A stretch of 64,000 nt of DNA, taken from positions 10,066 through 74,065 of the forward strand of contig NZ_KE386614.1 in assembly GCF_000428045.1 (NCBI RefSeq), written 5' to 3'. Both the position numbers and the translations under genes were made by a program. Positions 1 through 64,000 of this stretch are shown piece after piece. The notes under the pieces were generated by a model. That model was not told where the DNA came from and made no database searches. It saw nothing but the letters and a program-made list of their open reading frames with translations. The stretch's first letter is position 1; each line of letters begins with the position of its first letter. Origin of the DNA: Sedimenticola selenatireducens DSM 17993 (GTDB taxonomy: Bacteria > Pseudomonadota > Gammaproteobacteria > Chromatiales > Chromatiaceae).

Positions 1-230
1 ACCTTTTTCTTGGCGACCTTCTTTTTAGCGGCGGCCTTTTTCTTTGTCACCTTTTTCTTGGCGACTTTCTTTTTAACGGCAGCCTTTTTCTTTGTCACCT
101 TTTTCTTAACGACAGCTTTCTTTTTACTGGCTGTCTTTTTGGGTGCAATAGCCTTCTTGCTCATGGTTTTCTTGGCGACTGCGCTCTTCTTTTTTGCAGC
201 CTTCTTTTTAGCGGCTTTCTTGACGGCCAT
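1..230 (-). CDS. Lys/Ala-rich histone H1-like (AlgP-type) protein, partial
   Basis: Only the N-terminal 76 or so residues lie in the window; the gene runs off the left edge. The protein starts MAVKKAAKKKAAKKK and then repeats short AKKK, VKKK and TKKK blocks, so it is almost entirely Lys, Ala, Val and Thr. Such tails resemble eukaryotic histone H1 and the Pseudomonas AlgP C-terminus and normally bind DNA non-specifically. The start is fixed by GGAGGGAG a few bases before the ATG. It could be the tail of a larger nucleoid protein or a short stand-alone H1 homologue; the missing 3' end decides. The plus-strand reading of the same bases, a Phe/Leu-rich open frame, is an antisense shadow. Confidence 0.75.
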   Translation of the reverse strand, partial: MAVKKAAKKKAAKKKSAVAKKTMSKKAIAPKKTASKKKAVVKKKVTKKKAAVKKKVAKKKVTKKKAAAKKKVAKKK

Positions 231-510
231 TACGCTCCCTCCACGATCAGTATGCAAAAGTCAGTTTGAGTATAATAAAGTATTCAAAAAAAGCTAGTAA
301 ATCACGGATATTTTGGCATTTTTTACTTGTTATTGGCGGGATTTCCAGTATGGCTGCTATTGTTGGATGAGCAAAGCATGGCCCGTCTGCCTTTTTCCGA
401 TGAAACGATCAGACGTCGTGAAACCTCAAGTTGGCTTTGTATATATGGGATCTGTTAGCCGGCACGGTCGATGGATTCGATTTGCCGTGTTGTGTGGAGC
501 TGTTAATGGG

Positions 511-1110
511 TTAGTTGGTAAGCCGGAATGACCGATATCCCTGTTCTGTGATTACCCCATGTAGCGGGACATCCCAGGGCTGTCGCGACAGTCTCTCTAC
601 ACGCTGAAAATCATGCGCAAAACCTATCAGCGCGGGTCGAATCCACTGTTTATGTTGAAGCTGGTAAGCCAGCGTTCGATCATAATAGCCGCCGCCCATA
701 CCCATCCTGACACCTTCACTGCTGAATGCGACCAGCGGCATGATGATCAGATCAAGACTCCATGCCGGTATCGGCTTTCTACGTCGAATGTTCGGCTCGG
801 CGATGCCGAATCGATTCGTCTGCAGGCGATCGTTTGGGTGAAACTCTGAAAACCATAGCGCGTTGTTGGTGCCGGGTTTGAGGACCGGCAAGTAAATTTT
901 TTTGTTGAGTTTTAGTAATCGTTGAATAAGCGGCTGGGGATCAAGTTCACCGTCTGCGGCCAGATAGAGTGCGATGCGCCTGCTACGGATCAGACGAATA
1001 TTTATTATAAAGTGGTTGGCTGCCGACAAGCTGTGGTTATGTTGCTCTTGTCTGGAGAGGCTGCGTCTTTTGGCGCGGATGGCGCGGCGAATTTGTTTGT
1101 GATTCTGCAT
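511..1110 (-). CDS. fau: 5-formyltetrahydrofolate cyclo-ligase
   Basis: Cytoplasmic enzyme that converts 5-formyl-THF to 5,10-methenyl-THF with ATP. The protein is 199 residues from the ATG at 1110. It has the basic N-terminal helix (RRAIRAKRRSLS), the YLAADGELD strand and the family signature GMGGGYYDRT near residue 150. The open frame extends upstream to 1158, but that part lies inside the 6S RNA, so the internal start is preferred. It lies directly downstream of zapA and 6S RNA on the same strand, the ssrS-ygfA arrangement of enterobacteria and Pseudomonas. The folate link also fits the glycine cleavage genes further along. Confidence 0.9.
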   Translation of the reverse strand: MQNHKQIRRAIRAKRRSLSRQEQHNHSLSAANHFIINIRLIRSRRIALYLAADGELDPQPLIQRLLKLNKKIYLPVLKPGTNNALWFSEFHPNDRLQTNRFGIAEPNIRRRKPIPAWSLDLIIMPLVAFSSEGVRMGMGGGYYDRTLAYQLQHKQWIRPALIGFAHDFQRVERLSRQPWDVPLHGVITEQGYRSFRLTN

Positions 1111-1132
1111 GCGGCGCACTGGAATGAAATAA

Positions 1133-1320
1133 GGCATCCCCCACCTGTGCCGTAGCAAATCATCGTTCTTGAACCGGTAGGTTCAAGTGGGGACGACAAG
1201 GAAGCTTAAGGCTTTCCGCTCGAGGCGGACATGCACAATGACATTCCCATTAAGTCCCCGGGGTAATGAATAGGCTCAAGAAAATACCCGATTCGCTTAC
1301 AAACACTGCAGGGGATACCT
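1133..1320 (-). ncRNA. ssrS: 6S RNA
   Basis: About 188 nt between zapA and fau. On the minus strand the ends pair as GGTATCCCC (1311-1319) with GGGGATGCC (1133-1141). The 3' half carries the recognisable run GTCCGCCTCGAGCGGAAAGCC, then CTTGAACC-TACC-GGTTCAAG as a hairpin and GCTACGGCAC, matching the E. coli 6S RNA arrangement. 6S RNA mimics an open promoter and sequesters sigma70 holoenzyme in stationary phase. The position between zapA and ygfA/fau is the conserved gammaproteobacterial location. Exact ends are estimated from the closing stem. Confidence 0.9.
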
Positions 1321-1346
1321 GTGAGGACAGGCTAACTCTATTGGGT

Positions 1347-1661
1347 TTAAAGATCCAGCCGATTTTCCTTACTAAGAGCCGCGTCAATCTTTTGCTGCAT
1401 ATTGCGCAGGCGTGTGTTGATACTGCCATTAACATCATTCTTGTGATTCTGTTTTTCCAGCAGTTCATGCGCGAGATTGAGTGATGCCATTACCGCAATC
1501 CTGTCTGTTCCCAACACCTTGCCGCTTGAGCGGATCTCTCGCATTTTCTGGTCCACCAGGCGTGCGGCGGCGATCAGGCTATCCTCCTCACCCTGGTTGC
1601 AGGCAACTCGATACTCCTTGTCCAGTATGCGCACGATAACGGGGATGCTGTTTTCGATCAC
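1347..1661 (-). CDS. zapA: Cell division protein ZapA
   Basis: FtsZ-ring-associated protein that cross-links FtsZ filaments. The 104 residues fit the family: an N-terminal strand (VIVRILDKEYRVAC), the conserved GEEDSLIAAARLVDQKMREIR segment and a C-terminal coiled coil from about residue 65. The start is a GTG at 1661. It lies downstream of the zapB-like gene and immediately upstream of 6S RNA, so transcripts from the zap genes probably read toward ssrS and fau. Confidence 0.9.
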   Translation of the reverse strand: MIENSIPVIVRILDKEYRVACNQGEEDSLIAAARLVDQKMREIRSSGKVLGTDRIAVMASLNLAHELLEKQNHKNDVNGSINTRLRNMQQKIDAALSKENRLDL

Positions 1662-1734
1662 GGTTTATACCCAGGAATTATTTATAGGTTTTGAGGCTTT
1701 CAGTTTGGAAGTGTGGCCCTGGCTTGATTGTTTG

Positions 1735-1989
1735 TCAGCCGGTCTCGATGGCCCGTAACCGGGAGATCATCGCTTCGACCCGGCTACGGGCCAGCTCGGT
1801 CTTCTCGATCAACTCTGCTCTTTCCGACATCAGCTCCTGCTGTTTGCCGCGTAGATTACTGTTCTCCTCACTCAGCCGCTCAATTGTGCGGATCAGCTGA
1901 TCCACTTGTGATTCAAGCCGTTTGAGGTCCAGTTCCGTGGTGGAGTTGAGGTCGTTCGCGTTCATACGGTCCAATATAGAGTGAGCCAT
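1735..1989 (-). CDS. ZapB-like coiled-coil protein (TIGR02449 type)
   Basis: Short protein of 84 residues from the ATG at 1989. An ATG at 1965, with GGA a few bases upstream, is an equally good start. From residue 20 onward it is one long heptad-rich helix (LKRLESQVDQLIRTIERLSEENSNL and on), the profile of small gammaproteobacterial division proteins encoded before zapA. The likely role is bridging the Z-ring, inferred from coiled-coil content and neighbourhood. It is divergent from ygfB, and the roughly 115 bases between them must hold both promoters. Confidence 0.75.
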   Translation of the reverse strand: MAHSILDRMNANDLNSTTELDLKRLESQVDQLIRTIERLSEENSNLRGKQQELMSERAELIEKTELARSRVEAMISRLRAIETG

Positions 1990-2106
1990 CGTGTCGGTCA
2001 ACGTTATCCGCTGGCATGATACTATTATTAGGGCAATATGGTATTGGATAATGCAGCGCCAGTGACATTGTTCCGGTTTTTCCAGATCCCTTGAGACAGG
2101 TTTCCC

Positions 2107-2661
2107 ATGAGTGATAGCAGTTTAGATTATGAACGCGTTGAGCGGCAGATGGCCTCGGCCGACATTGAAAGCAGCGGTGCGGAGGTGCATGGCATTTTAT
2201 GTGGGCTGATCTGCACCGGTCGTGAGGATGCCCAGGCGCGCTGGTTTGGTGAACTGTTCACGGAAGCGCAGGCGACTGATCTGCTGGTGCGTGAGTGTGC
2301 CGAGTCACTCAAGAGACTGCATGATGCGACCCTGGCCGCGGTACAGGGCCCGGGGCTGGGTTTTACGCCGTTTCTGCCGGATGATGAGAAACCGCTCAAG
2401 CAGCGTGCCCGGGCGGTAACGGATTGGTGTCAGGGTTTTCTCTATGGTATCGGGGTGGCTGGACTCTCATCCAGTCACCAGTTTTCAGCGGAGACCCAGG
2501 ATGCACTGGGTTCGCTGACCGAGATCACCCGCATGGACCTGGATCAGCTGAACTCTGGTGAGGAGGATGAGGAGGCGCTGATGGAAGTTACCGAATTCAT
2601 CTGGGTGGCGGCCATGCTGGTACATTCGGAGATGGTTGTTGATGAGACGGAACGTTCATGA
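2107..2661 (+). CDS. ygfB: UPF0149 family protein YgfB
   Basis: All-helical cytoplasmic protein of 184 residues. Family features are the early EVHGILCGLICTG segment, WCQGFLYGIG near residue 110 and the acidic EEDEEALMEVTEFIWVAAM region before the C-terminus. GAGACAGG lies about 8 bases before the ATG. It is the first gene of a two-gene unit with pepP, sharing the ATGA overlap, as in E. coli. A regulatory role has been reported for the P. aeruginosa homologue; nothing here shows the function directly. Confidence 0.9.
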   Translation: MSDSSLDYERVERQMASADIESSGAEVHGILCGLICTGREDAQARWFGELFTEAQATDLLVRECAESLKRLHDATLAAVQGPGLGFTPFLPDDEKPLKQRARAVTDWCQGFLYGIGVAGLSSSHQFSAETQDALGSLTEITRMDLDQLNSGEEDEEALMEVTEFIWVAAMLVHSEMVVDETERS

Positions 2662-3965
2662 CCCGCGCTGAATTCAAGCGGCGGCGCAGTCAGCTGATGC
2701 GCATGATGGGGCCGGGCAGTATTGCCATTCTGCCGTCCGCACCGGTGGCGATACGCAATCGTGATGCCGACTACCCTTATCGACCGGACAGCGATTTTTA
2801 CTACCTTACCGGATTTCCGGAACCGGAGGCGGTGGCGGTATTGATCCCCGGGCGCAAGCAGGCGGAGTACGTGCTGTTTTGTCGTGACCGGGATCTGGAG
2901 AAGGAGACATGGAACGGCCGGCGCGCCGGACAGGAGGGGGCCTGTGAACTGTATGATGCGGATGACTCTTTTCCGATTGGCGATCTGAATGACATCCTGC
3001 CGCGCATGATCGAGCAGAGTGAGCGGGTGTTCTATGCCATGGGCTGTAACCATGAACTGGACAAGCAGCTGTCGGAGTGGATCAGCACTATTCGGAATCA
3101 GGGCCGTGCCGGCGTGCATGGCCCGCTTGAGTTTGTCGCGCTGGATCACTATCTGCACGACATGCGCCTGTACAAGAGCCGTTCCGAGATCAAGGCGATG
3201 CGTACCGCCGCCAAGATTTCCGCCAAGGCACACAGGCGCGCCATGCAGTTCTGCCGTCCCGGACTGATGGAGTGGCAGGTGGAGGCGGAGCTGGTACATG
3301 AGTGTGCTCGCCAGGGCGGGCGCTTTCAGGCCTACACGCCCATTGTTGGTGGTGGGGCCAACGGCTGTATCCTGCACTATGTGGAGAATTCCGCCGAGTT
3401 GCAATCGGGCGACCTGTTGCTGATTGATGCCGGTTGTGAGTATGAGTATTACGCCTCCGATATCACCCGCACCTTTCCGGTGAATGGTCGGTTCTCACCG
3501 GAGCAGAAGGCGCTTTATGAGCTGGTGCTCAAATCCCAGGCGGCGGCCATCGAGCAGGTGCGCCCGGGCAACCACTGGAATGATCCCCATGACGCGGTCG
3601 TGAAGGTGATCACCAAGGGGCTGGTTGAACTGGGCATACTCAAGGGACGTGTCTCCAGCCTGATTAAAAAAGAGGCCTACAGGCCTTTCTACATGCACCG
3701 CGCCGGCCACTGGCTGGGTATGGACGTGCACGATGTGGGGGACTACAAGATCGATGGCAAGTGGCGCCTGCTGGAGCCGGGCATGGTGCTGACGGTGGAA
3801 CCGGGCCTGTATATTCCGGCGGGTTCAAAAGGGGTGGCCAAAAAGTGGTGGAATATCGGTATCCGGATCGAGGACGACGTGCTGGTGACCAAGGACGGAC
3901 ATGACATTCTCTCCAAGGATGTGCCCAAGTCGGTGGAGGAGATCGAGGCGCTGATGGCGGGGTGA
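2658..3965 (+). CDS. pepP: Xaa-Pro aminopeptidase II
   Basis: Cytosolic metallopeptidase that removes the N-terminal residue before proline. It is 435 residues, close to the E. coli length of 441. The N-terminal creatinase-like domain begins RAEFKRRRSQLMRMM. The C-terminal pita-bread domain carries the metal ligands in LIDAGCEYEYYASDITRTF, HRAGHWLGMDVHDVG, VEPGLYIP and GIRIEDDVLVT. The start overlaps the ygfB stop by 4 bases, implying coupled translation. In E. coli ubiH follows; here fbpC converges only 20 bases downstream, so the ubiH part of the cluster is absent. Confidence 0.95.
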   Translation: MTRAEFKRRRSQLMRMMGPGSIAILPSAPVAIRNRDADYPYRPDSDFYYLTGFPEPEAVAVLIPGRKQAEYVLFCRDRDLEKETWNGRRAGQEGACELYDADDSFPIGDLNDILPRMIEQSERVFYAMGCNHELDKQLSEWISTIRNQGRAGVHGPLEFVALDHYLHDMRLYKSRSEIKAMRTAAKISAKAHRRAMQFCRPGLMEWQVEAELVHECARQGGRFQAYTPIVGGGANGCILHYVENSAELQSGDLLLIDAGCEYEYYASDITRTFPVNGRFSPEQKALYELVLKSQAAAIEQVRPGNHWNDPHDAVVKVITKGLVELGILKGRVSSLIKKEAYRPFYMHRAGHWLGMDVHDVGDYKIDGKWRLLEPGMVLTVEPGLYIPAGSKGVAKKWWNIGIRIEDDVLVTKDGHDILSKDVPKSVEEIEALMAG

Positions 3966-3985
3966 ATCGCCGGCTTCGCGAATGT

Positions 3986-5047
3986 CTAGAGCGCCTGCCC
4001 GTCGTCTGAAAACAGTACCAGGTCCTGCATATCCAGTTTCAGGGTGACGGTGTCGCCGATAGCATGCTGCTGATGGCTGGGGGCGAGACACTGAAAGCGG
4101 TCTCCGCTCTCCAGTTGCAGGGTGTAGAGATACTCAGCGCCCTGGAACAGACGATCATTGATGCGGGCATAGATCCCATCCTGCTTGGTGGTCAGGTGGA
4201 TATCATCGGGGCGAATCAGCAGCTGCAGACCGGTGCCGGGCCGGACTCCATTGGGCAGCTTCCCACTCAGCCGTCCAAAGGGGGTGTCGATGCTGTTCCG
4301 GTCGGCCACCTTTATGGCGAACAGGGCGCCCCGCCCGACGAAATCAGCCACGAAGGTAGTGGCTGGATGGTGGTAAAGGTTGTAGCCGCTGTCCCACTGA
4401 TGCAGCTCACCCTGGTTCATGACGCCGATCTGGTCGGCCATGGTGAAGGCCTCGGTCTGGTCGTGGGTCACCAGGATAGCGGTGATGCCATCCTGTTTCA
4501 GCAGTGTGCGCACTTCGCTGGCCAGCTGTCCGCGCAGCTCAGGGTCGAGAGCGGAGAACGGCTCATCCAGCAGCAGGATTTCTGGGCGGGGGGCCATGGC
4601 CCGGGCCAGGGCAATCCGCTGCTGCTGTCCGCCGGACAGCTGATGCGGATGCTGCTGTGCGGCATCGGTCAGGCCGACCAGCGTCAGCAGCTCTGCAATT
4701 CTCGCCTGTTTTGCCTGGGCCGTCCGCCCGCGCAGGCCAAAGCCGATATTCTCGGCCACGCTGAGATGGGGAAACAGGGCGAAGTCCTGAAACACCATGC
4801 CCACCCGGCGCTGCTCCGGCGCAATCATGTGCTGTGTGTCGCAGACCACTTTCCCATGCAGGGCGATGCTGCCCTGACGCAGCGGTTCGAATCCGGCAAT
4901 CGCTCGCAGCAGCGTGGTTTTGCCGCAGCCACTGGGGCCCAGCAGGCAGCCAATGTCGCCTTCGCGCAGTTTGAGGCTGACTCGCTTGACCACCTCGGTG
5001 GTGCCGAAGGCGATCGACGCCTCATTCAGTTCCAGTCGATAGGTCAT
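3986..5047 (-). CDS. fbpC: Iron(III) ABC transporter ATP-binding protein
   Basis: ATPase of 353 residues that drives ferric iron import across the inner membrane. It has Walker A (GPSGCGKTT, about residues 38-46), the Q-loop (VFQDF), the ABC signature LSGGQQQR, Walker B (ILLLDEPFSALDP) and the switch His in LVTHDQTEA. The C-terminal 110 residues form a TOBE-type domain, the layout of FbpC/PotA-class ATPases. It overlaps the end of the permease gene by 26 bases. Iron specificity rests on the Tyr-Tyr binding protein upstream, since the ATPase alone would also fit other subclasses. Confidence 0.9.
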   Translation of the reverse strand: MTYRLELNEASIAFGTTEVVKRVSLKLREGDIGCLLGPSGCGKTTLLRAIAGFEPLRQGSIALHGKVVCDTQHMIAPEQRRVGMVFQDFALFPHLSVAENIGFGLRGRTAQAKQARIAELLTLVGLTDAAQQHPHQLSGGQQQRIALARAMAPRPEILLLDEPFSALDPELRGQLASEVRTLLKQDGITAILVTHDQTEAFTMADQIGVMNQGELHQWDSGYNLYHHPATTFVADFVGRGALFAIKVADRNSIDTPFGRLSGKLPNGVRPGTGLQLLIRPDDIHLTTKQDGIYARINDRLFQGAEYLYTLQLESGDRFQCLAPSHQQHAIGDTVTLKLDMQDLVLFSDDGQAL

Positions 5048-6695
5048 GCTTCTCTCTCGAATTGCGTATTGAGCGGCTCAGCAGGATCACCGGAATGATT
5101 CCCGCCAGGACTATGGTCAGGGCGGCACTGGCGGAATCCCGCAGCCGTTCGTCCGAGGCCAGCTCAAAGGCCCTGACCGCCAGGGTGTTGAAGTTGAAGG
5201 GGCGCAGCACCAGGGTGGCGGGCAGTTCCTTCATGACATCCACGAAGACCAGCAGCAGGGCGGTGAGCAGGCTTCCTTTCAGCATCGGCAGGTGGACCCT
5301 GTGCAGGACCTGTCCCGGTGAGGCACCCAGGGTGCGGGCGCTTTCGTCAATGCTCTGCTTGATCTTGCCCAGCCCCGCTTCCACCGTCTGCAGCGAGACC
5401 GCCAGAAAGCGTACCAGGTAAGCGAAAACCAGCGCCACCAGGGTGCCGCTCAGCAGCAGTCCGCTGGAGATGCCGAAGCGCGCGCGCAGCCAGCTGTCGA
5501 GGCTGTTGTCGATCCAGGCCAGCGGCAGCATGACGCCGACCGCAATCACCGTGCCGGGAACCGCGTATCCCATCCCGGCGACTCTGACGGCGGCAACGGT
5601 GCCCCGGTCGGAACTGAGCCGGCGGCCGTAACCCATCAGCAGAGCCAGTAGCAGGGCGAGCAGTGCGGTACCGGCGGCCAGCCCGACCGTGTGGAGTATC
5701 AGTTGCAGAAACTCACGGTCGATCATCTCCCGTGTTTCAATCGCCCACCACAGCAGTTGGCCGGCAGGCAGCAGGAAACCCAGAAACAGGGTGGTGGAAC
5801 AGATCAGCAGGGCACCGAGTTTCTGCCGTCCTTTCAGCACAAAGCCGGGCAGGGACTGGTGGCGCTGGCTGGAGTGGTGATAGCGCATCTTGCGCCGGGA
5901 CCAGCGTTCCAGCAGCACCAGGGTAAAGACAAACAGCAACAGCGCGGTGGAGAGTTGGGCGGCGGCGGCGCTGTCATCCATGCCGAACCAGGTGCGGAAG
6001 ATGCCGGTGGTAAAGGTGCCGATGCCGAAATACTGCACCGTGCCGTAGTCGGCCAGGGTCTCCATCAGCGCCAGGCTCAGGCCGGCGACGACAGCGGGTC
6101 TGGCGAGCGGCAGGGCCACCCGAAAGAAGGTGCGCCAGGGGCCGTTGCCGAGCGAACGGCTCACCTCCAGGACACAGACCGACTGCTCCAGAAAGGCGGC
6201 ACGGGAGAGCAGGTAGACATAGGGATAGAGGGTCAGTGACAGCATGCCGCCCGCGCCCCAGAGCGAGCGGATTTCCGGAAACCAGTACTCGCCGTAGTGC
6301 AGGCCGAGGCCTTCGCGCAGTGCCGTCTGAACCGGTCCGGCCACATCGAACATGCCGGTGTAGGTGTAGGCTATTATATAGGCGGGCATTGCCATGGGTA
6401 GCAGCAGTGCCCACTCAAAAACGCTGCGGCCGGGGAAGCGGCACATGGTGGTAAGCCAGGCGGTGGAGACGCCGATCAGCAAGGTGCCGATGGTCACTTC
6501 CAGCATCAGCAGCAGGGAGTTGCTGACGTAGTCGGTCAGCACGGTGTCGGCCAGGTGTCGCCACACCGCGCCGGCCGGGATCAGCGCATAGCTGGCAACC
6601 ACCAGCACCGGCATGGCCAGCAACAGGGCCGTGCCGATAATGCCGAGCCGCCATGACAGCGGTGCTGTCGCTCTCCTGTAGTTGCCAGATGCCAC
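5022..6695 (-). CDS. fbpB: Iron(III) ABC transporter permease, fused dimer type
   Basis: Inner-membrane permease of about 557 residues with two MetI-like halves and roughly 12 hydrophobic segments. EAA-type loops lie near VSRSLGNGPWRTFFRVALPLARP in the first half and DESARTLGASPGQVLHRVHLP in the second. I chose the GTG at 6695 (VASGNYRRAT), preceded by GGTGA. The frame stays open to a GTG at 6740, but that codon lies inside the strong hairpin at 6730-6760. It sits between fbpA and fbpC in one operon. Confidence 0.88.
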   Translation of the reverse strand: MASGNYRRATAPLSWRLGIIGTALLLAMPVLVVASYALIPAGAVWRHLADTVLTDYVSNSLLLMLEVTIGTLLIGVSTAWLTTMCRFPGRSVFEWALLLPMAMPAYIIAYTYTGMFDVAGPVQTALREGLGLHYGEYWFPEIRSLWGAGGMLSLTLYPYVYLLSRAAFLEQSVCVLEVSRSLGNGPWRTFFRVALPLARPAVVAGLSLALMETLADYGTVQYFGIGTFTTGIFRTWFGMDDSAAAAQLSTALLLFVFTLVLLERWSRRKMRYHHSSQRHQSLPGFVLKGRQKLGALLICSTTLFLGFLLPAGQLLWWAIETREMIDREFLQLILHTVGLAAGTALLALLLALLMGYGRRLSSDRGTVAAVRVAGMGYAVPGTVIAVGVMLPLAWIDNSLDSWLRARFGISSGLLLSGTLVALVFAYLVRFLAVSLQTVEAGLGKIKQSIDESARTLGASPGQVLHRVHLPMLKGSLLTALLLVFVDVMKELPATLVLRPFNFNTLAVRAFELASDERLRDSASAALTIVLAGIIPVILLSRSIRNSREKHDLSTGTE

Positions 6696-6720
6696 GGGTT
6701 CACCGCTACCGGAATGACTG

Positions 6721-6760
6721 AAACAAAAACTCAACGCCACCCATTGTGGATGGCGCTGAG
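6721..6760 (-). terminator. Intercistronic hairpin with T-tract between fbpA and fbpB
   Basis: On the minus strand CTCAGCGCCATCC and GGGTGGCGTTGAG form a 13-bp stem around ACAAT, followed by TTTTTGTTT. This is a rho-independent terminator shape. It would lower fbpBC expression relative to the binding protein, a common design in ABC import operons. Confidence 0.75.
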
Positions 6761-6830
6761 ACGCGGGAGGTTATTCTCTGGGGTTCGGCGCGATTGTGCA
6801 ATAGCAGTCCGGTCGCGCCTGCCGCAGGAT

Positions 6831-7847
6831 TTATTTCCAGCCGGCCCGGTCCATCAGCCGAACCGCGGCCGGGTTGTTCTCGCCCAGCAGTGAGAGGTTG
6901 AGCGTATCGGCCTTGAAGGTTCCCCACTGCTTCAGGGTCTCGGACCACTCCACTTCTGGTCGTACCGGATACTCCTGATTGACGCTGGCGTACCAGCCCT
7001 GGGCCTTTTTGCTGGCGAGGAACTCCAGCAACTTGACCGCCGCTTCCTTGTTCTTGGCGGAGCGGGTCACGCCGGCGCCACTGACATTGACATGGGCGCC
7101 CCGGTCATTCTGGTTGGGCCAGAAAAGTGCAACCTTGGCGGCGGCCGCCTGTTCGTTTTCGTCCTTGCTGTTGATCATGGCGCCCAGGTAGTAGGTGTTC
7201 ACGATCGCCAGATCACAGACGCCGGCTGCTGCCGCCTTCACCTGGTCCCGATCACCCCCCTTGGGGTCACGGGCAAAATTCTTCACGAAGCCGTCGGCCC
7301 ACTGCTGTGTGGTAGCCTCGCCATCTGCCGCAATCATGGAGGCTACCAGTGACTGGTTGTAGATGTTACCGGAGCCGCGAATGCAGATGCGGCCTTTCCA
7401 TTGCTCATCCGCCAGGGCCTCGTAGGTGGAGAGCTGTTTTGGATCCACCCGGTCCTTGATATAGGTGATCACACGGGCCCTTACAGAGAGTCCGTACCAG
7501 TACCCCTCGGGATCACGGTAGCTGGCCGGGATGGCGGCGTTGAGAGTTTCGCTGGAGGCCGGTTGCAGCACATCGGCTTCCTTGGCGCGATGCAGGCGCC
7601 CGGCATCGGTGGTGATAAACAGGTCAGCCGGGGAGTTGGCGCCCTCGGTTGTCAGTCGCTTCAACAGGGCATCTGCCTTGCCGGTGACCAGATTGACCTT
7701 GATGCCACTTTCGCTGGTGAACTGGTCCAGCAGTGGCTTGATCAGGGCCTCCTTGCGGGCTGAGTAGACATTCACCTCCGCCGCCAGTGCGTTGCTGCAG
7801 AGGGCAATGGCGGTGGCGAAGAGAGCTAGCTTGGAGCGGATGTTCAT
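6831..7847 (-). CDS. fbpA: Periplasmic iron(III)-binding protein
   Basis: Solute-binding protein of 338 residues delivering ferric iron to FbpBC. The start is the ATG at 7847 with GGAGAT upstream; it gives a clean signal peptide (MNIRSKLALFATAIALCSNALA) with cleavage before EVNVYSARKEAL. The NTYYLG motif contains the Tyr-Tyr pair that binds iron in the FbpA family, and GDRDQVKAAAAGVCDLAIVN precedes it. First gene of the fbpABC operon. A Fur-like palindrome upstream suggests iron repression. Confidence 0.92.
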   Translation of the reverse strand: MNIRSKLALFATAIALCSNALAAEVNVYSARKEALIKPLLDQFTSESGIKVNLVTGKADALLKRLTTEGANSPADLFITTDAGRLHRAKEADVLQPASSETLNAAIPASYRDPEGYWYGLSVRARVITYIKDRVDPKQLSTYEALADEQWKGRICIRGSGNIYNQSLVASMIAADGEATTQQWADGFVKNFARDPKGGDRDQVKAAAAGVCDLAIVNTYYLGAMINSKDENEQAAAAKVALFWPNQNDRGAHVNVSGAGVTRSAKNKEAAVKLLEFLASKKAQGWYASVNQEYPVRPEVEWSETLKQWGTFKADTLNLSLLGENNPAAVRLMDRAGWK

Positions 7848-7884
7848 CGGTTGGATCTCCAGGGGTTGTTGGTTATTGATGCGC

Positions 7885-7908
7885 ATTCTATTAAGAATCA
7901 TTCGTATT
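7885..7908 (-). promoter_or_regulatory. Candidate Fur-binding site upstream of fbpA
   Basis: Two overlapping inverted repeats, ATTCT-ATTA-AGAAT (7885-7898) and GAAT-C-ATTC (7895-7903), sit about 40-60 bases before fbpA. Read toward fbpA, GAATGATTCTTAAT resembles natural Fur boxes containing AATGATTCTCATT. The match is by eye only. Confidence 0.4.
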
Positions 7909-8070
7909 TTCAATAGGCATTGTCGTATTGATTCAAAAGGCGCTGTAGTAAAATGGAGATTAAGGTGACTGGAAGTTGGTGTCAGAGCGCCCTTTGAGTG
8001 ATTCGCCGGTCTGGCTGCCGTTATTGGCAAAGGGGTATTCAACAGGTATAGTCGACAACTCAATCCAAAC

Positions 8071-8148
8071 CACTGTGGGAGAGATCGGCCTTGGCCGACG
8101 CCGAAGGCGCAAACCGTCCGGAATCGCTCAGGCAGAAGGACCGCAGTG
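8071..8148 (+). promoter_or_regulatory. Glycine riboswitch, first aptamer
   Basis: P1 is formed by CACTG (8071-8075) and CAGTG (8144-8148). Inside are the conserved glycine-aptamer segments GGGAGAG, GCCGAAGGCGCAAACC and CGCTCAGGCAGAAGGACCGC. It binds glycine and works with the second aptamer just downstream. It lies in the leader of the gcv operon, which degrades glycine. Confidence 0.93.
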
Positions 8149-8176
8149 TGGGGAGGGGTGTCTCCTTCCGGGTTGA

Positions 8177-8256
8177 CTCTGGAGAGTGGCCGTCAGGCCC
8201 ACCGACGGGGCAGGGACCGATGATTTCGGTTTCAAACTCTCAGGTTCAGGACAGAG
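8177..8256 (+). promoter_or_regulatory. Glycine riboswitch, second aptamer
   Basis: P1 pairs CTCTG (8177-8181) with CAGAG (8252-8256). Conserved segments are CTGGAGAG, CCACCGACGGGGCA and AACTCTCAGGTTCAGGACAGAG. The linker from the first aptamer is under 30 bases, typical of tandem glycine riboswitches. The 3' strand of P1 abuts the terminator stem, so ligand binding can control termination. Confidence 0.93.
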
Positions 8257-8297
8257 GGGCGGCGCAGGGTGTGATCTCCTGCGCCGCCCTTTTTTTT
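8257..8297 (+). terminator. Riboswitch-controlled terminator before gcvT
   Basis: GGGCGGCGCAGG (8257-8268) pairs perfectly with CCTGCGCCGCCC (8278-8289) and is followed by eight T. It is the expression platform of the tandem glycine riboswitch. Glycine should favour read-through into gcvT by analogy with other gcv leaders. Confidence 0.9.
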
Positions 8298-8346
8298 GCC
8301 CGGAGATGGCCGAGTGCGGCCTTGTTTTTGACTGGTGGAGAATCCC

Positions 8347-9438
8347 ATGGGAAACAGAACCATCCTTTTTGATACCCATAATCAGATGGGTGCACGAATT
8401 GTCCCCTTCGGTGGCTGGGACATGCCGCTGCACTACGGGTCGCAGCTGGAAGAGCATCATGCCGTGCGCCGGGATGCCGGCATGTTCGATGTCTGTCACA
8501 TGACCGTGGTGGATCTCACGGGTGACCGGGTGCGCGCTTTCCTGCGCCACCTGCTGGCCAACGATGTGGAGCGTCTGCAGCAGCCGGGCAAGGCCCTCTA
8601 CAGTTGCATGCTGAACGAGCAGGGTGGCGTCATCGATGACCTGATCGTCTATTTTATGAATGAAACCTGGTTTCGCATGGTGGTCAATGCCGGTACTACC
8701 GAGAAGGATGTTGCCTGGCTGAAACAGCAGAGTCCGGCCTTTGGCGTTACCGTCAAGCCACGCCATGATCTGGCGATGATCGCGGTGCAGGGTCCCCATG
8801 CGCGACACAAGGCGCTGCCACTGTTGCCGGAAGGGCTGCGCGAGGCGGCGGCCAATCTTCAACCCTTCTTTGCGGCGACCGCGGCTGACTGGTTTGTCGG
8901 GCGTACCGGTTATACCGGCGAGGATGGCTTTGAAGTGGTGATGCCGGAGAGCGAGGCGGTTGGCTTCTGGCAGGCGCTGGCGGATGCCGGCGTGCAACCC
9001 TGTGGCCTGGGCGCACGGGATACGCTGCGCCTGGAGGCCGGCATGAACCTGTACGGGTCCGATATGGACGAAACCATCTCGCCCCTTGAGGCGGGCCTGA
9101 ACTGGACCATCGCCTGGGAACCGGCTGATCGGGATTTTATCGGCCGCTCTGCCATTGAGGCACACAGGGGCGATCCCGCAAACCGCCAGTTTGTCGGTCT
9201 GGTATTGATCGGCCGGGGTGTGTTGCGCGACCATCAGAAGCTCTTTGTCGCAGATCGGGAGGTCGGGGAGATCACCTCCGGCGGATTTGCGCCTACACTG
9301 GAGAAATCCATTGCCCTGGCACGGGTATCCGCGGAAGTGGCCGGACAGTGTGAGGTGGAGATCCGGGGCAAGCGGGTTCCGGCCAGGCTGGTGCGTCCGC
9401 CGTTTGTACGCAATGGCAAGATACGGGTCGAACTTTAA
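8347..9438 (+). CDS. gcvT: Glycine cleavage system T protein (aminomethyltransferase)
   Basis: Transfers the aminomethyl carbon from lipoyl-GcvH to tetrahydrofolate, releasing ammonia. It has 363 residues starting [24 protein letters not shown]. The ATG at 8347 is preceded by GGTGGAG. Family hallmarks are the early DVCHMT segment, [15 protein letters not shown] and [18 protein letters not shown]. First gene of gcvT-gcvH-gcvPA-gcvPB, under the tandem glycine riboswitch. Confidence 0.95.
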
Positions 9439-9503
9439 GTGCCGGCCGGTAAGCGGAAAATTTCAAAATAACAACCTGATTAGCAACTAGCGAGGGTCTA
9501 GAG

Positions 9504-9899
9504 ATGAGCAATGTACCCAATGATCTGAAATACGCCAAAAGTCACGAGTGGGTACGTGATGAAGAGGATGGCACGGTGTTTGTCGGCATCACCGAGCATG
9601 CCCAGGAGCTGCTGGGTGACCTGGTTTTTGTTGAGCTGCCCGAGGTGGGTGATACGGTCGATGCCGGCAGTGAGTGCGCCGTGGTGGAATCGGTCAAGGC
9701 CGCATCCGACGTGTACAGCCCGGTGTCCGGTGAAGTGATAGCGATCAATGAGGCCCTGGCGGATGCACCCGAGACGGTCAATCAGGACGCCTTTGGTGAT
9801 GGCTGGCTGTTTCAGGTCAAGCTCTCCGCTCCGGCCGAGCTGGACGACTTACTGGATGCCGATGCCTATAGCGAAGTGATGGAATCGGAAGAACACTGA
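9504..9899 (+). CDS. gcvH: Glycine cleavage system H protein
   Basis: Lipoyl carrier shuttling the methylamine group between P and T proteins. The 131 residues are the usual length. Lys65 in [19 protein letters not shown] is the lipoylation site, and the family start KYAKSHEWV is present. It follows gcvT after 65 bases and precedes gcvPA by 16, so it is part of the same operon. Confidence 0.97.
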
Positions 9900-9915
9900 G
9901 AGGGCTCAGAGAGAC

Positions 9916-11313
9916 ATGCCATTTATCCCCCATACAGAACAAGAGGTGCAGGAGATGCTGGCAGCCATTGGTGCTGCCTCTATCGATGACCTGTTCGATG
10001 AGATCCCGGCCAGCCTGCGACTCTCCCAGCTGGATGCCATACCCAGCGCGTTGTCAGAGATGGAGATTGAGCATCTGATGAACAAGCGCGCACTCCAGGA
10101 TGGGCAGCCGGTCTGCTTCCTGGGGGCCGGTGCCTACGATCACCATATACCGGCGGCGGTCTGGCAGATCACCACCCGGGGCGAGTATTACACCGCCTAT
10201 ACGCCCTACCAGGCCGAGGCGAGCCAGGGCACGCTGCAGCTGCTATACGAGTTCCAGTCCATGATGGTGGCGCTGACCGGCATGGATGTCTCCAATGCCT
10301 CGCTCTATGACGGCGCCTCGGCCCTGGCCGAGGCGGTGTTGATGGCGGTGCGAGCCAATCGCAAGTCCAAGTCCAAGCGTATCCTGATGCCCAGAACAGT
10401 GCATCCGGCCTATCGACGGGTGGTGCGCAATATTGTCAAAAACCAGCAGATCGAGTTGGTGGAGCTGCCGTTCGACCCACATGGCGGACATACTGATCCG
10501 GCCGTGCTGGAACAGTATCAGGGCGAGGATTTCGCTGCGCTGGTCATCCCCCAGCCCAATTTCTTCGGGGTGCTCGAGGAGGTGGACGCCCTGACCGACT
10601 GGGCGCATGCCAACGGCGCCCTGGCGATTGGCGTGGTCAACCCCCTGGCCCTGGCGCTACTGACCCCGCCGGGAGAGTGGGGCGAGCAGGGTGCCGACAT
10701 CTGCTGTGGCGAGGGGCAGCCGCTGGGTGCGCCGCTCTCCTCCGGTGGTCCCTACTTCGGCTTCCTCTGCTGCAAACAGGCACAGGTGCGGCAGATGCCG
10801 GGGCGCATTATCGGGCGTACCGAAGATCTGGATGGCAAGGTGGGCTATACCCTGACCCTGCAGGCCCGTGAACAACATATTCGCCGCTCCAAGGCGACCT
10901 CGAACATCTGTACCAATCAGGGTCTGATGGTCACTGCGGCGACCATCCATATGGCGCTGCTGGGCAGCGAAGGCCTGGAGCGGGCGGCGGCCGCCTGTTT
11001 TGGGAATACCGGTAAACTGGTAGACGCCCTGGGCGCTATTCCCGGGGTGACGCCGCTGTTTGATCGGCCTGCCTTCCATGAGCGGGTGCTGCGATTGCCG
11101 GCGCCGGCAGGCAGTGTGTTGCGTTCCCTGGCGGCCCACAATGTGCTGGGGGGGCTGGATATGTCGCGCGACTATCCGGAGCTGGGCGATGCCATCCTGG
11201 TCTGTGCCACCGAAAAGCGGACCGAAGACGAGATCGCCGCCTATGCCGAGAAACTGGCCCGGGTCATCCAGCTGCAGGGTGGTGTCACCTGCGGTCTGGT
11301 ACCGAAAGAGTAA
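9916..11313 (+). CDS. gcvPA: Glycine dehydrogenase (decarboxylating) subunit 1
   Basis: N-terminal half of the P protein as a separate 465-residue subunit. It begins [19 protein letters not shown] and contains the expected [27 protein letters not shown] and [14 protein letters not shown] segments. The split from subunit 2 is genuine: there is a proper stop, then a gap with GGAG before the gcvPB ATG, and no frame slippage is needed. Together the subunits decarboxylate glycine using PLP bound by GcvPB. Confidence 0.95.
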
Positions 11314-11330
11314 TCTGGAGAATCTGCAGC

Positions 11331-12785
11331 ATGCTAATTTTTGAACAATCCAAAAGCGGACGCTATGCCCCGGCGCAGTCGCCTCTCGACAAGGCGGATC
11401 TCAGCAGCCTTCCCGAGCAGTTTCGGCGCAAACGGTCTGCCGCCCTGCCGGAAGTCTCCGAGATGCAGGCGGTGCGGCATTACACCCGCCTGTCGCGCAA
11501 GAATTTCTCCATCGATACCCAGTTCTACCCCCTGGGTTCCTGTACCATGAAGTACAACCCGCGTGCCTGCAACAGTCTGGCCAGTCTGCCGGGGCTGGTG
11601 TCGCGCCATCCGGAAGCGCCGGAGAGTCATAGCCAGGGCTTTATGGCTTGTATGTACGAGTTGCAGGAGATGCTGCGTGAAGTGACCGGCATGAAGGCGG
11701 TGTCGCTTAGTCCCGCGGCCGGTGCACAGGGTGAGTTTGCCGGGGTGGCCATGATCCGCGCCTACCATGAAGCGCGGGGCGATAGCGCCCGCTGCGAGAT
11801 CCTGGCACCGGATGCGGCCCATGGCACCAACCCGGCGACAGCGGTGATGTGCGGCTACAAGGTGCGCGAGATCCCCACCGGGCCGGATGGCGATGTGGAT
11901 CTGGAAGCACTTAAGGCAGTGGTCGGGCCGCAGACGGCCGGCATCATGTTGACCAATCCCTCCACGCTGGGGGTATTTGATCGAAAAATCGAAGCCATAG
12001 CGAAAACGGTGCATGAAGCGGGCGGGCTGCTCTATTACGATGGTGCCAACCTGAATGCTATCCTCGGCAAGGTCCGTCCCGGCACCATGGGCTTTGACGT
12101 CATCCACATGAACCTGCACAAAACCTTCTCCACGCCGCATGGCGGTGGCGGACCGGGTGCTGGCCCGGTGGGCGTAAGCGAGCGTCTGGTGCCCTATCTG
12201 CCAGTGCCGATGGTGACCAGGGACGGCGATCACTACCGCTGGCTCACGGAACAGGATTGCCCAGAGAGTATCGGCCGCCTGACCGCCTTTGCCGGTAACG
12301 CCGGGGTGCTGCTGCGCGCCTACGTCTATGCCCGGATGCTGGGTCGTGAGGGGATGCCACGGGTAGCAGAGTTCTCCACCCTGAACGCCAACTATATGCT
12401 GAAGCAGTTGCAGTCGATCGGTTTTCAGGCGGCCTATCCACAGCGTCGTGCTACCCATGAGTTCATTATCACGCTGAAAAAACAGGCCAGGGAGCTGGGG
12501 GTCAATACCATGGACTTCGCCAAGCGACTGCTGGATTACGGCTTTCACGCACCCACCACCTATTTTCCGTTGCTGGTACCGGAGTGTCTGTTGATCGAAC
12601 CAACCGAGACAGAGGATAAGGCGACGCTGGATGGGTTTATCGATGCCATGGGCCGTATTCTGGAGGAGGCGAAGGAAGATCCCGAGATGGTCAAGGGGGC
12701 GCCCTACACCTTGCCGGTGAAACGTCTGGATGACGTCAAGGCGGCGCGCGAACTGGATCTGGCCTGGCGGCCGGGGTCTAATTAA
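11331..12785 (+). CDS. gcvPB: Glycine dehydrogenase (decarboxylating) subunit 2
   Basis: PLP-containing subunit of 484 residues. [13 protein letters not shown] and [11 protein letters not shown] match the family. The cofactor lysine is in [18 protein letters not shown], followed by the glycine-rich loop. The start ATG lies 17 bases after the gcvPA stop with GGAG upstream, and the stop abuts dgkA directly. It forms the P-protein with gcvPA. Confidence 0.95.
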
Positions 12786-13154
12786 ATGGCCAACCAGAAG
12801 GTCACCGGCATTCGTCGTATTATTAATGCCGGTGGCTACTCCATGGCCGGATTCGGGGCCTGTTGGCGGCATGAGGCCGCGTTCCGGCAGGAGCTGCTGG
12901 GGCTGATTTTGCTGCTGCCGCCGGCGCTCTATTTGGGCCAGAACGGGGTTGAGCGGGCTCTGTTGGTCGGGAGCCTGTTGCTGGTGCTGTTGGTGGAACT
13001 GCTCAATTCCGCCATCGAGGCGGTGGTGGATCGCTTTGGTGGTGAACAGCATGAACTCTCGGGACGGGCAAAGGATATCGGTTCGGCTGCGGTGTTCCTG
13101 GCCATTGTGATGGGCATCGTTACCTGGCTGCTGATCCTGTATCCCCGCTGGTGA
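12786..13154 (+). CDS. dgkA: Diacylglycerol kinase
   Basis: Small inner-membrane kinase of 122 residues that phosphorylates diacylglycerol, recycling lipid left by membrane-derived glycan synthesis. Three hydrophobic helices are visible, with the signature ELLNSAIEAVVDR and the preceding RHEAAFRQEL. The ATG follows the gcvPB stop codon immediately, so it is probably read from the gcv transcript although its function is unrelated. Confidence 0.93.
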   Translation: MANQKVTGIRRIINAGGYSMAGFGACWRHEAAFRQELLGLILLLPPALYLGQNGVERALLVGSLLLVLLVELLNSAIEAVVDRFGGEQHELSGRAKDIGSAAVFLAIVMGIVTWLLILYPRW

Positions 13155-13219
13155 GAGGCCGCCATACAGGATGGCCTGCAATAACTGAGCGCGGTTTTAC
13201 TCTTTTGCAAATCCCCCAT

Positions 13220-13233
13220 CTGATCTAGATCAT
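13220..13233 (+). promoter_or_regulatory. Candidate FNR/Anr-type site
   Basis: CTGAT-CTAG-ATCAT matches TTGAT-N4-ATCAA at 8 of 10 positions and is centred on a perfect 12-base palindrome. It lies about 145 bases before the adenosine kinase start, ahead of the moaB-moeA genes. The site could also be CRP-like or fortuitous. Confidence 0.35.
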
Positions 13234-13377
13234 TGTCAGGCCGTGTTCCCGCTGGCAGTTTTGTCCAGGGATGGACTTATATCGCGTAGGTCATGGATGA
13301 CCGGGAGTGGTTTTCTACACAGCCCTGAGCCGATCGGTGTAGAATCCCCGGCTTGAATAATGCTAATGGAGGAAGGA

Positions 13378-14310
13378 ATGTCTGCACTGATTTGTGGCTC
13401 TATGGCCTTTGATACCATCATGGTCTTTCAGGACCAGTTTAAGAACCACATCCTGCCGGAGCAGGTGCATATTCTCAACGTCTCCTTTCTGGTACCGGAG
13501 TTGCGCCGTGAGTTCGGTGGCTGTGCCGGGAACATCGCCTATAATTTGAAGTTGCTGGGTGGTGACGGAAAACCGATGGCGACCGTTGGTGCCGACTTTG
13601 GTGCCTACGCCAACTGGATGGATGAGATCGGCGTCAGTCGGGACCATATCAAGGTGATTGAGGATAGCTATACCGCGCAGGCCTATATCACCACCGATCA
13701 GGATGACAATCAGATCAACGCCTTCCATCCAGGGGCCATGAATCATTCCCATCTCAACCGGGTCGAGCAGGCGAATGGCTGCACAGTCGGCATTATCTCC
13801 CCGGATGGCCGGCAGGGCATGATTGAACATGCCCAGCAGTTTGTCGAACAGGGCATCCCGTTCATTTTCGATCCGGGTCAGGGCCTGCCGATGTTTGGCG
13901 GCGAGGAGCTGAAGCGGTTTGTCGAGCAGGCCACCTGGCTCGCCTTCAATGATTACGAGGCCAAGCTCATGGAGGAGCGCACGGGCATGACGCCTGAGCA
14001 GATGACTGAACAGGTGGAAGCCGTGGTGATCACCCGGGGTGGACAGGGTTCACTGATCTATACCCGGGATCAGCTGTACGAGATTCCTGTCGCGCCGGTA
14101 GCCAATATCGTTGACCCTACAGGTTGTGGTGATGCTTATCGGGCCGGCCTATTGTATGGTTTGATGAACGACATGGACTGGGAAACCACCGGTCGTATTG
14201 CCTCCCTGATGGGCGGTATCAAGATAGAGGAGGCGGGGCCGCAAAACCATCGTTTCCAGTGCGACGAGTTCGCCCAGTGCTTTAAGATCGCCTTTGGTTA
14301 CACCTTCTGA
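13378..14310 (+). CDS. PfkB-family kinase, probable adenosine kinase
   Basis: Ribokinase-fold sugar or nucleoside kinase of 310 residues. The start ATG at 13378 is preceded by GGAGGAAGG. GGCAGNIAYNLKLLGG is the first PfkB signature. DPTGCGDAYRAGLLYG is the second, with the catalytic Asp; the usual GAGD is GCGD here. The MNHSH loop and overall length fit the bacterial adenosine-kinase group, which would salvage adenosine to AMP. Substrate assignment is by family resemblance, not by binding residues. It precedes moaB by 21 bases. Confidence 0.8.
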   Translation: MSALICGSMAFDTIMVFQDQFKNHILPEQVHILNVSFLVPELRREFGGCAGNIAYNLKLLGGDGKPMATVGADFGAYANWMDEIGVSRDHIKVIEDSYTAQAYITTDQDDNQINAFHPGAMNHSHLNRVEQANGCTVGIISPDGRQGMIEHAQQFVEQGIPFIFDPGQGLPMFGGEELKRFVEQATWLAFNDYEAKLMEERTGMTPEQMTEQVEAVVITRGGQGSLIYTRDQLYEIPVAPVANIVDPTGCGDAYRAGLLYGLMNDMDWETTGRIASLMGGIKIEEAGPQNHRFQCDEFAQCFKIAFGYTF

Positions 14311-14331
14311 TCCAGGCCTTGAGAGTAGACC

Positions 14332-14850
14332 ATGACAGGACATTATGACGAATCGGGTTTTGTGCCCCTGAATATCGCGGTACTGACCATCTCGGATACC
14401 CGCACGGAAGAGACCGACAAGTCCGGCAAGATCCTCAAGGAGGGCGCCGAGGCTGCCGGCCATCAGGTGGTCGAAAAGGCGATCGTGAAGGACGATGTTT
14501 ACCAGATGCGGGCGATCTTTTCGCGCTGGATAGCCGATCCCGAAGTGCATGTGGTGATTAGCACCGGCGGGACCGGCATCACCGGGCGTGACAGCACACC
14601 GGAGGCGGTATTGCCGCTGCTGGAGAAGTCGATCGAAGGTTTCGGTGAGTTGTTCCGCCATGTATCGCTGGAGGAGATCGGCGCCTCGGCAATCCAGTCC
14701 CGGGCGATTGCCGGGCTGACCAATCAGACCCTGGTTTTCTGTCTGCCCGGATCCACCGGGGCCTGCCGCACCGGCTGGGAGAAGATCCTCAATCCGCAAC
14801 TGGACCACCGCACGCGGCCGTGCAATTTTGCCCAGATGTTTCGTGCCTGA
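14332..14850 (+). CDS. moaB: Molybdenum cofactor biosynthesis protein MoaB
   Basis: MogA/MoaB-fold protein of 172 residues, involved in adenylylating molybdopterin. Motifs are the early LTISDTRTEETDKSG and the glycine-rich VVISTGGTGITGRDSTPEA substrate loop, plus LPGSTGACRTGWEKIL near the C-terminus. It starts a Moco block with moeA, moaD and moaE. MoaA and MoaC, which make the earlier intermediate, are not in the window. Confidence 0.93.
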   Translation: MTGHYDESGFVPLNIAVLTISDTRTEETDKSGKILKEGAEAAGHQVVEKAIVKDDVYQMRAIFSRWIADPEVHVVISTGGTGITGRDSTPEAVLPLLEKSIEGFGELFRHVSLEEIGASAIQSRAIAGLTNQTLVFCLPGSTGACRTGWEKILNPQLDHRTRPCNFAQMFRA

Positions 14851-14886
14851 GAGCCGTTCAGCGACAAAACACAAGAGTAGAGACCA

Positions 14887-16137
14887 ATGAGTGATTGTGG
14901 TTGTTCTTCCGTAACCGAACCCAGCATGAAGCCGCTTGAGGAGGCGTTGGCCCTGTTGCTCGCCCACGCCCAGGCGGTCAGCGAGCATGAGCTGGTGCCC
15001 CTGGCCGAGGCCAATGGCCGCGTCCTGGCCGAACCGGTGGTGAGTAAAATCAATATGCCACCCTGGGATAACAGCGCGATGGACGGTTATGCGGTGAACC
15101 GGGCTGACCTGAAAAGCGCGCCCTCCACCCTGGCTATATCCCAGCGCATTCCGGCCGGTGCCGCGCCACAACCCCTGGCCGCCGGTACCGCTGCGCGTAT
15201 ATTTACCGGTGCCCCGGTGCCTCCCGATGCCGACGCCGTGGTCATTCAGGAGGTTTGTGTCCAGGAGGGCGAGCAGGTCACCATTAACGAACTGCCGGAG
15301 CCGGGCGCCAACATCCGCTATGCGGGAGAAGACACCCGTATCGGACAGGAAGTGCTGCAGGCGGGTACCCGCCTCGGTGCCCAGCATCTGGGACTGGCCG
15401 CGTCGGTCGGTGCCGGCGAACTGGTGGTCTACCGCCGGCTCAAGGTGGCGCTGTTCTCCTCGGGCGATGAGCTGATCAACCCTGGCAAGCCGCTGGGTCC
15501 AGGACAGATTTACAACTCCAACGAGTACACCCTGCAGGCGCTGCTGCAGTCGCTGGGGTGCGAAATCGTCAGCCTGGGTATTGTGGAAGATACCTTTGAA
15601 GCGACCTGTGACGCGCTCAGTGCCGCTGCCGCGCAAGCGGACCTGGTGATGACCTCCGGTGGCGTGTCGGTGGGTGAAGAGGATCACCTGAAGCCGGCGG
15701 TAGAGGCGCTCGGCTCGCTGGATCTATGGAAGATTGCCATCCGGCCGGGCAAGCCGCTGGCGTTTGGCCATATCGAAGGTACTCCCTTCATCGGCACCCC
15801 CGGCAACCCGGTCTCCCTGTTTGTCACCTTTTGTCTGTTTGCCCGCCCCTTTATTCTCAAGCGCCAGGGCGTCAGGGATGCAGAGCTGACACCGACACCG
15901 ATCCTGGCCAGGGCCGATTTCGACTGGCCGAAGGCGGAGAAGCGGCGTGAGTTTGCCCGAGCCCAGCTGAATCTGGATGCCCAGGGACAGGCGCAGGTTA
16001 GCCTCTACTCCAGTCGCTCCTCCGGCGTACTCAACTCCCTTACCTGGGCCAATGGTCTGGCGATTCTGCCGGAACAGCAGACCCTGGCCCGTGGGGAAAT
16101 GGTGAAATTCCTGCCTTTCAGTGAGTTACTCAAATGA
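14887..16137 (+). CDS. moeA: Molybdopterin molybdenumtransferase MoeA
   Basis: Inserts molybdenum into adenylylated molybdopterin. The 416 residues include the signature MPPWDNSAMDGYAV, the MogA-like domain with LFSSGDELINPG, the TSGGVSVGEEDHL active-site loop, GKPLAFG and a C-terminal beta domain. Its stop overlaps the moaD start by 4 bases. Ordinary length and no missing motif. Confidence 0.94.
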   Translation: MSDCGCSSVTEPSMKPLEEALALLLAHAQAVSEHELVPLAEANGRVLAEPVVSKINMPPWDNSAMDGYAVNRADLKSAPSTLAISQRIPAGAAPQPLAAGTAARIFTGAPVPPDADAVVIQEVCVQEGEQVTINELPEPGANIRYAGEDTRIGQEVLQAGTRLGAQHLGLAASVGAGELVVYRRLKVALFSSGDELINPGKPLGPGQIYNSNEYTLQALLQSLGCEIVSLGIVEDTFEATCDALSAAAAQADLVMTSGGVSVGEEDHLKPAVEALGSLDLWKIAIRPGKPLAFGHIEGTPFIGTPGNPVSLFVTFCLFARPFILKRQGVRDAELTPTPILARADFDWPKAEKRREFARAQLNLDAQGQAQVSLYSSRSSGVLNSLTWANGLAILPEQQTLARGEMVKFLPFSELLK

Positions 16138-16388
16138 TCAAGCTTCTCTTTTTCGCCCGCCTGCGCGAGGCCCTGCAGACCGGTTCCGAGACACTGGACT
16201 TTAGTCCGGAACTGGATTCGGTTGCCGCCATTATTGAACTGTTGCAGGCACGTGGTGGCATCTGGGGTGAGCTGTTTGCCGATGATCAGTCCGTGCTGGT
16301 GGCGGTCAACCAGGAGATGTGCGATTCGGAGACGTCGGTGAAGGAGGGTGACGAAGTTGCTTTCTTTCCCCCGGTTACCGGCGGTTAG
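16134..16388 (+). CDS. moaD: Molybdopterin synthase small subunit MoaD
   Basis: Ubiquitin-like sulfur carrier of 84 residues ending in the required C-terminal Gly-Gly (FFPPVTGG), which becomes the thiocarboxylate. FFARLREALQTGSETL is typical of the N-terminal strand. It overlaps moeA by 4 bases. The partner moaE follows after 150 bases that contain a hairpin repeat. Confidence 0.93.
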   Translation: MIKLLFFARLREALQTGSETLDFSPELDSVAAIIELLQARGGIWGELFADDQSVLVAVNQEMCDSETSVKEGDEVAFFPPVTGG

Positions 16389-16480
16389 ATATACTCTTTC
16401 GTTGGGAAGGTGATTTTACGTGGCCGTTGATGGACAGGCTACATTTTCCATCCTACGGGTATCGACCCCTACAAATCTAT

Positions 16481-16510
16481 GTAGGGTGGATAAGCGGTAG
16501 CGCATCCACC
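16481..16510 (+). repeat. Hairpin repeat GTAGGGTGGATAAGCG-AGCGCATCCACC
   Basis: GGTGGAT (16485-16491) and ATCCACC (16504-16510) form a stem extended by GCG/CGC around GTAG. The wording TAGGGTGGATAAGCG...GCGCATCCACC is a dispersed repeat seen in many proteobacterial intergenic regions. Here it separates moaD from moaE. Confidence 0.6.
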
Positions 16511-16538
16511 TTATTCTCTGTCTGCACGGTACTACGCC

Positions 16539-16994
16539 ATGAACCAGATAATAATCCAGACCGAACCTTTTGATCTCGCTGCAATCCAGGAAGAGTTGCG
16601 CCGGGAGAACCCGGCTATCGGCGCCCTGGTTACCTTTCTGGGACAGATGCGCGATATCAACGAGGGTGACCGGGTCACCACCATGACCCTGGAGCACTAC
16701 CCCGGCATGACCGAGAAGGCGCTGCAGGCGATAGTCGATGAGGCCAATGAGCGCTGGCAACTGACGGGTATCCGGGTGGTTCATCGGGTTGGTCCGTTGC
16801 AGCCGCTGGATCCGATTGTGCTGGTGGCGGTCGCCAGCGCCCATCGCGGCGAGGCGTTCCAGGCCTGTGAATTTGTCATTGATTATCTCAAGACCCGCGC
16901 CCCGTTCTGGAAGAAGGAGCAGACACCGGAGGGTGATCGCTGGGTCGATGCACGCCACACCGATGACCAGGCGGAGCAGCGCTGGCGGCGATAA
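16539..16994 (+). CDS. moaE: Molybdopterin synthase large subunit MoaE
   Basis: Catalytic subunit of 151 residues that uses MoaD thiocarboxylate to build the dithiolene. GALVTFLGQMRD, LEHYPGMTEKAL and the Lys-containing LKTRAPFWKKEQTPEGDRWVDA match the family, the last including the catalytic lysine region. It sits 150 bases after moaD and two bases before the exporter gene. Confidence 0.95.
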   Translation: MNQIIIQTEPFDLAAIQEELRRENPAIGALVTFLGQMRDINEGDRVTTMTLEHYPGMTEKALQAIVDEANERWQLTGIRVVHRVGPLQPLDPIVLVAVASAHRGEAFQACEFVIDYLKTRAPFWKKEQTPEGDRWVDARHTDDQAEQRWRR

Positions 16995-16996
16995 CG

Positions 16997-17629
16997 ATGA
17001 GTTCCGTCCTGAACCCCACCCTGCTGGGCGTTTTTATACCCACTTTCTTTTTTGTCTCGGTGACACCGGGCATGTGCATGACCCTCTCCATGACCCTGGG
17101 TATGACCATCGGCGTCCGGCGGACCTTCTGGATGATGGCGGGTGAACTGCTCGGTGTGGGCCTGGTGGCCGCCGCGGCGGTCATCGGTGTGGCCACCCTG
17201 ATGTTGCGCTACCCCATGTTGTTTGAGTTGTTCAAATATGTCGGCGGCGCCTATCTGATCTATCTCGGTATCCAGATGTGGCGTTCCCGCGGCAAGCTGT
17301 CGATTGATCTTGATTGTCCCCGCCATGACCGTGCCACCGGGATGGCTCTGGCAGTGCAAGGTTTCGTGACCGCGGTTGCCAATCCCAAGGGCTGGGCTTT
17401 CTTTATCTCCCTGCTGCCGCCCTTTATCAATGATCAGCAGCCAATGCTTCCCCAGCTCACCCTGTTGTTGGGGCTGATCCTGTTGATTGAGTTCGGTTGT
17501 CTGGTGCTCTATGCCAGTGGCGGCCGCACCCTGAGCCTGTTTTTGCAGCAGCGCGGTAACGTGCGCCTGCTCAACCGGCTGGCGGGCACCCTGATGATGG
17601 GGGTGGGACTCTGGCTGGCATTGGGTTGA
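16997..17629 (+). CDS. LysE/RhtB-family amino acid exporter
   Basis: Inner-membrane protein of 210 residues with about six hydrophobic segments. TPGMCMTLSMTLGMTIGVRR corresponds to the family motif near the N-terminus (usual form PGP), and GGAYLIYLGIQMWRS and NPKGWAFFISLLPPF are typical. The substrate cannot be told from sequence; relatives export lysine, threonine or homoserine. It starts two bases after moaE and may be co-transcribed by chance. Confidence 0.85.
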   Translation: MSSVLNPTLLGVFIPTFFFVSVTPGMCMTLSMTLGMTIGVRRTFWMMAGELLGVGLVAAAAVIGVATLMLRYPMLFELFKYVGGAYLIYLGIQMWRSRGKLSIDLDCPRHDRATGMALAVQGFVTAVANPKGWAFFISLLPPFINDQQPMLPQLTLLLGLILLIEFGCLVLYASGGRTLSLFLQQRGNVRLLNRLAGTLMMGVGLWLALG

Positions 17630-17696
17630 TGATCGAAGTGGAATCCCAACCAGGATTCATACCAACGGGAAGTGTAGATCCCATGCCGGTTGAACA

Positions 17697-19919
17697 ATGA
17701 AGAGTCGAGCCGAACTCCTGGAGTCCCAATTCTCCGGGGCAGTGCTGCGGGGAGATCTGCCTGCACCGGTGGCGACTCTGCAGCCTTCCGATGTTGGACT
17801 GACGCCAACGGATCTGGTAGACCTGTTCGAGAGCCAGCTGATGAGCCGGCATCTTGACTACCAGTCACGCCGGCTGCGTGCCAGAAATGAGAGCTTCTAT
17901 ACCATCGGCAGTGCCGGCCATGAGGGCAATGCGGTACTCGGCAAACTGTTCCGAATTACCGATATGGCGTTTCTGCATTACCGCAGTGGTGCTCTGCTGA
18001 TCCAGCGCAGCAAACAGCGGCCCGGTGAGACACCGCTGTATGACATGCTGCTCTCCTTTGCCGCCTCGCGGGAAGACCCGATTTCCGGCGGACGACACAA
18101 GGTACTGGGCAGCAAGACCCTGCTGGTGCCGCCCCAGACCAGTACCATCGCCTCCCATCTGCCCAAAGCGATGGGAGCGGCCCATGCCCTGGGTCTGGCG
18201 CGGGTTCTGGAACCGGACGGTCCGGCCCTACCGAGGGACAGTGTCATTCTGTGCAACTTCGGGGATGCCTCGGCCAATCACTCCACCGCCCAGGGGGCGA
18301 TCAATGCGGCGGGCTGGGCGGCCTACCAGAACTCACCCATGCCGATCGTGTTTGTCTGTGAGGATAACGGCATCGGCATCTCCACCAGCACCCCCAAGGG
18401 TTGGATTCACGCCAGCTTTTGCGGACGTGCCGGTCTGCACTATCTCTATTGTGACGGTACAGATCTGCTGGACACCGCCCGGGGTGTGCGGGCAGCCGTG
18501 GATTATGCGCGCCGTTTCCGCAAACCGGTGTTTCTGCATATGCGGGTGATTCGTCTGCTGGGACATGCCGGCTCGGATACCGAAACAGGCTATCGCACGC
18601 TGCAACAGGTGGAGGCGGATGAGCGGCAGGACCCGCTGCTGCACTCGGCCCGGATCCTGCTGGAGCAGGGCATCCTCGGTGCCGAGGAGGTCTGTGCCCT
18701 CAACGAACAGATTGCCCGGCGGGTGGCTCGCGTCGCAGAGCACGCAATCCTGCGGCCCAAACTGCAGAGTGCTGCGGAGGTGATGGCATCCATCGCTCCG
18801 CTGCACCAGGCATTCCCCCCGGTCCCGCCGGCCGATGCCGCAGCCCGCGAGGCGATGCTGGGCCAGGAGCGGCGCCAGTTGCACAAGCCGCAGAATATGG
18901 CTCGGCTGATCAATCTGGCGCTGGCCGATATTCTGCTCCAGTACCGCTACAGCGTGGTGTGTGGTGAGGATGTGGGCAGGAAGGGGGGCGTCTACAGCGT
19001 CACTACCGGACTTCTGGAGAAGTTTGGTCCACACCGGGTGATCAACACCCTGCTGGATGAGCAGAGCATCCTCGGGCTGGCCATCGGCCTTGGCCAGCTC
19101 GGTTATCTGCCGATACCGGAGATCCAGTTTCTCGCCTATGTACACAATGCCGAGGATCAGATTCGCGGTGAGGCGGCGACTCTCTCATTCTTTTCCAACG
19201 GCCAGTTCAGTAATCCGATGGTGGTACGGATCGCCGGCCTGGCCTACCAAAAGGGATTTGGCGGTCACTTCCATAATGACAACTCGCTGGCGCTGTTCCG
19301 GGATATTCCCGGCCTGGTGATTGCCTGCCCTTCGAATGGCGCGGATGCGGTGCAGATGCTGCGCAGCTGCGTGGCACTGGCGCGGGAGCAGCGCCGCGTG
19401 GTGATCTTCATTGAGCCGATAGCTCTCTACATGACCCGGGATCTGTACCAGTCCGGTGATGAGCTCTGGACCGCCGAGTATGCAGCGCCCGGCGAAGGGA
19501 TGCCGATCGCCGTGGGTGAGTTTGGCTGCCACGGCAACGGCACGGATCTCTGTATCATCAGTTATGGCAACGGCTACTATCTCTCCCGGCAGGCGGCCCA
19601 TGAGCTGACTCAGGGCCACGGGATTGACCTGCGGGTGATTGATCTGCGCTGGCTGGCGCCGCTGGACGAGGCGGCGCTAATCGAGATGGTTGCGCCCTGC
19701 AGGCGGGTGCTGGTGGTGGATGAGTGTCGTCGCACCGGCTCCATCAGTGAGGCTGTTGTCACCCTGTTGACCGAGCGCGCACCGGGACGGCACCTGATCG
19801 CCCGGGTGACTGCCGAGGACAGTTTTATCCCGCTGGCCGAGGCGGCCCATCTGGTGTTGCCGGATAAACAGCAGATCATTGAGGCCGCACGTGCGCTGAT
19901 CGACGGGGCGCCGATATGA
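17697..19919 (+). CDS. 2-oxoacid dehydrogenase E1, fused alpha and beta subunits
   Basis: Thiamine-diphosphate enzyme of 740 residues that decarboxylates a 2-oxoacid and acylates lipoyl-E2. The alpha part (about 1-370) has the TPP motif GDASANHST...CEDNGIGIS and the loop RLLGHAGSDTETGY. The beta part (about 400-740) has VVCGEDVGRKGGVY, LLDEQSILGLAIG with the catalytic Glu, and PEIQFLAYVHNAEDQIRGEAA. Fusion of alpha and beta is unusual, and no E2 or E3 is near. The next gene overlaps by 4 bases, so the two are coupled. A branched-chain oxoacid substrate is the usual annotation for this type but is not proven by sequence. Confidence 0.85.
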   Translation: MKSRAELLESQFSGAVLRGDLPAPVATLQPSDVGLTPTDLVDLFESQLMSRHLDYQSRRLRARNESFYTIGSAGHEGNAVLGKLFRITDMAFLHYRSGALLIQRSKQRPGETPLYDMLLSFAASREDPISGGRHKVLGSKTLLVPPQTSTIASHLPKAMGAAHALGLARVLEPDGPALPRDSVILCNFGDASANHSTAQGAINAAGWAAYQNSPMPIVFVCEDNGIGISTSTPKGWIHASFCGRAGLHYLYCDGTDLLDTARGVRAAVDYARRFRKPVFLHMRVIRLLGHAGSDTETGYRTLQQVEADERQDPLLHSARILLEQGILGAEEVCALNEQIARRVARVAEHAILRPKLQSAAEVMASIAPLHQAFPPVPPADAAAREAMLGQERRQLHKPQNMARLINLALADILLQYRYSVVCGEDVGRKGGVYSVTTGLLEKFGPHRVINTLLDEQSILGLAIGLGQLGYLPIPEIQFLAYVHNAEDQIRGEAATLSFFSNGQFSNPMVVRIAGLAYQKGFGGHFHNDNSLALFRDIPGLVIACPSNGADAVQMLRSCVALAREQRRVVIFIEPIALYMTRDLYQSGDELWTAEYAAPGEGMPIAVGEFGCHGNGTDLCIISYGNGYYLSRQAAHELTQGHGIDLRVIDLRWLAPLDEAALIEMVAPCRRVLVVDECRRTGSISEAVVTLLTERAPGRHLIARVTAEDSFIPLAEAAHLVLPDKQQIIEAARALIDGAPI

Positions 19920-20959
19920 AGCAGACTGCCGTGGTGATCTGCCCGGGGCGTGGCAGCTACAACCGGGAAGAGCTGGGTTATCTGGCGAGGTATCATGCGG
20001 ATAAGTCAGCGTTCCTCGCTGGGATTGATGCGTATCGCCGGCAGCGGGGACAGATGGCGGTTAGTGAACTGGACGGATTCTCCCGCTATTCGCCCAGTCA
20101 GCATGGCGCTGGTGAGAACGCCTCGGCGCTGATCTACGCCTGTGCTCTGGCCGATTTTACCGATATTGACCGGGAACATTACGAGATAGTCGCGGTTACC
20201 GGTAACTCCATGGGTTGGTATCTGGCCCTGGCGGCGGCCGGCGCGCTCGACCAACAGGCGGCCATCGCCCTGGTCAACACCATGGGATCGATGATGCGGG
20301 ATGGCCTGATCGGCGGGCAACTGGTCTATCCGGTGGTGGATGAAAACTGGCGACCTGATTCCGCGGCTAAAGCGAACCTTGCCGCGCAGATGGAACGGGT
20401 CAACCGGCTACCCGGCTGCCAGGCCTATCTCTCCATTGATCTGGGAGGACTCTGGGTGATCGGTGCCAATACGGCGGCTATCGACGCGCTCAAGAGCTCC
20501 CTGCCGCCCATCGATGATCGCTATCCCATGCTGCTGGCCAAGCATGCGGCCTTCCATACCCCGTTGCTCCAGTCGGTAGCGCAAAAGGCTCGGGAGCTGT
20601 TGTCCCCCGATCTGTTTGGGCGGCCCGGGTTGCCCCTGATCGACGGCCGGGGGCATATCTGGCAGCCCCTGGCGACCGATACCCTGGCACTGTATGAATA
20701 CACTCTGGGCCATCAGGTGGTGGCCCCGTTTGATTTCTCTGCCGCGGTCGAGGTGGCGATCAAGGAGTTTGCCCCGGACCGGCTGATCCTGCTTGGACCG
20801 GGCAGCAGCCTGGGAGCGCCCGTCGGTCAGGCGTTGATAAGGCACCGCTGGCTGGGGCTGGAGGACAAGCCGGGATTCAAGCGGCGCCAGGCGGATGATC
20901 CTTTCCTGCTGGCGATGGGTCAGGAGGATCAAAGGTCACGGGTGGTGCGCCAAGGATGA
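19916..20959 (+). CDS. FabD-like acyltransferase (ACP S-malonyltransferase type)
   Basis: Protein of 347 residues resembling malonyl-CoA:ACP transacylase. It has an N-terminal VVICPGRGSYNREELG in place of the FabD FPGQGSQ. The nucleophile motif is VTGNSMGWYLALAAAG (GxSxG with Ser), and KHAAFHTPLLQ holds the probable catalytic His. It is translationally coupled to the fused E1, suggesting it acts on the acyl product or on a linked carrier. It differs enough from housekeeping FabD that the acyl donor is uncertain, and no ACP gene is adjacent. Confidence 0.75.
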   Translation: MKQTAVVICPGRGSYNREELGYLARYHADKSAFLAGIDAYRRQRGQMAVSELDGFSRYSPSQHGAGENASALIYACALADFTDIDREHYEIVAVTGNSMGWYLALAAAGALDQQAAIALVNTMGSMMRDGLIGGQLVYPVVDENWRPDSAAKANLAAQMERVNRLPGCQAYLSIDLGGLWVIGANTAAIDALKSSLPPIDDRYPMLLAKHAAFHTPLLQSVAQKARELLSPDLFGRPGLPLIDGRGHIWQPLATDTLALYEYTLGHQVVAPFDFSAAVEVAIKEFAPDRLILLGPGSSLGAPVGQALIRHRWLGLEDKPGFKRRQADDPFLLAMGQEDQRSRVVRQG

Positions 20960-20975
20960 AAGGCCTTCTTGTCAA

Positions 20976-20995
20976 TGCCCCGCATAAGCGGGGCA
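20976..20995. terminator. Hairpin between convergent genes
   Basis: TGCCCCGC-ATAA-GCGGGGCA is a perfect 8-bp stem between the acyltransferase gene and the DsrE gene. No T-tract follows on either strand, so termination efficiency is uncertain. Confidence 0.5.
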
Positions 20996-21012
20996 AACAG
21001 CCGGTCTGACTA

Positions 21013-21450
21013 TCAGGGCCTTACATAGGCGTAGCCCCGCTCCTGCAGTTCCATCAGCCGCAGCACGCCGGCCTCCACCACAGTGACACCTTCCAGCAAT
21101 GCCGGCATTTTACCGGTCTTCTTTTCTATCCCTATCATGGTGTTGCCGCAGGCACTGAACTGGATATCCTGCATGGCCAGGCTGGTAATCCGCTGGCCCT
21201 CCTTGGAGTTGCTGGTGAGCATGCCGAGACCGGGACCGTAGGCGATGATCTCGATCTGCACATTATCCTGGCCCAGCGCCTTCTGCAGATTGACGGCGTT
21301 GTTCAGGGCAATGGTCTGGGTGCGGGGGTCATCGGTACTGACCTGGATTACCACCTTGTGCGGGGCGCCTTCTGCCGCCAGCAGGGTCTGTCCGGTGAAC
21401 AGGCCGAAAAATAGCAGCAGGGCCATCAGGCTGTGGTTGATTGTTTTCAT
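21013..21450 (-). CDS. Secreted DsrE-family protein
   Basis: Protein of 145 residues with a signal peptide (MKTINHSLMALLLFFGLFTGQTLL, then AAEGAPHK), so it is probably periplasmic. The rest is a DsrE/DsrF-like fold: VVIQVSTDDPRTQTIALNNAVNL, IEIIAYGPGLGML and the only cysteine in FSACGNT (Cys101). It is homologous to the C-terminal half of the upstream anti-sigma protein; both keep the cysteine 45 residues from the end and finish GxAYxR/K. GAGAGGAT precedes the ATG. Third gene after the ECF sigma factor and its anti-sigma. A sulfur carrier or sensor role is inference. Confidence 0.8.
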   Translation of the reverse strand: MKTINHSLMALLLFFGLFTGQTLLAAEGAPHKVVIQVSTDDPRTQTIALNNAVNLQKALGQDNVQIEIIAYGPGLGMLTSNSKEGQRITSLAMQDIQFSACGNTMIGIEKKTGKMPALLEGVTVVEAGVLRLMELQERGYAYVRP

Positions 21451-21545
21451 TGATTATCCTCTCTTTGGTTTGATGCCTGCAGCAGCGGTTTTTTTTGATA
21501 TCGGCCGCTTTGTTGCAGATGGGTTGCAAGGATCTGATTCACTGT

Positions 21546-22265
21546 TCAGACCTTGATATAGGCCCAGCCGGTCTGCTGGCGCCGGGTGATATAGGAGACC
21601 CCGGAGCGGATGATCACCGCCTCGGGCAGTATCTGGATCTGCTCACCGGTCGCTTTGGTCAGGCGTTCCAGGGTGCTGCCGCAGGCCGCAAAGACCAGGT
21701 TCGGGTAGGTCTCACTCAGTTGGCGGATACGCTCAGGGAAGGGCGAACGATTCCGTTGCATCAGACGCAATCCCTGGTTATTGGCCACCACCTCGAGACG
21801 CAGCGGTCTGCCGCTGGCACGATGCTCCTTCAGTACCAGTTCCACCTGGTCCAGCAGCAGGGCGGCATCATCCCGGTTGTCACTGCTGATATGGAATACC
21901 ACCCGGGTCTGGGCTTGCTGCATCCGGTCCAGCGAGGCCAGTGGTTTCTGTGCCGATGTCGCCCCGGAGGGTGCCTGGTCAGTCATGCTGTGAACGGCAA
22001 ACAGGGAGAGCGCGCCCATTGCTGCCGCTGCCAGGTAGCGGGTGAAGCCCCCGCCGGTCCAGGCACGGGTCTGCTGGCGGGATGGCTGCCCGGTGAGTGG
22101 GTAGGCTGCACGGGTGAGTGCCTTCAGGTACTGCAGCTGTACGAGACGGCTGCGCAGGGGATCTGAGTCAGCCGCAGCCTGCAGTATCTCAAGCTGCTCG
22201 GCCTGGGACAGCTCATGATCAATAAAGGCATTCAGCTGTTCATCACTGAAGTGAAGTTCACTCAT
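21546..22265 (-). CDS. Anti-sigma factor fused to a DsrE-like domain
   Basis: Protein of 239 residues with three parts. Residues 1-70 (SDEQLNAFIDHELSQAEQLEIL) look like an anti-sigma domain but lack the HxxxCxxC zinc site. A single transmembrane helix follows (YLAAAAMGALSLFAVHSM). From about 115 to the end there is a DsrE-like domain with the only cysteine at 195 in FAACGST. The topology predicts a cytoplasmic anti-sigma domain and a periplasmic DsrE domain. It overlaps the sigma gene by 4 bases and precedes the homologous secreted DsrE protein. Function is inferred from architecture. Confidence 0.75.
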   Translation of the reverse strand: MSELHFSDEQLNAFIDHELSQAEQLEILQAAADSDPLRSRLVQLQYLKALTRAAYPLTGQPSRQQTRAWTGGGFTRYLAAAAMGALSLFAVHSMTDQAPSGATSAQKPLASLDRMQQAQTRVVFHISSDNRDDAALLLDQVELVLKEHRASGRPLRLEVVANNQGLRLMQRNRSPFPERIRQLSETYPNLVFAACGSTLERLTKATGEQIQILPEAVIIRSGVSYITRRQQTGWAYIKV

Positions 22266-22807
22266 TTCACACGCTCCAGGAATGGCCGGTTGCCGGGCTT
22301 ATTGCCGTGGGCAGGCGTTATCAGTTGTTTCAGGTTCTGCCTGGCTCGGCTTAGTCGGCTCATTACGGTGCCGACCGGGATGTCCAGAATATCGGCCACT
22401 TCGGTATAGCTGCAGGCCTCCAGATCAACCAGCATCAGCACCTCGCGCTGATCCGGCGTCAGTCGGCCGATGGCCTGTCGTACCTGGTTGGTGGTCTGTT
22501 GTTGCGCAAGCTGTTCATCGGCGCTGGAAAGGGATTGATCGATACACTCTTCGAATTGATCGGCCGGTTTATGACGTCGGCAGTGATCCCGGAAACAGTT
22601 GGCCAGTATGGAAAAGACCCACCGCTCCAGCGCCTTGTCATCCTTGAGTGTATCCAGTCGGGAGAGGGCCCGGGCCAGCGCTTCCTGTGACAGATCTTCC
22701 GCCAGGCTCTGCTCACCGCACCAGGCCAGCGCCAGCCGCCGGAGCCGGGGACTCAGTGCCGCCAGGCGCTGTCGGTTTTTACTCGCTGTACGCCATGTGG
22801 TGAACAT
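22262..22807 (-). CDS. ECF-type RNA polymerase sigma factor
   Basis: Sigma factor of 181 residues with region 2 (AEDLSQEALARALSRLDTLKDDKALERWVFSILANCFRDHCRR) and region 4 (LTPDQREVLMLVDLEACSYTEVADILDIPVGTVMSRLSRAR), separated by an acidic linker and without regions 1 or 3. It is followed by its probable anti-sigma factor with an ATGA overlap. A GGAATAAA...CGTCCTA element 33-61 bases upstream looks like the self-recognised promoter. Its target genes beyond this operon are unknown. Confidence 0.9.
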   Translation of the reverse strand: MFTTWRTASKNRQRLAALSPRLRRLALAWCGEQSLAEDLSQEALARALSRLDTLKDDKALERWVFSILANCFRDHCRRHKPADQFEECIDQSLSSADEQLAQQQTTNQVRQAIGRLTPDQREVLMLVDLEACSYTEVADILDIPVGTVMSRLSRARQNLKQLITPAHGNKPGNRPFLERVK

Positions 22808-22839
22808 GAAGCCTGGTCCCTTTTTTTCGCCATTGTGGG

Positions 22840-22868
22840 TAGGACGCGGTAGCCGGTGGATTTATTCC
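22840..22868 (-). promoter_or_regulatory. Candidate ECF-dependent promoter of the sigma operon
   Basis: On the minus strand GGAATAAA (22861-22868) is separated by 14 bases from CGTCCTA (22840-22846). A GGAAT-type -35 and a CGTC-type -10 are characteristic of ECF promoters, and the position fits autoregulation of the sigma gene at 22807. I saw no second copy of the exact GGAATAAA element in the window. Confidence 0.5.
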
Positions 22869-22965
22869 ATGTTTTTCAGGACGCTGAAAATCCCAACAGT
22901 TGCCGGCCATTGAGGCGGAGATTGTTGGCATAACCTGTGCGTTGCTACGGGCCCGCGCCCGAGGG

Positions 22966-25086
22966 CTACTCCCGGAACCGCTTGAACGAGCCAACGGCGC
23001 CATCGAACTGCTGACTCCCGTCGCCCGCGGCCGCTTCACCGCGGGCCAGCGCGCGCTCGAATGCTTCGAAGTCGTGGATCGGTGCCTCGCAGTGGGAGCC
23101 GTGACAGAGATAGGCGATGCAGCCGTCGCCCGCCGACTTGATGCCCAGTGCCTCCGGCAGATCGCTGGCCGAGCTGGGTATGGCGAAGCTGATCCGGCGT
23201 GGGGCATAGTGCTGATTCGCCCGCTTGAACCAGGGTTGCAAGGCCGCCTCATCGCCGCGCAGGATAATCACCTCGGTGGGGTTGATCAGCTCATCCAGCG
23301 CCTTGAGCATGGTGCAGTAGGCGTGGGGGATCTGTTTCAGGTGCTCCCAGGTGCAGTGCAGGGTGCGCTCGGCTGCATGCAGGTAATGCGTCTCGCCCAG
23401 CAGGTGGCCGAGACGGGTCAACACGGACGCGGCAACACCGTTGCCGGCCGGAATCGATTCATCGCCAAATGGCTTGGGACGGTAGATCAGCGTCTCATGG
23501 TCATTAGAGGTGAAGAAGAAGCCACCTTGTTGCTTGTCTTCAAACCGCTCCAGCATGATATCGGTAAGTTCGGTGGCGAATGCCAGCAGCCGGCTGTCCC
23601 ACTGAGCCTGCAACAGCTCCAGCAGGGCGTCGATCAGGTTGGCGTAATCATCCAGATAACCGTTCAGATTGGCCTGGCCATCCTTGCAGGAGACCAGCAG
23701 GTGCCGGTCGCGCCACAACTGCTGCTGAATGAATTCCACCGCCCGGCGGGCCGAGTTGATCAGCGTCGGCTCGTCCAGCAGCCGTCCGGCCCGCGCCAGC
23801 CCTTTGATCATCAGGGCGTTCCAGGTGGTGAGGATCTTCTCGTCACGCCCGGGGCGTACCCGTTTTTCCCGCTGTTTGAGCAGTTTCTGGCGCGCCTGCT
23901 CCAGTAGCTGACGCGCCTGCTCCGAGCTGCTGCCCAGTTCGCTGTTCAAGGTGGCGACATCGGTATAGCCGTGCAGATGCCACAGGCCTTCAAAATTAGG
24001 CTCCTGGTCCAGGCCGTAATAGCGGCTGAAATGACGGTATTCATTCTCGCTCAGCAGCTGCTTGATTTCGCTCCGGTCCCAGGCGTAGAAGCGTCCTTCA
24101 TGGCCCTCGCTGTCGGCGTCCAGGGAGGAGTAAAAGCCCCCCGCGGGGGATTGCATCTCGGTCATCACCCAGCGGGCGGTGTTCAGCGCCGTCTCCCGGA
24201 ATAGCGGTTTGCCGGTGGCCTGCCAGAGGTCGGTATAGAGGCTGAGCAGTGGCCCGTTGTCATACAGCATCTTCTCGAAGTGGGGGATCATCCATCGGCT
24301 GTCCACCGAGTAGCGGCAGAAACCGCCGGCGAGCTGGTCGTTGATGCCGCCGAGTGCCATTCGGGTCAGGGTAAAGTCCACCATGTAGAGAGAGCGGGGA
24401 TCGCTGGTGCCGGTGGCCGCCCAGTGCCTGAGCAACTGCTCCAGGCTGCTGGGGTGGGGAAACTTCGGTGCGTTGCCAAAGCCGCCGTAGCTCTCGTCAA
24501 AACTGCTGGCCAACTGCTGGCGGGCGGTCTCCAGTGGTGCCGAATCGAGTGGCACGGCCTTGCCGGGAGCAATCGGATCGAGTTGATTGATGGCGCGGAT
24601 CAGTGCCTTGTTCTGTGCCTGGATATCTTCCCGTTGTTGATGATAGGCGTTGGCGATGTTGTGCAGGATCTCGCTGAACGACGGCATGCCCTGGCGTGGC
24701 TCCCGAGGGAAGTAAGTACCGGCAAAGAATGGTGTCTGGTCATCCGGGGTCAGGAACACCGTGAGCGGCCAGCCGCCGGGACGCTGGGCCAGCAATTGAT
24801 GGGCTGACTGATAGACCCGGTCCAGGTCGGGCCGCTCCTCCCGGTCCACCTTGATGTTGACGAACAGCCGGTTCATCACCTCGGCGGTGGCATCGTCCTC
24901 AAAGGATTCATGGGCCATCACATGGCACCAGTGGCAGGCGGAGTAGCCGATGGAGAGCAGGATCGGTTTGTCCTCCTGGTGGGCTTTTTTCAGCGCCTCC
25001 TCGCCCCAGGGGTACCACTCCACCGGGTTGTCGGCATGTTGTTGCAGATAGGGGCTGGTGCAATCGCTCAGACGGTTTGCAGGCAT
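22966..25086 (-). CDS. DUF255 thioredoxin-like protein (YyaL/SSP411 family)
   Basis: Cytoplasmic protein of 706 residues, no signal peptide. The N-terminal 160 residues form the DUF255 thioredoxin-like domain with [16 protein letters not shown], the family CxxC-type motif, and [14 protein letters not shown]. The remainder is an alpha/alpha-barrel like N-acylglucosamine epimerases ([31 protein letters not shown]). The family is widespread, including in eukaryotes, and its reaction is not established. It appears to be a single-gene unit. Confidence 0.88.
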
Positions 25087-25237
25087 GTGATTTCCTGTAG
25101 TGCTCTGTTTTGCGCAGATGGCGGGTTTGGCTGAAACATTCGCGAATGTTTTCAGGGATCATGACAGAAACTATAGCTGCATCAACGGGCAATTCCCGAT
25201 GGAATTGCCCGGTTGCCATGGGCCACCGGGAAATCCT

Positions 25238-25299
25238 TCGCGGCTGAAGCCGCTCCTACGGCGATCCTGTACCGTTGTAGGAGCCGCTTTAGCTGCGAC
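25238..25299. repeat. REP-like inverted repeat overlapping the metA stop
   Basis: TCGCGGCTGAAGCCGCTCCTAC (25238-25259) faces GTAGGAGCCGCTTTAGCTGCGAC (25277-25299). These are the GTAGGAGCGGCTT-type palindromic units also present at 42479-42606. The right arm supplies the metA stop codon and last codons. It may act as a 3' mRNA stabiliser or transcription block. Confidence 0.65.
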
Positions 25300-26371
25300 C
25301 GATGCTCTTGAGATTGAGCGGATTGTCCGGGTTGATACCATCCATAAACGGCAGTCGCCGGTCGCTGTGGGTGATCTGGTAGACCAGGCCCATCCAGTTG
25401 CCCACAATTCCCTCGGCGGTATCGTGCCAGGTGTTGTCCAGATCCGCCGCGATCAGCGGTTCCGGGAACTCCGGGGGCTCGGTGCCATCCAGCAGGGCGC
25501 GTTCCAGATAGAGCTGATACTCATTGAAAATAGCCTGTACCCGTGGCATGAAGTAGTTGTCCGGAAACGGGGGGTAGCTTTTTCGTTTGCCGGCCGCAAA
25601 CAGCAGCACCTCGCGTTTGTACTCCTTGAGCAGGCTGATGGTTTCGTACTCCGGATGCCCCTGGAAATAGACCATGCGGAAGCCGTCCTTGCTGACCGCC
25701 AGATGTACTCCGGCTACTTCACTCTCGGCCAGGATGTGTAGGCCGGCATCTTCAAACTGCTGGCGTGATATCTCGTTGAAACGGGAGTGGGGTACGTCAA
25801 AGCGGGTATTGACGTCGTTCACCAGCGGATGGACCCGATCCATTACCCGGTGCGGGAAGACCCCCCAGCGCTTGAATCCCAGGGGTTTGCGTTTGGTGGC
25901 GTGGCGCGCCTCCAGCACCGCGTGGGTAGCCAGGCAGGAGCAGAGGGTTGAGGTGACATTTTCATAGGCCCACTCCACCACCCGCTCCAGCGGCTCCCAG
26001 AACGGCTCATCAGCGAGGTTGGGATGGACCGGGGTGGCACCGGTAATGATCAGGGCATCCAGGCCGTCCGCCTGGATCTTCTCCAGTGGCTCATAGTACT
26101 GGTCAATATGTTTGCGGGCCTTTTCCCCCCGGGGCAGCTCGTCCAGGGTAAAGGGGTGTACATAGAATTGGGCGATCGGATTGCTCTCGCCGATCAGCTG
26201 GAAGAATTGTCGCTCGGTGGGCTCCAGGGCGCCATCCGGCATCATGTTCAGCAGGCCGATGTGCAGCTCGCGGATATCCTGATGTTGCGCCCGGTCCGGC
26301 TCCAGTACGGTCTGGCCGGATTTTCTCAGACGCTCAAAGGTGGGCAGATTGTTGTGTGATACCAGTGGCAT
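25289..26371 (-). CDS. metA: Homoserine O-acyltransferase (MetA type)
   Basis: First committed enzyme of methionine synthesis, acylating homoserine. It has 360 residues, longer than E. coli MetA (309). NMMPDGALEPTERQFFQLIG, the nucleophile Cys in STLCSCLATHAVLEA, FDVPHSRFNEI and YFQGHPEYET with His and Glu are present. The substrate loop reads ITGATPVHPNLADEPFW instead of the enterobacterial GAPLG type, so the choice of succinyl or acetyl donor cannot be made by eye. The next gene upstream is a P-loop protein 12 bases away. Confidence 0.85.
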   Translation of the reverse strand: MPLVSHNNLPTFERLRKSGQTVLEPDRAQHQDIRELHIGLLNMMPDGALEPTERQFFQLIGESNPIAQFYVHPFTLDELPRGEKARKHIDQYYEPLEKIQADGLDALIITGATPVHPNLADEPFWEPLERVVEWAYENVTSTLCSCLATHAVLEARHATKRKPLGFKRWGVFPHRVMDRVHPLVNDVNTRFDVPHSRFNEISRQQFEDAGLHILAESEVAGVHLAVSKDGFRMVYFQGHPEYETISLLKEYKREVLLFAAGKRKSYPPFPDNYFMPRVQAIFNEYQLYLERALLDGTEPPEFPEPLIAADLDNTWHDTAEGIVGNWMGLVYQITHSDRRLPFMDGINPDNPLNLKSIGRS

Positions 26372-26383
26372 GACGGCTCCGGG

Positions 26384-27238
26384 TCAGTCCCATTGTTTAC
26401 GTGAAATGGCCAGCTCCAGCAGGGCCAGGAAATCGGCCTCGTCCCGTACCTGGTTCACCTCCAGGGAGGTGACGGTGTAGCCGAGGGGGCGGGCAATCGC
26501 CTCGTAGTGCGGGATGCGGGAGTGGAACAGGTGCGGGAAAACCCAGCGGGTGAAATCGTCCGGGTCCATCTGTGCCGCATACTGCAGTCCCTGTTCCTGG
26601 AGATAGGTCTGCACCTGCCGCTGCAGGAACGCGGGGCGGAAATAGAGTGGCTTGGGATCATCCTGGGCGCGCCGGATCAGCTCCGCCTCTTCATCCGCCC
26701 CGGTGGCCTGGATATAGAGGATCAGACTGTGCTCCGCCAGCAGCTCGATAATGCCGGGCTCCTCCATGTCGCAGAGGCTGCCACCCACATCATTGACGAA
26801 GTGCTGGTAGCCGTAAATCTCCCGCGCCTTGCGGATGAATTCGGGGACATCCCGCATGGCGTTGATCTCGGCCTGGCGATACAACGCCTGGCGCTGTTGG
26901 AACGCGCCCAGCGGCACTCCACCCAGTTCCGGATTCCCCAGCTTGCCGACATAAGAGAGCACCGGCCCCAGGTCGTCTACCTTGATGTTGTTGCGAATAT
27001 AGATCCAGTCCTTGCGCAACAGCTCCTTCAGGAAGGGTATCCGCATCGCCTCCTGCTTGATGCTGTCGAGGATCGTTTCATCCAGATAACGGGTGCCGAT
27101 GCGGTAGTCGCCGGAGTAGTGAAACCAGTTATAGCGGCGCATGGTCTTGGAGAGGTGGGTCTTGCCCACGCCGGACATGCCCAGCAGGGTGATGCTCTTG
27201 TTCTTCCAGGCGCGGAACTGTTGCAGACTCAACTTCAC
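26384..27238 (-). CDS. P-loop ATPase of unknown function, next to metA
   Basis: Protein of 284 residues with a clear Walker A at residues 20-27 (GMSGVGKT) near the N-terminus. The Asp in HYSGDYRIGTRYLD may correspond to a phosphoryl-acceptor-binding segment of small kinases. I recognise no further catalytic family. HFVNDVGGSLCDMEE and LILYIQATGADEEAEL are likely core strands. The start is a GTG. It ends 12 bases before metA, so both are probably in one operon; a link to methionine metabolism is only contextual. Confidence 0.7.
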   Translation of the reverse strand: MKLSLQQFRAWKNKSITLLGMSGVGKTHLSKTMRRYNWFHYSGDYRIGTRYLDETILDSIKQEAMRIPFLKELLRKDWIYIRNNIKVDDLGPVLSYVGKLGNPELGGVPLGAFQQRQALYRQAEINAMRDVPEFIRKAREIYGYQHFVNDVGGSLCDMEEPGIIELLAEHSLILYIQATGADEEAELIRRAQDDPKPLYFRPAFLQRQVQTYLQEQGLQYAAQMDPDDFTRWVFPHLFHSRIPHYEAIARPLGYTVTSLEVNQVRDEADFLALLELAISRKQWD

Positions 27239-27296
27239 GACTTGCGGCCTTCTCTATAAGTGTTGGTGATCTTCAGGCGGCTTAATATAACCGAAA

Positions 27297-28454
27297 TCAG
27301 CGCCGGACGTCCCTGCGCTCTCCTAATCCGGCCATAAAAGGGAGTATCAGCAGCAGCAGACAGATCAGGATCACCCCCTGCCAGCCCCACTGGGTATAGG
27401 CAAAGCCACTGCCGGTGATGCCGATCCAGCCGCCCACGTAGTAGAAAAGTACGTAGAGGGCGTTGGCGCGGCCCTGGCCGCCGGTGAGGCGCCGGTTCAG
27501 GGAGCCGACGGCGGCGGCGTGCACGGCAAAGAAGCCGGCACAGAGACCCAGCAGTCCGAGGATGATCGCGACAATAGAGGGAAGCAGGGTTAGTGCCACC
27601 GAGGAACCCAGCAGCAGGGTGCCGCCGATCAGGGTGTTGCCACTGCCGATGCGGTTGCTGATTCGACCTGACAGCGGCCCCATGAAGATCCCCATCACAT
27701 AGACCAGGTAGAGCAGGGTGATCAGCTCGGTGGAGAAGGAGAAGGGTTTGGCCGCCAGCCGGAACGGCAGGTAGTTGAACACCGATGAAAAGATGAAGAA
27801 ACCGCCGGCCGCCGCCAGGTAGATGCGTACCAGTTCCCAGCGCCGCAACAGGCTGAGAAAGCGCGGTTGTTCACGGGGGATGTTATCCACCTTCGGCGGT
27901 CGCGGCAGTTGCTTCAGCGCCAGAAAGGTAGCCACCAGGATCAGCACGGCGGCAGAGACAAAGGCGTAGCGCCAGTGCAGCGGCGGGTGGATCCAACCGC
28001 CCAGCAGGCGGCCGCCCAGCCCGCCGACCACGGTGGCCGAGACATAGGCGCCCATCACCACATTGAGCCGCTCGATCGGCAGGGTCTTGGCCAGGTAGGC
28101 GGCGATACAGGTGGTCAGGGCTGGTATAAACAGACCCTGCAGAAAACGGGCACCGATCAGAAGCCAGAGGTTGTCGGTCACGGCGCAGATCAGGCCACCC
28201 AGCGCCACGGCAATGCCACCGGTGAGGATGATGGGCTGGATCGGCAGGCGGTCCGCCAGCACCCCGAACGGCAGATTGGCCAGGGCGATACCGAGAATCA
28301 CGGCGGCAACGGTGAAGGAGACCTGCAGGGTGGTGGCCGCAAACTCGGCCTGCAGCACCGGCAGTACCGGCTGAGTCAGATAGATGTTGGTAAAGGAGGC
28401 GGCAACCAGGGTGAAGACCACCAGCTGCAGGCGCAGATGTGAGCGTTCACTCAT
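27297..28454 (-). CDS. MFS transporter
   Basis: Inner-membrane transporter of 385 residues with 12 predicted helices. FGVLADRLPIQPIIL is the loop 2-3 MFS motif and PLSGRISNRIGSGNTLIGG is its second-half counterpart. GLFIPALTTCIAAYLAKTLP fits drug-exporter-type MFS proteins such as YnfM. The substrate is not inferable. Its ATG directly follows the TGA of the upstream small CGSCGGC protein, so the two are co-translated. Confidence 0.85.
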   Translation of the reverse strand: MSERSHLRLQLVVFTLVAASFTNIYLTQPVLPVLQAEFAATTLQVSFTVAAVILGIALANLPFGVLADRLPIQPIILTGGIAVALGGLICAVTDNLWLLIGARFLQGLFIPALTTCIAAYLAKTLPIERLNVVMGAYVSATVVGGLGGRLLGGWIHPPLHWRYAFVSAAVLILVATFLALKQLPRPPKVDNIPREQPRFLSLLRRWELVRIYLAAAGGFFIFSSVFNYLPFRLAAKPFSFSTELITLLYLVYVMGIFMGPLSGRISNRIGSGNTLIGGTLLLGSSVALTLLPSIVAIILGLLGLCAGFFAVHAAAVGSLNRRLTGGQGRANALYVLFYYVGGWIGITGSGFAYTQWGWQGVILICLLLLILPFMAGLGERRDVRR

Positions 28455-28790
28455 TCAGGTACAGCCACCACAGCTGCCACAGCGCCAGTCACTGCCATTG
28501 ACCGCCTGGAAAAACCAGCGGGCGTGCTGTTCGTCGATCGGGATGTCGTTGGCGATGAACAGGTCGCTGAGCCAGTCGATGTTCTCCAGCACCCAGTCAT
28601 CCTCTTCCAGGCCCTCGGCAAACTCCGGGTCGTCGGGATAGAGAAAGGAGTAAATGCCATAGGTGCCCATATCCTCTTCGCTGCGGGGGGCGGGGATCTG
28701 CAGGGGGCGGCCCTGGTAGCTGATCTCCCAGCGACCGAGGCAGATCAGGTGGCCCTGTTCACTCCAGGCGGCGGTAAACGGATTACTCAT
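28455..28790 (-). CDS. Small conserved-looking protein with C-terminal CGSCGGC
   Basis: Protein of 111 residues starting MSNPFTAAWSEQGHLICLG. The frame is open further upstream, but that part lacks protein character and the ATG at 28790 is the natural start. It is acidic in the middle (EFAEGLEEDDWVLENIDW) and ends WRCGSCGGCT, a cluster of three cysteines that could bind metal or be redox active. It is joined to the MFS gene without any gap. I do not recognise the family. Confidence 0.65.
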   Translation of the reverse strand: MSNPFTAAWSEQGHLICLGRWEISYQGRPLQIPAPRSEEDMGTYGIYSFLYPDDPEFAEGLEEDDWVLENIDWLSDLFIANDIPIDEQHARWFFQAVNGSDWRCGSCGGCT

Positions 28791-28864
28791 GGTGGTCAGG
28801 TATCGATAAAGCCCGGCGGATTCTGTCAGGATCACCCGCCAGTCCTCGGCGGGTGAAGGGGGTA

Positions 28865-31800
28865 TTATAGTCGATCCGGGGGGGCGGTTTGTAGTTCGGA
28901 TCGGACTTTTTCGATCGCCGCCAGGCGTCGCCGGGTCACCCAGCCGGCACCCATGAACAGCCGGTAGAGCAGCGGCACGACGAACAGGGTCAGCACGGTG
29001 GATACGGCCAGTCCCCAGACAATGGCGGTGGCGACCGGTCCCCACATCAGCGAGGCACCACCCAGTCCGGTGGCCAGGGAGAAGAGCCCGGCGATGGTGG
29101 TCATGGAGGTGATCAGGATCGGGATCACCCGGCGGCGTGCGGCATACAGAGTGGCGTGCAACACGCTCATGCCCCGATCCAGTCGCTCGTTGGCGGCGGA
29201 GATCAGTACGATAGCGGCATTGACCGCGATACCGGCCAGGGCCACCACGCCGTAGAGGGTGAACAGGCTCAACGGGTTGGCGGTAATGACCAGTCCGATC
29301 ACCACACCGGTAAAGGCCATGGGAACGGTGGCCAGGATCATCAGCGGCTGGAAATAGCTCTTGAACTGGGTGCCAAGGATCAGATACATCAGCCCGACGC
29401 CGAACAGGAACAGTACCGCAATGGCGTCCAGGCTCTCCTGGATATCGTCCAGCTCGCCGGAGAAGTCCAGATCGATGCTGGGATAGCGCTCAGCGATCAG
29501 GTCCCACGCCTCCTGGATCTGCCGGTTCGCGGTGATCGTGTCCGTCTGGGCCTTGTCCAGGTCCGCCTCCACCGTGATGGTGCGGCGGAAATTGTAGTGG
29601 CGGATGCTGTTGTTGCTCGGTCCAGTGGTGCTGTGTACCAGCTCCTTCAAGGCGATCCGCCCGCCGTTCGGCAGGGGTAGGGTGTAGTTGCCTGGCTCGC
29701 CGATGGTGGCGAGGGTGCGCGGCAGGGCGCGTACCCGCACCTCCAGCTCCTCGCCCCGGTCCTGCATTTTGCTGACAATCTCCCCATCCACCAGCAGACG
29801 CAGGGTGCGGGTTACCTCGGCCGGGCTGATGCCGGCGCGGCGAGCGGCGTCCTGGTTCACCCGCAGCGCCAGTTCCATCTGCCCCTGGCTGTCGTCATCG
29901 GTGATATCACGGATGGCCGGGTTCTGCCTCAGGATTGATTTCAGTTCCCGCACTGCTGCACGAATGGTTTCGGTGTCGTCGCCCCGCACCTTGACCTGGA
30001 TCGGTTTTGAGGTGGGCGGGCCGCCGGCCAGCCGCAGGAAGGAGATCTTGTCCGGTCCGGCGGTGGCCTCGATGTCTGCGCGCATGGACTCGATCATCTC
30101 GTCCACGCTGCGCAGGTTATCAGTCTTCGGATTCAACGCCACCAGCACCTGTCCGTAGTGATCGCCGAAAAAGGGGGCGGTCTCGGTAAACAGCTGACCG
30201 GCATAGCTGAGGATATTACGGGTCTCGCCCGGCTGGATGTGCTGGCGGATTTTCCGCTCCACCTGCAGCACCTTGTCGCGGGTGAGCTCCAGCGGGGTGC
30301 CGGCCGGCATCTCCAGGCTGACGTAGAACAGCCGGATCGGGTCGGTGGCGAAGAAGTCGATCTTGACCAGTCCATTGGCGGTTGCCGCAACGGCGGCGAT
30401 AAACATCATCAGCACACAGAACAGGATGATCTTCGGCCAGTGCAGGGCACGTACCAGCAGCTTGGTGTATTTGATGCGAATCCAGTGCAGCGCCTCGGTG
30501 CGCCAGCGCTGTATCCGCGAGGGGTTTTCGAAGTGGACGTTGGCCCCGAGCATGTGGGCCGGCAGCATCCAGTAGGCCTCGATCAGGCTGATTGCCAGCG
30601 CGATGGTCACCACCAGCGGGATGATCAGCATGAACTTGCCGAGGATGCCGGGTAGCAGCATCAACGGCAGAAAGGCGGCCATGGTGGTCAGCACGGCGGT
30701 GGTGACCGGGGCGAACACCTCCCTGAGCGCCTCCAGGGTGGCGGGCAGTACCGCCATGCCCCGCTGCAGCCGGTAGTAGATCGACTCCACCACCACCACG
30801 GCGTCATCCACCAGCATGCCGAGGCTGATCACCACCCCCAGCAGCACGCTGACATTGAGGGTCTGGTCCAGTGCGTTGAGCACCAGGAAGGTGCCGGCCA
30901 GGATGAACGGGATGCCGATGGTGGTGAGCAGGGAGATGCGGCCGCCGAGAAACAGCCAGGCAACAAACAGCACCATGATCAGGCCCAGCAGGGCATTGGT
31001 CTGCATGATGTTGAGGGCGTTACGGGTGATCTCGGTCTGGTCGTCGATCAGCACCACCTCGACGCCGGTCTTGTCCCGGAAGCGGTTGCGCTCCGCGGCA
31101 TAATCGGCGATTTTCTGTACCAGTTCGAGGGTGTTGGCGCTCTCCTTCTTGGTGATCGCCAGCATTACCGCCGGCTGGCCCCGATAGAACACCGCCTTGT
31201 CCTGTTTCTCCCGCGCCCGCACCACCTGTGCCAGATCGCCCAGTGGTACCTCGCCGCTGACACCTGCCACCGGCAGGGCGGCCAGGTAGCCGGGGTCACT
31301 GTCCTGGCCGATAATACGCACCAGCCAGTTCTGGTCGTTCACCCGGGCGCTGCCGGCGGCCAGATCCTGGAAGCTGCGGGTGACCGTATCCGCCAGCTGT
31401 CCGGGGGTAATGCCGGCGGCTTCCAGGCGTTCCGGATAGAAGTTGATCTGCAGTTCGGGATCGCGGAGCGCAGTATCCAGAATGCGATCGACCCCCTTGA
31501 TGCGCTCCAGGTCCTTCTTCACGTTCTCCGCCTGCCGCCGCAGGTTTTCGTCGTCCGCCGGGCCGACGATGGCCAGGGTGGCGCTGGGGAAGGCGTTGGC
31601 GGTGGTGATCTCGAACACGAACGGTGTGGTGGCATTGTCCGGCAGTTCGTCGTCCGCGTTCTGTACCTCGCGCCGCAGATCCGCCACCCGCTTGTCGAAC
31701 ACCTCGGGTTTGATGTCCTCGAACCGCACCAGGATGCTGGAGATGCTCTCGCGGCTGACGCTGGAGACGAACTTGATATCCGAGATGGTACGGATCTTTT

Positions 31801-31999
31801 TCTCCAGCACTTCGGTGACGCGCTTTTCCACATCCGCCGCCGCTGCGCCGGGCAGTACCGTGGTGATGTCGATCCAGTTGAAATTGATGCTCGGGTCCTG
31901 CTCCCGGGGCATCAGGTTGTAGGAGAGAAAGCCGACCACCAGCACCAGACCGAACGTCAGGTTGGCCAATACATGATTACTGAAGAATCGTCCCAGCAT
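28865..31999 (-). CDS. RND-family efflux pump inner-membrane subunit
   Basis: Proton-driven exporter of 1044 residues, the typical AcrB/HAE1 length. It has 12 helices with two large periplasmic loops. SLGMLVDDAVVVVESIYYRLQRG in helix 4 carries the Asp pair of the proton relay, and GGPPTSKPIQVKVRGDD and NRQIQEAWDLI lie in the second loop. The adaptor gene is directly upstream (14 bases) and a PadR regulator precedes that. No TolC-type outer-membrane gene is in the window, so the pump must borrow one. Confidence 0.92.
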   Translation of the reverse strand: MLGRFFSNHVLANLTFGLVLVVGFLSYNLMPREQDPSINFNWIDITTVLPGAAAADVEKRVTEVLEKKIRTISDIKFVSSVSRESISSILVRFEDIKPEVFDKRVADLRREVQNADDELPDNATTPFVFEITTANAFPSATLAIVGPADDENLRRQAENVKKDLERIKGVDRILDTALRDPELQINFYPERLEAAGITPGQLADTVTRSFQDLAAGSARVNDQNWLVRIIGQDSDPGYLAALPVAGVSGEVPLGDLAQVVRAREKQDKAVFYRGQPAVMLAITKKESANTLELVQKIADYAAERNRFRDKTGVEVVLIDDQTEITRNALNIMQTNALLGLIMVLFVAWLFLGGRISLLTTIGIPFILAGTFLVLNALDQTLNVSVLLGVVISLGMLVDDAVVVVESIYYRLQRGMAVLPATLEALREVFAPVTTAVLTTMAAFLPLMLLPGILGKFMLIIPLVVTIALAISLIEAYWMLPAHMLGANVHFENPSRIQRWRTEALHWIRIKYTKLLVRALHWPKIILFCVLMMFIAAVAATANGLVKIDFFATDPIRLFYVSLEMPAGTPLELTRDKVLQVERKIRQHIQPGETRNILSYAGQLFTETAPFFGDHYGQVLVALNPKTDNLRSVDEMIESMRADIEATAGPDKISFLRLAGGPPTSKPIQVKVRGDDTETIRAAVRELKSILRQNPAIRDITDDDSQGQMELALRVNQDAARRAGISPAEVTRTLRLLVDGEIVSKMQDRGEELEVRVRALPRTLATIGEPGNYTLPLPNGGRIALKELVHSTTGPSNNSIRHYNFRRTITVEADLDKAQTDTITANRQIQEAWDLIAERYPSIDLDFSGELDDIQESLDAIAVLFLFGVGLMYLILGTQFKSYFQPLMILATVPMAFTGVVIGLVITANPLSLFTLYGVVALAGIAVNAAIVLISAANERLDRGMSVLHATLYAARRRVIPILITSMTTIAGLFSLATGLGGASLMWGPVATAIVWGLAVSTVLTLFVVPLLYRLFMGAGWVTRRRLAAIEKVRSELQTAPPDRL

Positions 32000-32013
32000 G
32001 GTGTCGACAGCCC

Positions 32014-33036
32014 CTAGTTGGCCAACTCGATGGTGGCGCCATCCGACAGCGCCTGGCGCCCCTCGATGACCAGCAGGGTGTCGGCCGGCAGGTCCACCTG
32101 TGTCGGGTGTCCCTCCAATGCCTGACTTAACGGTACGAAGCGGGCCTTGCCCTGATCAACGGTAAACAGGCCCAGGGCGTCACCCCGTCTGACCGGCAGA
32201 TCAGCCGGTACATAGGTCTGTTGTGATTGCCAGAGCAGACGCCCGCTACTGCCGGGCAGTGCACGCCCGTCGCTGAACTGCAGGCGGACCTCCCGGTTAC
32301 GCCCGAGTGATTCGACCACCGGGACGACCTGGCGCAACCTGACCGGATAGACGCCCTGATTGGTCTCCAGCAGGATTTTACCGGCCTCCTGGAGTGATGC
32401 GACCCGATCCACGGAGACCTGGGCGGAGATCTCCAGTCGCTCCAGGTCGATCAGGTGGATCAGTGGCTGCCCCGGATTGACCCACTCACCCTCGCCGGCC
32501 AGCCGCTCCCTGACCACGCCGGCAAAGGGTGCCTTGATCTCGCAGCGCTGTTGGTTCAATCGGGCTTCGGCAATGGCGGTCAGTTGTGCCTGGCGATCCG
32601 CATCGGCGATTTGCAGGTCGGCCTCCTGCTGATTGAGTCGCTCTTCGGAAACGCTGCTGGTCTTGCGTAACGACTGGGTACGCTTGATCTGGCGTTTTGC
32701 CAGCGTGACCCGGGCCTCGATACCGGCCAGTCCCGCTTCGGCCTTTCGCAGTTTGAGCTGATTGTCACGACAATCCAGCGCGGTCAACAGGGCATCCCGC
32801 TCTACCCGGTCACCCACTTGCACCGGGATTCTCAGAATAACCCCGGTTGTCTCGGCGCTGATTCGGCTCTCATTCAGGCTAAGCGTGGTGGCGGGTGCCG
32901 AGTACTCCTGATAAACGGCCACGTCACCCAGTTGGGCGGTGGTGACCTGGATGGGTCGCTCCTCGGCAATGCCGGGCAGGGTAATAAGGCACAGCATGCC
33001 CCAGAGCAGGCACCTGGCAGTGTGGTTACTGATCAT
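32014..33036 (-). CDS. RND efflux periplasmic adaptor (membrane fusion protein)
   Basis: Protein of 340 residues from the ATG at 33036, starting MISNHTARCLLWGMLCLITLPGIAEE as a signal peptide. It has a lipoyl-like half (VILRIPVQVGDRVERDALLTALD), a coiled coil of about residues 95-165 and the second lipoyl half (CEIKAPFAGVVRERLAGEGEWVNPGQPLI). The ATG overlaps the PadR stop by 4 bases. The frame is open further upstream inside the padR gene; that extension is not real. Confidence 0.88.
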   Translation of the reverse strand: MISNHTARCLLWGMLCLITLPGIAEERPIQVTTAQLGDVAVYQEYSAPATTLSLNESRISAETTGVILRIPVQVGDRVERDALLTALDCRDNQLKLRKAEAGLAGIEARVTLAKRQIKRTQSLRKTSSVSEERLNQQEADLQIADADRQAQLTAIAEARLNQQRCEIKAPFAGVVRERLAGEGEWVNPGQPLIHLIDLERLEISAQVSVDRVASLQEAGKILLETNQGVYPVRLRQVVPVVESLGRNREVRLQFSDGRALPGSSGRLLWQSQQTYVPADLPVRRGDALGLFTVDQGKARFVPLSQALEGHPTQVDLPADTLLVIEGRQALSDGATIELAN

Positions 33037-33578
33037 GATTGTTTCGGGCTCCTCGCCGCGTCGATCTCCTTGAGCAGCGATGCGCTGCGATTCTGCATCA
33101 ACCGGAGCAGTGCCCGGTTGGCGGCAATTCCGTACTCCAGGGTGAAGCGCATGCCCGGTGTGTGGGTCTGGCACTCATTGCTGATTTTCTCCAGTATGGT
33201 CAGTTCAGACTGCAGGTGGGTGGTCTGTTTATCCAGTAGCGCCGCGATCTGTTCGGTCGGCAACAGATGGGCGAACATCATCAGAAACAGAAAATCACTG
33301 CGGTACTGTTCGGCCGGTTCGGCCGTCATCAGGGCCTGGAAAAAATGCGCTCGACCTGTCTTGGTGAGAGTGAACACCTTCTTGGTCGGCCGTTTCTCCT
33401 GGACCTCTTCATGAAAACTGACCAGCCCCTGTTCGGTCAATTTCGCCAGGGTTGGATAGATGGATCCGTAGCTGGTGGCCTGGAAATGACTGAAAGTCTG
33501 CTCTATCGCCTTCTTGATTTCATAACCGCTGGCGTCACCGAGGCTCAATATGCCGAGGCAGAGATGGCTGGTATTCAT
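33033..33578 (-). CDS. PadR-family transcriptional regulator
   Basis: Regulator of 181 residues from the ATG at 33578 (MNTSHLCLGILSLG). The winged helix is clear: GYEIKKAIEQTFSHFQATSYGSIYPTLAKLTEQGLVSFHEE with the YGSIYPxLxxLxxxGL signature. A C-terminal helical dimerisation segment follows. It heads the padR-adaptor-RND operon and is probably a repressor relieved by a pump substrate, as in other PadR/efflux pairs. An AT-rich repeated motif immediately upstream is a candidate operator. Confidence 0.88.
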   Translation of the reverse strand: MNTSHLCLGILSLGDASGYEIKKAIEQTFSHFQATSYGSIYPTLAKLTEQGLVSFHEEVQEKRPTKKVFTLTKTGRAHFFQALMTAEPAEQYRSDFLFLMMFAHLLPTEQIAALLDKQTTHLQSELTILEKISNECQTHTPGMRFTLEYGIAANRALLRLMQNRSASLLKEIDAARSPKQS

Positions 33579-33588
33579 GTGAAAAAAA

Positions 33589-33620
33589 TATATCGGACCG
33601 TTATATGTCGGAGCAATATA
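33589..33620. promoter_or_regulatory. Candidate PadR operator
   Basis: Three TATA-containing half sites, TATATCGGACCG, TTATATGTCGGAGC and AATATAA, lie just upstream of padR. TCGGACCGTTATA and TCGGAGCAATATA form an imperfect direct repeat at 15-base spacing. The position between padR and rlmI suits autoregulation. Confidence 0.35.
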
Positions 33621-33700
33621 ATTAACCGGGCGTCTGCTTGTCAAATCTGTTAATCTTGCGTGCGCGTTTTCACCTTCCGATGACACCAGGATTTCAGGCC

Positions 33701-34897
33701 ATGAATTTTGCCCCGCTGCGATTGAAAAAAAACGAGGACCGGCGCCTGCGCGCAGGCCACTGCTGGATCTACAGCAATGAGATCGATAGCTCGATTACGC
33801 CGCTGAAAAGCCTGGAGCCGGGACAGCCGGTGGAGATCTTCAGCGACCGGGAGAAGCTGCTGGGTACCGGTTATGTCAATCCACACTCCCTGATCTGTGC
33901 AAGGCTGGTCAGCCGTGATCGCCAGCATCCGCTCAGCGGCTCGTTGATCGTGCATCGCTTGAAAGTGGCCCTGGGCCTGCGCGAGCGGCTCTATGTCAAA
34001 CCCTACTATCGGCTGCTGTTTGGCGAAAGCGATGGTCTGCCGGGGCTGGTCATCGACCGGTTCGGTGATCATCTGGTGATTCAGATCACCACCGCCGGCA
34101 TGGAGCGGCTGAAGGCGGAGATTCTGGCGGCGGTGGTCAAGGTGCTGCATCCCGTCGGCGTGCTGTTTCGCAACGACTCACCGGCGCGGGAGTTGGAGGG
34201 GCTGGAACTCTATGTGGAGGATGCCCTGGGCGGCTGGCCAGAGGTGCTGGCGGTCGAAGAGCATGGCGTCCGTTTTATGGTGCCTTCCCAGGAGGGTCAG
34301 AAGACCGGATGGTTTTTTGATCAGGCGGTCAATCGGGGTCGCATGATCCCTTATATCAAGGACAGGCGGGTGCTGGATGTCTGCAGCTATATCGGCGCCT
34401 GGGGTGTGCAGGCGGCGGTGAAAGGGGCATCAGAGGTGATCTGTGTCGATGCCTCGGGCAGTGCCCTGGATGCCGTGGATCGCAATGCGCAGGAGAACGG
34501 TGTGGCGGAACGGGTGGCCGGGCTTCAGGGGGATGCCTTTGATGCCCTGCGGGAGTTACGCCAGGCCCATGAGCGGTTTGATGTAGTGCTTGTTGATCCG
34601 CCAGCCTTTATCAAGCGTAAGAAGGATACCAAGGAGGGCGTGTTGGCCTATAGGCGGCTGAATCAGTTGGCGCTTCAGGTGCTGAGCAAGGATGGTATTC
34701 TGGTCTCATCGTCCTGTTCCCATCACATGGGCGAGGAGGCTCTGCTGCACGAAATCCAGCAGGCGGCACGTCATACCGACCGTTCGCTGCAGTTGCTTGA
34801 GCGGGGCTTCCAGGCACCGGATCATCCGGTTCATCCGGCTATCCCGGAAACAGCCTACCTCAAGACCTTTTATCTGCGGGTCTTGCCCAGCTTTTAG
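33701..34897 (+). CDS. rlmI: 23S rRNA m5C methyltransferase RlmI family
   Basis: SAM-dependent methyltransferase of 398 residues, nearly the E. coli RlmI length of 396. The N-terminal PUA domain is LKKNEDRRLRAGHCWIYSNEID. The Rossmann core has VLDVCSYIGAWGVQAAV for SAM binding and VLVDPPAFIKRKKD, and SSSCSHHM holds the cysteine region. I chose the ATG at 33701; an in-frame ATG at 33680 would add seven residues. Divergent from padR. Confidence 0.9.
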   Translation: MNFAPLRLKKNEDRRLRAGHCWIYSNEIDSSITPLKSLEPGQPVEIFSDREKLLGTGYVNPHSLICARLVSRDRQHPLSGSLIVHRLKVALGLRERLYVKPYYRLLFGESDGLPGLVIDRFGDHLVIQITTAGMERLKAEILAAVVKVLHPVGVLFRNDSPARELEGLELYVEDALGGWPEVLAVEEHGVRFMVPSQEGQKTGWFFDQAVNRGRMIPYIKDRRVLDVCSYIGAWGVQAAVKGASEVICVDASGSALDAVDRNAQENGVAERVAGLQGDAFDALRELRQAHERFDVVLVDPPAFIKRKKDTKEGVLAYRRLNQLALQVLSKDGILVSSSCSHHMGEEALLHEIQQAARHTDRSLQLLERGFQAPDHPVHPAIPETAYLKTFYLRVLPSF

Positions 34898-34910
34898 GGA
34901 AGCTGGAATG

Positions 34911-34946
34911 GCCCATCCTTTTGCCTTGCCTGGCGCGAGGATGGGC
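34911..34946. terminator. Inverted repeat between convergent rlmI and XRE gene
   Basis: GCCCATCC (34911-34918) and GGATGGGC (34939-34946) are perfect 8-base arms around a 20-base loop. It lies in the short convergent gap, so it probably serves as a terminator, but no strong T-tract follows. Confidence 0.4.
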
Positions 34947-34953
34947 TTATCGA

Positions 34954-35292
34954 TTACCCTTTCGAGGCGTGATCCATGATCTCGCGCTGGATTCTCGATT
35001 TGTGGGGTTCGGGCATGGCGTGCCATGCTTCCGCTACCGCCATCGCATCAGGTGGAAGGGATGCAGCCAACTCATCACCAAACATCAACCAGGCGGGGTT
35101 GACATCCAGTACAGCGGCAATCTGGTCTATTTTACGTGGACGCAGGCTTTTTCCATTTTCGATTTTCTGAATGACCGCCTGATTTGTGCCGGCTCTCACC
35201 GCAAGTTGCTCTTGTGTCCAGCCTTTTTCCTGGCGTCTGAAGCGCATCCGTTGACCCAGATTCCCGGGGTTTTGGGGATTCTCATTAGTCAT
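34954..35292 (-). CDS. XRE-family helix-turn-helix regulator
   Basis: DNA-binding protein of 112 residues. The HTH is GQRMRFRRQEKGWTQEQLAVRAGTNQAVIQKIENGKSLRPRKIDQIAAVL (about residues 13-65). A C-terminal segment PAWLMFGDELAASLPPDAMAVAEAWHAM follows, as in phage-repressor-like regulators that lack a peptidase. I chose the ATG at 35292; a TTG at 35301 is also in frame. It converges on rlmI. Its target is unknown; a palindrome 42 bases upstream may be its operator. Confidence 0.8.
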   Translation of the reverse strand: MTNENPQNPGNLGQRMRFRRQEKGWTQEQLAVRAGTNQAVIQKIENGKSLRPRKIDQIAAVLDVNPAWLMFGDELAASLPPDAMAVAEAWHAMPEPHKSRIQREIMDHASKG

Positions 35293-35698
35293 TTTCTTCA
35301 ACCTGTCGTTAGTCCAATTTTGAGTATAGCTCCCAATCGGGTGGCCGATTGCTGTTCTTGGGTCTTTTTTTCAGTCCCCTGTCACATCTTTGTCATGCCG
35401 GGTTTTCGGGGCATGACCAGCCGCCACATTTTTACTACAGGATTGCCTTGGCTATTCAGAACAACCCTGAGTATTCAGGAGCCCCAGTTTCTTTCATGTG
35501 TAGCTTTAGCACTCGCTGTGATACCAGTGAACACAATTACTAACACTAAGGAAATTATCATCTTACAAGAATAATCATCCTCGGCGTAAGCATAACCCTT
35601 TTTCCTAAAGCTGTCCCGGTTTTGCATCCCAAAATGGCACTTTAATACGCATTTATTTCACTATTTTCTGTGTGCTTTGATCTGGATCGTTTTTCCCA
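35293..35698. other. AT-richer intergenic stretch with two palindromes
   Basis: No convincing coding sequence. CAATCGG-GTGG-CCGATTG (35334-35351) is a perfect inverted repeat just upstream of the XRE gene. TAGCACTCGCTGTGATA (35507-35523) is an imperfect 17-base palindrome resembling phage-repressor operators. Base composition is lower in GC than the surroundings. Short plus-strand open frames here have no start signals or protein-like composition. Confidence 0.5.
35334..35351. promoter_or_regulatory. Candidate operator of the XRE regulator
   Basis: CAATCGG and CCGATTG are perfect 7-base arms separated by GTGG, placed 42 bases before the XRE start. Arm length and location suit a dimeric HTH repressor. 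Confidence 0.4.
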
Positions 35699-36058
35699 TC
35701 ACCGATGCAGTCGAATTCTAAAACGCTGTTTGCCGGTTCCGTGGCGGGAGTCCTGTGCCTCTATCTCTACCTCGGTTATCTCATCCGGGATGGTGATGGT
35801 GAGTCCACGGGTGAAGGGTTGTTCGTCCACGTGGGGATGGAGGAGTCTCCTTTCACCCAGGATGCTTCCGTCGGGTGCCAGTACCCGCCAGGCGTTGGCA
35901 TAATGTTCCCAGCCGCTATCGGTATGGCGCAGGGTAACCTGAATATGGTAGCGGCCATGGCCGCTGGCGGTAGCGTTGGCGTCGATAATCTCAACACCGC
36001 CGGCGGACAGCAGGCTTGGCAACAGTCCCAACAACAAAGAGATAAGGATATGACGCAT
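35699..36058 (-). CDS. Small secreted protein, unknown function
   Basis: Protein of 119 residues from the ATG at 36058, which follows GGAGCG. It begins MRHILISLLLGLLPSLLSAGG, a signal peptide. The mature part is beta-rich (VEIIDANATASGHGRYHIQVTLRHTDSGWEHYANAWRVL) and resembles a small immunoglobulin-like fold with paired aromatic residues. No cysteines in the mature part. It is divergent from lgt. I do not recognise a named family. Confidence 0.7.
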   Translation of the reverse strand: MRHILISLLLGLLPSLLSAGGVEIIDANATASGHGRYHIQVTLRHTDSGWEHYANAWRVLAPDGSILGERRLLHPHVDEQPFTRGLTITIPDEITEVEIEAQDSRHGTGKQRFRIRLHR

Positions 36059-36176
36059 TTTTGAACGCTCCGTGAACATGCCGGTCCTACTGCGTTTGAT
36101 TGACATACAACCATAGCCCGCCTCGGTTGCAATATTGGGGTGATTTATTTTTACCCTGACCATAAGATAGCGCCCT

Positions 36177-37019
36177 ATGTTGACATACCCAAATATTGAT
36201 CCGGTTCTATTCTCGCTCGGGCCTGTTGCGGTGCACTGGTACGGTGTCATGTATCTGGTGGGGTTCGCCGCGGGCTGGTGGCTGGGCCGCTGGCGCGCCG
36301 CCCGTCCGGGTTCCGGTTGGCGGGTGGAACAGGTGGATGACCTGCTGTTCTATATCGCCCTGGGCGTGGTGCTCGGCGGCCGCCTTGGCTACACCCTGTT
36401 TTACGGATTCGATGAGTTGTTGCGGGATCCGTTCTCCCTGTTGCGGATCTGGCAGGGCGGCATGTCGTTTCATGGCGGTCTGCTCGGGGTGCTGGTGGCC
36501 ATGTGGCTGTTCGGGCGTCGTCACGGCAAGGGCTTTTTTCAGTGTACCGACTTTATTGCGCCGTTGATTCCAATCGGCCTGGGTGCGGGACGCATCGGCA
36601 ACTTTATCAATGGTGAGTTGTGGGGGGCGCCCGCTTCCGTGCCCTGGGCCATGCAGGTCTCCTGTGAACGTTTTGTGGCGCTCTGCGTGGATAAACTGCA
36701 GTTGCCCCCGGGGACGCTTATGACCCCGCCCCTGCATCCCAACCAGCTCTATGAGGCCTTGCTGGAAGGGGTGGTGATGTTTGTTATCCTGTGGCTGTTC
36801 TCGGCACGTCCCCGACCGGCCATGGCGGTCTCCGGTCTGTTTCTGGTCTGTTACGGGGTGTTCCGCTTTGGCATCGAGTTTGTGCGCATGCCGGATGCCC
36901 ATATCGGTTATCTGGCTTTTGACTGGGTGACCATGGGACAGCTTCTGACCTTCCCGATGCTGCTGGCCGGTGGCGCCATGATCTGGCTGGCTTTTCGCAA
37001 CAGAACCATAACGGATTGA
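36177..37019 (+). CDS. lgt: Prolipoprotein diacylglyceryl transferase
   Basis: Inner-membrane enzyme that attaches diacylglycerol to the lipobox cysteine of prolipoproteins. The 280 residues contain seven hydrophobic segments. [15 protein letters not shown], the signature [15 protein letters not shown] with the essential Arg, and [12 protein letters not shown] are present. It precedes thyA by three bases, the same lgt-thyA pair found in E. coli. Confidence 0.96.
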
Positions 37020-37022
37020 ATT

Positions 37023-37817
37023 ATGCGTCAATATCTTGATCTCATGCGTCATGTCCTGGAGAACGGTACCCGCAAGGAGGACCGCACCGGAACCGGCACC
37101 CTCAGTGTGTTTGGCTATCAGATGCGCTTTGATCTGTCGCAAGGCTTCCCCCTGGTTACCACCAAAAAGGTCCACCTGCGTTCGATAATCCATGAGTTGC
37201 TCTGGTTTCTGAAGGGCGAGACCAATATCCGCTACCTGAAGGAGAACGGGGTCAGCATCTGGGATGAGTGGGCGGATGAAAACGGTGATCTGGGGCCGGT
37301 ATACGGGGCCCAGTGGCGCTCCTGGCCAACCCCCGGTGGCGGTAGTATCGACCAGATCGCCCAGTTGGTGGGGCAGATACGTAACACGCCTGATTCCCGG
37401 CGCTTGCTGGTAAGTGCCTGGAACCCGGCGCAGGTGGAGCGGATGGCGTTGCCGCCCTGCCACTGCCTGTTCCAGTTCTACGTGGCGGAGGGCCGGCTGT
37501 CGTGCCAGCTGTATCAGCGAAGTGCCGATATTTTTCTGGGTGTCCCGTTCAATATCGCCTCCTATGCGCTTTTGACCCTGATGATTGCCCAGGTGACCGG
37601 ACTGCAGCCGGGTGAGTTCATTCACACTTTCGGCGACGCCCACCTCTATGCCAATCACCTGGATCAGGTGAAGACCCAGTTGTCCCGGAGCCCATTCCCG
37701 CTGCCTGACATGCACCTGAATCCGGACGTCGGCTCGCTGTTTGATTTTGTCTATGATGATTTCTCCCTGCAGCAGTACCAGTGTCATCCCCATATCAAGG
37801 CGCCGGTAGCGGTCTGA
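37023..37817 (+). CDS. thyA: Thymidylate synthase
   Basis: Methylates dUMP to dTMP with 5,10-methylene-THF, forming dihydrofolate. It is exactly 264 residues, the E. coli length. [20 protein letters not shown], the nucleophilic Cys in [32 protein letters not shown] and [11 protein letters not shown] are the family landmarks. The dihydrofolate product is recycled by FolA, encoded 2 kb downstream but not in the same operon. Confidence 0.97.
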
Positions 37818-37926
37818 TCCGGCGCCGGCTCGGCTCCGGTGTGGCAGGCGTTTTTATCGATTTAGGAAACCTATACTGGATAGTGTGCCTCTAATCTCTT
37901 GAAGCATTGATTCCGGGAGGTGGCAG

Positions 37927-38886
37927 ATGCGCAGCATAGCGACGGTCGGTGTGGCCTCGGGTCAGGCAGGCCAGCATGCCGGGTGCTGGCGCGGGCCCAT
38001 GGTGGTGCGGAATTCACTTGGTCTGAAACGTTATTGCAATACCCAGGGGTTGCAGCTGGTCTGGCATGCGCTGCTGGAGGCGCATGAGCGGGCCGGTAAA
38101 CTGGATGCGGTGGCCGCTCTCTGCCGACAAACAGCCCGCTTTGCCTCGGCCTTTGTGCGACAGGGGCAACCTTTCCTGTTTCTCGGGGGTGATCACGCAA
38201 CCGCCATGGGCGTGTGGCAAGGAACAATGGGGGCCTTGCCCGAAGAGGGACGGCTGGGGCTGATCTGGATCGATGCGCACATGGATGCCCACACCTTTCT
38301 GACCACGCCATCGGGTAATGTCCATGGCATGCCGGTCGCCGGCCTGCTGGGTCAGGGGGATCGGCTGTTGACCCGGATCTATGGCGGTACGCGCCATCTG
38401 GCACCGGAAAATCTGCTGCTGGTCGGGGTGCGCAGCTTCGAACCGGCTGAGCAACGTCTGCTGGGCCGGCTTGGCGTGCGGGTGATTCCCATGGCTGAGT
38501 TGCAGGAGCCGGGGGCACTCCGGCTATGCCTCATTGAGGCCGTGGCCCAATTGTCACGTCAGTCGGATGTTCTCGGTATCAGCATCGATCTGGATGCCGT
38601 TGATCCCCGGGATGCCCCGGCAGTCGGTGTGCCGGAACCGGGCGGCATTGCCGGTGCCGAGCTGGTCGAGGCATTGACCGCCATTGCCGGAATCCCCCGG
38701 CTGGTGGGGATGGAGATTGCCGAGTTTTGTCCGCGCCATGAGCGTGAAGAGAAGACAGTACAGCTGATCGGTACATTGATCGCCGCGCTCTATGGCGAGA
38801 GCAGGGTGCTGTACAGATCCTTCGGGTCGGCCGGTGAAGGCGTCAGTTCCACGTCGTCACCGATGTCCAGGTCACAGGCCAGTTGA
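37927..38886 (+). CDS. Arginase (ureohydrolase family)
   Basis: Manganese hydrolase of 319 residues, probably arginine to ornithine plus urea. The metal motifs are complete: GGDHATAMG, IDAHMDAHT and SIDLDAVDP, with a Glu in GMEIAEFCP. GGGAGGTGG lies before the ATG. The last 30 or so residues (after AALYGES) are encoded opposite the 3' end of the ornithine cyclodeaminase gene and look like an acquired tail. Pairing with that gene suggests an arginine to ornithine to proline route. Confidence 0.87.
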   Translation: MRSIATVGVASGQAGQHAGCWRGPMVVRNSLGLKRYCNTQGLQLVWHALLEAHERAGKLDAVAALCRQTARFASAFVRQGQPFLFLGGDHATAMGVWQGTMGALPEEGRLGLIWIDAHMDAHTFLTTPSGNVHGMPVAGLLGQGDRLLTRIYGGTRHLAPENLLLVGVRSFEPAEQRLLGRLGVRVIPMAELQEPGALRLCLIEAVAQLSRQSDVLGISIDLDAVDPRDAPAVGVPEPGGIAGAELVEALTAIAGIPRLVGMEIAEFCPRHEREEKTVQLIGTLIAALYGESRVLYRSFGSAGEGVSSTSSPMSRSQAS

Positions 38887-39800
38887 TAGACCAGCCGTAG
38901 CACGGCGTAATCCTCCAGGGCGAAGCCGACCGAGTCAAACAGGGTCACTTCCAGCGGTTCCTCGCGCCCCGGCTTGCTGCCGTTGACCAGCTCCCAGAGT
39001 TCGGCGTGTATCGGCGTCTCCTGCGAGAGCTGAATTTCACCCTCCGCCAGGCTTTGTGGCAGATACTCCACCACGATCTTGCACTGCTGCAACAGTGCCG
39101 GGTCCAGTTCGGTCTTGCCGGGGCAGTCTCCCCCCATGGCGTGTATATGGCTGCCGGGCCGGATCATGCCAGGCCCGAGCAGCTGGTTATGCAGTCGGGC
39201 GGCAGTGGCGGTTATGATCATGTCGGCGTCGACTATGGCCTGGTCGATAGACCGGCAGGGAATCAGGCCGGTGCCCCCGGCCATGTTGCGGGCGAATTTC
39301 TGCATGGCCCGGGGATCGGTGTCAAAGTATGAAACCTGTTCTATTGGCAGCACCTGGCGGGTGGCCAGCAGCTGGAATTCCGCCTGGGCGCCGGTACCGA
39401 TCATGGCCAGGTGACGGCTCTCCGGGCGGGCCAGGTATTTTGCCCCGAGTGCGGTCGTGGCCGCGGTGCGGATAGCAGTCAGCAGGGTCATCTCGCTGAG
39501 CATCAGGGGGTAGCCGTTCCGCGCGTCTGCCAGCATGCCCAGGGCAACAATGCTGAGGCGCCCCTCGGCGGTATTTTTCGGGTGTCCGTTGACATACTTG
39601 AAGCTGTAGTAGTCATCATCCGCACACGGCATCAGCTCGATCACCCCGTGCGGGTAGTGGGTGGCGTGCCGGGGGGATTTACGGAACTCGTGCCAGCGGC
39701 TAAAGGCGGCTTCAAGGGCTGACAGACTCTGCCGGAGAAAATCATCCATCCCGGTGCGCCGGATAATCTGCCTCAGGTGGCTGATGGTGATAAGCCGCAT
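38790..39800 (-). CDS. Ornithine cyclodeaminase family protein
   Basis: NAD-dependent enzyme of 336 residues of the ornithine cyclodeaminase/mu-crystallin family, expected to turn ornithine into proline and ammonia. KYVNGHPKNTAEGRLSIVAL, LTAIRTAATTALGAKYL and the Rossmann LAMIGTGAQAEFQLLA are typical, with HAMGGDCPGKTELDPALL later. It converges on the arginase gene with a 97-base overlap of coding sequence. Other family members reduce imines or lysine derivatives, so the substrate rests on context. Confidence 0.87.
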   Translation of the reverse strand: MRLITISHLRQIIRRTGMDDFLRQSLSALEAAFSRWHEFRKSPRHATHYPHGVIELMPCADDDYYSFKYVNGHPKNTAEGRLSIVALGMLADARNGYPLMLSEMTLLTAIRTAATTALGAKYLARPESRHLAMIGTGAQAEFQLLATRQVLPIEQVSYFDTDPRAMQKFARNMAGGTGLIPCRSIDQAIVDADMIITATAARLHNQLLGPGMIRPGSHIHAMGGDCPGKTELDPALLQQCKIVVEYLPQSLAEGEIQLSQETPIHAELWELVNGSKPGREEPLEVTLFDSVGFALEDYAVLRLVYQLACDLDIGDDVELTPSPADPKDLYSTLLSP

Positions 39801-39896
39801 GCCGTCAGTCCCATGTTATCTGCTGTTATTGTACGAACGGCGTGCCACTGCCGTTTAGACTAAAGCTTAGACCATGGACGTGATATGCTCCCCGGC

Positions 39897-40400
39897 ATGC
39901 ACAAACAGCCGATCCTTTCACTCATTGCCGCGATGGACGAAAACCGGGTTATCGGTTGCGATAATCGCCTGCCCTGGCGCCTGCCTGCCGACCTGCAACA
40001 CTTCAAGCGCCTGACCCTGGGCAAGCCGATCGTGATGGGGCGGAAAACCTGGGAATCGCTGCCTGGCCTGCTGCCCGGTCGCACCCATATCGTGATTTCA
40101 TCCAACCCGGCCTATCGGGCCGAGGGGTGTCTGCTGGTGCACTCGATCGAGCAGGCGCTGGCGGCGGCCGGCGAGGTGGACGAGATCATGGTTGTTGGCG
40201 GGGCGAACCTGTACCGTCAACTGTTGCCGAGGGCGGATCGCCTCTATCTGACCCTGGTGCACGCCCGGGTGGCGGGTGACGCCTGGTTTCCCGCCTATGA
40301 GACGGAGGCCTGGCATGAACTGGCGCGGGAGGAGCACGGTGCCGATGAGCACAACCAGTTTGCCTATACCTTTCTCACGCTTGAGCGAATGCCTCGCTGA
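39897..40400 (+). CDS. folA: Dihydrofolate reductase
   Basis: NADPH-dependent reduction of dihydrofolate. The 167 residues start MHKQPILSLIAAMDENRVIG; an ATG 12 bases upstream is in frame. NRLPWRLPADLQHFKRLTLGKPIVMGRKTWESL contains the substrate Asp and cofactor loop, and VVGGANLYRQLLPRADRLYLT the C-terminal nucleotide site. It is convergent with apaH. Confidence 0.95.
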   Translation: MHKQPILSLIAAMDENRVIGCDNRLPWRLPADLQHFKRLTLGKPIVMGRKTWESLPGLLPGRTHIVISSNPAYRAEGCLLVHSIEQALAAAGEVDEIMVVGGANLYRQLLPRADRLYLTLVHARVAGDAWFPAYETEAWHELAREEHGADEHNQFAYTFLTLERMPR

Positions 40401-40475
40401 TGCAGCTGTAACTGGCTCGGCGCCAGATCCGCCGGGTGAGCGGAACTCTCTTGCCGTTCCACCTTTCAGGGGTCG

Positions 40476-41309
40476 TCAAGGTTTTTTGTAGCCTCCGCAG
40501 GAAACCTGTACCGGTCGCGGTGGCTTTTCCCGGCGGATCTGCAGTGCCGTCAGTTTTCCACCCCACAGGCAACCGGTATCCAGGCACCAACTGTTGTGAC
40601 TGACATGGTAACCCAGCGTCGACCAGTGGCCGAACAGGATGCGCTGGTCACGGCTGGCGCGGCCGGGCACGGCAAACCAGGGATAGAAATCGGACGGCTG
40701 ATGGCCCGGCGCCCGTTTCTCCTTCAGCGCCAGGTTGCCCTGGCTGTCACAGAAGCGCAGGCGGGTAAAGCAGTTGATAATGAAGCGGTGGCGTTCCATC
40801 CCCTGCAACTCGTTCGACCAGCGGCCGGGCTCATTGCCGTACATCTGCAGACAGAACTCCCTGAGTCCGTCACTCTGCAGTACCGCCTCGACCTCGGCGG
40901 CGCACTGCAAGGCGGTTGCCAGGTCCCACTGGGGAGGCAGGCCGGCGTGAATCAGGCTGTAGTTCCGTTCTGAACAGTGATGCATCAGGGGGCGCTGGCG
41001 CAGCCACTCCAGCAGGTCGTCCCGGTCTTTTGCCTTCAGCACCTCGCGCAGCGTGTGATCCTTTTCCGCATGCTTCAAGTTGCCCTGCGACATCGCCAGC
41101 AGATGCAGGTCATGATTACCCAGCACTACCCTGGCGCCATCCCCCAGGTTTTTCACGAAGCGCAGGGTTTTCAGTGAATCGGGACCCCGATTGACCAGAT
41201 CTCCGGCGAACCAGAGCATGTCCCGGTCGGGGTTGTATTTGATCTGTTTCAGCAGCTGCATCAGTTCCCTGTAGCAGCCTTGAACATCACCGATGGCATA
41301 CAGCGCCAT
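40476..41309 (-). CDS. apaH: Bis(5'-nucleosyl)-tetraphosphatase, symmetrical
   Basis: Hydrolyses Ap4A to two ADP and can remove Np4 caps from RNA. The 277 residues carry the metallophosphatase motifs GDVQGCYRE, FAGDLVNRGPDSLKTL and VLGNHDLHLLA. It follows apaG and the yjdF-like gene on the same strand; in E. coli apaG and apaH are adjacent, so the membrane protein gene is an insertion in that pair. Confidence 0.95.
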   Translation of the reverse strand: MALYAIGDVQGCYRELMQLLKQIKYNPDRDMLWFAGDLVNRGPDSLKTLRFVKNLGDGARVVLGNHDLHLLAMSQGNLKHAEKDHTLREVLKAKDRDDLLEWLRQRPLMHHCSERNYSLIHAGLPPQWDLATALQCAAEVEAVLQSDGLREFCLQMYGNEPGRWSNELQGMERHRFIINCFTRLRFCDSQGNLALKEKRAPGHQPSDFYPWFAVPGRASRDQRILFGHWSTLGYHVSHNSWCLDTGCLWGGKLTALQIRREKPPRPVQVSCGGYKKP

Positions 41310-41325
41310 ATTTAGAACCTATTGT

Positions 41326-41943
41326 CTATTGGATGAGTTGTAGTTGGCGGTCGTGCAGACGACCCAACAGCAGTTGGGAGAGCAGCGCGCCGATAAGCGC
41401 CAGGAACATATCCCATTGGGTATCCCAGACGTCACCCTGGGTGCCGAGAAAGGCCGATGAGGCCTCCTCGCTGACCAGTGCGGTCCACCACTCGATCATT
41501 TCATAAAAGGCGGAGAAAGCAAGGCAGATGCTGGTCACCGTCAGCAGCAGCCAGCCATCACGGACCAGTGGAGAGCGTCTCAGCAGTATCTCCCGCGCCA
41601 GTATGGCCGGGATAAAACCCTGGGCCAGGTGACCAATACGATCATAGTGGTTGCGTGACAGCTCCAGGCTATCACGTAACCAGTTAAACAGGGGGACCTC
41701 GGCATAAGTGTAATAGCCGCCGATGATCAGAATGATCGCGTGTAACGTCAGCAGCCGGTAGAGCAGCGGTGTCAGCGGAAACGCCAGACGTGTTCGTATC
41801 ACCACTAGCAGTCCCAGCATTACCGGCGCGGTCTCCAGGAACCAGGTGAGTCTGTCGGCTACCGGATCGATCGCACTGAACAGGAGGGACAGGGTGACCA
41901 GGACCAGCAGCACGGTCGGTTCATTAATGGCGGCTCGGTGCAT
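41326..41943 (-). CDS. YjdF-like inner-membrane protein (DUF2238)
   Basis: Polytopic membrane protein of 205 residues with about six hydrophobic segments. Characteristic family motifs are YYTYAEVPLFNWL, RNHYDRIGHLAQGFIPAILAREILLR and YEMIEWWTALV, then GTQGDVWDTQWDM. Charged residues within helices suggest transport or catalysis, but the function is unknown. It lies between apaG and apaH. Confidence 0.88.
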   Translation of the reverse strand: MHRAAINEPTVLLVLVTLSLLFSAIDPVADRLTWFLETAPVMLGLLVVIRTRLAFPLTPLLYRLLTLHAIILIIGGYYTYAEVPLFNWLRDSLELSRNHYDRIGHLAQGFIPAILAREILLRRSPLVRDGWLLLTVTSICLAFSAFYEMIEWWTALVSEEASSAFLGTQGDVWDTQWDMFLALIGALLSQLLLGRLHDRQLQLIQ

Positions 41944-41966
41944 GCGGACAAACCCGGTTCGAAACG

Positions 41967-42350
41967 CTAGTGCAGTATATGGGGCAGGGCCAGAGAAAAG
42001 GGGGCGATGATGGCGTCGAATTGTTCACCGGATTCGGTCTGCATCTGGTAACTGCCCTGCATGGTGCCCACCGGAGTAGGAAGTGTGGTGCCGCTGGTGT
42101 AACTGAAATCCTCTCCCGGGCGCAGAAAAGGCTGCTGTCCCACCACGCCTTCACCAAACACCTCCTGTACCCCGCCGTCGGCATCGGTGATGAGCCAGTG
42201 GCGACTGATCAGTCGGGCCGCGGACTCTCCGGTGTTACGGATAGTGATGGTGTAGGCGAACACATAGTGATCCTCCGCCGGGTTGGACTGGCCCTCGACA
42301 TAGGCGGTGCGAACATCCACTTCTATTCTGTTTTGCGGCGATTTACTCAT
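41967..42350 (-). CDS. apaG: ApaG protein
   Basis: Small Ig-like beta-sandwich protein of 127 residues, about the E. coli size. From the ATG at 42350 it starts MSKSPQNRIEVDVRTAYVEGQS. YVFAYTITIRNTGE, ARLISRHWLITDADG and the glycine-rich GVVGQQPFLRPGEDFSYTSG are the family core. Its biochemical role is poorly defined. It is the first gene of apaG-yjdF-apaH. Confidence 0.93.
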   Translation of the reverse strand: MSKSPQNRIEVDVRTAYVEGQSNPAEDHYVFAYTITIRNTGESAARLISRHWLITDADGGVQEVFGEGVVGQQPFLRPGEDFSYTSGTTLPTPVGTMQGSYQMQTESGEQFDAIIAPFSLALPHILH

Positions 42351-42478
42351 GGATTGGCGTGTGACTCGATTCTGGGCATGGCAAGAGTTTATCCGAAAAG
42401 CGGATCCCGTGGGATAATTATGGCTCTGTCCCAATTATGTGTGGGTGGTGTTTTCGCTTGGCTTGACGATTTGCCCGG

Positions 42479-42526
42479 TAGGAGCGGCGCCTCGCCGCGA
42501 ATTCGGCCCGGGGCGGGCCTCCTACA
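42479..42526. repeat. REP-like palindrome, unit 1
   Basis: GTAGGAGCGGCGCCTCGCCG and its matching right arm GGGGCGGGCCTCCTAC enclose a CGCGAATTCGGCC core. The ends are complementary (GTAGGAG/CTCCTAC). It lies between apaG and the ankyrin gene, with a second copy 33 bases on. Confidence 0.7.
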
Positions 42527-42559
42527 GGTCAAACCCCTCTCCGGCGATCAAGCGTAGCG

Positions 42560-42606
42560 GTAGGAGTGGCTTCAGCCGTCAATTTCGCGGATAAATCCGC
42601 TTCTAC
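42560..42606. repeat. REP-like palindrome, unit 2
   Basis: GTAGGAGTGGCTTCAGCCGT at the left and GCGGATAAATCCGCTTCTAC at the right; both halves are internal hairpins and the outer ends are complementary. It shares the GTAGGAG-GGC(T/G) head with unit 1 and with 25238-25299. Confidence 0.7.
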
Positions 42607-42740
42607 AAGAAGGCCACTGCTCATGCAACAGGTAACTGGGACATAGCAATAATTGTGGCAGCTTCAGATAATCGTTGTCCGGTCGCTCAATAAATTATCA
42701 GGGATTCTCTCAGGTGAGCGTGGACTATAGGGTACCGAGG

Positions 42741-43199
42741 ATGAACAAGCGATCTTTATTCATGCTGTTATGGCTGCTGAACATGTCGGCCTGGGCGGCG
42801 GCCGATGCCAATCAACTACTGCTTGCGGCTGCCGGCCTGGGTCAGGAGCAGCAGATGATGGCGTTGTTGGCTCAGGGTGCGGATGCTAATGCCAAGAATG
42901 GCGCTGGACGACCCGCATTGGTATTGGCTGCGTTTAATGGCAATGCCCGCACCGTGAAGGCGTTGCTGGCTGCTGGTGCCGATGTCAACGCCGTGGATGG
43001 CGCAGGCAACAGCGCGTTGATGGATGCGTCGGCATTTGGTCATGCGACAGTAGTGGAAGCGCTCATTCAGGCGGGCGCCGATGTCAATCTGCGCAACAAA
43101 GCGGGGATCGGAGCGCTGAAGCGGGCTAATCAGGGCAAGCATTCTAAAGTGATCAAAATACTCGAGGAAGCGGGGGCTACGGAAGAGGGTGGGACTTGA
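42741..43199 (+). CDS. Secreted ankyrin-repeat protein
   Basis: Protein of 152 residues with a signal peptide (MNKRSLFMLLWLLNMSAWAA). Three to four ankyrin repeats follow, seen in LLAQGADANAKNGAGRPALVLAAFNG, LLAAGADVNAVDGAGNSALMDASAFG and LIQAGADVNLRNKAGIGALK. The start ATG at 42741 has GAGG immediately before it; an upstream open stretch has no RBS. Ankyrin repeats mediate protein binding; the periplasmic partner is unknown. Confidence 0.8.
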   Translation: MNKRSLFMLLWLLNMSAWAAADANQLLLAAAGLGQEQQMMALLAQGADANAKNGAGRPALVLAAFNGNARTVKALLAAGADVNAVDGAGNSALMDASAFGHATVVEALIQAGADVNLRNKAGIGALKRANQGKHSKVIKILEEAGATEEGGT

Positions 43200-43397
43200 G
43201 CTTGTCGGCACTCCTGCGTGCTCCAGGTTTAGCGCAACTGTGCGTCTGTTCCCGTTTTCAATAACCGGCGGAGATGCTGACCGGCTGGTGTGAAGAGAGT
43301 CCATTTCAGCCAGGTTGGAATAGGGGCAGAATGCTGTCGGCCACAGCGTTTCTACTCCCTGAAAGTCTATTACTGCGATGCATCGAGGAGGTGTCGC

Positions 43398-43559
43398 ATG
43401 TTCAGAGTCCAGCACCACCGGCGTAAGCCGGATATTCTTTTTATTCTGTATTGCCTGGTAGGCGCGGCTCTGCTGGCGACACTTTCGGTCCATTTCCATC
43501 TGCTTGATCGTTCGGGACCAGTTGATCCGGGTCACTCCCACAGCGATCAGCGGAGCTGA
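43398..43559 (+). CDS. Small single-span membrane protein
   Basis: Protein of 53 residues beginning MFRVQHHRRKPDILFILYCL. GAGGAGGT is six bases before the ATG at 43398, a strong ribosome site. One hydrophobic helix (LFILYCLVGAALLATLSV) is followed by a polar tail ending HSHSDQRS. A longer in-frame reading exists, but its extra N-terminus has no RBS. Function unknown. Confidence 0.6.
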   Translation: MFRVQHHRRKPDILFILYCLVGAALLATLSVHFHLLDRSGPVDPGHSHSDQRS

Positions 43560-43665
43560 TTTCCGCCCTAAAGATGCCACTGATTGATCAGATGGTTTAG
43601 AATCAGCCGGGTTTCAGGTTTGCGGCCTCATGCCGGAACTGTTCTGAATTGAATCTGGGTGATCA

Positions 43666-44613
43666 ATGAGTAATAAATTACGTGTGGGTGTCGTTGGTGT
43701 CGGCTATCTGGGGCGTTTTCATGCCCTGATCTATTCCCGAATGGATAACGTGGAGCTGGTCGGTGTGGTCGATACCAATCCGGAGACCGCCGCACGGGTG
43801 GCCGGGGAGTGTGCTTGCAGTGCCTTTGAGCGTAGTAGCGATCTGCTGGGGAAGGTCGATGCGGTGAGTATCGTGGTGCCCACCACGGCCCATCTTGATG
43901 AGGCGCGGCCGTTCCTGCAGGCGGGTGTGCACATGCTGCTGGAAAAGCCAATCGCCTCCACGGTCGAGGACGGGGCTGAGATAGTCCGGTTGGCCGAGGC
44001 CGCCGGTGTCATCCTTCAGATAGGCCATCTGGAACGTTTTAATGCCGGCGTTATGGCGCTGGCGGAACGCATCAACCGGCCCCGCTTTATCGAAGCCCAC
44101 CGGATGGGCGGTTTTGTGGAGCGCGCCACCGATGTGGATGTGGTGTCTGATCTGATGATTCACGATATCGATATCATTCTCTCGCTGGTGAAATCGGAGA
44201 TTACCGCTATTTCTGCGGTGGGTACGCCTGTGTTGACCGCCCATGTGGATATCGCCAATGCCCGTCTTGAATTCGCCAATGGTACCGTTGCCAACGTGAT
44301 CGCCAGCCGCGTCTCGGAAAAGCGCATGCGCCGTATCCGGGTGTTTGAGGAAAACCGCTATGAATCACTCGATTTTATCGACCAGCGCATCGAGACCGCC
44401 TATCCCAAGCCGCGACCCGGTGAGGCCTGGCCGGAAGTGGTAATGGAGCGTCTGGACATCGAGCCGGTCAAGCCGCTGGACGCTGAACTGGCGGCCTTTG
44501 CGGAGAGCGCCATCTCTGGTAATCCTCCTCTGGTGGATGGACATGTCGGACTTGAGGCGCTGGATGTGGCCATGCGGGTCAAGAGCGAAATTATGGGACG
44601 CCTCGGCGCCTAA
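43666..44613 (+). CDS. Gfo/Idh/MocA-family NAD(P)-dependent oxidoreductase
   Basis: Dehydrogenase of 315 residues. The N-terminal Rossmann fold has VGVVGVGYLGRFHALIYSRM, with LLEKPIASTVEDGAEIVRLAEA supplying the catalytic Lys of the EKP motif and LQIGHLERFNAGVMAL the family GH motif. The C-terminal domain is alpha/beta. It is followed by a DegT aminotransferase gene on the same strand, a pair typical of nucleotide-sugar or lipid A and polysaccharide sugar modification. Exact substrate is not determined. Confidence 0.87.
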   Translation: MSNKLRVGVVGVGYLGRFHALIYSRMDNVELVGVVDTNPETAARVAGECACSAFERSSDLLGKVDAVSIVVPTTAHLDEARPFLQAGVHMLLEKPIASTVEDGAEIVRLAEAAGVILQIGHLERFNAGVMALAERINRPRFIEAHRMGGFVERATDVDVVSDLMIHDIDIILSLVKSEITAISAVGTPVLTAHVDIANARLEFANGTVANVIASRVSEKRMRRIRVFEENRYESLDFIDQRIETAYPKPRPGEAWPEVVMERLDIEPVKPLDAELAAFAESAISGNPPLVDGHVGLEALDVAMRVKSEIMGRLGA

Positions 44614-44720
44614 GCCCTCTAATACCGATTATTTTCTCTCCAGGGAGTCAATCGATACCCCGTCAAGGCGGGTGCAACTGGACAGAAATCACCCTTATTA
44701 CAGAACTATTGGAATATACA

Positions 44721-45836
44721 ATGACACAGCAAACAGCGTCCCAGGGTGTGCCCTATCTCAGTCTGCAACAGGAGTTCCAGTCGTTGCGGGAGGAGTGGTT
44801 CAGCCGCATTGAGGCAATCGGGGCCGGAGGGGCCTTTATCCTTGGTCCCAATGTGCGTGCCTTTGAGCAGGAGGCCGCGGCCTATATCGGCAGTGAGTTT
44901 GCCGTGGCGGTGGCCAACGGTACCGATGCGCTGGTACTCTCGTTGCGCGCCCTGGACATTGGCCCGGGTGATGAGGTGATTACCTCACCGTTTACATTTT
45001 TTGCCACAGCCGAGGCCATCTCGATTGTCGGGGCGACCCCGGTTTTTGCTGATATCGATGAGTCGAGCTTCAATCTCGACCCCAACAGTGTGGCCGCCAG
45101 GATCAACGCGAAAACCAAAGCGATATTGCCGGTACATATTTTCGGTAATCCGGCGGATATGGGGGCGTTGAATCAGTTGGCACAGCAGCATGGGTTGAAA
45201 GTCATTGAGGACGGTGCCCAGGCGTTTGGTGCGCGCTGTGGCGAGGCTGTCGTGGGCAGTCTGGGGGACAGTGGCTGTTTCAGTTTCTATCCCACCAAGG
45301 TGTTGGGCTGCTATGGCGATGGGGGGCTGATCAGCACCAGTGATGCAACGTTCAAGGAGCGTCTGCTGAAGTTGCGAAATCATGGCGCAACCGCCCCCTT
45401 TACCCACGATGAACTGGGTTACAACAGCCGCCTGGATGAGGTTCAGGCTGCCCTGTTGCGTATAAAGCTGGCTAAACTGGAGCAGGATATCGCCGCTCGT
45501 GCCCGGGTGGCCGACTGGTATGATGTGCGCCTCTCAAAGCTGGATCTGGTCACGCCGGTGCGCCCCGCCCAGGGTCGCCATGCCTTCAATCTCTATACTA
45601 TCAGGCATCCCCGCCGCGACGTGTTGCGGGCTCACTTGAACGAGCACAAGATCGGCAACAGCCAGTGCTATCCACTGGGGCTGCATCTGCAGCAGATCTA
45701 CGCGGATCTGGGCTATCGGCCGGGGGACCTGCCGGTGGTGGATCGTGTCTGTGGGGAGACTCTGTCGCTACCGATATTCCCGGCGATGACAGAAGCCCAG
45801 GTTGATGCCGTCTGTGAGCGGATCGAGGAAATCTGA
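44721..45836 (+). CDS. DegT/DnrJ/EryC1/StrS aminotransferase
   Basis: PLP-dependent sugar aminotransferase of 371 residues. The start at 44721 gives MTQQTASQGVPYLSLQQEFQ. NGTDALVLSLRALDIGPGDEVITSPFTFFATAEA, EDGAQAFGA and SFYPTKVLGCYGDGG (cofactor Lys in the last) are family signatures. GYNSRLDEVQAALLRIKL is also typical. With the upstream dehydrogenase it could convert a nucleotide sugar to its keto and then amino form, as in GnnA/GnnB-like systems; that is an inference. Confidence 0.87.
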   Translation: MTQQTASQGVPYLSLQQEFQSLREEWFSRIEAIGAGGAFILGPNVRAFEQEAAAYIGSEFAVAVANGTDALVLSLRALDIGPGDEVITSPFTFFATAEAISIVGATPVFADIDESSFNLDPNSVAARINAKTKAILPVHIFGNPADMGALNQLAQQHGLKVIEDGAQAFGARCGEAVVGSLGDSGCFSFYPTKVLGCYGDGGLISTSDATFKERLLKLRNHGATAPFTHDELGYNSRLDEVQAALLRIKLAKLEQDIAARARVADWYDVRLSKLDLVTPVRPAQGRHAFNLYTIRHPRRDVLRAHLNEHKIGNSQCYPLGLHLQQIYADLGYRPGDLPVVDRVCGETLSLPIFPAMTEAQVDAVCERIEEI

Positions 45837-45842
45837 AACAGT

Positions 45843-45865
45843 GCCGGCCGCATCGGGCGGCCGGC
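45843..45865. terminator. Hairpin between convergent genes
   Basis: GCCGGCCG (45843-45850) and CGGCCGGC (45858-45865) form a perfect 8-bp stem just after the aminotransferase stop. There is no T-tract; it probably blocks or stabilises transcripts from both sides. Confidence 0.45.
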
Positions 45866-45925
45866 GTCTGGACCTGGTTGGGTCGATTGTCTGCCGGTGC
45901 GGGTCAAACCGCGTCGGCGGCTGGC

Positions 45926-46309
45926 TTAATCGTCATCCATGTCCATATCGATATCCAGGTCATCATCCAGGTCGGAATCGTCAATCTCATCCAGATCCGG
46001 CTTTGCCGGTGCCGTGGACTGGGGTGTCAGTTCCACTTGCTTCAGACGCATGGAGGCGCGCGGCGTAAACTCTTTTTTGGCCTTTTTGTAGCCCGCATTG
46101 AGCGAACTGATCAATTCGGATTCATCCTTGCCAAGCTCCCGCAGCTTCTGCTCAACAATACCCGCCTGAAATTCGAGGATCTTGTTGCGGTTCAATGAGT
46201 AGAGATAAACGGTGTTCGTATTGCCTGTTTCCATGCTCGGGTCGCGCAGTACCGGTGAGCTTTTCGTACCAGCTTCAAGATAGCCGTGCCAATAATTCGT
46301 TTTGCTCAT
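45926..46309 (-). CDS. Unknown protein with highly acidic C-terminal tail
   Basis: Protein of 127 residues with an ATG start preceded by GGGGAAGAA. The N-terminal part (YWHGYLEAGTKSSPVLRDPS, LYSLNRNKILEFQAGIVEQKLREL) looks folded. The last 25 residues are almost all Asp (LDDDLDIDMDMDDD), similar to acidic tails that mimic nucleic acid or hold metals. I do not recognise the family. It stands alone, convergent with the aminotransferase gene. Confidence 0.7.
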   Translation of the reverse strand: MSKTNYWHGYLEAGTKSSPVLRDPSMETGNTNTVYLYSLNRNKILEFQAGIVEQKLRELGKDESELISSLNAGYKKAKKEFTPRASMRLKQVELTPQSTAPAKPDLDEIDDSDLDDDLDIDMDMDDD

Positions 46310-46544
46310 TTCTTCCCCGCTTTATGCAAACTTTTCCCAGGCGGAGCCGGAATGGAACCGCCCGATTACCGACGATGACTTCCCGGTTCGGCAGGGGGCT
46401 GGCGGACCGGAGACGGCCTGATATTATTTTAAAAACAGGAATTCGACAATAGTTTCCGCTGCGAAGTTCATGGCGTTTTTGAGGGCTGTTTTTTCGACCG
46501 GGGAGAGCCTTTTTCGAGCCCTGCAACCGGGTTTGCGAAACAGG

Positions 46545-47513
46545 TTAATACTCTTGAAGAACGAGGTCGGTGAAGAGTGCGTTTCGCTCCTGTTCGGAAG
46601 CCGCCTCGACGGCATTGTCCACCAGTTCCCGGGTCAGGTGGGAGGCAAACAGCTCGATGAAATCGTAATGATATGCCCGCAGGAACAGACCGGGCCTGAA
46701 GCCGAGTCTTGTGGTGCTTGGGGGGAACAGGTGGGTGGCATCGAGGGAACAGAGATCCTTGTCCTGCTCGGGGCTATAGGCCATCTTCGCCAGGATACCA
46801 ATACCGATGCCCAGCCTGACATAGGTCTTGATGACATCGGCGTCCGTCGCGGTGAACACCACGTTCGGCTCCAGGTCATGCCGACGGAAGGCCTTGTCAA
46901 GCTGGGAGCGTCCGGTAAAACCGAATACATAGGTGACGATCGGGTATTCCGCCACCGCCTCCAGTGTCAGTGGGTCGACATCTCTTAGCGGGTGGTCGCA
47001 AGGGGTGATGATGGTGCGATTCCAGTGATAGCAAGGCATCATGATGAGATTGCCGAAGTCCACTGTCGCCTCCGTGGCGATAGCGAAATCGACGCCACCG
47101 CCAGCGGCCATTTCGGAAATCTGCTCCGGGTTGCCCTGGTGCATCTGCAGGTCGACTTGCGGATAGCGTGCGCGAAACGCCTTGATCACCGGGGGCAGCA
47201 CATAGCGGGCCTGGGTGGTGGCGATGGAGAGGCTGCCGGCACGAGGATCACTGAATTCACTGGCGACATCACGGATTGAGTCAACTTCCCTTAATACCGC
47301 TTCAGCACGGCTGATAATAGCCTTGCCGGCATCGGTTATCCCGGTCAGTTGACGGCCGGTACGCTCAAAAATGGTCACACCCAACTCCTCTTCCAGCAGG
47401 CGTATCTGCTTGCTGATCCCCGGTTGGGAGGTGAATAGCCGCTCGGCCGCCGCAGTAATGTTCAAGTCATTCTGCGCCACTGCCAGCAGAAAGCGGAGCT
47501 GTTGTAGTTTCAT
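46545..47513 (-). CDS. CysB-type LysR-family regulator
   Basis: Transcription factor of 322 residues from the ATG at 47513 (MKLQQLRFLLAVAQNDLNITAAAERLFTSQPGISKQIRLLEEEL), the CysB/Cbl winged helix. The effector domain has the CysB features FAIATEATVDFGNLIMMPCYHWNRTIITP and FTGRSQLDKAFRRHDLEPNVVFTATDADVIKTYVRLGIGIGIL. CysB-type regulators sense N-acetylserine or sulfur compounds. It is divergent from the DsrC-like gene, so a shared regulatory region is likely. Confidence 0.9.
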   Translation of the reverse strand: MKLQQLRFLLAVAQNDLNITAAAERLFTSQPGISKQIRLLEEELGVTIFERTGRQLTGITDAGKAIISRAEAVLREVDSIRDVASEFSDPRAGSLSIATTQARYVLPPVIKAFRARYPQVDLQMHQGNPEQISEMAAGGGVDFAIATEATVDFGNLIMMPCYHWNRTIITPCDHPLRDVDPLTLEAVAEYPIVTYVFGFTGRSQLDKAFRRHDLEPNVVFTATDADVIKTYVRLGIGIGILAKMAYSPEQDKDLCSLDATHLFPPSTTRLGFRPGLFLRAYHYDFIELFASHLTRELVDNAVEAASEQERNALFTDLVLQEY

Positions 47514-47526
47514 AATGGGCCTAATA

Positions 47527-47572
47527 TATAGAATGATTCGTATTACCGTTATAACAATCAACTATTTCTATA
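47527..47572. promoter_or_regulatory. Divergent regulatory region of cysB-like and dsrC-like genes
   Basis: TATAGAA (47527-47533) and TTCTATA (47566-47572) are perfect inverted arms 32 bases apart. GAATGATTC (47531-47539) is a smaller palindrome. GAATGATTCGTATT here differs by one base from 7895-7908 upstream of fbpA. Either LysR or Fur-type binding is possible. Confidence 0.4.
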
Positions 47573-47696
47573 GACGGAAAAGTTATTTTGATGTATTGTC
47601 TCGCCGCGCTATAGTTTTATGCAAGCACATCCAGGGGCGGTTGAAGCCGTCTCCGCATGGGTGCAGAAACTATTAACATTGTAGGAAGCTTTATCA

Positions 47697-48050
47697 ATGG
47701 GCGCATTAGAGCGAGTAAGTGAATCTGCAAGAAATGGTTCCGTATTGGCCACCCTCGGTTTTGATGAGGATGGTTTCCTGTGTGATGCGGAGTCCTGGGA
47801 TGATCAGTTGGCGGAACGGTTGGCCGAATTGGAAGGGGTAGCTCCCTTGCAGGCAGCCCACTGGCGCGTGATCCGATTTGTACGTGATCGCTACCTGCGC
47901 CTTGGCGCCATCCCTCCCATGCGCCGTATATGCCGTAGTAGTGAGCTTTCAAGGACAGAGGTCAAAAGCCTGTTTGGAGGGTGTCTCCAGGTCTGGCGGA
48001 TCGCCGGCTTGCCCAATCCGGGCGAAGAGGCCAGGGCCTACTTGAGCTAA
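47697..48050 (+). CDS. DsrC/TusE-family protein lacking the C-terminal cysteines
   Basis: Protein of 117 residues with the DsrC fold: LATLGFDEDGFLCDAESWDDQLAERLAELEGVAPLQAAHWRVIRFVRDRYLRLGAIPPMRRICR. Genuine DsrC ends CKxAGLPKPTGCV with two redox cysteines. Here the tail reads VWRIAGLPNPGEEARAYLS, so the first is Trp and the second is absent. It therefore cannot form the trisulfide or act in sulfur relay like DsrC. Such paralogues have been discussed as regulatory. The start has AGGA upstream, and it is divergent from the CysB-type regulator. Confidence 0.85.
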   Translation: MGALERVSESARNGSVLATLGFDEDGFLCDAESWDDQLAERLAELEGVAPLQAAHWRVIRFVRDRYLRLGAIPPMRRICRSSELSRTEVKSLFGGCLQVWRIAGLPNPGEEARAYLS

Positions 48051-48145
48051 TTTAGAATCTTCTGTCCGGCTTCGGGCCAGACAGTCTGCCGGAAGGCAAT
48101 GTCAGTTTTTAGGGGTTACCCTTTTACCGTGTTATACCTCCCTTT

Positions 48146-48170
48146 GCCCGGCTAGTCCGGGCGTTTTTTT
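48146..48170 (+). terminator. Rho-independent terminator after the DsrC-like gene
   Basis: GCCCGG (48146-48151) and CCGGGC (48157-48162) pair around CTAGT, followed by G and seven T. Standard intrinsic terminator about 95 bases past the stop. Confidence 0.85.
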
Positions 48171-48196
48171 GTAAGTGTGTTTTGGGGTTTATCTGG

Positions 48197-48243
48197 GTAG
48201 GGGCGGCGCCCCGCTGCGAATGCGGTCCGCCGGCGGCGCGGGC
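48197..48243. repeat. Degenerate REP-like unit
   Basis: GTAGGGGCGGCGCCCCGCTGCG resembles the left arm of the GTAGGAGCGGC units at 42479 and 42560; the right side, GGCGGCGCGGGC, is diverged. It lies between the DsrC-like gene and pdxA in a gap with no coding sequence. Confidence 0.45.
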
Positions 48244-48325
48244 AGGCGCGGACGGGTTAAGAGTACTCTCTCGCGGTTAATCGTGGCGGCAGCCAGGCTG
48301 AGGGTCTACCTGTTTGCTTCTTTAC

Positions 48326-49309
48326 TTACCTGCCTGTGGCGGCCAGGGTCAGCTGGTGGGCGGCCTTGATAGCCGCCTGTAGACTGCCGATGTCGGCCGT
48401 GCCGGTGCCGGCGAGATCCAGGGCAGTCCCATGATCAACCGAGGTGCGGATGATCGGCAGGCCGAGGGTGATGTTGACAGCGTTACCAAATCCCAGGTGC
48501 TTCAGTACCGGTAATCCCTGATCGTGATACATGGCCAGGACCGCATCCGCCTGTTTCAGATAGTGGGTTGTGAAGAGCGTGTCCGCAGGCAGTGGTCCTT
48601 CCAGCCGCATCCCCTCTTGGCGGAACTGCTCCAGGACCGGGCTGATGGTGTTGATCTCCTCCATGCCAAGATGTCCTCCCTCACCCGCGTGTGGATTGAG
48701 TCCACAGACCAGTATTCTGGGGTTGGCTATGGCGAAGCGGCGGGTCAGGTCCTGGTGCAGGATTCTGATCACCTGGGCCAGCGATGCCCGGGTAATAGCG
48801 GAGCTGACATCCTTCAGCGGCAGATGGGTGGTGGCCAGTGCCACTCGCAGACCTGGACAGGCCAGCATCATCACCGGGAAAGCGTTGGTCAGCTGCGCCA
48901 GAAATTCGGTATGGCCTGAGAAGGCAATACCCGAGTCGTTGATTATGCCCTTGTGGATGGGACCGGTTACCAGTGCGCTGAAACTGTCGTCCATGCAGCC
49001 CCGGGTTGCCTGGGTCAGGGTCTCCAGCACGTAGCGGGCGTTGGCCGGATTCAGCACGCCGGGTTGGGCTGGCTCGATGAGTTCTACCGGAAGAACGCTG
49101 ATACTGCCGGCTTCCCGCGTTGCCGACAGCCCGGATCTATAAGGATTAATCCTGAGCGGGAGAGACAGTTGTGCGGCACGATCCGTCAGCAGTTGCGGTG
49201 AGCAGATGGCCACCAGCGGATAGTCGCGCCTGTCTTGCGCCAATTGCACGCAAAGGTCGGGGCCTATTCCAGCGGGTTCGCCCGGGGTGAATGCGAGCGG
49301 GCGTGGCAT
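48326..49309 (-). CDS. pdxA: 4-hydroxythreonine-4-phosphate dehydrogenase
   Basis: Step of pyridoxal phosphate synthesis, oxidising 4-phosphohydroxythreonine. It has 327 residues from ATG 49309 ([20 protein letters not shown]). [40 protein letters not shown] with metal His, and [15 protein letters not shown] are PdxA motifs. It is read after lptD and surA; in E. coli the order surA-pdxA-rsmA-apaG-apaH continues, but here apaGH lie about 8 kb away. Confidence 0.95.
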
Positions 49310-49329
49310 GCTCAATTTAACCGTTCTCC

Positions 49330-50649
49330 TCAGGAATCGCTGATACGGATGTCAATAAAGGCTTCGTCCCTGAGGCGGCGCAGGTAGAGTTCACTCTCTT
49401 CGGCGGTCTTGCGGTCGCTGATAGCCTTCCTGGCTTCGGCCTTCTGAACCTCGCTGGTGCTGTCATGATCGCGGCGCTCCAGCAGTTGGGCCAGGTGCCA
49501 GCCATATTCGGTACGGAACGGCTCGGTCAACTCCCCAGGGGCAAGTTTGGCAATCTCCTCTTCAAACCGGGGCAACAGTACGCCGGGGGTGGTCCAGCCC
49601 AGATCCCCCCCCTTGATGGCGGAGGATTTGTCGTCGGAGTGGGAACGGGCCAGGGCGTTGAAGTCATCTCCGCCCAGGATACGCAGGCGCAGCTGCTCCA
49701 GTCGTGTGCGGGCGTCGTTGTTGGAGGTCACCTCGTTGGTACTAATCAGGATATGCCGGACATGGCTCTGGGTGACGATCTTGCGATCGCCTCCTTTATA
49801 GTCGTTCAGTTTGATGATGTGATAGCCGCTGGCGGTGCGTATCGGGTCACTGATCTCCCCGCGTTGCATATTGATCACCAGGTCGACGAAAATGGTGGGC
49901 AGCTGGTTGGCCGGACGCCAACCCAGGTCGCCCCCTTCAAGCGCCTGTCGTCCATCGGATTCAGTGATGGCAAGATCGGCAAAGTCGGCGCCACCACGCA
50001 GGGAACGCACGATCGACTCGGCCTGTTGACGCGCGCTCTCCATCTGTTCCGGTGAGGCGGCTTCAGGGGTGGCGATCAGGATGTGCTGCAGATGATAAGC
50101 GGAGCGCTCCCCCAGATTGCTGGCCTGACGTGCGAGATAGGTTTCTACCTCCTGATCAGTGACCCGGATGCGTCGACGTACTTCCTGGTCCAGCAGTTGC
50201 TTCAGGGTAATCTCTTCCTGGATATTCCGGCGGAAGCCGCTGAAACTGATACCCTCATCTTCCAGTGCGCGGCGGAATTCGGACAGATTCAGATTGTTGT
50301 TCTGGGCGATGTTGTTGATGGCCTGGGCCACGATATCTTCGCTGACTTTGATACCTGCCCGCGTTGCTGCCTCCAGCTGCAGCTTTTTCAGTATCAGTCG
50401 GTCCAATACCTGTTTTTCAATAATCGCCTGGGGTGGGAGGCGTTGGCCCTGCTGCCGCAGTTGCGTGACAATTTTTATTATTTCGTTGTCCAGTTCACTG
50501 CGAACTATGATGTCGTCGTTGACCACGGCAATGATTTCATCAACCGGCTCGACCTGTTGGCTGCGGGCAATGGTAGGCCATCCCAGGAATATGATCAGGC
50601 TCAGGAGCAGAAGCCCCAGCTCGTTTAACAGGGTCTTTCTAGTGGTCAT
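49330..50649 (-). CDS. surA: Periplasmic chaperone and peptidyl-prolyl isomerase SurA
   Basis: Outer-membrane protein chaperone of 439 residues. The signal peptide includes [23 protein letters not shown], and the N-terminal domain starts [22 protein letters not shown]. Two parvulin domains follow: [13 protein letters not shown] with [22 protein letters not shown], and [11 protein letters not shown] with [15 protein letters not shown]. It helps fold LptD and porins; its gene follows lptD after 11 bases. Confidence 0.95.
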
Positions 50650-50660
50650 TAATGTGTCAA

Positions 50661-53456
<2,796 letters not shown>

Positions 53457-53694
53457 GGCAATTCTCTAATTGTTTTTGATTGGTTGGGTCGGTACGGGCC
53501 TTTTCCGCCTTATCGTACCCTGTACCGCCGCCCCTGGCGGTCCGCTCCAGCGTCTCTCATACGAGAAGCCATGGCAACAACCGCATAAAATCGCATAGAA
53601 TCGCTTTTTCTTCAATGGCCGCAACTGCTTCAACACTCCGTTCTGCATGCCTGGGTGAGTGTGAAGGATGGCCCGCTGCAGTACGGAACCGGTG

Positions 53695-54678
53695 ATGCCC
53701 AAGAGAGAACAAGCCCTGATCCAATGGTTGACTGAACGGGTCGGTCTGCGGGATTTCCGCATTGAGCCGGCTTCGGATGATGCCAGTTTTCGTCGCTATT
53801 TCCGCATTACCCTGGCCGACGGTGGCACCCGGATTGCCATGGATGCCCCGCCCGAACAGGAAGATTGTGCACCGTTTCTGCGCATTGCCGAACAGCTGGG
53901 CGCGGTCGGTTTGCATGTGCCGATAATCCATGCCGCCGATCCGCTGCAGGGCTTTATCCTGCTGGAGGATCTGGGCACGGTTCACTACCTGGACCGGTTG
54001 AACGGTGAAACCGTGGACCGGCTCTATGGTGATGCCCTGGCTGCCCTGGCGGTGATTCAGTCGGTGGGGCCACGCGAGAGTCTGCCGCTCTACGATGAGG
54101 CGTTGCTGCGGCGGGAGATGGCGCTGTTTCCCGACTGGCTGCTGGGTCGTCATCTCGGTCTGGAACTGGACGATAGCGAGCAGACGATGCTGGCAGGCTG
54201 TTTTGACCTGTTGGTTGCCAGCGCTTTGGAGCAGCCCCGGGTCTGTGTACATCGGGATTATCACAGTCGCAACCTGTTGGTCAGCGCATCGCCCAGTCCC
54301 GGGATACTCGATTTTCAGGATGCGGTGGCAGGGCCGGTGACCTATGACCTGGTCTCGCTACTCAAGGATTGTTATATCGCCTGGCCGACACCACGGGTGC
54401 AAGAGTGGGCGATGGGGTATTTTGAGCTGGCGGTCCAATCGGGTGTGTTACAGCCGACGCATGAGGCGCAGTTCCTGCGCTGGTTCGACCTGATGGGCGT
54501 ACAGCGGCATCTGAAGGCGAGCGGCATATTTGCCCGCCTCAATCACCGCGACGGCAAGCCGGGTTACCTGGGGGATATTCCCCGGACCCTGGGTTATATC
54601 GTCGAAGTGGCCGGTCGCTATCCAGAACTGGCCGGGCTGGGGCAGTTGATTGAACAGCGGCTGCTGCCCCGGCTCTGA
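53695..54678 (+). CDS. amgK: AmgK-like anomeric sugar kinase (APH fold)
   Basis: Phosphotransferase of 327 residues that phosphorylates N-acetylmuramic acid at C1 in peptidoglycan recycling. It starts at ATG 53695 (53668 is alternative). ASDDASFRRYFRITLADGG is the N-lobe, VCVHRDYHSRNLLV the catalytic loop and ILDFQDAVAGPVTYDLVSLL the metal-binding Asp motif. It is divergent from lptD, as in Pseudomonas where murU follows; here no murU is next. Confidence 0.88.
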   Translation: MPKREQALIQWLTERVGLRDFRIEPASDDASFRRYFRITLADGGTRIAMDAPPEQEDCAPFLRIAEQLGAVGLHVPIIHAADPLQGFILLEDLGTVHYLDRLNGETVDRLYGDALAALAVIQSVGPRESLPLYDEALLRREMALFPDWLLGRHLGLELDDSEQTMLAGCFDLLVASALEQPRVCVHRDYHSRNLLVSASPSPGILDFQDAVAGPVTYDLVSLLKDCYIAWPTPRVQEWAMGYFELAVQSGVLQPTHEAQFLRWFDLMGVQRHLKASGIFARLNHRDGKPGYLGDIPRTLGYIVEVAGRYPELAGLGQLIEQRLLPRL

Positions 54679-54722
54679 CGCGAAGACTGTCGCGGCAAAG
54701 TCCCGCCCGGCTTCCCCCCGCG

Positions 54723-54743
54723 TTCCCACGCTCCGCGTGGGAA
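54723..54743. repeat. Hairpin repeat CGTTCCCACGC-TCC-GCGTGGGAA
   Basis: TTCCCACGC (54723-54731) and GCGTGGGAA (54735-54743) are perfect 9-base arms. The sequence GCGTTCCCACGCTCCGCGTGGGAATGC is a widespread intergenic repeat. It is between convergent amgK and purD and may act as a terminator. Confidence 0.65.
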
Positions 54744-54777
54744 TGCATACCCATCCACCCCATGATTCGCAGGCGGT

Positions 54778-56070
54778 TTAATCGCGTGCCTGCTCCCGCG
54801 CCACCGCCCGGTAACCAATGTCGGTACGGTAGTAGAGGTTATTCCAGTGGATCGCTCCGACCAGGTCGTAGACGCGTGCCTGCGCCTCGGCGACGCTGTT
54901 GCCCAGCGCGGTGGCACAGAGCACCCGCCCACCGGCGGTGATCACCGCGCCGTCCTTTTCGGCGGTACCGGCATGGAATACCTTTTCTCCTTCGACAGGG
55001 ACGGTTGGCAGACCACTGATGATATCGCCCTTTTGATAGCTGTCCGGATAGCCTCCAGCTGCCAGTACCACGCCGAGGGAGGCGCGTTCATCCCACTCGG
55101 TCTGTTGTGTGTCCAGCTTGCCATCCAGCGCAGCCAGGCAGTGGGCCACCAGATCGGATTTCATGCGCAACATGATCGGCTGGGTCTCCGGGTCGCCGAA
55201 GCGGCAGTTGTACTCCAGTACCTTGGGTACGCCGTCGGCATTGATCATCACGCCGGCATAGAGGAAACCGGTATAGGGGAGTCCTTCAGCAGCCATGCCT
55301 TCCACGGTCGGCCGGATCACTTCGTTCATGATGCGGTCGTGCATCTCGGGGGTGACTACCGGGGCCGGAGAGTAGGCGCCCATGCCGCCCGTGTTGGGGC
55401 CTTTGTCGCCATTATCCCGCGCCTTGTGGTCCTGGGAACTGGCCATGGGCAGTATGTGCTGGCCATCCACCATGACGATGAAGCTGGCTTCTTCGCCGGT
55501 GAGAAACTCCTCAATCACCACCCGGTGACCCGCTTCACCGAAGCTGTTGCCCGAGAGCATGTCGCGCACAGTGGCCTCGGCTTCGGTCATTTCGTGGGCG
55601 ATGATCACCCCTTTGCCGGCCGCCAGGCCATCGGCCTTGATGACAATGGGCACGCCGACCCGGTGCAGGTATTCCAGTGCCGGCCCTATCTCGGTGAAGT
55701 TGCCATAGGCCGCGGTGGGGATCCGGTGGCGTGCCAGGAAATCCTTGGTGAAGGCTTTCGATCCTTCCAGTTGAGCAGCGCCCTGGGTGGGACCGAAGCA
55801 CTTCAGGCCGGCGGCGGTGAAAGCGTCCACCACGCCCAGTACCAGGGGGGCCTCCGGGCCGACGATGGTCAGACCGATCTGCTTTGACCTGGCAAATTCC
55901 AGCAGGGCGTCTATCTCCTCCACGCCGATCGGCACATTCTCCATACCGGGTTCCAGCGCCGTGCCGGCATTGCCTGGCGCCAGGAATATCTTCTCCGCCA
56001 GGGGGGACTGGGCGGCCTTCCAGGCCAGTGCATGTTCGCGACCACCGCCGCCGATAATCAGGATGTTCAT
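54778..56070 (-). CDS. purD: Phosphoribosylamine-glycine ligase
   Basis: ATP-grasp enzyme forming GAR in purine synthesis. It has 430 residues: GGGGREHALAWK at the start, GPEAPLVLGVVDAF, IKADGLAAGKGVIIA in the ATP-grasp core, and GFLYAGVMINADGVPKVLEYNCRFGDPETQ near the metal site. It lies downstream of purH in the same direction, separated by an lpxA-like gene. Confidence 0.96.
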   Translation of the reverse strand: MNILIIGGGGREHALAWKAAQSPLAEKIFLAPGNAGTALEPGMENVPIGVEEIDALLEFARSKQIGLTIVGPEAPLVLGVVDAFTAAGLKCFGPTQGAAQLEGSKAFTKDFLARHRIPTAAYGNFTEIGPALEYLHRVGVPIVIKADGLAAGKGVIIAHEMTEAEATVRDMLSGNSFGEAGHRVVIEEFLTGEEASFIVMVDGQHILPMASSQDHKARDNGDKGPNTGGMGAYSPAPVVTPEMHDRIMNEVIRPTVEGMAAEGLPYTGFLYAGVMINADGVPKVLEYNCRFGDPETQPIMLRMKSDLVAHCLAALDGKLDTQQTEWDERASLGVVLAAGGYPDSYQKGDIISGLPTVPVEGEKVFHAGTAEKDGAVITAGGRVLCATALGNSVAEAQARVYDLVGAIHWNNLYYRTDIGYRAVAREQARD

Positions 56071-56124
56071 GTTGGTTTGCCCTGCGTTTTTAATATCTAT
56101 AGATGATCTTGCACCGGTCTGCGT

Positions 56125-56901
56125 TTAGCGGTGTGCCGTGACGCCCCGGTCGCTCTGTTCGAAAAAGCGGATGATATTGGCGCTTTCCGGAGTGGAATTT
56201 TCCTGCTTCAGCTGTGCCAGTGCCTGGCTGGTATTCAGACCGGAGTGATAGAGAATCTTGTAAGTCTGCTTGATGGCGGCCCGGTTTGCCGACGGCATGC
56301 CAGCCCGTCGTAACCCGACGGTATTGAGACCTATCACCCGGGCCGGATTGCCGTCGCAGGTGACATAGGGCGGGATGTCCTTCACCACCTTGGCGCAGCC
56401 GGCGATCATGGCGTAGTCGCCGATAAAACAGAATTGATGAATGGCCACCAGGCCGGAGATGAAGATCCGCTCGCCCAGTTCCACATGCCCGGCAATGGCG
56501 CTGTTGGGACCAAAAATATTGTGACTGCCGAGACGGCAGTCGTGTCCGGCATGGAAGCCGCACATGAAATAGTTGTGGTCACCGATCTGCGAGCCCCCCT
56601 CCGTCTTCACCCCACGGCTGATGTTGACGCCTTCGCGGAAATGATTGTGATCGCCGATCAGCAGGGGGCGACTCTTTTCCGGGGCAAAGCCCAGGTCCTG
56701 TGGCTCGCAACCGAGCAGCGCCCCGTGGCACACCCGGTTGTCCCGGCCCAGCCGGGTGTCCTGAAAGATGCGCACGCTACTCTCGATCCGGCAGCCCTCG
56801 CCGATCACTACATTTGCGTCGATGATCGAATAGGGGCCTACCTCGACACTCGCATGTAGCCGGGCGCTGTCATGGACGATGGCGGTTGGATGAATGTTCA
56901 T
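56125..56901 (-). CDS. LpxA-like acyl-[ACP]-UDP-GlcNAc acyltransferase
   Basis: Hexapeptide-repeat left-handed beta helix of 258 residues, close to E. coli LpxA (262). The catalytic His is in CGFHAGHDCRLG and AIHQFCFIGDYAMIAGCAKVVKDIPPYVTCDGNPARVIGLN is the typical C-terminal part. It would acylate UDP-GlcNAc for lipid A. It sits between purH and purD rather than with lpxD, fabZ and lpxB, and could be a second or diverged acyltransferase. I therefore do not assign the symbol firmly. Confidence 0.8.
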   Translation of the reverse strand: MNIHPTAIVHDSARLHASVEVGPYSIIDANVVIGEGCRIESSVRIFQDTRLGRDNRVCHGALLGCEPQDLGFAPEKSRPLLIGDHNHFREGVNISRGVKTEGGSQIGDHNYFMCGFHAGHDCRLGSHNIFGPNSAIAGHVELGERIFISGLVAIHQFCFIGDYAMIAGCAKVVKDIPPYVTCDGNPARVIGLNTVGLRRAGMPSANRAAIKQTYKILYHSGLNTSQALAQLKQENSTPESANIIRFFEQSDRGVTAHR

Positions 56902-56917
56902 TCTGAAAGCCCCATTT

Positions 56918-57068
56918 CAACCGCTAAGGATGCAAAGCACACGAAGAAAGGCACCGAATTTGTACGCTCCCAATTTTTCGCTTGCCGGGATGGCCGACGA
57001 CGGACCCGAGAAGCGACATCAATATCAGCCAGGGTATCTCCTGGCGCACTTTGCGTCCTTCGCGGTTG
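56918..57068. repeat. Inverted repeat pair flanking 105 bases
   Basis: CAACCGCTAAGGATGCAAAGCAC (56918-56940) and GCACTTTGCGTCCTTCGCGGTTG (57046-57068) match in inverted orientation at 19 of 23 positions. The wording TTTGCGTCCTTCGCGGTT is a common intergenic repeat. The enclosed bases have no convincing gene. A miniature mobile element is possible. Confidence 0.55.
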
Positions 57069-57108
57069 AATCGAAGAGTGCAGATTCATAATGGTCGACA
57101 GTGTCGGC

Positions 57109-58668
57109 CTAGTGTCGGAAGTGACGCATGCCGGTGAAGACCATGGCGATGTCGTGCTCATCGGCTGCCGCGATCACCTCGTCATCGCGCATTGAGCCGC
57201 CTGGCTGGATGACCGCACGGATACCGGCAGCGGCGGCGTTGTCCAGGCCGTCGCGGAACGGGAAAAAGGCATCGGATGCCATCACCGATCCCGGCACCAC
57301 CAGTCCCGCATGCTCGGCCTTGATGCCGGCAATGCGGGCCGAGTTGACCCGGCTCATCTGCCCGGCGCCGACGCCGATGGTCATGCCGTCCCGGCAATAG
57401 ACGATGGCGTTGGACTTGACGAACTTGGCCACCCGCCAGCTGAACAGCAGCGCTTCCATCTCCTGCTCGCTGGGTGCGCGTTTGCTGACCACCTTGAGTT
57501 CATTGTAGAGCTGCAGATCGGCATCCTGTACCAGCATGCCGCCGTTGACCCGCTTCATCTCCAGGCGGTGGCTGGACTCCTTGTTCCATTCACCGCAGGC
57601 CAGCAGACGGACATTCTTTTTGGCGGCAATAATCTCCACGGCATCGGCGGCGACATCAGGGGCGATAATCACCTCGACAAACTGCTTGTCCACAATGGCC
57701 TGTGCGGTTTTGGCATCCAGGGTCTGGTTGACGGCGATGATACCGCCGAAGGCCGATTCCGGATCGGTGCTGAAGGCGCGCTCGTAGGCGTCGGTCAGAT
57801 CGCTGCCGAAGGCGACGCCGCAAGGGTTGGCATGCTTGACGATGACGCAGGCCGGCGCCTCGTAGAACTGCTTGACGCACTCCAGCGCGGCATCGGTATC
57901 GGCGATGTTGTTGTAGGAGAGCTCCTTGCCCTGCAGTTGTCGGGCGGTGGCGATACAGGCTTCCGCCTGGTCGCGCTCGACAAAGAAGGCCGCTTTCTGG
58001 TGCGGGTTCTCGCCATAGCGCATGGTCTGCACCTGGCGATACTGCAGGTTGATGGTACGTGGGAAGTCGCTGGTCTCGCCCGCCAGTCGGCTGCCCAGAT
58101 AGTTGGCAATGGCGCCATCATAATTGGAGGTGTGCTCAAAGGTCTTGACCGCCAGGTCGAAACGGGTGGCGTCGGTGACGCTGCCGCTGTTGGCGTCCAT
58201 CTCCTGCAGCACCCGGCCATAGTCTGCCGCGTCCACGATGACGGTGACATCCTTATGGTTTTTTGCCGCCGCACGCAGCATGGTGGGGCCGCCGATGTCG
58301 ATATTCTCGATGGCGGTCGGCAGATCGCAGTCCGGATTGGCCACGGTCTGCTCAAACGGGTAGAGATTGACCACGATCATGTCGATCGGGGCGATGTTGT
58401 TGTCTGCCATCACCGTATCATCAATACCGCGCCGACCAAGGATGCCGCCATGGATCTTCGGGTGCAGGGTCTTGACCCGGCCGTCCATCATCTCCGGAAA
58501 GCCGGTATGGGCGGAGACCTCGGTGACTGGGATATTCTGTTTGGCCAACAGGCTGGCAGTGCCGCCGGTGGAGAGGATCTCCACACCGCGCTGATGAAGT
58601 GCCTGGGCAAACTCCACAATACCGGATTTGTCTGAGACACTGATGAGGGCTCGGCTGATTGCTGTCAT
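57109..58668 (-). CDS. purH: Bifunctional AICAR formyltransferase / IMP cyclohydrolase
   Basis: Last two steps of IMP synthesis, using 10-formyl-THF. It has 519 residues from ATG 58668 ([20 protein letters not shown]), preceded by AGGATCAGGA. The N-terminal MGS-like cyclohydrolase has [41 protein letters not shown]. The transformylase domain has the Lys-His pair in [13 protein letters not shown]. Head of the purine block after fis. Confidence 0.97.
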
Positions 58669-58705
58669 TATCCTGATCCTGCTCTGTTGCTGGATGATTA
58701 ATGGA

Positions 58706-58727
58706 AACGCGGCCACCGGGCCGCGTT
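58706..58727 (-). terminator. Terminator-like hairpin between fis and purH
   Basis: AACGCGGCC (58706-58714) and GGCCGCGTT (58719-58727) form a 9-bp stem with a 4-base loop. The downstream T-run on the minus strand is short. It should end dusB-fis transcription or attenuate purH. Confidence 0.6.
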
Positions 58728-58759
58728 ATGGGTTAATTTGCTAAAAACCTCGAACAGGC

Positions 58760-59056
58760 TCAATCGAGATCGTAAAGAGCCAGTTTCTTCCTGAGCGTGC
58801 TGCGACTGATGCCGAGAATTTCTGCGGCCCGGGTCTGGTTGCCCTCGGTGTGACTCATGACTGTATCGAGCAACGGTTGCTCCACCTCTGCCAGTACCAT
58901 CTGGTAGATGTTGGCCGCGCTGTGGCCATCCAGCTGTTTGAAATAGCTTGCCAGGGCATCCCTGACGCATTCACGCAGTGGTTCAGTCGCCTTGTTCTTG
59001 GCCACAGAAAAGTGTGGCTTGTTTGATTCTTGCGCCAGTAAGGCATCCATCGTCAT
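58760..59056 (-). CDS. fis: DNA-binding protein Fis
   Basis: Nucleoid protein of 98 residues, as E. coli (98). The C-terminal helix-turn-helix is GNQTRAAEILGISRSTLRKKLALYDLD. LLDTVMSHTEGN is conserved before it. It overlaps dusB by 4 bases, the standard dusB-fis operon, so its high growth-phase expression probably comes from the dusB promoter. Confidence 0.96.
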   Translation of the reverse strand: MTMDALLAQESNKPHFSVAKNKATEPLRECVRDALASYFKQLDGHSAANIYQMVLAEVEQPLLDTVMSHTEGNQTRAAEILGISRSTLRKKLALYDLD

Positions 59057-60039
59057 GCTGCCCGCTCCTTATTTATGGCCAGCTGATCGAAAAAATCCAC
59101 GATCAGGGCTTTTTGTTTTTCCGTTGAGTCGGTTGTGTTAATGCGCTGTCTGAAGAGCGCACCTCCCGGTTGGGTCTTGCTGTACCAGGCGATATGCTTG
59201 CGTGCGATACGCACCCCCTGAAGCTCGCCATAAAATGCGTACAGATTCCCCAGATGCTCCAATAGGATATCGCGAATCCACTCCGGATGGGGAGGAGAAT
59301 GTTTTTCCCCTGTTGCCAGGTAGTGGGCAATCTCGCGAAATATCCAGGGCCGCCCCTGGGCGGCCCTGCCGACCATAATAGCATCGGCGCCGGTCTGTTC
59401 CAGCACCTTTTTTGCTTTTTCCGGTGAATCGATATCGCCATTGGCTATCACTGGAATGGCGATGGACTGTTTGATCAGGCGAATGGTGTCGTACTCGGCC
59501 TGGCCCGAAAATCCGCAGGCCCGGGTTCTGCCGTGCACAGCCAACGCCTGCACGCCGCTAGCCTCGGCGATACGTGCGATCTCCAGGCCATTTCTGTTGT
59601 GTGGGTCCCAGCCGGTGCGGATCTTCAGGGTCACCGGTATCGCCACCGCCTGGACCACGGCCTCCAGGATACGTCCGACCAGGGGAGGGTCCATCAACAA
59701 CGCTGATCCGGCCGCTACCTTGCACACCTTTTTGGCCGGGCAACCCATGTTGATATCGATAATCTGGGCGCCATGGCCCACATTAATTCGCGCTGCCTCC
59801 GCCATGGTCCGGGGATCTGAACCGAGGATTTGCACCGAGACCGGCCCCGGTTCACCCTCGAAATCGAGCCGGCGCACTGTTTTGCGGCTACCCCGCAACG
59901 ACGAGTCGGATGAGATCATCTCGGAGACCGCCATGCCGGCACCGAGACGGCGACAGAGCTGGCGAAACGGACGGTCCGTGACCCCGGCCATCGGGGCAAC
60001 CAGCAGATTGTTGTCGAGTTGGTAGGGACCAATGCGCAT
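59053..60039 (-). CDS. dusB: tRNA-dihydrouridine synthase B
   Basis: FMN enzyme reducing uridines in the tRNA D-loop. The 328 residues include LVAPMAGVTDRPFRQLCRRLGAG, the active-site Cys in DINMGCPAKKVCKVAAGSALL, KIRTGWDPHN, VHGRTRACGFSGQAEYD and GADAIMVGRAAQGRPWIF. It is upstream of fis with an ATGA overlap. Confidence 0.96.
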   Translation of the reverse strand: MRIGPYQLDNNLLVAPMAGVTDRPFRQLCRRLGAGMAVSEMISSDSSLRGSRKTVRRLDFEGEPGPVSVQILGSDPRTMAEAARINVGHGAQIIDINMGCPAKKVCKVAAGSALLMDPPLVGRILEAVVQAVAIPVTLKIRTGWDPHNRNGLEIARIAEASGVQALAVHGRTRACGFSGQAEYDTIRLIKQSIAIPVIANGDIDSPEKAKKVLEQTGADAIMVGRAAQGRPWIFREIAHYLATGEKHSPPHPEWIRDILLEHLGNLYAFYGELQGVRIARKHIAWYSKTQPGGALFRQRINTTDSTEKQKALIVDFFDQLAINKERAA

Positions 60040-60134
60040 CGTTACAGGGCCGAATTCTGGAGTGGTCGCGAAGAGAGGCGGCTATGGTACGACTATCCGC
60101 CAGGGGGGACAAGCGGTTGGCCCGGCCTAATAGG

Positions 60135-61265
60135 CTAGTGGAAGTCGAACTGGAAGCCCACCACCCGGTCGCCGGGATCGGCCAATTCCAGGCGCAGGGT
60201 CTCGGGGATTCCTGGCTGCAGCAAGCCCCCGGTTGTATTGCGGTACTCCTCCGGACGAAAGCTGCGTCGGGCGACCAGGCCGCCATTGTCGTCCAGTAGG
60301 CTCAGCTCAAGTTGCGGCCATGCCTGGGCGAAATCGCCGTCATTGCGCAGAGTAAGCGACACCAATAGGGCGTCCGCCTTATCCGGGTGGCTAGTGATGG
60401 CGCGGGAGACTACCTGGATTTTTTCCGGTTCGTGCCGGGGTGGCAGTTGACAGGGTAGCAGGCTGCAGGCGCTCTCCAATAGCTGTCTGCCCGCAGGGTG
60501 GCGCAACAGGTGGTCGCGGCCGAACCAGCCCAACTGACCCAGGGCCAGCAGGGACAGCAAGAGAATAGCCAGCGACCAGCCGAATGTCCCCCTTCTGCCA
60601 TTGGCGGTATTTTCCAGGGTCTCCTCGAGGGAGAGGGGAACAGTTTCAGTGGGCTGGATTTCAGGCAGGTTATCCGGGATATCAAAGGGTGCCGGGCCGA
60701 TCGGGGCGGCCGGCGCCTGCCGAATTGCGGAAAATTGTGGTTCAGTATCGGTATCCGCTAGCTCTGCTTCAATTGATGCCGGACTATCCGGGGTTGTCGA
60801 CTCATGCGCTGGACCGGTGGCTGAGTCGACAGTGTCGTGGAGTTGGGAATCAAGGCCGATCTGAACGCTATCCATTTCCGGGTCGTTGAAGATATAGAGA
60901 GGTTCAAACGGGTCGCGCTCATCGTCCATCGCCAGTTGGTTGTCCTCCAATCCGTCCGGCTCGGGTACTGCGTTTTCGGGTGTGATCTGCAATGTTTGCA
61001 GCAGTTCTGTCAGGCTACTCTGTATCTCCTGCGGGCTGTCATCCTCCGGGTGGGCGTCAAACGGCAGTTCCAGGTTTTGTTGTGCGGAAAAATCATCAAT
61101 GAAGCGGGAGTCCGGCCACTCCTCGTCCGCTTGCGGTTCACGTAGATTGTCCAGGGCGCTGAATACCTGATCGCAGCGGCAGCAGTGTGCCTTGCCGGCG
61201 GCCGCCTTCAGCTGTTCTGCGCTGATGCGGAAAAGGGTCTGGCAGTGGGGGCACTGGGTGTACAC
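60135..61265 (-). CDS. Zinc-ribbon and DUF3426 membrane protein
   Basis: Protein of 376 residues. I chose the GTG at 61265, giving VYTQCPHC with CGGAG upstream; the open frame continues to 61364 over the prmA gene. Zinc-ribbon cysteines are at 5, 8, 28 and 31. A long acidic low-complexity stretch follows, then one transmembrane helix (GWSLAILLLSLLALGQLGWFG) and a periplasmic DUF3426 beta domain. Found between prmA and dusB in Pseudomonas and relatives. Function unknown. Confidence 0.85.
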   Translation of the reverse strand: MYTQCPHCQTLFRISAEQLKAAAGKAHCCRCDQVFSALDNLREPQADEEWPDSRFIDDFSAQQNLELPFDAHPEDDSPQEIQSSLTELLQTLQITPENAVPEPDGLEDNQLAMDDERDPFEPLYIFNDPEMDSVQIGLDSQLHDTVDSATGPAHESTTPDSPASIEAELADTDTEPQFSAIRQAPAAPIGPAPFDIPDNLPEIQPTETVPLSLEETLENTANGRRGTFGWSLAILLLSLLALGQLGWFGRDHLLRHPAGRQLLESACSLLPCQLPPRHEPEKIQVVSRAITSHPDKADALLVSLTLRNDGDFAQAWPQLELSLLDDNGGLVARRSFRPEEYRNTTGGLLQPGIPETLRLELADPGDRVVGFQFDFH

Positions 61266-61281
61266 GCTCAGCCGGCTCCGC

Positions 61282-62160
61282 TCATTTTCGCCGTCCCTCC
61301 AGCAGTATCCACTCCTCCTGCTGTCGCGGCGGCTGCATGCTGAATGCGTCGGCGTAGGCATCACTGACCATCTGCGCCTGTTCGCTGAGAATGCCGGAGA
61401 GAATGATCCGGCCGCCCGGGCGGGTCAGCCGGGTCAGTATATCTTTCAGTTCGATCAGGGTGCCGGCCAGGATATTGGCCATCACCAGATCCACCGGATG
61501 CGTGGGTGGATGTTGGCTGTCGCAGAGTTGCAGTCGCTCAAGTACGCCGTTTTTCTCCGCATTGGCGGTGGTCGCCTGCATCGCTTGCGGGTCGTGATCG
61601 GTGGCGTAAACCCGCTTGGCTCCCAGCTTCAGCGCTGCCACGGCGAGGATTCCCGAGCCGCAGCCGAAGTCGATCAGCTCCAGTTGTTCCAGTGGCGTGT
61701 GGTCCAGCCATTGCAGACAGAGCGCGGTGGTGGGGTGGGTGCCGGTGCCGAAGGCGAGCCCCGGGTCCAGCTCCACGATGACGGCATCCGGCTGCTCGGG
61801 GCGCTTGCCCTGGGGGCAGATCCACAGGCGCTGTCCGAAGGGCATGGCGTGGAAGTTGTCCAGCCAGGCGCGCTCCCACTCCTGGTCTTCCAGCCGTTCC
61901 AGTTCCAGGGTGCGGGTGACATCGCTGTTGAGAGCCTGATTGATCCGTTGGCGCAGGTGATCGCTGTCGATGTGGCCCTCAAACAGACCGGTGACCCGGG
62001 TCTGCTGCCAGATTGGCAGTTCCCCGGGCTTGGGTTCCAGTAGCGGTTCGTCCTCCGCGTCCACCAGGGTGGTGGAGAGGGCGCCGAGGTTCTCGAACAG
62101 CAGTTCGATCAGTGGTGCCTGGTCTTTGCTGGTAATCAGATGGGCTTGTATCCAGGGCAC
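61282..62160 (-). CDS. prmA: Ribosomal protein L11 methyltransferase
   Basis: SAM-dependent enzyme of 292 residues that trimethylates L11. The start is a GTG at 62160 (VPWIQAHLITSKDQAP) with TGGAG upstream; a TTG six bases earlier is less likely. LDPGLAFGTGTHPTTALCLQWL, LIDFGCGSGILAVAALKLGAKRVYATDHDP and DLVMANILAGTLIELK are the substrate and SAM motifs. It follows accC. Confidence 0.95.
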   Translation of the reverse strand: MPWIQAHLITSKDQAPLIELLFENLGALSTTLVDAEDEPLLEPKPGELPIWQQTRVTGLFEGHIDSDHLRQRINQALNSDVTRTLELERLEDQEWERAWLDNFHAMPFGQRLWICPQGKRPEQPDAVIVELDPGLAFGTGTHPTTALCLQWLDHTPLEQLELIDFGCGSGILAVAALKLGAKRVYATDHDPQAMQATTANAEKNGVLERLQLCDSQHPPTHPVDLVMANILAGTLIELKDILTRLTRPGGRIILSGILSEQAQMVSDAYADAFSMQPPRQQEEWILLEGRRK

Positions 62161-62196
62161 GATCAACTCCAGTCGACGGGGCCGGTAATCCGGCTC

Positions 62197-63537
62197 CTAG
62201 ATACCCAGTTTCTTTTCCAGGTAATGAATGTTGGCGCCACCCTTGGCGAATGCTTCGTCCTGCATAATCCGCTGCTGCAACGGGATGTTGGTCTTGATAC
62301 CGTCCACCACCATCTCCGAGAGCGCCGTCTTCATGCGGGCGATGGCCGATGCGCGGTTCTCGCCATGGGCGATCAGCTTGCCGATCATGGAGTCGTAGTG
62401 GGGCGGTACCCGGTAACCATCGTAGATGTGGGTGTCCACGCGAATACCGGGACCCCCGGGGATATGCAAATGGGTGATGTCACCCGGGCTGGGCATGAAG
62501 CTGTCCGGGTCCTCGGCGTTGATGCGGCATTCCACGGCATGGCCACGGATCTGGATATCGGACTGCCGGTAGGCAAGCGCTTCGCCGGCGGCGATACGCA
62601 GCTGCTCCTTGACGATATCGACACCGGTGATCATCTCGGTGACCGGGTGCTCGACCTGAATCCGGGTGTTCATCTCGATGAAATAGAACTCGCCGTTTTC
62701 ATACAGGAATTCGAACGTGCCGGCGCCGCGGTAGCCGATGCGACGGCACGCCTCGGCACAGCGTTCGCCCAGGCGATTGCGCAACTCTTCGGAGATGCCC
62801 GGTGCCGGCGCCTCTTCCACCACCTTCTGGTGCCGGCGCTGCATGGAACAGTCGCGCTCACCCAGATGGATGGCGTTGCCGTGGGTGTCCGCCAGCACCT
62901 GAAACTCCACATGACGTGGATTCTCCAGATACTTTTCCATGTAGACGGTATCGTTGCCGAAGGCGGCGCCCGCCTCGGCCTTGGTCAGGGAGATGGCGTT
63001 GAGCAGGGTTGCCTCGGTATGCACCACGCGCATGCCGCGCCCGCCACCACCACCGGCCGCCTTGATAATGACCGGATAGCCGATGTCGGTGGCCATTTTC
63101 AGGGTCTTGCGCTCGTCGTTGTCGAGCGGCCCGTCCGAGCCCGGGACGCAAGGCACACCCGCGGCCTTCATCGCCTCGATGGCGGTAATCTTGTCCCCCA
63201 TCATGCGGATGGTTTCGGGTTTGGGGCCGATGAAAATGAAGCCGCTCTCTTCCACGCGTTCGGCGAAGTCGGCATTCTCGGAGAGGAAGCCGTACCCGGG
63301 GTGGATCGCCACGGCATCGGTTACTTCCGCGGCACTGATGATGGAGTGGACCTGCAGGTAGCTTCCGGCAGAGGGGGCGGGGCCGATGCAGACGGTTTCA
63401 TCTGCCAGTCGGACATGCTTCAACTCCCGGTCTGCCTCGGAGTGTACCGCCACGGTCTTGATGCCCAGTTCGCGGCAGGCCCGCAGGATACGCAGGGCGA
63501 TTTCGCCCCGATTGGCGATGACGATTTTTTCGATCAT
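62197..63537 (-). CDS. accC: Acetyl-CoA carboxylase biotin carboxylase
   Basis: ATP-grasp subunit of 446 residues that carboxylates biotin on Acc[25 protein letters not shown] is the start. [18 protein letters not shown] is the ATP loop, with [36 protein letters not shown] and [18 protein letters not shown] as catalytic segments. It is 14 bases downstream of accB. Confidence 0.97.
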
Positions 63538-63551
63538 AGCGACAGGGGCCT

Positions 63552-64000
63552 TTATTCGACAATAAACAGGGGCTCGTTGTATTCCACCGGCTGGCCGTTG
63601 TCCACCAGGATCTGGGTGACTACACCGGACTTGTCACACTCGATCTGGTTGAGAATCTTCATCGCTTCGATGATGCAGAGCGTTTCACCCGCGCTGACAT
63701 GCTGGCCGACCTCGACAAAGGGTTTGGAGGTGGGGGTGGGTGAGCGATAGAAGGTGCCGACCATGGGGGAGCGAATCGCGTGCCCCGTCAGTTCCGGCTT
63801 GGTTTCAGCCGTGGTCTCGTGCACCGGGGCAGGGTGCGCCGCCGCAACCACCTGGGGCTGAGGAGCCGCCATGCTCATGACGGGGGCGGTGGAGCTGACG
63901 CGGCTGATGCGCACCGACTCTTCCCCTTCGTGTATTTCGATCTCGGCGACATCGGACTCTTCGATGAGCTCGATCAGTTTTTTTACTTTTCGGATATCCA
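63552..64000 (-). CDS. accB: Biotin carboxyl carrier protein, start codon cut by window edge
   Basis: Carrier subunit of acetyl-CoA carboxylase. The minus-strand reading continues to the right edge with [20 protein letters not shown], the conserved AccB N-terminus, preceded by TG of the presumed ATG; its A lies just outside. The biotinyl Lys is in [15 protein letters not shown], near residue 115. A Pro/Ala/Gln-rich linker separates it from the N-terminal helix. About 148 residues, ordinary for AccB. Confidence 0.96.

Follow-up and report, generated by a model that had tools for sequence, protein, structure and literature searches.

A putative sulfur-responsive ECF/anti-sigma switch with a DsrE-type domain in sulfur-oxidising bacteria

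In the genome of Sedimenticola selenatireducens DSM 17993, a gene for an extracytoplasmic function (ECF) sigma factor is coupled to a gene encoding an anti-sigma factor fused to a DsrE-type domain, followed by a gene for a secreted DsrE paralogue. We consider it likely, though short of certain, that this system is an autoregulated ECF/anti-sigma switch of sulfur oxidisers which responds to sulfur through the cysteine of its DsrE domain, and the anti-sigma/DsrE protein probably senses extracytoplasmic sulfur. Sequence comparison established the gene set, the fold, the invariant cysteine, the placement of a promoter motif and the co-occurrence with soxB. The proposal addresses the question of how extracytoplasmic sulfur is perceived by sulfur oxidisers, and it offers a possible function for a set of secreted DsrE proteins as well as for a family of porins. 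Given a defined motif and a single candidate sensing residue, a point mutant and a reporter would suffice to test it.

Locus layout and predicted protein architecture

The window, i.e. the whole stretch of 64,000 nucleotides that was analysed, belongs to an assembly of 4.59 Mb. The nearest named relatives at the locus are members of Sedimenticola, the anti-sigma factor being 72% identical to that of S. hydrogenitrophicus. Between 21013 and 22869 on the minus strand, the order of transcription is promoter motif, ECF gene, anti-sigma gene and secreted dsrE. The motif before the ECF gene (TGGAATAAATCCACCGGCTACCGCGTC, 22843..22869, minus strand, equivalent to G000:C8:32908-32934) was recognised by comparison of upstream regions. 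The ECF gene (22262..22807, minus strand) encodes a protein of 181 residues that carries sigma regions 2 and 4 only, with both Pfam matches above cut-off (Sigma70_r2, 9.5e-12; Sigma70_r4_2, 2.4e-17) as well as a match to TIGR02937 (sigma70-ECF) above cut-off at 8.5e-26. An adjoining anti-sigma gene and a predicted ECF-like -35/-10 motif of its own, the latter based on comparison, are consistent with the ECF family. The start codon (ATG) of the anti-sigma gene (21546..22265, minus strand; 239 residues) overlaps the ECF stop codon by 4 bases, and a gap of 95 bases separates this gene from the dsrE paralogue downstream (21013..21450, minus strand; 145 residues).

The N-terminal part of the anti-sigma protein (residues 1-56; 22098..22265, minus strand) is predicted to be a cytoplasmic anti-sigma domain of three helices, located at residues 8-15, 21-32 and 35-54 in the AlphaFold2 model. 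The Pfam family zf-HC2 was matched weakly by the window protein (0.084) and at E<=0.1 by 8 of 19 scanned relatives (best 3.5e-6), while RseA_N was matched weakly by 2 of the 19 (best 0.012). In class I anti-sigma factors (ASD-I), a small helical domain that binds the sigma factor precedes the membrane helix; the three modelled helices and these weak matches make the window protein a candidate member. A pattern scan found the zinc motif HxxxCxxC in none of the 85 fusions of the family described below, the window protein included, and an identity as a zinc-binding anti-sigma factor (ZAS) was rejected on that basis. A hydrophobic stretch is seen by hydropathy at about residues 73-95 and the model has a helix at 73-89; from the hydropathy peak and the model, the single membrane helix was placed at about residues 73-91 (21993..22049, minus strand). 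A comparable stretch, with a 17-residue mean of at least 1.34, is present in all 85 fusions. Confidence is low for the membrane stretch and the linker of the model, which was built on 8 sequences; the mean pLDDT of the DsrE part is about 72-86 per block. One-helix anti-sigma factors as a class hold the sigma factor in the cytoplasm with their N-terminal helices and use the C-terminal domain to read an external signal, and by analogy the two halves of the present protein would be expected to share the work in the same way.

The C-terminal part (residues 119-239; 21549..21911, minus strand), predicted to lie outside the cytoplasm, adopts a DsrE fold. The anti-sigma profile matched PDB entry 1l1s (MTH1491) at 2.3e-13 over residues 119-237 and, with a broader profile, at 1.4e-20, and a Foldseek comparison of the model with 1l1s gave an E value of 9e-10 and a TM score of 0.90 by target. 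The secreted protein matched the same entry at 1.2e-13 (profile) and 9.7e-11 (Foldseek). Pfam DsrE gave no match at E<=1 on the window anti-sigma protein, therefore the fusion would be missed by Pfam alone; on the secreted protein the same family reached 0.0022, below the curated cut-off. The N-terminus of the secreted protein resembles a signal peptide (about residues 1-25, with a helix at 6-24 in the model), and the remainder is homologous to the fused domain (28% identity, E 7.4e-8; phmmer 1e-9).

Each of the two proteins has a sole cysteine, namely Cys195 of the anti-sigma protein in FAACGST (codon 21681..21683, minus strand) and Cys101 of the secreted DsrE in FSACGNT (codon 21148..21150, minus strand), and 44 residues follow it in both, making it the 45th residue from the C-terminal end. 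A chance agreement of the two cysteines was rejected, the positions being homologous in the alignment; the equal distance to the C-terminus follows from gap-free homology and is no separate coincidence. The AlphaFold2 models place the cysteine of either protein at the last position of a strand that leads into a helix, and it aligns with a cysteine of 1l1s and of 2pd2. Across the family, 44 residues follow the cysteine in 51 of the 85 fusions, 43 in 26 and 45-46 in 7, with one outside the checked range. The alignment has the cysteine in 85/85 fused and 80/80 separate DsrE domains, and the last 122 residues of the fusion contain exactly one cysteine in all 85. Both the DsrE fold and a conserved cysteine in this position characterise the DsrE/DsrF-like family, which is known for sulfur binding or transfer.

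The first-pass annotation of the window had described an ECF gene coupled to an anti-sigma/DsrE fusion and a secreted DsrE paralogue, and this layout was confirmed by open reading frames, profiles and fold and found to be conserved in relatives. It had further described an anti-sigma protein lacking the zinc motif and having one membrane helix, a C-terminal domain whose DsrE-like nature structure prediction could check, the homology of that domain to the secreted protein, and a lone cysteine per protein in FxACGxT, 45 residues from the C-terminus; all of these points held in the analyses above.

Conservation of the fusion and its link to sulfur oxidation

Searches of 93 relatives and of 369 class genomes gave many full-length relatives. 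The fusions were then taken from the loci of the named relatives, from the surroundings of the 93 relatives and from 60 regions at the stronger matches within the class. After identical copies from two collections had been dropped, the set comprised 85 distinct full-length fusions in 83 loci. An ECF gene lies directly upstream, under a spacing rule, in 82 of the 85; the exceptions are L036, which is cut by a contig end, L119, where the ECF frame lies beyond the spacing limit, and L051, where no ECF frame was found. As the search used the anti-sigma profile only, the ECF neighbour was not preselected. A separate dsrE gene is found within 3 kb of 62 of the 85 fusions and is missing from that range in 23; it is divergent and upstream only in 32 cases, co-directional and downstream only in 24, and placed otherwise or present several times in 6. 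The term secreted refers to the predicted signal peptide of the window protein, and its relatives were counted simply as separate DsrE. All 85 fused DsrE domains group in a single clade that excludes the separate domains (support 0.93) and whose one extra member is a contig-truncated fusion; this clade points to a single event in which the DsrE/anti-sigma fusion arose. In a sample of the phylum, 19 of 398 genomes matched the fusion profile at E<=1e-20, with a full-length fusion confined to the window genome and two further members of its class, the other 16 matches covering the DsrE part only, some of them together with the stretch that precedes it. A divergent porin gene, whose representative matches Porin_4 and Porin_O_P, lies near the ECF pair in 30 of the 83 loci, of which 26 also have dsrE.

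Among the matches listed, a full-length fusion (model position <=12 to >=236) occurs in 66 of the 369 class genomes, spanning 40 families. Split or partial matches in G147, G314 and G319 were left out of this number; soxB was listed for G147 and G319, and G314, with a partial fusion at a contig end, appears in the dsrA list only. At a threshold of E<=1e-100, soxB was detected in 65 of these 66 listed fusion genomes versus 85 of the 303 others, dsrA in 52/66 versus 63/303, and either gene in 66/66 versus 95/303, where soxB of G156 and dsrA of G243 are fragments below the family cut-off. The Fisher p value of 5e-29 for the association of fusion and soxB overstates independence, because co-occurrence was counted between related genomes; with the 66 genomes distributed over 40 families, relatedness explains a part and hardly the whole of it. 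The link of the fusion family to sulfur is well supported, and the co-occurrence with ECF and sulfur-oxidation genes that the first-pass annotation had suggested looking for was found on both counts. The near universality of soxB, together with the absence of dsrA from 14 of the 66 listed genomes, agrees with an extracytoplasmic signal, the Sox system being active in that location according to passages of PMC12423496.

Promoter motif and candidate targets

Comparison of upstream regions yielded the motif GGAATA-N15/16-C(G/A)TC. It was present in 74 of 83 distinct ECF upstream regions, the 83 including that of the second ECF gene of L046 (without the motif), against a mean of 0.14 and a maximum of 1 over 50 shuffles, with spacers mostly of 15-16. 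It was also present before dsrE in 31 of 65 upstream regions (shuffle mean 0.15); both counts also accept G as the first base of the -10 element, and the shuffles preserved dinucleotides. In two of the four porin loci without dsrE, the motif stands straight before the porin gene. The strict motif had 67 matches in 48 fusion genomes versus 18 for the reversed pattern. This sigma factor would be expected to read GGAATA-N15/16-C(G/A)TC, and autoregulation fits its placement.

The strict motif precedes soxX in G207 and G223 and soxB in G207 and G318. The surroundings of soxB were then compared in 30 fusion genomes, most of them chosen in the order of the soxB list, and in 10 others. In 11 of the 30 fusion genomes the motif was located no more than 350 bp upstream of soxX or soxB, or in 9 of 28 when G207 and G318, which were known beforehand, are set aside; the opposite strand gave 0 and shuffle means were at most 0.05. 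One of the 10 genomes without a detected fusion had the motif, at soxX. Within the stretches examined it was not found at soxX or soxB in 19 of the 30 fusion genomes, a recognised soxX being present in only 15 of the 30 stretches. In G212 and G322, which belong to one genus, the genes for ECF, anti-sigma, soxX, soxY, soxZ, soxA and soxB follow each other on one strand. A sulfur island in G223 combines sox genes and a dsrE that follows soxB with the ECF pair, a second dsrE paired with a porin gene, a thioredoxin-type protein and a sulfur transporter resembling YeeE, and in G067 a dsrE follows soxX-soxY-soxZ-soxA. The Sox set of G223 and the SoxB of G322 were named by NCBIfam equivalogs, the SoxB of G212 by the soxB search of the class genomes and the rest by phmmer, and the transporter by Pfam Sulf_transp.

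The separate dsrE genes raise the alternative that true sensing or sulfur carriage falls to the secreted DsrE. The anti-sigma factor would then bear a docking or decoy copy, which reads the loading of the secreted protein through a DsrE-DsrE contact, and that protein, as a product of the regulon, would close a feedback loop. A separate dsrE near 62 of the 85 fusions, a promoter copy of its own in 31 of 65, its location behind sox genes in G067 and G223 and the fact that DsrE relatives form oligomers all speak for such a role. The 23 fusions with no separate dsrE nearby count against it, as does the cysteine that the fused domain retains in every one of the 85 sequences and that mere docking would not need, and we regard this alternative as somewhat unlikely.

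In the window genome itself, a regulon defined by GGAATA-N15/16-CGTC was rejected, as 12 matches stood against 17 for the reversed control. Another form of the motif gave 5 matches versus 2 in the control, likewise read as no enrichment, and the strict form TGGAATAA-N14/15-CGTC leaves two sites (control count 1), one at the ECF operon and one roughly 70 bp upstream of a gene for a small cytochrome c on contig C33. The latter was not found in the four other Sedimenticola genomes searched (G001, G002, G003 and G008) and may be due to chance. A search with a relaxed -10 element in the five Sedimenticola genomes gave no target common to all five besides the operon itself. One relaxed-motif site, common to G002, G003 and G008, reads like coding sequence. 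The motif stands before neither of the two sox loci examined in the window genome. The window-genome relative of the porin is the first gene of a porin-soxX-soxA-soxY-soxZ operon; it has no Pfam match at 0.01 and owes its name to 41% identity to the porin representative, and in the operon SoxA was assigned by Pfam and the other Sox genes by likeness to the G223 set. Facing this operon is another ECF pair, whose anti-sigma factor is of the zinc type; this second pair may be the sox regulator in this genome. Hence, the motif in the window genome supports control of the fusion operon only, and autoregulation is the firm prediction there. Since the motif was not found at the sox genes examined in the window genome or in the stretches from 19 of the 30 fusion genomes, the regulon has probably diverged between lineages around an unchanged sensor. 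The sulfur-oxidation link anticipated in the first-pass annotation thus stands at the level of the family, with soxB in 65 of the 66 listed genomes and the motif at soxX or soxB in 11 of 30, and the motif was not found at the sox loci examined in the genome for which the link was proposed.

The absence of the motif at sox in the window genome, taken with the divergent porins of 30 loci, two of which have the motif directly upstream, could also suggest that the pair is an envelope or porin regulator that occurs in sulfur oxidisers by chance, its DsrE domain being structural only. This reading appears highly improbable in view of soxB in all but one of the 66 listed fusion genomes, the motif at sox genes and the invariant cysteine; moreover, the very porin relative of the window genome belongs to an operon with soxX, soxA, soxY and soxZ.

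Proposed mechanism and relation to known systems

The DsrE fold, the invariant cysteine and the presence of soxB or dsrA in all 66 listed fusion genomes make a sulfur species the natural signal. In the sulfur-responsive switch that we favour, the single cysteine would meet or lose a sulfur species, alone or together with the secreted DsrE, and the sigma factor would thereby be freed, by proteolysis or by conformational change. The species would most likely be sulfane sulfur or a persulfide derived from the oxidation of thiosulfate or sulfide. The first-pass annotation had proposed a periplasmic sulfur or persulfide sensor that releases the sigma factor, and its interpretation as a whole is partly supported. 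Once free, the sigma factor would transcribe its own operon, the secreted dsrE, an outer-membrane porin gene in many lineages and sox genes in part of the family. The secreted DsrE, probably a product of the same regulon, could then act as a carrier and load the sensor, or else as a competitor, closing a feedback loop. From these comparisons we infer the topology, the sulfur signal, the role of the cysteine, a contact between the two DsrE proteins and the mode of release.

A more specific version for the Gammaproteobacteria is offered tentatively, with rather more doubt than belief: the cysteine would accept sulfane sulfur from SoxYZ, from polysulfide or from the secreted DsrE as carrier, and its persulfidation would free the ECF factor for transcription of the secreted DsrE, a sulfur-compound porin and sox. 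If this is true, direct sensing on the outside would take the place of the import followed by derepression on which SoxT and SoxR rely. Sulfur-responsive control of sox with cysteine-based sensing of sulfane sulfur is described for SoxR/sHdrR and SoxT1B of Hyphomicrobium denitrificans in passages of PMC12423496 and PMC11582611, where, in contrast to the outside sensor and sigma factor proposed here, SoxR and sHdrR are cytoplasmic ArsR-type repressors and a membrane protein passes the signal inward.

The closest ECF systems studied are SmRpoE4 and SnSigE (ECF26), likewise ECF/anti-sigma pairs that answer to a sulfur compound and control sulfur-oxidation enzymes. They differ in being Alphaproteobacterial, in their sulfite signal and in their sulfite-oxidising targets, and DsrE goes unmentioned in the text of PMC6527743. 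Because these systems were shown there to answer to sulfite, sulfite is our second choice of signal after sulfane sulfur. They also favour a further alternative, namely that the present system responds to sulfite or to thiol-reactive or oxidative stress, with the cysteine as a redox or sulfite-adduct site; a gene for a thioredoxin-type protein (DUF255), which immediately precedes the ECF gene in genomes of the same genus and in G049, would suit such a response. The targets, however, point elsewhere, as SmRpoE4 and SnSigE control sulfite-oxidising enzymes whereas part of the present family has the motif at soxX or soxB, and DsrEFH binds sulfur through the conserved DsrE cysteine according to a passage of PMC6620896. 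We therefore judge this alternative to be clearly unlikely. The ECF factors of PMC3445524 resemble the proposed switch in that they change sox transcription; they differ in affecting many other genes, and the text of that source does not mention DsrE.

The MTH1491-type DsrE (1l1s), which is the best match of both DsrE proteins of the window, shares with them the fold and the conserved cysteine. It is a single-domain protein with no assigned function, in contrast to the window domain fused to an anti-sigma factor, and we know of no sigma factor controlled by a DsrE of this type. The anti-sigma factor RsiV has an outer domain that is not known to be related to DsrE. In the RsiV-sigma V pair the anti-sigma factor serves as a direct receptor for its ligand, lysozyme, according to PMC4183432. 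The first-pass annotation knew of no described system with the present layout, and a literature search judged by titles and a few passages likewise found no description of an ECF/anti-sigma pair with a DsrE sensor; the ECF/anti-sigma switch is of a known type and the putative DsrE sensor domain is, by this search, the new part. The system may be present as an unnamed group in the 2021 ECF reclassification.

Association of dsrE and ECF genes with sox operons

A dsrE gene was found at the end of a sox gene set in two of the sampled genomes, G223 (region L185, 8624-9067) and G067 (region L201, 10829-11404), and because dsrE genes close the sox sets in this manner, the DsrE group to which they belong probably works alongside Sox in the periplasm. 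The genome of S. selenatireducens itself carries a second ECF pair together with a porin-sox operon (region L180, G000:C13:93000-112000; 6048-12448). Here the ECF gene is paired with an anti-sigma factor of the zinc type (zf-HC2, 2.7e-7) and the divergent operon reads porin-soxX-soxA-soxY-soxZ-cytochrome-type protein, this pair being a candidate for a separate sox regulator of its own.

The promoter motif (GGAATA-N15/16-C(G/A)TC) also precedes soxX in G121 (region L295, about 1867), a genome assembled in about 220 contigs, for which no full-length fusion was found among the matches listed in the class-genome profile search. An assembly gap, loss of the fusion, or a different ECF using the same promoter are the candidate explanations.

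Genes adjoining the fusion operon

A gene for a DUF255/thioredoxin-type protein (window 22966-25086, same strand as the ECF gene; DUF255, 9.4e-75) lies immediately 5' of the window ECF gene, and also adjoins ECF in genomes of this genus and in G049. A metallophosphoesterase/5'-nucleotidase-like relative of SoxB occurs near the fusion in four loci; that of L122 (2286-4460) matched TIGR04486 at 1.8e-51, yet scored under the model's cut-off. Between the convergent ends of dsrE and the neighbouring gene, the hairpin GCCCCGC-ATAA-GCGGGGC (window 20977-20994) looks, from its sequence, like a two-way terminator.

Distribution of the fusion and its DsrE part

In phylum genomes beyond the class (e.g. 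L234-L242), proteins matched the DsrE part alone, or in some cases this part together with the stretch before it, as in matches that cover 68-240 or 53-240 of the anti-sigma-DsrE profile. The anti-sigma domain was absent from these proteins in the profile search of the phylum sample. Among the matches listed in the class-genome search, three full-length fusions each were present in G137, G189 and G261, and in L128 and L130 two ECF/anti-sigma-DsrE pairs are arranged in tandem, with separate dsrE genes flanking both sides.
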